Below, piece after piece: positions 1-35,427 of a stretch of DNA of 35,427 nt. The translations under genes and the position numbers were made by a program. Under the pieces are notes generated by a model, which saw only the letters and a program-made list of their open reading frames with translations, ran no database searches and had not been told where the DNA came from. The stretch lies in contig JAHDFZ010000006.1 of the NCBI GenBank assembly GCA_020627905.1, positions 1 to 35,427 of the forward strand. Reading direction: 5' to 3'. Positions within the stretch are counted from its first letter, which is position 1. Every line of letters begins with the position of its first letter. This DNA is from Verrucomicrobiota bacterium. Lineage in GTDB: Bacteria > Verrucomicrobiota > Verrucomicrobiia > Verrucomicrobiales > DEV007.

Positions 1-2304
1 GTTCTTCTCCTGCCACTCATCGTCTTCACCAGTGCACCATCTGCGGGGGCTGTTGATGACCGTGAGGATTACGCAGACCTCGCTTACCGCATTACGAAAA
101 TGCTGGTGGAAGAGCACTTCCTCCGCCAGCCCTACGACGACATGATGTCGGCGCGGACTCTCGACAGCCTGCTCGCCCTCTACGATCCGGCAAAGGAGTA
201 TTTCACAGCAGAGGACATCCAGCGATTTGAGGAAGCCTATGAGACTACCATCGATGATGATCTCGCAGAAAAGCGCACACCCGTCGCTTTCGACGTTTTT
301 GAGACCTTCATGACCCGCCTGAAAGATCGGGTAGCGGTAGCAGAGGAACTGACACAGGAGGGCGTCTACGATTACGCCTCCAACCGCACGACAGAGCTCA
401 CTCGCAAGGATTCCGACTGGCTCCGCGCCGGGGAGGAATATGAGCAGCACTGGAGGGCGAACATCGAGGGAGAATTGCTGCAGGAAACCCTGATCCTCGA
501 GGCGGTAGCTCGAGAAAAAGCTGAGGACGAAGCCAAGGACGAAGCCGCAGCCAAAGAAGACGAAGCATCCCCAAAGAAAGAAAAAACCATCTACGAAAAA
601 GTGTTCCAGCGCTATGAGCGATTGCTGGAGCGCTTCGAGGAGTTCGATGATGAGGATGTCTCTGACAACTTCATCAAAGCCATTGCACATGCCTACGACC
701 CTCACTCCGAATACTTCTCCAAGCAACAGTTCGAAAACTTCCGTATTAATATGAGCAAGTCGCTCACGGGCATCGGAGCGCAGCTTTCTGAAGCAGTCGA
801 CCTCGGCGGAGCCGTCGTTGAGAGCCTAGTGGTCGGTGGTCCCGCCTTCAAAAATGGCAAGATCGAGGTGAAGGATCGCGTCATCGGCGTAGCTCAGGGC
901 GAAGAGGGCGAATTTGTCGATGTCGTAGAGATGAATCTATCTGACATCGTCGATCAGATTCGTGGAGAAAAAGGCACCACTGTGCGACTGAAACTGATCG
1001 AAAGCGGGTCAGCCGGCAAAGTGAAGCTGGTCAGCATCGTCCGCGATCAGATCGACCTGAAAGAAAGCCTCGCGACCGCCGACCTGATCGAGACCAATGA
1101 CCCGACAGGGGAGAAGCAGCGTCTGGGCTGGATCACCCTCCCTTCCTTCTACGCAGATCTCGGCGGAGGAGCCACCAGCACAACCACAGATGTGCGACGC
1201 CTCCTCACCCGACTCATGATCGAAGGCATTGATGGACTGGTCATCGACCTGCGCAACAACGGAGGTGGCTCTCTGGAGGAAGCCATCGATATGACCGGTC
1301 TTTTCATCCGTCGCGGCCCTGTCGTGCAGGTTGTCGACTGGCGAGGCAAGCGCTCTGAACGACGCTCAACCAATCGCGATGCCATCTACGAGGGACCGCT
1401 CGTCGTGTTGACAAACAAGGCCAGCGCCTCTGCCTCTGAGATTTTCGCTGCCGCTCTTCAGGACTACGGCCGCGCTGTCGTCATTGGTGATGAATCCACC
1501 TACGGCAAGGGCACCGTCCAGCAACTGCGCCCGGTCTACAATACTCAGTTCCTGCTCGGCCAGCGCAACCAGGACGATGGCCAGCAGGGCGGAATCAAGC
1601 TGACCATTCAGACCTACTACCGCATCAACGGTCAATCGACCCAGCTCAACGGAGTCGTCCCTGACGTGCGTCTCCCGTCTGTCTATGACGTGCTCGATAT
1701 CGGAGAGGATTCTATGGACTTTGCCCTCAAGGCTGACCCCATTCCCTCCAGTAAATACACCCCGTTCTTTGCGGTAGAACTCCCCGTGAGCACCCTGCGA
1801 GCGTCATCGGAGGATCGCATCGCCAACGGTCAGGGCTTCGCTTATATCCTCGAGGATATCGCCAAGCAATCCAAGCGACTGGAAGAAAACTCTCTCTCGC
1901 TGAATCTTCAGGAGCGCCGCCGTGAGGTAACTGAGACCGAACAAAAGGCAGAAGAACGCAAGCAGGAGCGGATGGCTCGATTTAAGAAGCAGCGTGAAAA
2001 AGAGAAAGGTCTCTTTCAGACCTATATGCTCACTCAGGACAACGTGCTGGAGGAAGAGCTCGTGCTGAAAAGCGAAATCGACGAGGAAGCCCTCTCCGGC
2101 ATGACGCGCGGCGATGCCGCTGAAGAAGACGAGGATCCTGAGGACAAGCTGCTGGAATACCCCCACGGTTTTGACCCCTACGAGCGCGAGACTATTGCCA
2201 TTCTTCAGGACCTCATCTCCATCGGCGAGACAGGTAAGCCTGTAAAAGTCGGCCGCACCCCACCTACTGCGAGAGCTGAGCCGACTCCTGTGCTCGTGCC
2301 GTGA
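1..2304 (+). CDS. prc: Carboxy-terminal processing protease (Prc/Tsp, S41A), 5' partial
   Basis: Periplasmic serine protease that degrades proteins from their C-termini. The reading frame is open from base 1, and the first residues (VLLLPLIVFTSAPSAGA) look like the end of a signal peptide, so the true start lies before the window; 767 residues are visible. Numbering from the Met at 100, a PDZ domain spans about 223-325. The S41 core follows: SASAS around Ser444, Asp455 in LQDYGR and Lys470 in YGKGTVQ match the Ser-Asp-Lys catalytic set of E. coli Tsp (S430, D441, K455). A long charged, helical C-terminal region (about 575-734) corresponds to the Tsp C-terminal domain. The family is usually about 650-750 residues, so this copy is near full length. 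Family assignment is firm; the substrate is unknown. Confidence 0.93.
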   Translation, partial: VLLLPLIVFTSAPSAGAVDDREDYADLAYRITKMLVEEHFLRQPYDDMMSARTLDSLLALYDPAKEYFTAEDIQRFEEAYETTIDDDLAEKRTPVAFDVFETFMTRLKDRVAVAEELTQEGVYDYASNRTTELTRKDSDWLRAGEEYEQHWRANIEGELLQETLILEAVAREKAEDEAKDEAAAKEDEASPKKEKTIYEKVFQRYERLLERFEEFDDEDVSDNFIKAIAHAYDPHSEYFSKQQFENFRINMSKSLTGIGAQLSEAVDLGGAVVESLVVGGPAFKNGKIEVKDRVIGVAQGEEGEFVDVVEMNLSDIVDQIRGEKGTTVRLKLIESGSAGKVKLVSIVRDQIDLKESLATADLIETNDPTGEKQRLGWITLPSFYADLGGGATSTTTDVRRLLTRLMIEGIDGLVIDLRNNGGGSLEEAIDMTGLFIRRGPVVQVVDWRGKRSERRSTNRDAIYEGPLVVLTNKASASASEIFAAALQDYGRAVVIGDESTYGKGTVQQLRPVYNTQFLLGQRNQDDGQQGGIKLTIQTYYRINGQSTQLNGVVPDVRLPSVYDVLDIGEDSMDFALKADPIPSSKYTPFFAVELPVSTLRASSEDRIANGQGFAYILEDIAKQSKRLEENSLSLNLQERRREVTETEQKAEERKQERMARFKKQREKEKGLFQTYMLTQDNVLEEELVLKSEIDEEALSGMTRGDAAEEDEDPEDKLLEYPHGFDPYERETIAILQDLISIGETGKPVKVGRTPPTARAEPTPVLVP

Positions 2305-2313
2305 TTAGATAGT

Positions 2314-2559
2314 GTGACCGCCGACCAAGTCACCGATCAAGTCACCGATCAAGTCAGGGCGCTGTTAGAGGGCCTGTCCGAAGCCGACAAGACCCTCTCC
2401 ACAGCCGGATGCCTCGCCCGCCCCAAGCTATCCCACCGCACGACCTTTCGGGAGAACTATCTCAGGCCCGCTCTCGACGCCGGACTTGTTGAGATGACCA
2501 TTCCTGACAAGCATCGCAGTCGGCTCCAGAAGTATCGGCTGACTAGCGGGAGCGCATAA
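2314..2559 (+). CDS. Orphan winged-helix C-terminal fragment (Fic/AlbA-2 type)
   Basis: 81 residues from a GTG nine bases after the prc stop. It begins with three tetrapeptide repeats (DQVT DQVT DQVR, encoded by 12-bp repeats at 2323-2358) and continues into a short winged-helix-like module ending EMTIPDKHRSRLQKYRLT. This repeat linker plus helical module is typical of the extreme C-terminus of Fic-family and AlbA_2/RecG-like ATP-binding proteins, which are normally 400-500 residues. No N-terminal part is present, because prc lies directly upstream. It is therefore most likely a gene remnant, although it could still be translated as a small DNA-binding protein by readthrough from prc. No ribosome-binding site is obvious. 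Confidence 0.5.
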   Translation: MTADQVTDQVTDQVRALLEGLSEADKTLSTAGCLARPKLSHRTTFRENYLRPALDAGLVEMTIPDKHRSRLQKYRLTSGSA

Positions 2560-3042
2560 TCAGCCTCTTGGAAGCGAATCGAATTTTGCCGTCCGTTTTT
2601 TGAGCAAGCTCCTTAAGAGATCGAGAAACGCGAATTGTCCACCACATGTATAGAAATGACGCTTTTCTTTCTGCGTGCGCCGCGAAGTGCATAGAAAACA
2701 CTACTTTTCTATACATATCGGAAGGCTGAACCGCTGAGCGAGAGAGACTTCCACCCTCTAACGACTTCCTTCATATCCCGTGACGAAGTCCAACTTTGAC
2801 TAAGAGCTAGTGCTGGATCTATGGATTCAATCAAAGCTAGATCTAGGGAGGAACCCATTCAGGCGGCTAAGTATCTCAACCGATTCCCCCAATGGAATTG
2901 CTCAACGCCGCTCTAAGTATGTGCCCTCAGCGCTTCGAAGCTTACCCCATTGGAATCTGGAGGGCAACCACGGCCGACGTCCTATTGATTCCAGAGACTC
3001 CGCTCTGCGCCTCTGCGCCTCTGCGCCTCTGCGTAAGCCCCT
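2560..3042. other. Non-coding stretch with dyads and a short repeat array
   Basis: I see no convincing gene here; the open frames have no protein-like composition, and one (2892-3146) is simply a translation of the CTCTGCGC repeat. The stretch holds the TATAGAAA-type inverted repeats (2646-2716), a 10-bp palindrome CTAGATCTAG (2837-2846), an imperfect inverted pair near 2881-2895 and 2947-2960, and the CTCTGCGC array (3003-3034). It separates convergent genes: prc and its fragment from the left, the DUF4130 gene from the right. No classical hairpin plus T-run terminator was found for either side. Confidence 0.6.
2646..2716. repeat. Inverted repeat cluster of TATAGAAA type
   Basis: ATGTATAGAAA at 2646-2656 is repeated exactly as its reverse complement TTTCTATACAT at 2706-2716. 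A third related copy, GCATAGAAAA at 2689-2698, forms a tighter perfect 8-bp hairpin (ATAGAAAA at 2691-2698 with TTTTCTAT at 2705-2712, 6-nt loop). The arrangement could be an operator for an unknown regulator, alternative RNA hairpins, or the remains of a small palindromic element. Only the symmetry is directly visible. Confidence 0.6.
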
Positions 3043-3057
3043 TCACAGACTCCGCTC
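2995..3057. repeat. CTCTGCGC tandem array flanked by an 11-bp direct repeat
   Basis: Four head-to-tail 8-bp units (CTCTGCGC, the last ending T) occupy 3003-3034. The 11-mer AGACTCCGCTC occurs at 2995-3005 and again at 3047-3057, so the interval 3006-3046 looks like an insert with a target-site-like duplication. Translated arrays of this kind (LCASAPLRLCV) are a familiar artefact in many environmental genomes. The insert contains the stop codon now used by the DUF4130 gene on the minus strand. Confidence 0.65.
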
Positions 3058-3951
3058 GTCTTCCACTCCCGCACCAGCCCCCTCGCCCAAACTCTCTAGA
3101 TACGCATTCTTCGGCCGAGGCTTTGGCTCTACCGCTTGCCTCGTGATCATGGCATCACGCCGATTATTGGCTTCTGCTGTCAGCTCCTCAATCAATTCTG
3201 CCTCAGGCAGATTCTTCCAATACTTTTTCGGCATTTCCGACTGCATAGCCTGCAGCTTGAGGCGGGAGGGATTGAAAATGCTCCGGTAGTAGGTGCGCCA
3301 CAGATCATCCAACTCACCCCCAGAGGGTGCCTGCTCCCTCGGCACACCATCGGTAAAGCTCAATTTGCTCCCCCGCCAGTGCATGCACTCGTCAGGCGTC
3401 AGAATCGACCAGTCCATGCTAGTAAAACGCTTGCGGAAGAAGGGAGCCGCAAATCGAACGATGAAGTGATCCGGCTCAAACCAGGCGACAAACTGCTCGC
3501 GGCCCGTCTCCGCGCAGTCTCCCGTTTTCTGAAACCGGACAAAGGCGTGCATCTTGTGGAGATCGCGGGAGATCTGTTTGGCCATGCCCTGCAGCCGACG
3601 GATGTCGTTGTCCGTCGAGAGTTTCAGCAGGTGCTTCTCCCCGCCCCGTGTTAGGCGCCAAAGCACGCGGTAGAGAAGGCTCCATCGCATCGGATCACGG
3701 TGACAACTGACCGTTTCAGCGAGACGGAGAAACTCGGCAGAAATGAGCCATTGTTGAGTGTCTGCGGCCGCGTCGGGTTGTTCCGTTTGAGTCACAGCGA
3801 GGTTCGCAAAAAGATCCTGTTCGGAACTCTCACTGTCTTCCCAGATGGCCTCAGCCGGTGCCACACCCGTATGGAGTAGAAACCGAGCCCGCGTTCGCCA
3901 GGTCGCAAAATCGTGGATGCGAAAATCGCTATTTCCAACTGCTCGTTCCAT
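3043..3951 (-). CDS. DUF4130 protein, partner of the DNA-repair radical SAM protein (TIGR03915-like)
   Basis: 302 residues. Recognised by its position and features: an N-terminal alpha-helical half, then the DUF4130 core with KMHAFVRFQ and WFEPDHFIVRFAAPFF, roughly residues 133-175, followed by WSILTPDECMHW. This family is nearly always encoded next to the TIGR03916 radical SAM protein and is often fused to a uracil-DNA-glycosylase-superfamily domain. Here no glycosylase domain follows DUF4130, so the protein is the stand-alone form. It starts three bases after the radical SAM stop, implying translational coupling. Biochemical function is unknown; the family link to DNA repair rests on those fusions. 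The last residues (DERSL) abut the CTCTGCGC insert and may be altered by it. Confidence 0.85.
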   Translation of the reverse strand: MERAVGNSDFRIHDFATWRTRARFLLHTGVAPAEAIWEDSESSEQDLFANLAVTQTEQPDAAADTQQWLISAEFLRLAETVSCHRDPMRWSLLYRVLWRLTRGGEKHLLKLSTDNDIRRLQGMAKQISRDLHKMHAFVRFQKTGDCAETGREQFVAWFEPDHFIVRFAAPFFRKRFTSMDWSILTPDECMHWRGSKLSFTDGVPREQAPSGGELDDLWRTYYRSIFNPSRLKLQAMQSEMPKKYWKNLPEAELIEELTAEANNRRDAMITRQAVEPKPRPKNAYLESLGEGAGAGVEDERSL

Positions 3952-3954
3952 GTC

Positions 3955-5319
3955 TTAGAGCTCTCCGCTGTGAGCGCTCACCCTAGCCTGCTTCAGCTCG
4001 GTCGCCTGCGGCGCGTGATGCAGGGCCGCACCGGCAGCGGCATTGTGCCTTCCGAAATCAAACTCCAGCTGCTCCGGCGGTGGAGCGAAGCGAGCGCGCA
4101 GATTTTCGTCATCGAGTCCCTGCCGCGCGGGGTGATGATCGGCGACGATGACAAAGGGCAGCACCTTTTCAAGAGAAACGCGCAGCTTGCGCAGGTCTTC
4201 ATAGCGAACGGCCTGCCATCTGCGCAGCTGGAGGATGCGCTGGACGGATCGAACACCGAGACCTGGAACACGAAGAAGGCTCTCCCGATCAGCGCGATTG
4301 AGATCGATCGGGAAGAGCTGTCGATGCCGGAGCGCCCACGCCAGTTTGGGATCGATGTCGAGATCGAGGTGCCCACCGTCAAGGCTATCCGCAGCGGTCA
4401 GCTCACCGACGTCAAAGCCATAAAAGCGTAATAACCAATCGGCCTGATACAGCCGATGCTCGCGCACCAAGGGTGGTGCCTTCGAGGGAAGGATGGTCGA
4501 GGAAGACGGAATCGGGCTGAAAGCAGAGTAGTAGACCCGCCGCAGCTCGTAGCCGCGATAGAGGTGGTCTGCACGTTGAAGGATAGCTGCGTCATCCGAG
4601 CGGTCCGCGCCGACGATCATCTGCGTGCTCTGACCATTGGCGTAAACGGCGGGGGCCTGTCGCCCACGGGCTGTGCGCGTAGACGCAGCCCGCCCAGCTT
4701 TCCGCTCCGATCGTCCCTCAACGATTCGCTGGCGAATGCCGCCCATGGCGTCCTGCGTGCGCTCCAGGTTTTTTTCAGGAGCGAAACGATCCAGCCCCTC
4801 CTGTGAGGGCAGTTCGATGTTGATGCTGATGCGGTCAGCATACTTACCGGCGAGCTCGATCAATTCCTGCGAGGCCTCGGGAATCGTTTTGAGATGGATG
4901 TAGCCTCGGAAGTCATGGACATCACGCAGCTGACGCGCCACCTCGATGACCATCTCCATGGTGTAGTCGGCACTGCGGACGATGCCACTGCTCAGGAAAA
5001 GGCCTTCTATGTAATTGCGTTTGTAGAAGCTCAGGGTGAGATCGACCACTTCCTCCGGCGTGAACCGCGCCCGCTGCACTTCGGAAGACCGTCGGTTGAT
5101 GCAGTAGTGACAATCATAGAGACAGACATTGGTCAGCAGGACCTTGAGCAGAGAGACACAGCGCCCATCCGGTGTATAGGAATGGCAGATGCCCGCACCC
5201 CCCGCCGATCCCACGCCGGCTCCGCTGCGTGAGTCTCGTCGCTTAGCCCCTGAGCTGGCGCAGGAAGCATCGTATTTCGCAGCATCGGCAAGGATACTGA
5301 GTTTCTGATCTTGATCCAT
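3955..5319 (-). CDS. Putative DNA modification/repair radical SAM protein (TIGR03916-like)
   Basis: 454 residues with the start set at 5319 (MDQDQKLSILADAAKYD), because homologues begin with this conserved segment; 50 further in-frame residues upstream look non-coding. The radical SAM 4Fe-4S motif CX3CX2C is C66, C70 and C73 (VCLYDCHYC). Family signatures follow: ASCASSG near the start, FLSSGI, NGQSTQMIVGA, YYSAFSPIP and HRLYQADWLLRFYGF. A C-terminal helix-hairpin-helix (DLNRADRESLLRVPGLG and onward) suggests DNA binding. The reaction catalysed is not known. It forms a tight pair with the downstream DUF4130 gene and follows a PLD nuclease gene by 76 bases, suggesting a DNA-repair operon. Confidence 0.9.
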   Translation of the reverse strand: MDQDQKLSILADAAKYDASCASSGAKRRDSRSGAGVGSAGGAGICHSYTPDGRCVSLLKVLLTNVCLYDCHYCINRRSSEVQRARFTPEEVVDLTLSFYKRNYIEGLFLSSGIVRSADYTMEMVIEVARQLRDVHDFRGYIHLKTIPEASQELIELAGKYADRISINIELPSQEGLDRFAPEKNLERTQDAMGGIRQRIVEGRSERKAGRAASTRTARGRQAPAVYANGQSTQMIVGADRSDDAAILQRADHLYRGYELRRVYYSAFSPIPSSSTILPSKAPPLVREHRLYQADWLLRFYGFDVGELTAADSLDGGHLDLDIDPKLAWALRHRQLFPIDLNRADRESLLRVPGLGVRSVQRILQLRRWQAVRYEDLRKLRVSLEKVLPFVIVADHHPARQGLDDENLRARFAPPPEQLEFDFGRHNAAAGAALHHAPQATELKQARVSAHSGEL

Positions 5320-5395
5320 TATGTGTTCATGAATGCTACACGCACCCGCGAACAGTTCAATATCACAATTGTTCAACCGTGTTCTTTTCTTACCC

Positions 5396-5884
5396 TCATG
5401 CCAGCGGCTCGGGGCAGACGTCACGCCTTCCACATTTCGGACAATGCTCACCCATGAACAGGGCATCAAAGGTCTCCATCATGTGGCTGACGGTCCCCGG
5501 ATCATTACTGACGAAACCGCACTCGAAGTTGCGATTCAGGGGACTCTTGGCGCCCATGCCGGCACCAGTAAGGTTTGCTGATCCTAGGAAGCCGGCCCGT
5601 CCATCGACGATGACCATCTTCATGTGATTTCGCGGGCAGAGGATGCGCTCGAAGCTGTCGCCGTTGATCAGATTCGGGAATTTGTCAAAGTCCTCGCGGA
5701 AACGGGGACCGGGTTCTTTGGCATGAATGAGACGAATTTCGACCCCGTCGGAAACCAGCTGATCGAAGAGGTGGAGAAAGGTCTGGTAGCGCTTCCGTTT
5801 TCCTCCCCCGTAGGCGAGATGGAGATCCTTGATGTCGGCGGTAGCGATCCAGAGGAACTCTGTTGCCGAAGGAATCAGATCCAA
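5396..5884 (-). CDS. Single-HKD phospholipase D family nuclease-like protein, possibly 5' truncated
   Basis: 162 residues with one HKD motif: H87, K89 and D94 in HMKMVIVDG, followed by GSANLTGAGMG. Proteins with one such motif usually dimerise to form the active site, and many act on DNA. A cysteine cluster at the C-terminus (C148, C151, C157) could bind zinc. The only usable start is TTG at 5884, which lies at the edge of the T-run of the lpd terminator; no ATG occurs before residue 88. Homologues as I recall them carry roughly 15-20 more N-terminal residues before FLWIATADIKDLH, so the gene may be truncated or misread at its start. It is co-directional with the radical SAM and DUF4130 genes. 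The role in repair is inference. Confidence 0.75.
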   Translation of the reverse strand: MDLIPSATEFLWIATADIKDLHLAYGGGKRKRYQTFLHLFDQLVSDGVEIRLIHAKEPGPRFREDFDKFPNLINGDSFERILCPRNHMKMVIVDGRAGFLGSANLTGAGMGAKSPLNRNFECGFVSNDPGTVSHMMETFDALFMGEHCPKCGRRDVCPEPLA

Positions 5885-5932
5885 AAAAAGCGCCTCATGG
5901 ATCGTGAAACACGAGTCGATCCATGAGGCGCT
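5883..5932 (-). terminator. Rho-independent terminator of the pdh operon
   Basis: A perfect 16-bp stem (5889-5904 with 5917-5932, 12-nt loop) is followed on the minus strand by seven Ts (A-run at 5883-5889 on the plus strand). It starts 24 bases after the lpd stop and should end pdhABC-lpd transcription strongly. Confidence 0.93.
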
Positions 5933-5956
5933 AGACAGGAAACCTGAGGCTCCTGA

Positions 5957-7351
5957 TCAAATGTGAATGGCGTGGCCGAAGGCGTCACCTGTCGCCTCGT
6001 GAATGGCCTCAGCAAGGGTGGGGTGAGCGTGGATGGTCGCTTCGATCTCCTCGTGAGTGGCCTCCATGTTCATGGCGAGACCCAGCTCAGCGATGAGCTC
6101 AGTAGCGCCATGCCCGATGATGTGAGCACCGAGAATTTCTCCATGCTGCTTGTCGAAAATGATTTTTACGAAGCCCTCGGCATCGGCGACGGCGAGAGCA
6201 CGTCCGCTGGCCATGAAGGGGAATTTCCCGACACGGTAATCAAGCCCCTGCTCCTTACATTTCTCCTCGGTGAGACCTATAGACGCAACCTCAGGATGGC
6301 AGTAGGTGCAGCCAGGGAACAGCTTCACTTTCTTAGGCTGATGATCTGCCTTGAAGATTCCTTCGACAGCCTGAACGGCTTCGTAAGAGGCAACGTGAGC
6401 TAACCATGGGGGACCGATGATGTCACCAGCAGCGTAGACGTTCGGCACGCTGGTCTGGTAGTTGTCGTCCGTCTCGATGTAGCCTCGATCGTCCAGCTTG
6501 ATCTGCTCGGCATTGTTGGGCAGGACAGGTGCCACACCGATGGCCACCAGACAGACGTCGGCGCTGATGGTCTGGCTTTCGCCGCCGGCAGCTGGCTCGA
6601 CAGTGAGAGTCACACCATCTCCGCTCGTGTCGGCAGAAGCAGTCTTGGTAGCGGTGAGGATATTAATCCCGTGCTTTCTCAGTGACTTCTCGAGAGTTTT
6701 ACTGACCTCGCCATCCTCGACCGGGAGGACGTTGTCCATCATCTCAACGACCGTGACTTCTGTGCCATAGGAAGCATAGAAGTAGGCGAATTCGATACCG
6801 ATCGCTCCAGCGCCGATGATCACCATGGACTTCGGCTGCTCACTGAGCTGCATCGCTTCTTTCGAGCCGATGACTTTTTGACCGTCGAAGGGGAGGAAAG
6901 GAAGCTCACGCGATACACAACCGGTGGCTAGGAGAACGTTCTCGGTGGTGTAGAGCTCGGATTTCCCGTCGGCATCGATTACCTCGACCTTACCGTTGGC
7001 AGCAAGACCACCGGTGCCACGGATGTAGTCGATCTTGTTTTTCTTGAAAAGAAACTCAATCCCGCCCGCCAGCTTGTCGGAAACATTGCGAGAACGACCG
7101 ATCACTTTGCTCCAGTCGTAGTCCAGCCCATCGATCTTCAGACCGAACTCATCGGCTCGATGTTTGAGCGTGTGATACAGCTCAGCATTTTTCAGGAGAG
7201 CTTTCGTCGGGATACAGCCCCAGTTGAGACAGGTGCCGCCGGCACGATCATTCTCCACACAGGCGACTTTCTTGCCCAGCTGTGCCGCGCGAATCGCTCC
7301 GACATAGCCAGCAGGTCCACCGCCGATTACAATAAGGTCATAGGTTGCCAT
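5957..7351 (-). CDS. lpdA: Dihydrolipoyl dehydrogenase (E3)
   Basis: 464 residues, the usual E3 length. It reoxidises dihydrolipoamide of the E2 subunit with FAD and NAD+. The FAD-binding GGGPAG is at residues 10-15, the redox disulfide pair is C41 and C46 (GGTCLNWGCIPTKA), the NAD-binding glycine motif is IGAGAIGIEFA, the second FAD motif is VYAAGDI, and the C-terminal His-Glu pair is H443/E448 (HAHPTLAE). It is the last gene of the pdhA-pdhB-pdhC-lpd operon, 32 bases after pdhC and followed by a strong terminator. As the only E3 seen here it could also serve other 2-oxoacid dehydrogenases. Confidence 0.97.
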   Translation of the reverse strand: MATYDLIVIGGGPAGYVGAIRAAQLGKKVACVENDRAGGTCLNWGCIPTKALLKNAELYHTLKHRADEFGLKIDGLDYDWSKVIGRSRNVSDKLAGGIEFLFKKNKIDYIRGTGGLAANGKVEVIDADGKSELYTTENVLLATGCVSRELPFLPFDGQKVIGSKEAMQLSEQPKSMVIIGAGAIGIEFAYFYASYGTEVTVVEMMDNVLPVEDGEVSKTLEKSLRKHGINILTATKTASADTSGDGVTLTVEPAAGGESQTISADVCLVAIGVAPVLPNNAEQIKLDDRGYIETDDNYQTSVPNVYAAGDIIGPPWLAHVASYEAVQAVEGIFKADHQPKKVKLFPGCTYCHPEVASIGLTEEKCKEQGLDYRVGKFPFMASGRALAVADAEGFVKIIFDKQHGEILGAHIIGHGATELIAELGLAMNMEATHEEIEATIHAHPTLAEAIHEATGDAFGHAIHI

Positions 7352-7383
7352 GAGATCAGGTATAAAAAGGTTCGCCTCTTAGA

Positions 7384-8688
7384 TTACGAAACCAGAAGCA
7401 GGGGATTCTCGATCAAACGTTGCAGTTCGGCAAGGAATTGTGCACCGACAGCGCCATCAATTACGCGGTGATCGCAGCTCATGCCGATCCACATGCGCTG
7501 ACCCGGGACGATCTGATTGTTTGCATCGACCACTGGCACTTTCTTAATGGTGCCGATCGAGAGGATCGCTGACTGCGGCGGATTGATGATGGCATCGAAG
7601 TTGACCACGCCATAGGCACCGAGGTTTGAGATGGTAATGGTGCCATCCTGCATCTCCTCTGGAGCCAGCTTCTTGTTGCGGGCGCGACCTGCAAGGTCTT
7701 TGATCTCTGCAGCGAGATCCTTGATCGACTTATCCTGAGCCGAACGAATGACAGGCGTGACAAGACCCTCATCGATCGCAACAGCGACGGAGAGATTCAC
7801 ATCTCCATACTGATAAATTTCATCGCCCGCAAAGGAAGCGTTCACCTGTGGCACGGCGCAGGTAGCGAGCACGGTCGCTCGCATGATGAAATCGTTAACG
7901 GTATACTTCGGACCGTCATTGGCGAGGCTTGCCTCATTGACCTTGGCGCGCAGGGTCATCAGCGGCTCGGTATCGACCTCGATGTTCAGGTAGAAGTGCG
8001 GGATGGTGGTTTTTGACTCAAGCAGACGCTGAGCGATCACCCGACGCATACCGGAGAGACCGACCGTCTCGTCACCAGCGAGCTTGCTCTCGGGGACGAG
8101 CCCCAGATCGCTTCCCCCTCCCCCACCGGAGGCGAGGTAATCGAGATCTGCTTTGACTACGCGGCCACCGGGACCGGTGCCCCGAACGCGGGAAATGTCG
8201 ATGCCGCGTTCTTCAGCAAGCTTCCGAGCGAGAGGTGAGGCTTTCACACGCTCACCGTCGGGACGAGTTGAGCTACCCACTGGCGCAGCCTTAGGCTTTG
8301 GTGGTTTGGTCGTTGGTTGAGGAGCAGCGGCGGCAGGTGCAGCAGCTGGTGCCGGAGCGTCCTCGGCGGGAGCAGCTTCCTCTGTGGCTTCTTCTTCCTT
8401 CGTCTCAGGACCAGCTGGCGGGGTGTCAGCATCAGCCGGTGGCTCCTCCCCCTCTTCGAGGACGAGAGCGAGGGTCGCACCGAGGGGTGCGGCTGCCCCT
8501 TCCGGAACGTAGATTTTGTGGATGATCCCCTCCTCGAAGGAAGGCATCGTCATGGTTGCTTTATCAGTTTCGACCTCGGCGACTTCTTCGTCGATGGTGA
8601 TGGTATCGCCTTCTTTCTTGAGCCACTTGACGAGGGTGCCCTCGGTCATCGTGTCGCTCAGTTTTGGCATAGTTAGGTAGGAAGCCAT
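7384..8688 (-). CDS. pdhC: Dihydrolipoamide acetyltransferase (E2) of pyruvate dehydrogenase
   Basis: 434 residues. It carries acetyl groups on a swinging lipoyl arm and transfers them to CoA. Domain order: one lipoyl domain (about 1-77, lipoylated K43 in ETDKATM), a long Ala/Pro/Glu-rich flexible linker (about 85-140), a peripheral subunit-binding domain (about 149-187, KASPLARKLAEERGIDISRV), a second short Gly-rich linker, then the catalytic domain ending in DHRVIDG with H407 and D411. A single lipoyl domain is as in alpha-proteobacterial and mitochondrial-type complexes rather than the three-domain E. coli enzyme. It lies 38 bases after pdhB. Confidence 0.96.
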   Translation of the reverse strand: MASYLTMPKLSDTMTEGTLVKWLKKEGDTITIDEEVAEVETDKATMTMPSFEEGIIHKIYVPEGAAAPLGATLALVLEEGEEPPADADTPPAGPETKEEEATEEAAPAEDAPAPAAAPAAAAPQPTTKPPKPKAAPVGSSTRPDGERVKASPLARKLAEERGIDISRVRGTGPGGRVVKADLDYLASGGGGGSDLGLVPESKLAGDETVGLSGMRRVIAQRLLESKTTIPHFYLNIEVDTEPLMTLRAKVNEASLANDGPKYTVNDFIMRATVLATCAVPQVNASFAGDEIYQYGDVNLSVAVAIDEGLVTPVIRSAQDKSIKDLAAEIKDLAGRARNKKLAPEEMQDGTITISNLGAYGVVNFDAIINPPQSAILSIGTIKKVPVVDANNQIVPGQRMWIGMSCDHRVIDGAVGAQFLAELQRLIENPLLLVS

Positions 8689-8726
8689 AAGAATAGAAAA
8701 TTCAGGTGCGGAGATTCAGTCAGATA

Positions 8727-9722
8727 CTAACAAATAGAGAGTGCTCGCTCGACGATCTCATCTGCCTGTGGCAGCTGGAGCTTTTCGATCGGCGGGCTGT
8801 AGAAGGCAGGAGCGTCTGCACTGGTGATGCGCAGAACCGGAGCATCGAGATCGTCAAAGGCCTGCTCCATGATCATGGATGAGATCTGAGCACCCACGCC
8901 GCAGAAGGGTTTGTTCTCCTCGATGTAAATCGCACGGTGGGTTTTCCGGACCGACTCCATGATCGTCTGCTCATCCAACGGACGGATGCTGCGAAGGTCG
9001 ACCACTTCAGCGTTGATGTTGTGCTTCTCCGCAAGGATCTCGGCAGCCTCCAGAGAGGTGATCACGGCCCGACCGTGGGCGATGAGAGAGATATCTGTGC
9101 CCTCGCGCTTTACTTTCGCTCTCCCGATCGGAACGAGCAACTCGCCATCTTCCAGCTCATCGTTCGATGGCACCTCAGCGGTCTGTCCGTAGAGCACCGT
9201 GCTCTCCATAAAGTAAACTGGGTCATTGTCACGAATGGCACTCTTAATGAGCCCCTTTGCGTCATAGGCGTCGGATGGGCTGACGACCTTCAGACCCGGC
9301 ATATTCGCGAAAATGTTCTCAGGCGTATGGGAGTGAGTCGCACCTACGTTCGTTCCACCGTTAGCAGGTCCACGCACCACGATGGGGCAGTTGACCAGGC
9401 CACCGGACATATAGCGGCAGGTGGCTGCGTTGTTCATCATCTGGTCAAAAGCGACGTAGGCGAAGCTGTAGAACATGAGCTCCATCACCGGGCGGATCCC
9501 CAGCATGCTCGCGCCGATACCCATACCGATGAAGCCCGCCTCGGAGATCGGTGCATCCACGAGACGCTTGTCGCCCCACTTTTCCCAGAGACCTTCGGTG
9601 ACCTTGTAGGCACCATTGTATTCGGCGACCTCTTCTCCAATGATTACGACATTGTCGTCATGGGCCAGCTCTTCATCCAGTCCCTCACGGAGAGCTTCAC
9701 GGTAAGTAATCTGTCTTGGCAT
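8727..9722 (-). CDS. pdhB: Pyruvate dehydrogenase E1 component, beta subunit
   Basis: 331 residues, the standard length for the alpha2beta2-type E1 beta chain. With PdhA it decarboxylates pyruvate using thiamine diphosphate. Recognisable segments: ITYREALREGLDEELAHD at the N-terminus, VIIGEEVAEYNGAYKVTEGL, DAPISEAGFIGMGIGA, the RGPANGGTNVGATHSH segment contacting the partner subunit, and the C-terminal transketolase domain with EVVDLRSIRPLDEQTI. It lies 38 bases after pdhA and before pdhC in the same direction. Confidence 0.97.
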   Translation of the reverse strand: MPRQITYREALREGLDEELAHDDNVVIIGEEVAEYNGAYKVTEGLWEKWGDKRLVDAPISEAGFIGMGIGASMLGIRPVMELMFYSFAYVAFDQMMNNAATCRYMSGGLVNCPIVVRGPANGGTNVGATHSHTPENIFANMPGLKVVSPSDAYDAKGLIKSAIRDNDPVYFMESTVLYGQTAEVPSNDELEDGELLVPIGRAKVKREGTDISLIAHGRAVITSLEAAEILAEKHNINAEVVDLRSIRPLDEQTIMESVRKTHRAIYIEENKPFCGVGAQISSMIMEQAFDDLDAPVLRITSADAPAFYSPPIEKLQLPQADEIVERALSIC

Positions 9723-9760
9723 TACAAATTCGTTTAAAGTTAGATTAACGGTTCGTTAGA

Positions 9761-10846
9761 TTAACCGTGGAAAAAGTGACGGCCGGTGCGACCTGCTTCG
9801 GTGTTGTTGTCGACCTCCCAGTAAATGTCATCAAAGATTTCTGACTCCTCGGGGAAAGGACTCTTGATGGCGAAGTCCGCCGCATCGTTCGCTTCTTTCT
9901 GAGCCTCCTGATTCATCGCTTTGAAATCCTCTTCGGTAAGGATGCCCTCTGCGATAAGGTCGTCTTTCATGAACTGGATAGGATCATGCTTATCCATGTA
10001 GGTCTTGATCTCTTCCTTTGTCCGGTATTTCTCTGCGTTGGCATCTGCCACCGAGTGACCTTTATGACGATAGGTAGCGATCTCGAGGAGAGTCGGCTTT
10101 GACTCATTGTGCGCACGCTCAACAGCTTTCTGCACACCAGCGCGAATCTCATAAATACTCACGCCATCGATTTTATCCCAGGCCATGTTGTAGCCCTCGG
10201 CACGAGCAGCGAGCCCCTCCTCCGGGAACGCAGATGAACGGGCTTGTGATGTCCCCATGGAATAACCATTGTTCTCAATGATGTAGATGACTGGCAGATC
10301 CCAAAGTGCCGCGAGGTTTAGGGCTTCGTGAAAAGCACCCTGATTGATTGCACCATCACCAAGGTAGCAAAGACAGCAACCCTTCTTGCCCTGATACTTG
10401 ACGGCATAGGCGAGACCTGCTCCGAGAGGAGTCTGCCCACCAACGATCCCGTGGCCACCCCAGTAATTTTTGTCCGGTGCGAAATAGTGCATCGAGCCAC
10501 CCTTTCCTTTCGAACAGCCGGTCGCTTTTCCGAAGACCTCCGCCATACACTCATCCATGCCCATACCGACAGCGAGAGCGTGTCCGTGATCACGATAAGC
10601 AGTAATGACATGGTCATCATCACCGAGCAGCGAGATCGATCCGACGGCGACACTCTCCTGGCCGATGTATAAGTGAAGGAAGCCACCAATCGAACCATTT
10701 AAGTAATGCTTCAAAGAGGTCTGCTCGAACTTACGGATGCGAACCATCTCGCGGAGAAGGTCGAGCTTATCTTCTTTAGAAAGCGACGCATTGATCGCGG
10801 CCTCCTTGTGGTCTGTCTGCGCGGAAGTTTTCGTTTTAGCTGCCAT
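9761..10846 (-). CDS. pdhA: Pyruvate dehydrogenase E1 component, alpha subunit
   Basis: 361 residues with the start placed at 10846 (MAAKTKTSAQTDHKEA). The frame stays open 34 codons further, but that part does not look like a PdhA N-terminus and lies in the control region shared with mnmG. The thiamine-diphosphate motif is GDGAINQG through IENNGYSMGTS. HGHALAVGMGMDECMAEVFG, KGKGGSMHYF, GGHGIVGGQTPLGAG and YRHKGHSVAD are also typical. This is the first gene of the operon. It is transcribed away from mnmG, and the 178-base space between them holds a parS-like palindrome and a 7-bp dyad that may be an operator. Confidence 0.96.
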   Translation of the reverse strand: MAAKTKTSAQTDHKEAAINASLSKEDKLDLLREMVRIRKFEQTSLKHYLNGSIGGFLHLYIGQESVAVGSISLLGDDDHVITAYRDHGHALAVGMGMDECMAEVFGKATGCSKGKGGSMHYFAPDKNYWGGHGIVGGQTPLGAGLAYAVKYQGKKGCCLCYLGDGAINQGAFHEALNLAALWDLPVIYIIENNGYSMGTSQARSSAFPEEGLAARAEGYNMAWDKIDGVSIYEIRAGVQKAVERAHNESKPTLLEIATYRHKGHSVADANAEKYRTKEEIKTYMDKHDPIQFMKDDLIAEGILTEEDFKAMNQEAQKEANDAADFAIKSPFPEESEIFDDIYWEVDNNTEAGRTGRHFFHG

Positions 10847-10926
10847 TCGATGAGAAAAAATGAACCGATGTTGGAAGGGGGCGGACAGTAGCGTAATGTA
10901 AGCAGATTGAAACTTAGAATCGCAGT

Positions 10927-10956
10927 TTTCCGAAAGTTTTATACCCATATCGGAAA
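10927..10956. promoter_or_regulatory. Dyad in the pdhA/mnmG intergenic region
   Basis: TTTCCGA at 10927-10933 and TCGGAAA at 10950-10956 form a perfect 7-bp inverted repeat with a 16-bp spacer. On the minus strand the spacer contains GGTATAAAAC, which resembles a -10 region for pdhA. The layout would suit a repressor covering the promoter, but no regulator is identified. Confidence 0.35.
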
Positions 10957-10987
10957 CGCATCTGATTCTGCCAAAAAATCAGCAGAG

Positions 10988-11003
10988 TGTTCCACGTGGA
11001 ACA
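10988..11003. promoter_or_regulatory. parS-like ParB-binding palindrome (site 1)
   Basis: TGTTCCACGTGGAACA, a perfect 16-bp palindrome. The widely conserved chromosomal parS site (for example TGTTCCACGTGAAACA in Bacillus subtilis) differs at one base. It sits between the divergent pdhA and mnmG genes, 21 bases before the mnmG start. Chromosomal parS sites cluster near the replication origin and often lie close to mnmG (gidA), which supports the call. Confidence 0.85.
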
Positions 11004-11024
11004 TTTCTTTTTCCTTCTTCTCTG

Positions 11025-12878
11025 ATGTATACCTTTCCCAAGAATTATGATGTCATCGTCGTCGGTGGCGGTCACGCTGGCGTGGAAGCTGCCCTTGCAG
11101 CTTCCCGCGCAGGTGCACAAGTTGCGCTTCTCTCTCAGAATCTCGACACACTCGGACAAATGTCCTGCAACCCTGCCATCGGCGGGCTGGGCAAAGGGCA
11201 TATGGTGAGAGAGATTGATGCCCTAGGCGGCATGATGGGCGAGAACGCGGACGCGACCGGCATCCAGTTTCGGACACTCAATGCAAAGAAGGGACCGAGC
11301 GTTCGCGCGCCGCGCGTGCAATGCGATAAGAAGGCCTATCAGTTTCGGATGAAATGGCTGATCGAAGGTGCGCCCGGTATCGAGCTGCATCAGGGCAACG
11401 TCCAGCGCTTGGTTGTCGAAGACGACGAGGTGAAAGGTATCGAGACGGCCCTTGGCGTCCGCCTCAATGGGAAGTCAGTGATCATTACTACCGGAACATT
11501 TATGCGTGGCCTCATGCATGTCGGAAAACAAAACCAACAGGGCGGTCGCATGGGGGATGCAACATCCACCCTTTCTGATGACCTGCTGCGCCTTGGTTTT
11601 GCCGTTGAGAGATTCAAAACAGGCACCCCCTGTCGCATCAATGCCCGTTCCGTCGATTTCAGCAAATGCGACAGACAGGAAGGTGATTCCCCCGCCCCAC
11701 GTTTCTCTTTTGGACACTCCCCTACGGATCACGATCCGAAGGAGCATTTCTTTACGCTCAATGATCCCAACGAGCAATTGTTCCACGTGGAACAATTGCC
11801 CTGCTGGATCAGCTACACCAACCAGACCACACACGAATCAATCCTCGCCAACCTGGAACACTCTCCGATGTATTCCGGCATCATCGAGGGCGTCGGCCCT
11901 CGCTACTGCCCTTCGATCGAGGACAAAGTCGTTCGCTTCGCAGACAAGGAGCGCCACCAGGTCTTTCTGGAGCCTGAAGGTCGGCAGACGACTGAATACT
12001 ATATCAATGGGGTCTCCACCTCACTCCCCTTCGAGGTGCAATACGAATTCCTGCGCACCATTCCGGGCTTAGAAGATGTCGAGATCATACGACCCGGCTA
12101 TGCCGTGGAATATGACTACTGCCCACCCACACAACTCCTCCCGACCCTTGAAACGAAAACGATCGAGGGACTCTACTTCGCGGGACAGATCAACGGCACC
12201 TCAGGATATGAAGAAGCGGCCGGTCAGGGACTCATCGCCGGCACCAATGCGGCGTTAAGAGCTGACGGCAAGCCTGCTTTCACCCTTGGACGCGATGAAG
12301 CCTACATCGGCGTGATGATCGACGACCTGGTCACTAAAGGAACGGAGGAACCTTACCGGATGTTTACCAGTCGCGCGGAACACCGCCTTCTCCTGCGCCA
12401 TGATAATGCCGATCTCCGCCTCACCGCAAAAGCTCACGAAGCAGGCCTCGTCACCCAGAGCACTCTCCGGCGGGTCAAAGAAAAATCCGCTAAGATCGCC
12501 GCTCTCAGAGAGCAACTTGAGACCACCCATACCGCCGAAGGTTCACTCGCCAAGTGGCTCCGACGCCCTGAGGTCACTTGGGAGCAATATCCTGAACATC
12601 TGCGAGCGAGCGCCACAGCAGATACATGGGAACAAGTTCAGATCGACATCAAATACGAAGGCTACATCAAGCGAGAAAAAGAGATGCTCGCCAAAACCCG
12701 CCGCCTGGACAACAAGGAGATTCCCCTGAACCTCGACTATGAGGACATCACCGGACTCAAGACCGAGGCAAAACAAAAACTGAATCACATCAAGCCTACG
12801 ACCCTCGGTCAGGCCAGCCGCATCTCAGGGATCACGCCGGCCGATATCTCCCTACTTGCCGTGTGGATGGAGAAGTGA
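11025..12878 (+). CDS. mnmG: tRNA uridine 5-carboxymethylaminomethyl modification enzyme MnmG (GidA)
   Basis: 617 residues, close to the 629 of E. coli MnmG. With MnmE it modifies the wobble uridine (U34) of certain tRNAs, using FAD. Motifs: the N-terminal FAD-binding GGGHAG at 14-19, [79 protein letters not shown] and the C-terminal [17 protein letters not shown]. The coding region includes a parS-like palindrome translated as LFHVEQ just before LPCWISYT; this looks like a small addition relative to E. coli MnmG. In many bacteria this gene neighbours rsmG-parA-parB near oriC, but here it is followed by nadC. Confidence 0.97.
11775..11798. promoter_or_regulatory. parS-like palindrome inside mnmG (site 2)
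   Basis: A perfect 24-bp palindrome whose 16-bp core (11779-11794) is identical to site 1, TGTTCCACGTGGAACA, extended on both sides by CAAT/ATTG. It is within the mnmG coding sequence and is read as LFHVEQ. Two identical copies 791 bp apart are very unlikely by chance and support a ParB-loading role. Confidence 0.88.
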
Positions 12879-12889
12879 GATCATGCAGC

Positions 12890-13747
12890 ATGATCCCCTC
12901 TCATGCCCAGACTCTCATTGAGCTTGCTCTCGCTGAAGACCTCTCCGACATCGGCGACCTGACTAGCCAGGCTTTCATCAGCGACGACCATCGCTCAGAG
13001 GCGCTCGTGCGCGTCCGCGAGACCGGAGTCATTTCCGGCCAGCAGCTCGTCCCACCGATTCTCCAGGCTGTCGACCCGCGCCTGAGCTACAAGCAAACGG
13101 TGGCCGACGGTCAATTCGTGGACACCCTAGCCGAGATCGGGTCCATTACCGGTCCAAGTCGAAGCATTCTCACCGCCGAGCGAACCGTTCTCAACTTCCT
13201 CCAGCGTTTGTCGGGTATCGCGACGATCAGTCGCTCCTATGCAAACGCCGTCGCGCATACGGATGCGGTCATCCTCGACACGCGCAAAACGACTCCCGGT
13301 TGGAGAGCACTCGAAAAGCAGGCGGTGGCCCATGGTGGAGCCACCAATCACCGGATCGGTCTCTACGATGCCGTGATGATCAAAGACAACCATCTCGTCT
13401 GCATCAAAGACCAAACTGATCTCACCCAACACCTTTCTGCCCTGCGCGCAGCCCATCCGGAGCTGAAGATCGAGTTCGAGGCCGACAACCTGCAACAGGC
13501 CGAAGCCTTCCTGGAACTACCGGAAGTCGACGTCATCCTCCTCGATAATATGAGCAATGACGAACTAAGGGCAGCCGTAGACCTTCGGGATCGCCGAGCA
13601 CCAGGGAAGAAAATTGAAGCCTCAGGCGGGGTCAACCTCGATACAGTCGTCGGCATCGCCGAGACCGGTGTCGACTTTATTTCCGTGGGTGCCCTGACCC
13701 ACTCTGTGAAGGCTCTCGACATCGGACTCGATTATCCTGAATCATAA
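12890..13747 (+). CDS. nadC: Nicotinate-nucleotide pyrophosphorylase (quinolinate phosphoribosyltransferase)
   Basis: 285 residues. It converts quinolinate and PRPP to nicotinate mononucleotide, CO2 and pyrophosphate in de novo NAD synthesis. The start is set at the ATG 12890 (MIPSHAQTLIELALAEDL), 11 bases after the mnmG stop; an upstream GTG at 12863 overlaps mnmG and adds nothing family-like. Motifs: ERTVLNFLQRLSGIAT, the substrate loop DTRKTTPGWRALEKQAV, GGATNHRIGLYDAVMIKDNHL, VILLDNM, EASGGV and ISVGALTHS. Length and motifs match the family fully. It appears to be co-transcribed with mnmG and birA. Confidence 0.96.
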   Translation: MIPSHAQTLIELALAEDLSDIGDLTSQAFISDDHRSEALVRVRETGVISGQQLVPPILQAVDPRLSYKQTVADGQFVDTLAEIGSITGPSRSILTAERTVLNFLQRLSGIATISRSYANAVAHTDAVILDTRKTTPGWRALEKQAVAHGGATNHRIGLYDAVMIKDNHLVCIKDQTDLTQHLSALRAAHPELKIEFEADNLQQAEAFLELPEVDVILLDNMSNDELRAAVDLRDRRAPGKKIEASGGVNLDTVVGIAETGVDFISVGALTHSVKALDIGLDYPES

Positions 13748-13754
13748 ATCGCTG

Positions 13755-14573
13755 ATGGATCCATCCACGTTCTATGAACGGGCTAGCTCGGCGCTACCCA
13801 GCGAACTCGCCACGCGCTTCACTCCCGAGACGTTTACTCACCTGCAGGACACTGCCTCTACCAACGATGATCTTCGTGAAGGCTTATCAGCGGGCACCTT
13901 CGCTCCAGATCACGTCGTGGTCGCCGAACACCAGACGAAAGGTCGCGGACGCCGAGGAGACAAATGGGAGGCTCCGCCGGGAAAAAATCTTCTCTTCTCC
14001 CTCGCCCATCGCCTGCCAGCAGATCAGACTCGCTGGCCATTGCTACCCCTGCTGACTGGTGAATGCGTCGCCCGCTCCTGCGCATCACTCCTGGATTCCG
14101 ACACAAGAGTGGAGATCAAATGGCCGAATGACATCTACCTCAATGATAAAAAGGCCGCCGGCATCCTCGTTGAGACTGTCATGACGCCGACTCCCTGCGC
14201 GATCATCGGAATCGGTATCAACGTCAATCTGCAGCTTTCTGATCTCCCGAGCGAATTGCAAAACCACGCGACATCTCTACGCGAAGAGCTCGGGTGCCAA
14301 TCATCTATTGCATTTCTGTTAGGCCTAACTCTTTCTCATTTGTATCAGATCGACCTGATGGATGCTCCCAGCATTTTGTGTTCCCTCGACTGGATCCGTA
14401 GTCATGACTGGCTATCTGGAAAGGGAGTCCACGTCACCCTGCCGGACGGATCATTTCTCATCGGCGAGGCACGAGGATTCGCCGACCGCGGCGCGCTCAT
14501 CGTGGAAGACTCAGAGAATGCTTTCCATCAGGTTGTCAGTGCAGAGAAGGTTACCGTTCTCGGCTCCCGATGA
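13755..14573 (+). CDS. birA: Biotin--[acetyl-CoA-carboxylase] ligase
   Basis: 272 residues. It attaches biotin to AccB, whose gene lies at 21331-21822. The ligase core shows GRGRRGDKW (residues 63-71), the biotin-loop motif, then KWPNDIYLNDKKAAGILVE and IIGIGINVN, and a C-terminal SH3-like beta domain (GKGVHVTLPDGSFLIGEARGF). The first 25 residues are not a helix-turn-helix, so this is the monofunctional class lacking the repressor domain of E. coli BirA. It starts seven bases after nadC, implying co-transcription. Confidence 0.95.
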   Translation: MDPSTFYERASSALPSELATRFTPETFTHLQDTASTNDDLREGLSAGTFAPDHVVVAEHQTKGRGRRGDKWEAPPGKNLLFSLAHRLPADQTRWPLLPLLTGECVARSCASLLDSDTRVEIKWPNDIYLNDKKAAGILVETVMTPTPCAIIGIGINVNLQLSDLPSELQNHATSLREELGCQSSIAFLLGLTLSHLYQIDLMDAPSILCSLDWIRSHDWLSGKGVHVTLPDGSFLIGEARGFADRGALIVEDSENAFHQVVSAEKVTVLGSR

Positions 14574-14640
14574 AGTTTCTCGTTGTTCTACGCCAGCATC
14601 ATTCCTATCGTCCCTCACCACTTCTCCCAACCGATCCTTG

Positions 14641-15360
14641 ATGACCGACTTCGTTTACGCCAATGACTTTCAATTTTCCGAAAGCTCGACATTACGCTTC
14701 TTTCACCAATTCCTGAAGGGGATGGTGCACAAGCAAAATAACCTGATCGGTGTGATCCGCGGTTTCTCCAGCCCAGTGCTCTTCGACGAAGGGCTGGATG
14801 AAGGCGGACGGGAAAACCTCGATCAGGTCCAACAGTCAGCGCTGACATTTCAAAATCTCAACGAGAAGGTCCTATCCGCAGCAGGCATCGGCAGATGCGA
14901 CGACGGCACCGTCTCCCTGTCTCAAATGCTCCCTTTCTGGACAGAGAAAATCGAGACTCACGCCTCCGCATCAAACACGGCCGTTAACTGGGCAGTCTCT
15001 GATGATATGTCTCCCGTTCGCGGGGATAACACGAAGCTCACCCAGATCCTGATGGAACTGATCAAAAACGCGACGGATGCCGCGACTGGTGAAGGAAGCC
15101 ATGCTGTCGGGATCGAAATCTCGCCGTCGACGGACTTCCCGTCTGCTACCGCAATCACCATCCGAAATCCTACCGTTCAGTCCTACACCTCGACACAGTT
15201 AGAGACCCTCTTCCGGCCGTTCGAGACTCAGAAAAGCGGTGAGCACTTCGGACTTGGCCTCACACTGGCGGCGGTTCTATCTGCTCAGATGGATTTCAAA
15301 CTTGCCATCCAATCCGCAGATCAGACCTTCGCAGCACGCCTGATCCTGCCAAACGCATAA
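14641..15360 (+). CDS. Soluble histidine-kinase-like protein with degenerate ATP-binding motif
   Basis: 239 residues from the ATG at 14641; the open frame further upstream overlaps birA in another frame and is not family-like. A helical phosphotransfer-type region contains H30 in MVHKQNNLIGVIRGF, resembling the HDxNNLL version of the H-box. An HATPase_c domain follows, with an N-box (LMELIKNATDA, N143) and a G2 box (GLGL, 204-207). The G1 box, normally DxGxG, is replaced by NPTVQ (residues 176-180). No transmembrane or sensor domain is present. It may be a weak or inactive kinase, or a scaffold or phosphotransfer protein. No intact response regulator is encoded in the window. Confidence 0.78.
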   Translation: MTDFVYANDFQFSESSTLRFFHQFLKGMVHKQNNLIGVIRGFSSPVLFDEGLDEGGRENLDQVQQSALTFQNLNEKVLSAAGIGRCDDGTVSLSQMLPFWTEKIETHASASNTAVNWAVSDDMSPVRGDNTKLTQILMELIKNATDAATGEGSHAVGIEISPSTDFPSATAITIRNPTVQSYTSTQLETLFRPFETQKSGEHFGLGLTLAAVLSAQMDFKLAIQSADQTFAARLILPNA

Positions 15361-15394
15361 CCCCCGCCGTTTCGGGTCTCGCCATCACTGAAAC

Positions 15395-16552
15395 ATGCTC
15401 GGCAAAAATAAGGATCTCTACGATCAGGCGCAGGCTGCTCACGGCCGCAATGACTTTGAATATGCCGTGGCCTGTTATGAGCAACTGATCTCTCGCGGTT
15501 TCACCTCTGCGAAGGTTTATCGTGCCCTATCAGCCTCGGCCTACCGAAGCGGCATGTATCTGCTATCGAAGCGCGCAGCACATGAAGCCTTGGCCCAAAA
15601 CCCCGAACGCCATCAGGCGAGATTTCAACTCGGCCTCAGCCAGCTCATGCTGGGAGACTGGAATCAGGGTTGGGATAACTACCGGGCTGTAGAAGCCTTC
15701 GCGCCCCCCCGAGAGGACGTGCCCGCACATTTGCGCTGGCAGGGAGAACGACTGGATGAACAGACCCTGATCATCTTTGACGAGCAAGGCTATGGAGACA
15801 CCATCATGTTCGGTCGGCTTGCGGAGCGTATCCAGCGCGAGCTTGCTCCGAACATCGTCTGGCAGATGAGGCAGGCGCTCAGGCCGCTGTGGGCTCAAAA
15901 TCGGCATCTTGGCGATGTCGTTACCGCTTCGAAGATCACAGACTTCCGCTGGACCCGGACTTCGGACTTGCCCTACCTCCTGAACCTGCAGCCAGAGGAA
16001 GCCGAATTTTACGAGCCTTACCTGCACATCACCCAGGCCACCGTCGCGACGAATCCTCTCCCAACTCCGGAACGACTCGATCCGGCGATCAAAAAAGTCG
16101 GCATCGTGTGGAATGGCAGCGATGGCGAGCGAGGGATCGTAACGCCGCGCAGCGTGCCGTTCGACGCTTTCCGACCGATCCTCGATCTCGCCGAAGAGTG
16201 CGGCATCCACTTCTTCCACCTGCAGAACCGCTCTTCCTCAGAACTTCTCACGGAGCATGGCTATGAAGCCCACGTAACCGAGCTTCACGAGTCTCTCGGC
16301 AGCTTTCTCGACACAGCCGCCTATATGATGCAGCTGGATCTCATCATCACGGTCGACACCGCCCAGGCCCATTTAGCCGCCGCACTCGGATGCCCTGTCT
16401 GGATGCTTCTTCCACGCTTTGCAGATGCACGCTGGGGACCTCCCTCTCGATACAGCCCGTGGTATCCGGATCTACCGATCTACCGCCAGACCGTTTACCA
16501 AGACTGGACCGCACCGATTGATGACATCGTCGCTGATCTCCGGGAATGGTGA
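15395..16552 (+). CDS. TPR-containing glycosyltransferase family 9-like protein (copy 1)
   Basis: 385 residues. The N-terminal third carries about three TPR-like helical pairs (residues 5-100). The rest resembles the GT9/heptosyltransferase-like fold seen in many TPR glycosyltransferases: FDEQGYGDTIMFGRLAERI, VGIVWNGSD, FFHLQN, a conserved VDTAQAHLAAALGCPVWMLLP and a C-terminal SPWYPDLPIYRQ. The acceptor is unknown; heptosyl or other sugar transfer to a protein or cell envelope is plausible. A paralogue of the same architecture lies at 18735-19916. The stop is four bases from the convergent sigma-54 regulator gene. Confidence 0.8.
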   Translation: MLGKNKDLYDQAQAAHGRNDFEYAVACYEQLISRGFTSAKVYRALSASAYRSGMYLLSKRAAHEALAQNPERHQARFQLGLSQLMLGDWNQGWDNYRAVEAFAPPREDVPAHLRWQGERLDEQTLIIFDEQGYGDTIMFGRLAERIQRELAPNIVWQMRQALRPLWAQNRHLGDVVTASKITDFRWTRTSDLPYLLNLQPEEAEFYEPYLHITQATVATNPLPTPERLDPAIKKVGIVWNGSDGERGIVTPRSVPFDAFRPILDLAEECGIHFFHLQNRSSSELLTEHGYEAHVTELHESLGSFLDTAAYMMQLDLIITVDTAQAHLAAALGCPVWMLLPRFADARWGPPSRYSPWYPDLPIYRQTVYQDWTAPIDDIVADLREW

Positions 16553-16556
16553 GCAG

Positions 16557-18062
16557 TCACCCTCTTCTCCAGGTATTCTCGATGTCATACCGTTTCATCT
16601 TCTCACGCAGCGTCAGTCGTGACCAACCGATCCAGCGTGCTGACTGCGAAATGTTTCCTTCCGCACGCTTTAACGCAGCCTCGATGAGGTGCTCCTCCAC
16701 CATTTCCGTTATCTCCGCCAAGGCACCGCTGATCTGCCCATCCGCTGCCTCCGCAAGCAGCTCCTCACACAACACGGTCAGACTCGGACCAGCCTCGTCT
16801 GCAGAAACATGACCTCCCCGCCCTTCTCCGCTGTCTCGAGATACATTCTTTCGTGCATCTGAAACGCGCGCCCCGCCTCCCTGCCCCGCCTCATTCAGGA
16901 GAGATGCGATGAGGCTCTCATTGATCGGATACCCCCGCGACTGCAGCACCGCCTTCCGGATCATGTTCTGCAGCTGACGCACATTTCCCCGGAGAGGGTC
17001 TCTCTCCAGTCGCGACAATGCATTCCGCGTCAGGCCCACGGGAGGCATGGAAAGTTCTCGGCAAGCCTGCTCGAGAAAATGCACACTCAGGAGTGCCACA
17101 TCCCCCAGACGATCACGAAGAGGTGGGAGCCTGACGGTCGCAACGTTCAGTCGGAAAAACAAATCCTCGCGAAACTCCCCCCGCTCGATCATGGCTTCTA
17201 GTGGCTTATGAGTAGCGGCGAGAATTCTCACATCCACCGGAATGTCCTCGCGTCCTCCAACCCTTTGGATCTGCCGCTCCTGCAACACTCGCAGCAGTTT
17301 CGCCTGCAGAGACAGATCAAGATCGCCGATCTCATCGAGGAATAAAGTCGCCTCATGCGCCTGCTCAAACTTACCGATGTGACGCTTGTGAGCGCCTGTA
17401 AACGCCCCCTGCTCATGACCGAACAATTCAGATTCGATCAGCTTTTCCGGAATCGCCGCACAGTTTACCGTCACAAGCGGCCGATGCGCCCGATGCCCGT
17501 GCCGATGCAGCGCACGCGCGATCAGCTCCTTTCCGGTGCCTGTTTCTCCACGAATCAAAACGGTCACTGGAGTTGGCGAGAGGCGCCCTAGAGTTTTGTA
17601 GACCTCCACCATCGCCTGACTTCGACCGACAAGCTCATCCATGGTGCCCTCCAGCTTCAGCGGCTGCAGCACCTCACTCCCCGCACTGTGATCCGCTCTC
17701 CGGCCTAATGCTTCAATGATCGCCCGGACCTCCGCTATCTTGGCAGGCGCTTCCAGGAAATCATAGGCACCTGCCTTGATCGCAGCGATCGCTGCCCGAC
17801 TATCTGAGGACTCTCCTACCACGACGATCGGCACAGACGCGCAACGCTTCTGAATCGCCTCGAACAGCCTCATGCCCTTCTTCTCACCGAGATTTACTCT
17901 TACAAAGATACAAAGTAGCTGTGAACGCCCTTCGAGCTCTCGCAACTCTTCCGGTCTCCCCTCGAACGCCAGAACTTCGCACTCGGCATCAGTCTCCAGT
18001 CTTTCAGAAACCGCCTTACTCAGACAATTCTTGCCGAATGCAAAGATCAGATGCTTACCCAT
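16557..18062 (-). CDS. Sigma-54-dependent transcriptional activator, NtrC-like, with degenerate receiver domain
   Basis: 501 residues. The N-terminal 1-120 has the receiver fold by sequence pattern (ending KAGAYDFLEAP), but the acidic pair near residue 8-12, the phosphoacceptor Asp (here around IFVRV, 52-56), and the conserved Thr and Lys (A105 instead of Lys) are all missing. The AAA+ domain is intact: Walker A GETGTGKE (172-179), GAFTGA (219-224), which contacts sigma-54, and Walker B FLDEIGD (241-247). A Fis-type helix-turn-helix forms the C-terminus (EGNISQSARWIGWSRLTLREK). It is divergent from the PII gene, whose upstream region has a sigma-54 promoter. A 6-bp dyad (TGATAA 18071-18076, TTATCA 18082-18087) precedes its own start. 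Confidence 0.92.
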   Translation of the reverse strand: MGKHLIFAFGKNCLSKAVSERLETDAECEVLAFEGRPEELRELEGRSQLLCIFVRVNLGEKKGMRLFEAIQKRCASVPIVVVGESSDSRAAIAAIKAGAYDFLEAPAKIAEVRAIIEALGRRADHSAGSEVLQPLKLEGTMDELVGRSQAMVEVYKTLGRLSPTPVTVLIRGETGTGKELIARALHRHGHRAHRPLVTVNCAAIPEKLIESELFGHEQGAFTGAHKRHIGKFEQAHEATLFLDEIGDLDLSLQAKLLRVLQERQIQRVGGREDIPVDVRILAATHKPLEAMIERGEFREDLFFRLNVATVRLPPLRDRLGDVALLSVHFLEQACRELSMPPVGLTRNALSRLERDPLRGNVRQLQNMIRKAVLQSRGYPINESLIASLLNEAGQGGGARVSDARKNVSRDSGEGRGGHVSADEAGPSLTVLCEELLAEAADGQISGALAEITEMVEEHLIEAALKRAEGNISQSARWIGWSRLTLREKMKRYDIENTWRRG

Positions 18063-18221
18063 GAATTCACTGATAACTCACTTATCAATTAATGGCAATT
18101 TGTTTACCACCCTGATGGTCCCGTTCGAAATGCTTCACAATCGCGAAAAAACCCTTACCTATTCGAATGCAACCGCTAACGGGCCATTTTCAAGATATCT
18201 CAGCAACCTTGGCACCCATAG

Positions 18222-18238
18222 TTGGCACACCGAGTGCA
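18222..18238 (+). promoter_or_regulatory. Sigma-54 (-24/-12) promoter of the PII gene
   Basis: TTGGCACACCGAGTGCA keeps the invariant GG (18224-18225) and GC (18236-18237) separated by exactly 10 bases and matches the TGGCAC half well. Predicted transcription start is about 18249, giving a leader of about 45 nt before the PII ATG at 18294. A second TTGGCAC at 18209-18215 lacks a correctly spaced GC. Confidence 0.8.
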
Positions 18239-18260
18239 ATAACATATGGGCAGAAGGTGA

Positions 18261-18647
<387 letters not shown>

Positions 18648-18682
18648 TTCTCGACATTCATCTAACACTCCGTTAGTAAGTG

Positions 18683-18714
18683 CGGGCAGCTGAGCGATCA
18701 GCTGCCCGTTTTTT
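18683..18714 (+). terminator. Rho-independent terminator of the PII gene
   Basis: An 11-bp perfect stem, CGGGCAGCTGA (18683-18693) with TCAGCTGCCCG (18698-18708), has a 4-nt loop and is followed by six Ts (18709-18714). Confidence 0.95.
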
Positions 18715-18734
18715 GTATTCAAACCAGAGGAAAC

Positions 18735-19916
18735 ATGTTGGGCGTAAATCGCGAGCTCTCCGAACAATCGCAGGAACACTTCGCTAACGGCGAGTTCGAT
18801 CTGGCCCTCGCTGGTTTTCAGACACTTTACGAAAAAGAATTCCGCTCAGGTCAGATGTATGGTGATTTAGCGGCATGCCACTATCACCTCGGCCATCATC
18901 ATGAGGGGATGCAGGCTGCGAATAGAGCGATCGCCCTCGATCCGACTGATGCCCGCGCCCACATGCTCCTCGGGATGTATCTGCTGCGTCTCGGCCAGTT
19001 TGAGCGCGGGTGGGCGGAATACCACTGGGTCCGGGAGAATCTTGACCACGTGAAACGACTGCCCCCGCATATGGAGTGGAAAGGGGAATCTCTCGCCGGA
19101 AAGAACATCCTCGTCGTCGACGAGCAGGGCTTCGGCGACACCTTTCAGTTCTGTCGATTTCTTCCACACCTGCAGAGCATCGCCGATCGGGTCGTAGTCG
19201 ATTTCAAAGAAGCCATCGTCAGCCTGATGGAAGCGAATCCCCGTTTTGGCGAAGTTCATGACAAGGATGCTGCTCTCAGCATCAACCGATGGACGCACAT
19301 GAGCGCCGTCCCCTATCGACTGGGGCTCGGTTTGCCTGATCTCAACATCCTCGGCCAGGGATATCTGAGAGCGGCTCCCGGTCAACTTCCCGACTGCTTG
19401 ACTCCGCAAGAACCAAAACCATTCCGCATAGGATTGATGTGGATCGGCAGTGACCGTGAAGCGAAACGGAAATCTGATCGCAGCCTGCCTATCGCAGCCC
19501 TTCGGCCCCTGATCCAGGCGGGAACTCAGGCCCGCATCCCTGTGGAATTTTACCACCTGCACAACGTGGTGGCCTCCGAAGAAATTGAGGCTGCCGGATT
19601 CCGCGGCCAAATCACCGAGCTTGCGCCTTTCATGAAAGACTTCGCCGATCTATCGCGAATGGTCGAACAGATGGATCTCGTCATCAGTATCGATACCGGC
19701 GTCGCCCACCTCTCGGCAGCAATGAGTAAGCCAACCTGGATCCTACTGCCCAAACACGCCGACTGGAGGTGGTGGCATGAGGGTCCTTCTACCCCCTGGT
19801 ATCCGCTGGCGAAACTCTTTCGCCAAAGCAGAATGGGCGAATGGGGAAGTGTGGTGAGAGAGGTAGCGGCATCTTTAGCCGCCCACCTAATCAAAACATC
19901 ACCGGATCAGCCCTGA
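18735..19916 (+). CDS. TPR-containing glycosyltransferase family 9-like protein (copy 2)
   Basis: 393 residues, paralogous to the gene at 15395-16552 with the same layout: N-terminal TPR-like repeats (about 5-105), then the GT9-like part with [54 protein letters not shown] and [13 protein letters not shown]. Both begin MLGxNxxL and have similar TPR spacing. The substrate is unknown. The start lies 20 bases after the PII terminator, and the stop overlaps the accC stop by 10 bases tail to tail, with GGATCA/TGATCC arms around both stops. Confidence 0.8.
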
Positions 19917-21295
19917 TCCATCATGATCTCAGGCAACTCAGGAGGAGCTGGCTGAGATGCGAGGAACTTCTCGACCCAGGCGATGTTGTAGTCACCGGAG
20001 CGGAAAGCATTGTGCTTAAGAATAGATGCCTGGAAGGGGATCGTCGTCTTGATCCCGTGAATGACGAATTCATTCAACGAGCGGATCATACGCTGGATCG
20101 CGATCTCACGAGTCGCGCCGGTGACGATCAGCTTAGCGATCATCGAGTCGTAGTTCGATGGCACCGTGTAGCCGGAATACACGTGGGTATCCACACGGAC
20201 CCCGCGACCGCCAGGCGCATAGAAAAGCTTAATCTGACCTGGGCTAGGGGCAAAGTTGTTGTAGGGATCCTCCGCATTGATCCGACACTCGATCGAATGA
20301 CCGCGCGGCTCGCTGTAGAGCACGTGCTCGGAGAGTGGTTGACCGGCAGCGATGCGGATCTGCTCCTTGATGAGGTCACAACCGCGGACTTCCTCAGTAA
20401 TAGGATGCTCCACCTGGATCCGGGTGTTCATCTCCATGAAGTAGAAATTCTCGTTGTCGTCCACGAGATACTCGATCGTTCCGGCATTCTCATAGCCGAT
20501 GTTTTTCACAAGAGACTCGGAGGCCTCAGCCATTCGCTTGCGCAGGTCATCACTGATGAGCGGAGAAGGAGTTTCCTCGATGATTTTCTGATTCCGGCGC
20601 TGCATCGAGCAATCGCGCTCACCCAGCTCCTTCACGTTGCCCTGGCTGTCTGCAACAACCTGGAACTCAACGTGATGGGGGTTCTCCACCAGGCGTTCGA
20701 TGTAAACGTCACTGGAGCCGAAACAGGCCTGAGCCTCTGCACGAGCTGCGTGGAAAGCAGTAACGAACGAGGCCTTATTGAAAGCAGGACGCATCCCACG
20801 TCCGCCGCCTCCGGCAGAGGCCTTGATCATCACTGGAAATCCGATCTCTTCAGCGATCTTCACCGCCTCTTCCTCCGTCTCGACGATGCCGTCAGACCCA
20901 GGAGTCACAGGGACGCCGTATTTTGTAGCGGTGGCCCGTGCCTGGTTCTTGTCCCCCATCAGGGAAATGATCTCGGATGAAGGCCCGATGAACTTGACGT
21001 TGCAGGTCTCGCAGAGTTTCGCGAAGCGCGGATTCTCAGAGAGGAAGCCATATCCAGGGTGGATGGCATCTACATTGGCAATTTCTGCCGCTGAGAGGAT
21101 GGCATCCATGCTCAGGTAGGACTGCGCACTCGGTGCCGGCCCGATGCAGATCGCATCATCTGCCAGCTGCACATGCATGGAGTCAGCGTCAGCCTCAGAA
21201 TAGACGGCCGTCGTCCTGACCCCGAGCTCTTTGGCTGCGCGGATGACACGGAGAGCGATTTCGCCACGATTCGCTACGAGAATGTTCTTAAACAT
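19907..21295 (-). CDS. accC: Acetyl-CoA carboxylase, biotin carboxylase subunit
   Basis: 462 residues, slightly longer than E. coli AccC (449) because of a C-terminal tail. It carboxylates the biotin on AccB with bicarbonate and ATP, the first half-reaction of malonyl-CoA synthesis. Motifs: [17 protein letters not shown] at the N-terminus, [11 protein letters not shown], the ATP-grasp glycine loop GGGGRGM (162-168), [26 protein letters not shown] and [12 protein letters not shown]. It lies 35 bases after accB in the same direction, the usual operon. Confidence 0.97.
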
Positions 21296-21330
21296 GTCTG
21301 CGGGGAAGGAGGTTGCCCAGAAGATGGCGA

Positions 21331-21822
21331 CTACGCCTTCTTAATGTGAAAGAGCGGATCTCCGAACTGGACAGCGGTGCCATTTTCGACCAGCACAGCT
21401 ACGATCTCGCCGTTACCTTCCGCCTTGATCTCATTCATCACCTTCATCGCCTCGACGATACAGACAGTGGAATCAGCAGAAACTTTCGCGCCTACCTTTA
21501 CGAAGGGGTCAGAATCCGGATCAGGAGAGGTGTAGAAGGTGCCGACCATAGGAGAGGTGATTTCCTCAACACCTGCAGGGAGACCTTCCTCTGCCGAGGC
21601 TGCCGCGCCAGCGGCCGCCGGTGCGACTGCGGCAGGTGCTGCAGCTGCCAGGGGAGCGGGTGCAGCGGCAGGCATGCTGCTCAGGAGTTGCTGCACAGCC
21701 TTGACGTCTAGATCGCCACCCTTCTTCAGCTCGAGCTTCGTTTCGTCCTGCTCAAGCTTGAACTGAGAGAGACCGTGCTCATCCATCAGCTCGACAATTT
21801 TTTGAATATCTGAAAATTCCAC
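21331..21822 (-). CDS. accB: Biotin carboxyl carrier protein of acetyl-CoA carboxylase
   Basis: 163 residues. It carries biotin between AccC and the carboxyltransferase. The N-terminal helical part (1-48) is followed by an Ala/Pro linker (51-77) and the biotinyl domain (about 84-163), with biotinylated K127 in EAMKVMNEI and the thumb segment [21 protein letters not shown]. BirA (13755-14573) should modify it. The 5' leader, about 200 bases before the divergent MFS gene, contains several dyads and a terminator-like hairpin. Confidence 0.97.
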
Positions 21823-21862
21823 AGCGGAAAAAGGGTTGGGAGTGAAAAAGTTTTTAGGTTTT

Positions 21863-21953
21863 TGTGGGGTTTCCCCACAGCTAGGCGGCCATACTTGCCC
21901 ATCTTCTAAGAAGATTCCAGCAAAAAAGGGGCGATGGGAGCACTCGCCGCCCC
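21863..21953 (-). promoter_or_regulatory. accB leader with dyads and an attenuator-like hairpin
   Basis: Three structures lie between accB and the divergent MFS gene. TGTGGGG/CCCCACA (21863-21869, 21873-21879) is a tight hairpin nearest accB. ATCTTCT-A-AGAAGAT (21901-21915) is a 15-bp operator-like palindrome. GGGGCG/CGCCCC (21928-21933, 21948-21953) is followed on the minus strand by six Ts (21922-21927), giving a terminator-like element about 100 nt before the accB start. Since no minus-strand gene ends just before it, it may attenuate accBC transcription. Function is not established. Confidence 0.45.
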
Positions 21954-22023
21954 GTCAGCCGGATCACGTGATTGCAGGAATCCTCACGCCGTCTACCCTG
22001 CCCGCGAGGCAGACGCCCCCTTC

Positions 22024-23235
22024 ATGACTCGTTCAGCCCTTCTCGTGATCCTCCTCACCCTGTTTCTCGATACGGTGGGGATCGGCCTCATTGTTCCTGT
22101 CATGCCAGACCTGCTGGAGGAAATCGGAGCTCCCAACCTGACCCGGGCTGCCACCTGGGGCGGGATTCTCGCGACGGTGTTTGCCCTCATGCAGTTCCTT
22201 TTCGCGCCTCTGCTCGGGCAGATTTCTGACACCTTCGGCAGACGGAAGGTGATCCTCCCATCTCTCTTTTTCATGGCCGTGGACTATGCGGTGCTGGTCT
22301 TTGCTCAGGATCTCTGGCTGATTATTGCCGCCCGTGCTATCGGCGGCATCACCTCCGCCACCGTTGCCGCCGCCAATGCCTGTATCGCTGATGTGACGCC
22401 CAGTGAAAAACGCTCCGCTCAGTTCGGCCTGACCGGCGCCGCTCTCGGCCTGGGCTTCATCGTCGGGCCGATCATCGGTGGTTTTCTCGGAGAAGAATTC
22501 GGAACGAGGGCCCCTTTCATAGCCGCGGGTGCACTGGCAGGACTGAATTTCCTGCTCGGGTGTGTCTTCCTTCCGGAGACGCTCGCTCAGAAGGATCGCC
22601 GAACGTTCGAAGCGACAAAAGCCAATCCACTGCGCGTTTTTCAAACCGTCCGGAAACTGGGCAACATCTCCAGACTGGTCATCGTCTTCTTCCTGCTGGA
22701 ACTCGCCTTCACCGTCTTTCCTGCCATCTGGCCTTATTATGCGAAAGCGAATTTCGACTGGGGCCCCGGAATGGTCGGTTACTCGTGGGCTCTCTACGGC
22801 CTCTGCTATGCCCTCGTGCAAGCTCTGCTCATTCGCGTGCTGAAACCGCGTTTCGGCGACTGGTCCTGCATCCGCTGGGGGCTCTTCATCGAAACCGGTG
22901 CCTTCGTTTTTTACGCCTTCGCGACAAACGGGCTGGCGGTCATGCTATTCATCCCCATCAGCGCTCTCGGGGCGATTCTCAATCCCGCTCTCCTAGCCAT
23001 CCTCAGCCGCGGAGTAGGAGAGGACGAGCAGGGGATGCTGCAGGGGGTCCTCTCAGCAGCGCGCTCGCTGGCGATGATCATCGGATTGCTGGCGATGACG
23101 CAGGTGTTTGCCTTCGCCTATCAGCCGGAGGCAGATCGCGACTTCGCTGGAGCACCCTTTCTCATCTCATTCCTGCTGGGGAGCGCCGCTATCTATGGAC
23201 TCAGCTCGGCTCGCCGTCAGATGAAGCAGGAGTAG
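22024..23235 (+). CDS. MFS transporter, TetA/Bcr-type drug exporter family
   Basis: 403 residues from the ATG at 22024 (MTRSALLVILLTLFLDTVGIGLIVPVMP), the typical first helix of TCR/TetA-type 12-helix exporters. Motif A is present as GQISDTFGRRK (cytoplasmic loop 2-3) and motif C as GAALGLGFIVGPIIGGFLG in helix 5. The ten or so other hydrophobic segments fit 12 transmembrane helices. The general type (proton-driven export) is clear, but the substrate cannot be told from sequence; tetracycline resistance should not be assumed. It is divergent from accB and overlaps the small ORF at 23201-23413 by 35 bases tail to tail. Confidence 0.88.
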   Translation: MTRSALLVILLTLFLDTVGIGLIVPVMPDLLEEIGAPNLTRAATWGGILATVFALMQFLFAPLLGQISDTFGRRKVILPSLFFMAVDYAVLVFAQDLWLIIAARAIGGITSATVAAANACIADVTPSEKRSAQFGLTGAALGLGFIVGPIIGGFLGEEFGTRAPFIAAGALAGLNFLLGCVFLPETLAQKDRRTFEATKANPLRVFQTVRKLGNISRLVIVFFLLELAFTVFPAIWPYYAKANFDWGPGMVGYSWALYGLCYALVQALLIRVLKPRFGDWSCIRWGLFIETGAFVFYAFATNGLAVMLFIPISALGAILNPALLAILSRGVGEDEQGMLQGVLSAARSLAMIIGLLAMTQVFAFAYQPEADRDFAGAPFLISFLLGSAAIYGLSSARRQMKQE

Positions 23236-23413
23236 CTTCCTGCCGCTCCCGCATCGTCCATTCGTAGGCTTCCTCCAGCCAGCGGAGCTTTTCGGATAGC
23301 GGGATGGACTGCGCCTCGATCATCAGCGCCAGCTGAGCCCCCTCCGGCGTCGCCGCCTCCCACGGGTCGAGAGGCTTCAGATGCTTGAGGCGTTCTTCTC
23401 TAGAGGTTTTCAT
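23201..23413 (-). CDS. Small conserved-looking protein downstream of ptuB
   Basis: 70 residues, rich in charged helix-forming residues (LSEKLRWLEEAYEWTMRERQ). No family is recognised with certainty. The LSxxEKLxxxExxY pattern resembles the 71-residue protein at 32532-32747, which sits beside a nucleotidyltransferase gene. It starts 20 bases after the ptuB stop in the same direction, so it could be a third cistron of that operon. Its GC-rich codon use is closer to the resident genes than to ptuAB, which may mean it predates the defence genes. The stop end overlaps the MFS gene by 35 bases. Confidence 0.6.
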   Translation of the reverse strand: MKTSREERLKHLKPLDPWEAATPEGAQLALMIEAQSIPLSEKLRWLEEAYEWTMRERQEATPASSDGEPS

Positions 23414-23433
23414 GGAGACGGCGGAGGTTTTCT

Positions 23434-24018
23434 CTAGCCGACGAGATAGTCTACAAGACTGGGAAAGTCACGAAGATGCATCTTTAGCAGGGCGGCATCC
23501 GAACCCAAACTTCGCTGCATAGAAAGGATTTCGTTTATCCTCTGCATTCGGCGCTGTTTGAGCGTTTTCTCATTCAAGTTGAGCATGTTGACAACCTCTT
23601 CCGCTTCATCATCAGAGCCTACGATCGCACCATCAAGGTCATAACGAAACCTCTCTGCAGCATTCTGCCTAGCATAAGGCTTTGACCACTCAGGGAGAAC
23701 TTGACTGTCCTTGTGATGCCCGCATGTCTGGCTGTTAGTTTTGCCACAAGAGGCTACTAGATTCTCTACACAAAAGGTAAGGTGTGCAAACTGCGGGTCG
23801 CCCTTCGGATCGACGTGATCGATATGAGATTTTTGGGATGAAATTTGAGCTTCGCAATATGCACATAACGGCTGCCCGTGAGGCGACTGGTTTTCGAGAA
23901 AGATTTGTTTCAGCTCCTGCTTATACTCAAAAGAGATCTTTTCCCACGGCCCACGAGGAAACTCACGCCTGCACTTTCGCAGCCCGGAAGTCCCGCCGGG
24001 TATCTCAAACCGCTGCAT
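23434..24018 (-). CDS. ptuB: Septu defence system HNH endonuclease PtuB
   Basis: 194 residues of the TIGR02646 type (HNH endonuclease found in Septu and in some retron systems). The zinc/HNH core shows C52 and C55 (CAYC), HIDHV with H65, D67 and H68, N86 in ENLV, and C91, C99, H101 and H102 in a second metal-binding group. It is the nuclease effector that works with the ATPase PtuA to block phage. Its start overlaps the end of ptuA by 14 bases, giving a coupled pair. No reverse transcriptase or retron RNA is seen nearby, so a stand-alone Septu is the better call. Confidence 0.9.
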   Translation of the reverse strand: MQRFEIPGGTSGLRKCRREFPRGPWEKISFEYKQELKQIFLENQSPHGQPLCAYCEAQISSQKSHIDHVDPKGDPQFAHLTFCVENLVASCGKTNSQTCGHHKDSQVLPEWSKPYARQNAAERFRYDLDGAIVGSDDEAEEVVNMLNLNEKTLKQRRMQRINEILSMQRSLGSDAALLKMHLRDFPSLVDYLVG

Positions 24019-25381
24019 GGGCTTTTTTCAGTTTCGCCAGCTGTAAACGGACATTCGAAAGAAAGGTGTCATAGGGCCCCACAAGTTGCTCTAGGGCATC
24101 GAAGGTTTCTTTCCACTCCTCAGTCTGCCATGCATCCGCTGCCAGACCATCCATTAGCTGGGCCTTGAGTTTTTCCACGTCAGGAAGTTCAGGACTAGGA
24201 GTCACCCCGAGAATTCCGTTCAAAATATTCTGACTTTCCGCACCGTAGGAATGCTCTCCCGTCGCTCTCTCTACGCGGTCAGGGTAGAGCATCAGGATGT
24301 TCTCCGGCTTGACCGTGCTGAGGACTTGGGGACTGTGAGTCGTGCAGATGATCTGGGTGTTTGGAAACGTCCGCTGAAGGTCAGGAATAACGCGCTGCTG
24401 CCATTCTGGATGGAGATGGAGATCAATCTCGTCGATCATGAGAACAGCCTTTGCTTCCAAAGGGTTTCCTAAGTGAGGGTTAGCCTGAGTGAGCCTCCTC
24501 GAAAAATCCATCACTAGAGCAAGCATATTTCGGTAACCGTCTGATAATTGGTCGAGGAGCCGACTCGATGAGGCATCTCCGTTTCCCCAATCAAGCACGA
24601 GCTGAAACGGAGGATATAACGAAAACCCAATTGCCCGAAGGGGCTCAATCATTGAGACGGCCGCTTCCTCTATCCAGCGCTTAAGCGGATCTCGGTGACT
24701 GAGGTCTTGTTTAACTCGAATCTCACGCGCCTCGGCAGCATCTCGCTCTGCCAAGAAGGAGACGACGTTTTCAAAATTGGCGAATGCGTCGTTCGAATGT
24801 TTCAAAGCATCAAAACGGCTCGCCACTCTGTCTTTCGTAGTCCGAGTTTCTTCTCTTTGGGAAACCTTCCTAGTCGAGCGGTAATAAGCAATTATAGGTA
24901 GGTCATTGAGTTCTGAGGGCGACTCGATAATTGCCTTCCTTAGTTTGCGCAGCTTATTTCGCAGCTCGTCATTAAGCTCGCTCCTGGGGCGATTGGTTCT
25001 TCTTCTACTTATTGCGTCGGGAGGACCGTGTTCTTCGCGCTCTGAATCCTCAGCTTCGTCGTAATCCTTTATCCGATTTACGGTGCCACCATCGGAAAGC
25101 TTCGCATGCAGAACAGCGCGCTGCGAATACCCTTCATTGCACAGCCTCCGAATATCGGAGACTTTTAAATTTTGGGCCAGTGCGAATCTTACCATCCGCT
25201 CAAGTTCAATTCCGCCTACTAGCTCAGCAAGCATCGAATCGTAACATGCGCTAATGGCATCGAGGACAGTAGTCTTACCCGCACCATTAACTCCAACCAG
25301 AACGTTTAACTTTGCATCAAAATCGACGTCTAGGGATTCGTAGCACCGGAAATCTTTAATCACCAAATTTTCAATCTTCAT
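24005..25381 (-). CDS. ptuA: Septu defence system AAA/ABC-type ATPase PtuA
   Basis: 458 residues with the start at 25381 (MKIENLVIKDFRCYESLDVDF), the common beginning of RecF/OLD-like ATPases; ten more in-frame residues reach an ATG at 25411. Walker A is GVNGAGKTT (30-38), the ABC signature region LSDGYRN is near residue 280, Walker B LMIDEIDLHLHPEWQ is near 312, and the following TTHSPQVLSTV carries the switch His. There is no TOPRIM domain, which fits PtuA rather than OLD nucleases. With PtuB it forms a phage-defence complex. The gene is AT-richer than its neighbours, suggesting horizontal gain. Only 52 bases separate it from the uvrA stop. Confidence 0.88.
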   Translation of the reverse strand: MKIENLVIKDFRCYESLDVDFDAKLNVLVGVNGAGKTTVLDAISACYDSMLAELVGGIELERMVRFALAQNLKVSDIRRLCNEGYSQRAVLHAKLSDGGTVNRIKDYDEAEDSEREEHGPPDAISRRRTNRPRSELNDELRNKLRKLRKAIIESPSELNDLPIIAYYRSTRKVSQREETRTTKDRVASRFDALKHSNDAFANFENVVSFLAERDAAEAREIRVKQDLSHRDPLKRWIEEAAVSMIEPLRAIGFSLYPPFQLVLDWGNGDASSSRLLDQLSDGYRNMLALVMDFSRRLTQANPHLGNPLEAKAVLMIDEIDLHLHPEWQQRVIPDLQRTFPNTQIICTTHSPQVLSTVKPENILMLYPDRVERATGEHSYGAESQNILNGILGVTPSPELPDVEKLKAQLMDGLAADAWQTEEWKETFDALEQLVGPYDTFLSNVRLQLAKLKKAHAAV

Positions 25382-25433
25382 TTCGTCGCCATCAGAAACT
25401 ACGGCGCACATTTACAAAGCACAACCCCTGCCT

Positions 25434-28400
25434 TCACCGCCCTTTTGCCAACTGCTTCTTCAGGAACGGCGCTGTCTTGCTCTCGCCATTTTTCACCACC
25501 TCCTCCGGCACGCCCGCGACGACGATCTCGCCACCCCTACCGCCGGCCTCGGGGCCGATGTCGATCAGGTAATCTGCCTCTGCCATGATTTCGACGGAAT
25601 GCTCAATAACGATCACCGTGTGACCGTCATCGACGAGACGATGCAAGACCTCGATCAGGCGACGCACATCGGAGGTGTGGAGGCCGATGCTCGGCTCCTC
25701 GATCAGATACACGTTAGACTTCGGATTCCGATTCTGGCGCAGCCGTGCGTTGGCTGACCGACCGATGCCACGAGTCAGCTCGGCGACGAGCTTGATCCGC
25801 TGGGCCTCGCCTCCGCTGAGCGTGGGGCTGGCCTGGCCCAGGCGCAGATAGCCGAGACCTGTTTCCTCCATCAGGCTGAGGGTCCGCGATAGCTTCGGGT
25901 GATCACTGAAAAACTCTGCTGCCTCAGCGATCGACATATCCATGACATCGCCGATCGACTTCCCATTGTAGAGGATCTCGAGCGTCGGTGCATTAAAGCG
26001 ACGGCCCTTGCACTCCTCGCACTCGACATAGGTGGTCGGCAGGAAGGTCATCTCCAGCTTGATCTGGCCGTTCCCTTTACAAGCTTCGCAACGACCGCCT
26101 TCGGTATTGAAGGAGAACCGGGAGGCTGTGTAACCTCGCGCGCGTGCCTCCGGCACCTGGGCGAAGAGCTTTCGCACTTCATCGAAGAGCTTCACATAAG
26201 TAGCCGGCGTCGAGCGACTGGTTTTACCGATAGGAGACTGATCGACCTCGTAGACCGTCTCGATGTTCCCGACACCACTGATGCTCTTCCAGGTTTTTTG
26301 GATGGCTGCCCCCGCCGCTTTCTTCCTAGCGGACTTCTTCGTAGCTGTCTTCTTTTTGGCGGCCGCCTTCGCTTTCACCAGTGCATCTGTCAGGGCAGGG
26401 CGAAATACGCCGCGCATGAGACTGGACTTGCCGGAGCCGGATAATCCAGTGATAACGGTCAGTCTGCCGACCGGGATGCTGACGTCGACGTCTTTAAGGT
26501 TGTTGGCATGCGCCCCTTTGATGTTGATCCAGGCATCCTTCGTCCGCGGCCCCTTCAGCGGTCGCCGCTCGCCTTGCAGCGGGTGGGTGAGTGTTTGAGA
26601 AAACGCGCGCAGGGTAGGGGAGCGCTCATCGTCGGAAACTTGCTTCGTCGAGGCGAACAAGTCCTTCGCTCCTCCCCGCCAGACGACTTCTCCCCCAAGG
26701 CGACCGGCACCGGGACCGAGATCAATGATCTCATCAGCTCGCTCCATCGTTTCGTCGTTATGTTCGACAACCACGAGCGAGTTCCCACGTTTCTTAAGAG
26801 CCTCAAGGGTATCTAGCAGAGCAGCATTATCGCGCGGATGCAGTCCGATGGTCGGCTCATCGAGAATGTAAAGAACTCCGCGCAGGTTCGACCCTAACTG
26901 TGCAGCCAAACGGATGCGCTGACTTTCGCCACCGCTTAGGGTCGTAGCGGCACGATCAAGCTGCAGATAGCCGAGACCGACCTCTTCGAGAAACTTAAGC
27001 CGTTGCAGGATCTCGGGAATGATATCGCGAGCGATAATCGCTGCCTCATTCTCAAACTGAAAACCAGCGATGGTATCGCGCGCCTGCACCACTGTCTGCT
27101 GGGCTACCTCGTGAATAGCAGTGTCACCAACGCGGACAGAGCGAGCTACTTCATTCAGCCTGGCACCCTGACAATCCGGGCAGGTCTCGACCTCGCTCGG
27201 GTCGAGTTTGCGCGAGCGCCTACGCTCCTCGCGCAACTCGGCATCCAACTGCGACTCGGCATCTCGATCATCGCTATTGACGGGGTTCTTCTCCACAACC
27301 CCATAACCTCGGCAAGTCGGGCACCAGCCGTGAGGCGAGTTGTAGGAGAAGAGACGCGGATCCAGTTCTTCGAACGAGCGTCCGGTGGTCGGATCACACA
27401 TCTCGGTGTTCATCACCTGGATGTGATTGCGCGAATCAAAAAAGCGCAGCGTCCGTTTCCCGATCTTCAGCGCGCGCTCCACCAGCTCCCTCGTTTCTTC
27501 GGGACTCTGATCATGGGGGACTTCACCGACGATAACATCGATGAAGTGCTCCTTGAATCGCTCCAGTCTCTGGAATCCCTCCACCTCCTTGATCTGTCCA
27601 TCGACAAGCAGCTCAGTGAATCCCTGACGTCCTGCCCAGTCGGCGACATCTGTGTGATAGCCCTTCCGCCCTTTGATGAGCGGGGCCATCACCCAGACCT
27701 TCCGCCGCTTTTTCGCTGCCTCGGCACGGATCTTGGTGACGATCTCTGACACGCTCTGCTTGCTAACCGGATCTCCCGTATCAGGCGAGTGCTGCACCCC
27801 GACCTTCGCATAGAGCAGTCGTAGGAAATGCCAGATCTCTGTCACTGTAGCGACAGTCGACTTCCCACCTCCGCGCGAGATCCGTTGCTCGATCGCCACA
27901 GTCGGAGGCAGCCCCGCCACGACATCGATGTCCGGCCGCTCGAGCTGCTCGACGAACTGGCGCGCATAAGTCGACATGCTATCGAGGAAGCGGCGCTGCC
28001 CCTCAGCGAAGAGGATGTCAAAGGCAAGAGTAGACTTCCCTGAACCGCTTAGCCCGGTCACCACGACCAGCTGCTCTCGCGGAATGGTGACGTTGATATC
28101 CTTCAGGTTATTCTCGCGCGCACCAAAAAGTTCGATGGCGTTCGATGCCACCTTCCTCGTCACCTGATAGGGTGTATAGACGTTCTCCGCCACAAGGGCC
28201 TCCTGAGCCTCATCCGGCTCTCCTAGCGACTCAGCTAGAAAGGCACCGGTGCGCGACCCTGAGCAGGATCGCAGCTCCTCCGGCGTGCCGGTGAAGATGA
28301 CCTCTCCGCCACCTGTCCCGGCCTCTGGACCCAAATCAATGACATAGTCCGCACTTTTGATGACATCGAGGTTGTGCTCAATCACCCAGACACTGTCCCC

Positions 28401-31088
28401 TGCCTCTACCAGTCGGTCAAACATACGCAGCAGCATCGCCGTATCATCCTGATGCAGTCCGGTAGTCGGCTCATCGAAGATGAAGAGATGCTTGTCTCCC
28501 TGCGAGCCAGCTCCGCGTGACAGGAGGTGACCCACCAGCTTGATTCGCTGGCATTCGCCACCTGATAGAGTCGTCAGCGGCTGCCCAAGTCGCAGGTAGC
28601 CTAGACCCACTTCCTCCAGAAGCTCAAGCCCCTTGACGATTCGCTGACCACGCTTCGATTCCTCCTCGGAAAAGAGAGCGATCGCATCAGTCACCGTCAT
28701 CTCCAGCACCTGATGGATGGAGCGGTCACGCCACTGGATCTCCAGGGCCTCCTTGGTGTATCGGGAACCCTCGCACTCGGGACAGGTCACGAAGATGTCG
28801 GAGAGAAACTGCATCTCCACTTTCTCGAAACCAATCCCCTGACAACGCTCGCAACGTCCCTGTCCGCTATTGAAAGAAAAGTAGCCAGGTGTCACACCGC
28901 GCGCTTTGCCATCAGGTGAATCAGCAAACAGCTTTCTGATGTCGTCGAACAAGCCGACATACACCGCGGGTGTCGAGCGCGGTGTCTTGGCCAGCGGGGA
29001 CTGGTCGACCATGATGATGTCGGCCAGCTGCTCGGCCCCTTCGACACTTCCACATTCGCCCGGCTCAGTCCCATCACCTTTGAGCGCCAGCGCCTCCCGC
29101 ATGTTCTCGTAGGCGACTGAGTGGATCAGCGTCGATTTACCAGATCCTGACACACCGCTAATCACGCACAGCGCGTCGAGCGGCAGCCTAACGTCGACTT
29201 TCTTGAGATTGTGCTGCGTCGCCCGCTTGATATCGATCCAGTGTTTCGGCGTTCGAAATCTGGTCGGCGTCGGGATCGACTTTGATCCGGAAAGATATGC
29301 TAAGGTCAGGCTTTCCGGATTCTTTTTGAGCGCAGCTTTTGCTTTCCGCTCGGTCCCGCATCCGTCGCCTGCGTAGGTGACCTCCCCGCCGCCGGACCCC
29401 CGACCCGGCCCGATATCGATGAGGTGGTCGGCGGCTCGGATCACCGCGTCCTCATGCTCAACGACGACGAGGGTATTCCCCAGATCCCGCAGGCGCTCGA
29501 TCACCCCGATCAGCTTGTTCACATCCCGCGGGTGAAGTCCGACCGTTGGCTCATCGAGAACGAAAAGGGTGTTTGTTAGATTTGCCCCCAGACAGGTAGT
29601 GAGGTTGACCCGCTCCACCTCACCACCGGAGAGCGTGCGCGTTTCCCGATCCAGATGCAGATAGCCCAGCCCGACTTCGCACAGATAGTGCAGGCGCGCT
29701 TTTACCTCGCTGAGCAGCATCTCTGTTGTGCGATCTTTCGCTGGCGCCGTGAGGGTTGCGAAAAAGTCTTTTAGATCACTCAATGACATCTGCCAGAGAT
29801 CGGGAAGACGGCGACCAGCCAGCTGAAAATACAAAGCCTCCGGCTTGAGGCGTGTGCCTTTGCAGGTCGGGCAGGTGGTGTAGCTGCGAAAGCGACTGAG
29901 GAAAACGCGCACGTGCATCTTGTAGCTGCGGCTCTCCTGCCAGTGGAAAAAGCCACGCACCCCATACCAGAGCCCGTGCTGCCAGGCCTCGTCCGGATCT
30001 CCTGATTCGCCCTCGATGATCCATTCCTGATCCTCAGGGTCCATCTCATTGAACGGGGTGACCCGACTCAGTCCGCGGGCTTTCGCACAGCGCATGAGGT
30101 CGTCCTGACATTCCTGATAGGTATCCCCCTGAAAGGCACGGACCAACCCCTGTGAGATGGAAAGATTCTTGTTCGGTATCGCTTTATTGATGTCCAGCCC
30201 GATGACCTTGCCGAAACCCTTACAATCCGGGCAGGCCCCAATAGGGCTGTTGAAGCTGAACAAGCCCGGAGTTGGTGGCTTAAGCACGGTCCCCGTGGCC
30301 GGATTCTCCCAGTCCCGGGAAAATTCGGCGCGCTCGCCGGTCTCCGGCTCCACTACCTGCATACGCCCCTTCCCTAGATCCAGCGCCCTTTCGGTCGCTT
30401 CGAGGAATCGACTCTTCCGCGAGGCTTTGATCCGATCCTGCAGCACCTCCACGACGGCGGGTAGCTTTGCTCGCGTGTAGCTCTCCGGCTCATCGACTCG
30501 ATAGAGCTCCCCGAAAATCCACACCCGCAGATAGCCCTGCTGCTGGAGGAAGGAAAAGAAATCTGCCGGCTCTGTATCGTCAGGGACCGGGATTCCGAAC
30601 AGGAGCAGGAGGGGTGCGTCCGCTCCAAACCTATCTTTTGATTTCCGGTGGATGGTTTCGGGAGAATCAGGGGAAATCTCCTCTCCCGTCACAGGATCGA
30701 TGCCCTTCGCCATCCGTGGGTAGATGAGCTTCAGGTAGTCGTTGATCTCGGTAATCGTGCCCACGGTCGAGCGCGTGGTTTTGACGGCATTCTGCTGCTC
30801 AATGGCGATAGCTGGCGGGATGCCATGAATGGCGTCCACCTGCGGCTTGTCCATGCGATCAAAGAACTGCCGGGTGTAGGGAGAAAAGGTCTCCACATAA
30901 CGGCGCTGGCCCTCAGCATAAAGCGTCTGAAAGGCGAGGCTCGACTTACCGGATCCACTGGCCCCGGAAATCACCGTGAACTTCCCGATGGGGATGTCGA
31001 GATCGATATTCTTGAGATTGTTCTGCCTGACGCCGCGCAGCTGGATGACCGGGGCAGGGGAGGAATCTTTCGAGGGCTTCGGAGGCAT
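25434..31088 (-). CDS. uvrA: Excinuclease ABC subunit A, tandem-duplicated (double-length UvrA)
   Basis: 1884 residues, twice the usual ~940. The start is set at 31088 ([30 protein letters not shown]); the 49 codons further upstream are not UvrA-like. Two full UvrA units are joined, giving four ABC cassettes: Walker A sites near 40 (GASGSGKSS), 645 (GVSGSGKST), 1012 (GLSGSGKST) and 1547 (GLSGSGKSS); LSGGE signatures near 487, 841, 1383 and 1756. Each unit has its zinc-finger Cys pairs (for example [32 protein letters not shown]). UvrA finds bulky DNA lesions for UvrB and UvrC. Tandem UvrA is known in chlamydiae and related PVC bacteria. An Ala/Lys-rich insert lies near residues 1566-1596. Confidence 0.96.
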
Positions 31089-31158
31089 AGACCAAAAGGT
31101 TACGCACCTTTGGGGGAGGCGGCTACGACGAGTTTTTTGCCAGTTCCTTAAAGGCCGG

Positions 31159-31188
31159 TTGACACGACTGGCGGCACAAAGGACCATT
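31159..31188 (+). promoter_or_regulatory. Possible sigma-70-type promoter of the peroxiredoxin gene
   Basis: TTGACA at 31159-31164 is a perfect -35 box, but the segment 17 bases on (GACCAT) is only a 3-of-6 match to the -10 consensus. It is well placed for the peroxiredoxin gene (ATG 31261). On the uvrA side, CCAAAAGG and CCTTTGG around 31091-31111 form a short hairpin in the uvrA leader. Confidence 0.3.
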
Positions 31189-31260
31189 CGCCCGTCTGAG
31201 TTTTGTGGAATCCCTGACTCAGCTGAATTCTTCAATCAGTCCCAACCTAATTCAATCATC

Positions 31261-31887
31261 ATGGCAGTTCTCGTAGGCCGCAAAGCCCCTTCTTTCAAAG
31301 CAAGTGCCGTCGTCGACGGACAAATCGTCGAAAATTTCTCTCTCGATCAGTATCAGGGCAGCAAGTATGTGCTTTTCTTCTTCTACCCGAAGGACTTCAC
31401 CTTCGTCTGCCCGACAGAGCTGCACGCCTTTCAGGACGCGCTGGCTGAGTTCGAGTCACGCAATGTTGCTGTCGTAGGCTGCTCTACCGACACCGAGATG
31501 TCCCACTGGGGCTGGCTGCAGGTCCCTCGCGACAAGGGCGGCATCGGTGGGGTCAGCTACCCACTCGTCGCTGATACCAATAAGACGATCGCTGAAGACT
31601 ACGACGTGCTCGTCGGCGACTACGTGCTCAATGACGATGATGAAATCGAGGTCGAAGGCGAGCTCATCGCTTATCGCGGCCTCTTCCTCATCGACAAAGA
31701 CGGCATCGTCCAGCACCAGCTGGTGAACAACCTGCCATTAGGCCGCTCCATCAAGGAAGCCATCCGCATGGTCGATGCTCTCCAGCATTTCGAAGAGCAT
31801 GGCGAAGTCTGCCCGATGGACTGGGAAAAGGGTCAGGACGCCATGGAGGCTACCCACGAGAGCACCGCTTCCTATCTGGCGAAGTAA
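31261..31887 (+). CDS. 2-Cys peroxiredoxin (AhpC/Prx1 class)
   Basis: 208 residues from the ATG at 31261; the upstream open frame overlaps uvrA antisense and is not Prx-like. It reduces hydrogen peroxide and organic peroxides. The peroxidatic Cys is C50 in DFTFVCPTE, and the resolving Cys is C184 in EVCPMDW. Compared with typical family members it has a short acidic insertion (NDDDEIEVEGEL) just before IAYRGLFLID. GGIG replaces the GGLG of hyperoxidation-sensitive enzymes, and the C-terminus ends YLAK rather than a YF helix, so it may be robust to overoxidation. No thioredoxin or AhpF gene is adjacent. It is divergent from uvrA and followed by its own terminator. Confidence 0.95.
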   Translation: MAVLVGRKAPSFKASAVVDGQIVENFSLDQYQGSKYVLFFFYPKDFTFVCPTELHAFQDALAEFESRNVAVVGCSTDTEMSHWGWLQVPRDKGGIGGVSYPLVADTNKTIAEDYDVLVGDYVLNDDDEIEVEGELIAYRGLFLIDKDGIVQHQLVNNLPLGRSIKEAIRMVDALQHFEEHGEVCPMDWEKGQDAMEATHESTASYLAK

Positions 31888-31913
31888 CGCTTCCAGTAAG
31901 AATTACTTTCTGC

Positions 31914-31943
31914 AAAGGCGCTCCCTCCGGGGCGCCTTTTTTT
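31914..31943 (+). terminator. Rho-independent terminator after the peroxiredoxin gene
   Basis: AAAGGCGC (31914-31921) pairs with GCGCCTTT (31932-31939) around a 10-nt loop and runs into seven Ts (31937-31943), 26 bases after the stop codon. Confidence 0.92.
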
Positions 31944-31955
31944 GTGCCTTCGCAG

Positions 31956-32522
31956 CTATACTCCGGCCTCTCTGAGCGCTGCCTGCCACTCTCTCTCAAG
32001 ATGCAGCTTCTCGACCCAGTCTTCCAATTCGGGGTCGGTTACAGAAGAAGCGTTGGCGGCAAGTATGCCCGCGATGTCAGTCAGATGCTTTGATGAGTGT
32101 CCCTCGCGGAAGAACTCAAGCTTACGAAGGATGACGTAGATGCTGGGTGCAAAAGAGACAGTCAAGTCCTCCGATAAGGTCAGACGCTGCCGCAGTGGCC
32201 AGGCCCACTGGTGCAGAGGGTCTGTCCCGGCGAAATAAACGTCCGCACGGAATCCTGTTCCATGATGAACGATATTGGTATGCCCTCTCGTCCCTCTCTC
32301 GAGCTCAAGCAGGAGAACCTCCAGCGGGCTGATGTAATAGTCAGCTGCAGGGAAGGCCTCCACCAGTTCTCCGACGTGCTCAGGCCGAACGCTGATGACG
32401 ATGTCGATATCGTTCGTTAAACGAGGCTCGCCATACGTCATGGCAGCCACGGAACCTGTGACCATATAATCGACACCGGACTTCTCCAGAGGCTGCAGAA
32501 TGACAGAAAAGAGATCAATCAT
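31956..32522 (-). CDS. Nucleotidyltransferase-fold protein (DUF6036/AbiEii-like)
   Basis: 188 residues. The N-terminal part has the NTase pattern GSVAAMTYGEPRLTNDIDIVI (about 23-43), with the GS and the DxD pair (DID) that normally bind metal and nucleotide. The middle is variable, and the C-terminus is helical (LRKLEFFREGHSSKHLTDI). Such proteins are common as stand-alone NTases or as parts of toxin-antitoxin-like pairs, where they may modify a tRNA or partner protein. The 71-residue gene just upstream, nine bases away, is probably its partner. The biochemical target is not known, and a toxin or antitoxin role is inference. Confidence 0.72.
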   Translation of the reverse strand: MIDLFSVILQPLEKSGVDYMVTGSVAAMTYGEPRLTNDIDIVISVRPEHVGELVEAFPAADYYISPLEVLLLELERGTRGHTNIVHHGTGFRADVYFAGTDPLHQWAWPLRQRLTLSEDLTVSFAPSIYVILRKLEFFREGHSSKHLTDIAGILAANASSVTDPELEDWVEKLHLEREWQAALREAGV

Positions 32523-32531
32523 CGCCAGGAG

Positions 32532-32747
32532 TCATCGATTCAGACCGCGAGAAAACATAAAAGCGCGCCGGACTTCTGCCTGCACCTCTTCTTCTGACCA
32601 GTCAGGGTTCTGTTGCCGCAGAGCGGCGGCCTTCAGCGAACGAGCGCTCCAGTAGATCCGCTCGGCCGTTTTGAGCTTTTCAGCCGGAGACAAAAGCCGA
32701 GGACCTTTCGGTAAGGCCTCGCCCTCTTTCCCTGTTTGGTCGCTCAT
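32532..32747 (-). CDS. Small partner protein of the nucleotidyltransferase
   Basis: 71 residues: a flexible start, then a helical part (LSPAEKLKTAERIYWSARSLKAAALRQQNPDWSEEEVQAEVRRAFMF). The family is not formally identified, but the arrangement (a small charged helical protein directly upstream of an NTase gene, nine-base gap) is that of a two-gene module. It begins eight bases after the serS stop, so it is probably carried on the serS transcript. Confidence 0.62.
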   Translation of the reverse strand: MSDQTGKEGEALPKGPRLLSPAEKLKTAERIYWSARSLKAAALRQQNPDWSEEEVQAEVRRAFMFSRGLNR

Positions 32748-32755
32748 GCCGGCAA

Positions 32756-34033
32756 CTATTTTCCCTGAATCACTTCACACCCCATGTAGGGTTGCAACGC
32801 CTCAGGGATCCGCACTGAGCCATCCGCCTGCTGATAAGTCTCAAGGAACGCCACCACCAGACGTGGTAGAGCCGTCCCACTGCCGTTCAGTGTGTGGCAG
32901 AGCTGATTCTTCCCGTCAGCATTTTTGTAGCGCAGCTTCATGCGGCGGGCCTGGTAGTCGACGAAGTTCGAGCAGCTGGAGACTTCCAGATACCCCCCGT
33001 GGCCCGGGGCCCAGATTTCTATATCATAGGTTTTCGAAGACGAGAAACCGAGATCACCAGTGCATAGCTCGATCACCCGATAGTGCAGCCCCAGTGCCTG
33101 GAGGATCGCCTCCGCCTCGGCCGTCAGAGTTTCCAGCTGCGCTGCAGAGTCCTCAGGCTTCACGACATTCACCAACTCGACCTTGTCGAACTGGTGCATG
33201 CGGATGAGACCACGACTCTCGCGCCCCGCCGATCCCGCCTCTTTGCGGAAACAGGGGGTGTAGGCCGTCACCTTAACCGGCAGTTCGTCCTCTTTCAGAA
33301 TGGTGTCTGCGAAAAGGTTCGTGACAGGCACCTCTGCTGTCGGGGCGAGGAACATCTCGTTCTCATCCACGCCATACATGTCATCCTCAAACTTCGGGAG
33401 CTGTCCTGTGCCATACATAGAGGCGCGATTGATCAGAAACGGAGGAGACACTTCCTGATAACTGTGTTTCTGCGTGTGGGTATCCAGCAGATATTGAATG
33501 AGCGCCCGCTCCAGTTTCGCACCTAGCCCAGTGAAAACGACGAAATTACTGCCGCTGATTTTGGCACCCCACTCGAAATTAAAGAGGCCGAGAGACTCGC
33601 CAAGCTCGATGTGGTTCTTCGGCTCGAAATCAAAGGCCGGCTGGTCTCCCCAGACGCGCACCTCAGGGTTGGCATCTTCATCCTCGCCTATCGGGCAGTC
33701 ATCATGGGGTAGGTTCGGCAGGCCCAGCAGGAGATCCCGTTGCTTGTTCTCGGCTGCATCCGCCTCTTCACCGATGGTTTTGATACGCTCGCCGATGGCC
33801 CGCACCTCAGCTTCCACCTCTGAGGTGTCCTTTCCCTCTTTCTTAAGTGCTCCGATGCTTTTCGAGATGCGATTGCGGTCAGACTGCAGCTTCTGCTTTT
33901 CCGTCTCACCAGCGCGGCGTGTCTCGTCACAGGCGAGGATCTCCTTCACCGTTTCGGCGACATCGGCACCCCGATGACCGACCCGCTCAGCTACCCACTC
34001 CGGTTTTTCGCGCAACAATCGTATATCCAGCAT
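32756..34033 (-). CDS. serS: Seryl-tRNA synthetase
   Basis: 425 residues, the usual bacterial length. It charges tRNA-Ser. An N-terminal antiparallel coiled coil (about 28-105) holds the long variable arm of tRNA-Ser. The class II core shows motif 2 (FRKEAGSAGRESRGLIRMHQF) and motif 3 (LNGSGTALPRLVVAFLE), with the serine-binding region SCSNFVDYQARRM between them. The C-terminal PYMGCEVI resembles the common PYMGG ending. A tRNA-Ser(UGA) gene, its substrate, lies 1.3 kb away on the other strand. Confidence 0.97.
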   Translation of the reverse strand: MLDIRLLREKPEWVAERVGHRGADVAETVKEILACDETRRAGETEKQKLQSDRNRISKSIGALKKEGKDTSEVEAEVRAIGERIKTIGEEADAAENKQRDLLLGLPNLPHDDCPIGEDEDANPEVRVWGDQPAFDFEPKNHIELGESLGLFNFEWGAKISGSNFVVFTGLGAKLERALIQYLLDTHTQKHSYQEVSPPFLINRASMYGTGQLPKFEDDMYGVDENEMFLAPTAEVPVTNLFADTILKEDELPVKVTAYTPCFRKEAGSAGRESRGLIRMHQFDKVELVNVVKPEDSAAQLETLTAEAEAILQALGLHYRVIELCTGDLGFSSSKTYDIEIWAPGHGGYLEVSSCSNFVDYQARRMKLRYKNADGKNQLCHTLNGSGTALPRLVVAFLETYQQADGSVRIPEALQPYMGCEVIQGK

Positions 34034-34156
34034 GGGCGGACAGTAGCGCTGCGGCCGCAGGCGTCAAGGCCTTCGGGAACGCCGCTGAAACGGATGCCAG
34101 AGCTGCCCAAGGAATCCTTTCGGCGGCTCACCGCTAACGATCCCATAGGCCTCAGG

Positions 34157-35206
34157 TCATTCTCCTTTGGGACATTTGTAGGTGCCGAAGATCATATCGA
34201 TGATCGGCAGATGCACGGCGTAGTTCGCATCTACGTATTCCTCATCCTTCGCATGGTGCCAGTGGTGGAATTGAGGAGTTACAAGGATAAAACGGAGCCA
34301 CGAAAGATTGATGCCTACATTCGCATGGATAGCCACGGCCTGGACACCTACCAGCACGACGTATGCATTCAGCGCAGCGGGATCAAACCCACATACATAG
34401 AGCGGGATCATGACGATGGCCCGGGTCATGAACACCTCAAACAGATGGGTCCGGGAGCCTGCGAGCCAGTCCATGGAATGACTGGAGTGATGAACGCTGT
34501 GAAATTTCCACAGAAAACCGGACCGATGGTGAATGCGATGCGTCCAGTATTGAAAGAGATCCGCCAGAAACGTCGCGAGCAGAAACTGGCCCCAGATGGG
34601 AAGCGACCTTACAGCTCCCTGAAGAGAATCTGTAGCTGCCCAGGAAAAAAAGGTCCCCGCAAACCCATTCGTCCAGAGAAAGATAAACTGGATGAGGAGG
34701 TGGCTCACACAAAAATACACCAAATCAGTCCGCCAGCCTTTTCTGAGGATCTTCTGCTCCTTGTGCAGGGCAAAGGCCTTTTCGATGGGGATGAAAATCA
34801 GCATCGAAAACAAGAAACTGATCGCGAACCAATCAAGGCCTAATGAGTATGGAGTAGATTGGAATGGCTCAATCTCGATGCGCGATCCGCCGAGAATACT
34901 GGCGAGCAGCGATACACCGATCCCAAACCAGGCAAGCCTCTTTGACCGGTTGAGCACATAGCTGATCAACCCGGTTACATACGCAGCGATCAAAGACCAG
35001 AATAACAGACCACGAGCGAACTCAGCGGAATAAGCGGCCCGAAACTGCTCAGAAGTGAGCCATTGCGGAAACAGAAAGCACAGAACGCCACACAGCGAAA
35101 GAAACGCCAGGATCGCCGATAACCAGCCAGAGATCAGGCCCGAACCGAACGGCAGAGCGATCTCATCATCTTCGGGGTCTTGAGGAAGATCATTGGTTTT
35201 TTTCAT
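34157..35206 (-). CDS. Fatty acid hydroxylase / sterol desaturase family membrane protein
   Basis: 349 residues. Several hydrophobic segments (about 25-50, 70-90, 105-145, 170-190) indicate a polytopic inner-membrane protein. The diiron histidine clusters are HRIHH near residue 220, HSVHHSSH near 235 and FHHWHH near 312, as in the C-4 sterol methyl oxidase and fatty acid hydroxylase superfamily. Bacterial members hydroxylate fatty acids, carotenoids or hopanoid-related lipids; the substrate is unknown here. The gene stands alone, with a 123-base gap to serS. Confidence 0.85.
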   Translation of the reverse strand: MKKTNDLPQDPEDDEIALPFGSGLISGWLSAILAFLSLCGVLCFLFPQWLTSEQFRAAYSAEFARGLLFWSLIAAYVTGLISYVLNRSKRLAWFGIGVSLLASILGGSRIEIEPFQSTPYSLGLDWFAISFLFSMLIFIPIEKAFALHKEQKILRKGWRTDLVYFCVSHLLIQFIFLWTNGFAGTFFSWAATDSLQGAVRSLPIWGQFLLATFLADLFQYWTHRIHHRSGFLWKFHSVHHSSHSMDWLAGSRTHLFEVFMTRAIVMIPLYVCGFDPAALNAYVVLVGVQAVAIHANVGINLSWLRFILVTPQFHHWHHAKDEEYVDANYAVHLPIIDMIFGTYKCPKGE

Positions 35207-35374
35207 AGGTAGATTTTGACAGATTCCTCCCTGTTTTAGAAGATTCGCTCCACTTCGACAATCAAATTGCCTCTATTTCACCTTGCCAAGATCCTAATTC
35301 GAAGCACAATAACCGCCCGCACGACGCAAGTCCTGTAGAGAACGTGAGTCCTATGAGTGATCACAGTTTTCGAT

Positions 35375-35427
35375 GGAGGGGTGGCAGAGTGGTTGAATGC
35401 ACCGGTCTTGAAAACCGGCAAACGGCA
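35375..35427 (+). tRNA. tRNA-Ser (anticodon UGA), 3' partial
   Basis: Begins GGAGGGG (acceptor arm, 35375-35381), then TGGCAGAGTGGTTGAATGC (D arm) and the anticodon arm CCGGT-CTTGAAA-ACCGG with anticodon TGA at 35409-35411. The long variable arm, T arm and 3' acceptor strand lie beyond the window end. A weak promoter candidate (TTGCCA at 35283-35288, CACAAT at 35305-35310) is upstream. Its synthetase SerS is encoded nearby. Confidence 0.95.

Follow-up and report, generated by a model that had tools for sequence, protein, structure and literature searches.

The window analysed here, a stretch of 35,427 nucleotides from a Verrucomicrobiota contig (JAHDFZ010000006.1), contains a short octamer array that is probably the orphaned end of a palindromic element, a member of a family whose larger members are cassettes carrying a GxxExxY gene (TIGR04256; PDDEXK_3 in Pfam). 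Arrays of this kind recur across phyla, and no described carrier was found in the literature searched. A gene for a predicted nuclease that is bracketed by the arrays and moves with them is a testable candidate for their spread.

The window array consists of 3.9 copies of CTCTGCGC (100% matches) at positions 3003–3033 on the forward strand, followed at 3034–3037 by TAAG, a degenerate form of the TGAG or CGAG tag that closes most such arrays. A DUF4130 gene (3043–3951, reverse strand), which adjoins a radical SAM gene, ends just beyond the tag with its stop codon at 3043–3045. The opposite flank of the array holds an ORF for a Fic-like C-terminal domain (2314–2559, forward strand), near whose start the 12-bp unit CCGATCAAGTCA is present in three tandem copies (2321–2356). 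We found no inverted partner array within 1 kb upstream; there is one single unit-like word at 2681, and such lone words occur at about the frequency expected by chance. Folding of the array as a single strand is weak (z = −1.6). Because the tag is degenerate, the inverted partner is missing and there is no strong hairpin, the array looks like an orphan, a one-sided and decayed end belonging to a family of small palindromic mobile elements. Compared with the proposed family of octamer-ended PDDEXK_3 cassettes, the window has the array and a tag that reads TAAG; with no partner and a weak fold, it is the unit and its polarity that assign the array to the family, and we infer its descent from a complete element. 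Rfam gave no match across positions 2500–4000, and plasmid records gave none to 2560–3060.

The genome that contains the window (3.6 Mb, 78% complete, 318 contigs) has one other array of this kind, CTCTGCGG in 5.9 copies (L059; G000:C298:1000-1046, reverse strand), which ends in TGCG and not TGAG. Arrays were found in 22 of the 95 lineage genomes searched. The sequence-only reading had suggested that the array is a dispersed repeat shared by unrelated environmental genomes, and this is borne out by its presence in Verrucomicrobiota, Planctomycetota, Nostocales, Proteobacteria, a Treponema MAG and viral contigs. A scan of named genomes that required the TGAG tag identified, among the matches listed, array-bearing Nostocales, Planctomycetota, Verrucomicrobiota, Kiritimatiellae, Lentisphaerae, Proteobacteria and a Treponema MAG. 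Forty-two stretches of viral contigs match arrays, and none of these 42 has a match to GxxExxY. The longest array noted, in G072, has about 15 units. Neither the octamer words nor a description of such arrays was found in the literature searched. Some arrays are surrounded by cyanobacterial MITE ends (GGCGTTGC..), seen in the cyanobacterial rows only.

Arrays have a defined polarity and commonly occur as inverted pairs. When the search did not require a tag, 38 of 53 verrucomicrobial arrays were nevertheless followed by TGAG (n = 28) or CGAG (n = 10). Of 189 arrays, 68 have an inverted partner no more than 700 bp upstream (20/45, 32/89 and 16/55 in the three subsets) and 14 have one equally near downstream (3/45, 3/89 and 8/55). 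The complete element has the form CTCR-(CGCAGAGN)n, a variable spacer and (NCTCTGCG)n-YGAG. We found 39 such elements and kept 34 once those sharing an end were removed. Their spacers are of unrelated sequence, and the two ends covary, with 360 of 374 outer bases identical as compared to 327 expected. Three complete elements that were folded as single strands form strong hairpins (z = −6.6 to −9.2). We also weighed, and did not adopt, a model in which elements insert into hairpins already in place: the longest inverted-repeat matches of the flanks are just mildly above those of shuffled sequence, though palindromy extends 1–6 bp past the complete elements (83 matches, 62 expected, p = 0.0005). 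In L046 (positions 1400–1704) two tandem copies, about 178 bp apart, each comprise an entire octamer element together with flanking sequence, which suggests local duplication.

Versions of the element of approximately 450–600 bp contain a GxxExxY gene. GxxExxY genes are present in 50 of 76 lineage genomes and in all 38 of the array-bearing genomes of other groups that were searched. The array motif occurs near GxxExxY at 7 of 30 loci, as compared to 0 of 30 loci with S23 genes and 0 of 30 loci with Y1 transposases (PF01797) of relatives (Fisher test, p = 0.0003), and both S23 four-helix-bundle genes and RAYT/Y1 transposases were rejected as carriers on these counts. Leaving out genes within 150 bp of the end of a locus, GxxExxY has a correctly oriented array on each side in 7 of 90 verrucomicrobial cases (5/31 and 2/59) and in 13 of 30 cyanobacterial or planctomycete cases; the background is 6 of 481 windows. 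Twelve of those 13 cases are a single cyanobacterial locus, which leaves a small number of independent sites in this sample, seven of them in Verrucomicrobiota, one in cyanobacteria and one in a planctomycete. Further sites were found in a Gemmataceae MAG (L223) and in G078 (L063), the latter of which seems to be the locus of L251. The other 100 of 120 GxxExxY genes have no arrays on both sides, and neither does the GxxExxY gene of the window's own genome (L253); array-flanked cassettes are present in three genomes of the window's genus (L251 in G004, L257 in G029 and L260 in G024). Both ends of a cassette are mostly of one unit type, CACGGAG, CACAGAG, CGCAAAG or CGCAGAG. The residues D62, E72-x-K74 and Q86-x-x-T-Y90 are invariant in all eight aligned cassette proteins, a pattern that we take to be of the RecB/Cas4-type PD-(D/E)XK class of nucleases. 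Matches to Cas4 in Pfam fall below the cut-off and are weak (E = 0.012 to 0.098). For the one cassette protein queried no solved structure was found. In the literature searched, the name "GxxExxY" appears in two papers and "PDDEXK_3" in none (underscore ignored in matching).

The behavior of the cassette can be followed at the cyanobacterial locus, for which 34 sequences were examined and the 31 with both anchors were compared (L488, L492 and L494 were left out). The cassette is present in 25 of the 31. L496 and L500 have clean empty sites of 56 nt, L501 has a collapsed element without the gene, L498 retains a one-end remnant, and L499 and L503 have other sequence at the site. In L497 and L502 the cassette gene is inverted between the arrays. 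In the 25 cassettes the left and right arrays correspond in type (r = 0.95). That type, either CAGAG or CAAAG, changes nine times on the tree of the flanks and twice on the tree of the gene; the flank tree rejects a single CAAAG clade (p ∼ 1e-11), and the gene tree does so weakly (p = 0.03), with L481 as the exception. Most flank windows of the sister genomes L472 and L505 are 94–100% identical up to the edge of the array and ∼54–82% identical inside, with ∼100 bp of other sequence past the right array in L505, and the pair L479/L484 exhibits the same pattern. Because the two trees disagree and flank identity extends up to the array edge, we conclude that the gene and its arrays were exchanged as a unit at this locus, the single one at which such exchange is seen. 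Ordinary recombination with short tracts may be an alternative account of the exchange. In L470 both arms of the cassette contain a 19-bp insert and the two are exact inverse copies, suggesting arm-to-arm copying.

How such cassettes might move can be proposed tentatively. The octamer arrays could be the ends of nuclease-driven cassettes that GxxExxY copies into fixed sites without duplication, with the arms correcting one another and deletion giving rise to hairpins and orphans; we regard this fuller scheme as possible, though short of probable. In a complete element the octamer arrays form the terminal inverted repeats, with the CTCR/YGAG tags outermost, and the larger members of the family hold a GxxExxY gene and behave as cassettes, so that a given site may have one, lack one, have it inverted or have it swapped whole. 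The cassette would spread by repair of a break that the nuclease provokes, a homing-like copying during which the arrays may act as recognition or pairing ends, and no target duplication would result. Deletion inside the element and loss of an end would then yield short hairpins and, from these, orphan arrays like that of the window. That the nuclease drives movement is what we infer. If the scheme is true, these elements represent a new type of mobile element that uses a PD-(D/E)XK nuclease and not a transposase, and it would account for recurrent array-derived peptides (e.g. SRRDAEAQR) in conserved proteins such as cyanobacterial IleS.

The sequence-only reading had favored a different origin, a small dispersed repeat inserted at the window with an 11-bp target duplication, which we now consider very unlikely. 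Its observations on the window itself are accurate. AGACTCCGCTC exactly flanks the interval, at 2995–3005 and at 3047–3057 (both forward strand), the right copy lying within the 3′ end of the DUF4130 gene with the stop codon between it and the tag, and deletion of 3006–3057 changes the end of the DUF4130 protein from ERSL (302 aa) to ERSLWNQ (305 aa). The left copy, however, ends in CTC (3003–3005), which is also the first three bases of the array, and therefore only AGACTCCG (8 bp) lies outside the array. When the two 60-bp flanks are shuffled, they share 8 bp with P ∼ 0.058 (4000 shuffles), and so do 42 of the 666 pairs of segments tiled across the window; the 11-bp match including CTC has P ∼ 0.0015 (4000 shuffles). 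The C-terminal tails of DUF4130 proteins vary in length among relatives (9 of 21 loci extractable), so the gene end may have been changed. The radical SAM gene is present at 18 of these 21 related loci, and the S41 protease and Fic-like ORF of the array's other side at none, so that no relative with an empty site matching the window was found among them.

Beyond the window, target duplication as a rule did not hold up. After near-duplicate flanks were dropped (283 arrays to 227), direct repeats of at least 11 bp, with overlap into the array allowed, flank five of the 227 distinct arrays, the window's included, as compared to 0.5 expected; this excess, like the low P of the 11-bp match at the window, counts for target duplication and against the orphan-end reading. 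The other four look, by eye, like repetitive, low-complexity or multicopy sequence, and 222 of 227 have no such repeat. With masked flanks, direct repeats of at least 8 bp flank 3 of 48, 2 of 64 and 5 of 115 of these arrays (0.8, 1.7 and 3.6 expected). Copies elsewhere without flanking repeats had been named in the sequence-only reading as a result that would refute it, and this is the result obtained; the second array of the window's genome likewise has no direct repeat of more than 5 bp. None of the 34 complete elements has a 3–5 bp duplication at its ends, one has a 6-bp match (0.03 expected), and the empty sites L496 and L500 exhibit no duplication. Together with the 222 arrays that lack an 11-bp repeat, the element ends and empty sites argue against target duplication as a general rule. 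The 11-bp duplication beside the window array is probably incidental; it may reflect either a local duplication or a chance match favored by C/T-rich octamer-like sequence.

Three other accounts were weighed. Palindromic elements moved in REPIN-like fashion by another trans-acting enzyme, with GxxExxY genes as passengers or neighbors, are a less likely explanation but a serious one: complete elements look REPIN-like in their inverted doublet, variable spacer, hairpin and many singlets (compare PMC3116915), most GxxExxY genes lack arrays, and viral stretches have arrays with no GxxExxY gene. The absence of the motif from the 30 Y1 transposase (RAYT family) loci, and the joint travel of array type and gene at the cyanobacterial locus, argue against it. 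Slippage in place, forming a simple 8-bp microsatellite, would fit the concerted change of units within an array and the length of the G072 array, but the identical word with an identical polar tag in unrelated phyla and the inverted partner on one side only make it highly improbable, slightly more so than target duplication. We give the least credence to a functional hairpin under selection, as a terminator or mRNA stabilizer. It would agree with the strong folding of complete elements and with the scarcity of arrays between divergent genes (8.6% observed, 18.3% expected); on the other hand, arrays are barely enriched in convergent gaps (28.9% observed, 26.1% expected), 69 of 223 lie within open frames of at least 100 aa, and the window array has no strong fold. 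The orphan-end reading remains the one that we favor.

The nearest described architecture is that of REPINs, which PMC3116915 presents as short doublets in inverted orientation, separated by a variable spacer and forming hairpins, with singlets taken as remnants. A hairpin-forming inverted doublet is seen in complete octamer elements and not in the window array. The octamer arms differ in being tandem and in their CTCR/YGAG tag, while the tagged REP families of PMC3733652 have palindromes bearing GTAG or CGTC; the link of the octamer elements is to PDDEXK_3, and not to the Y1 transposases that accompany REP-RAYT systems (motif at 0/30 loci). Like the MITEs of DDE-type insertion sequences, octamer elements have terminal inverted repeats and occur both as longer copies with a gene and as short non-coding copies. 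They differ in the lack of target duplication (0/34 at 3–5 bp, 1/34 at 6 bp, none at two empty sites) and in the gene between the ends, which encodes a predicted nuclease-fold protein and not a transposase. The small dispersed repeats (SDR) of Nostoc, associated with Elhai and others (2008), are reportedly single units of 21–27 nt with their own fold. They resemble octamer arrays in being very small, mobile-looking and nested in tandem repeats, whereas octamer arrays serve as inverted ends and have hairpin elements nested inside them. The intervening sequences of 23S rRNA with S23 genes share a small gene within a hairpin (PMC4990558), but the S23 genes have no octamer arrays (0/30 loci).

Arrays are also found inside coding DNA. 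Twenty-two of 23 ileS loci were aligned (L448, without two anchors, was left out), and at one linker an array, intact or degraded, is in frame in 14 of the 22 sequences, an unrelated palindromic element occupies the linker in seven, and L205 has no insert. This linker is an in-frame insertion hot spot of an essential gene in Nostocales. The ileS linker element of L446, L447 and L450–L454, compared with L417, reads GGAACCCCACCCCC..GGGGGTGAGGTTCC. Hairpin elements of ∼40–50 bp (e.g. GGACACTTGC..GTGTCC) sit between octamer units in ileS of L441, L464 and L465 and in putA of L421, L422, L457, L458 and L463; with hairpins inserted in this way, the arrays provide landing sites to other small repeats. 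The units of the ileS and putA arrays switch type together, and these arrays look inherited. In L034, L063 and L045, arrays lie by eye in the first codons of open frames, where the signal-peptide-like starts SAPLRLCV and SASLRLCV are seemingly encoded in part by the array, and two of the three array starts precede sulfatase-like sequence.
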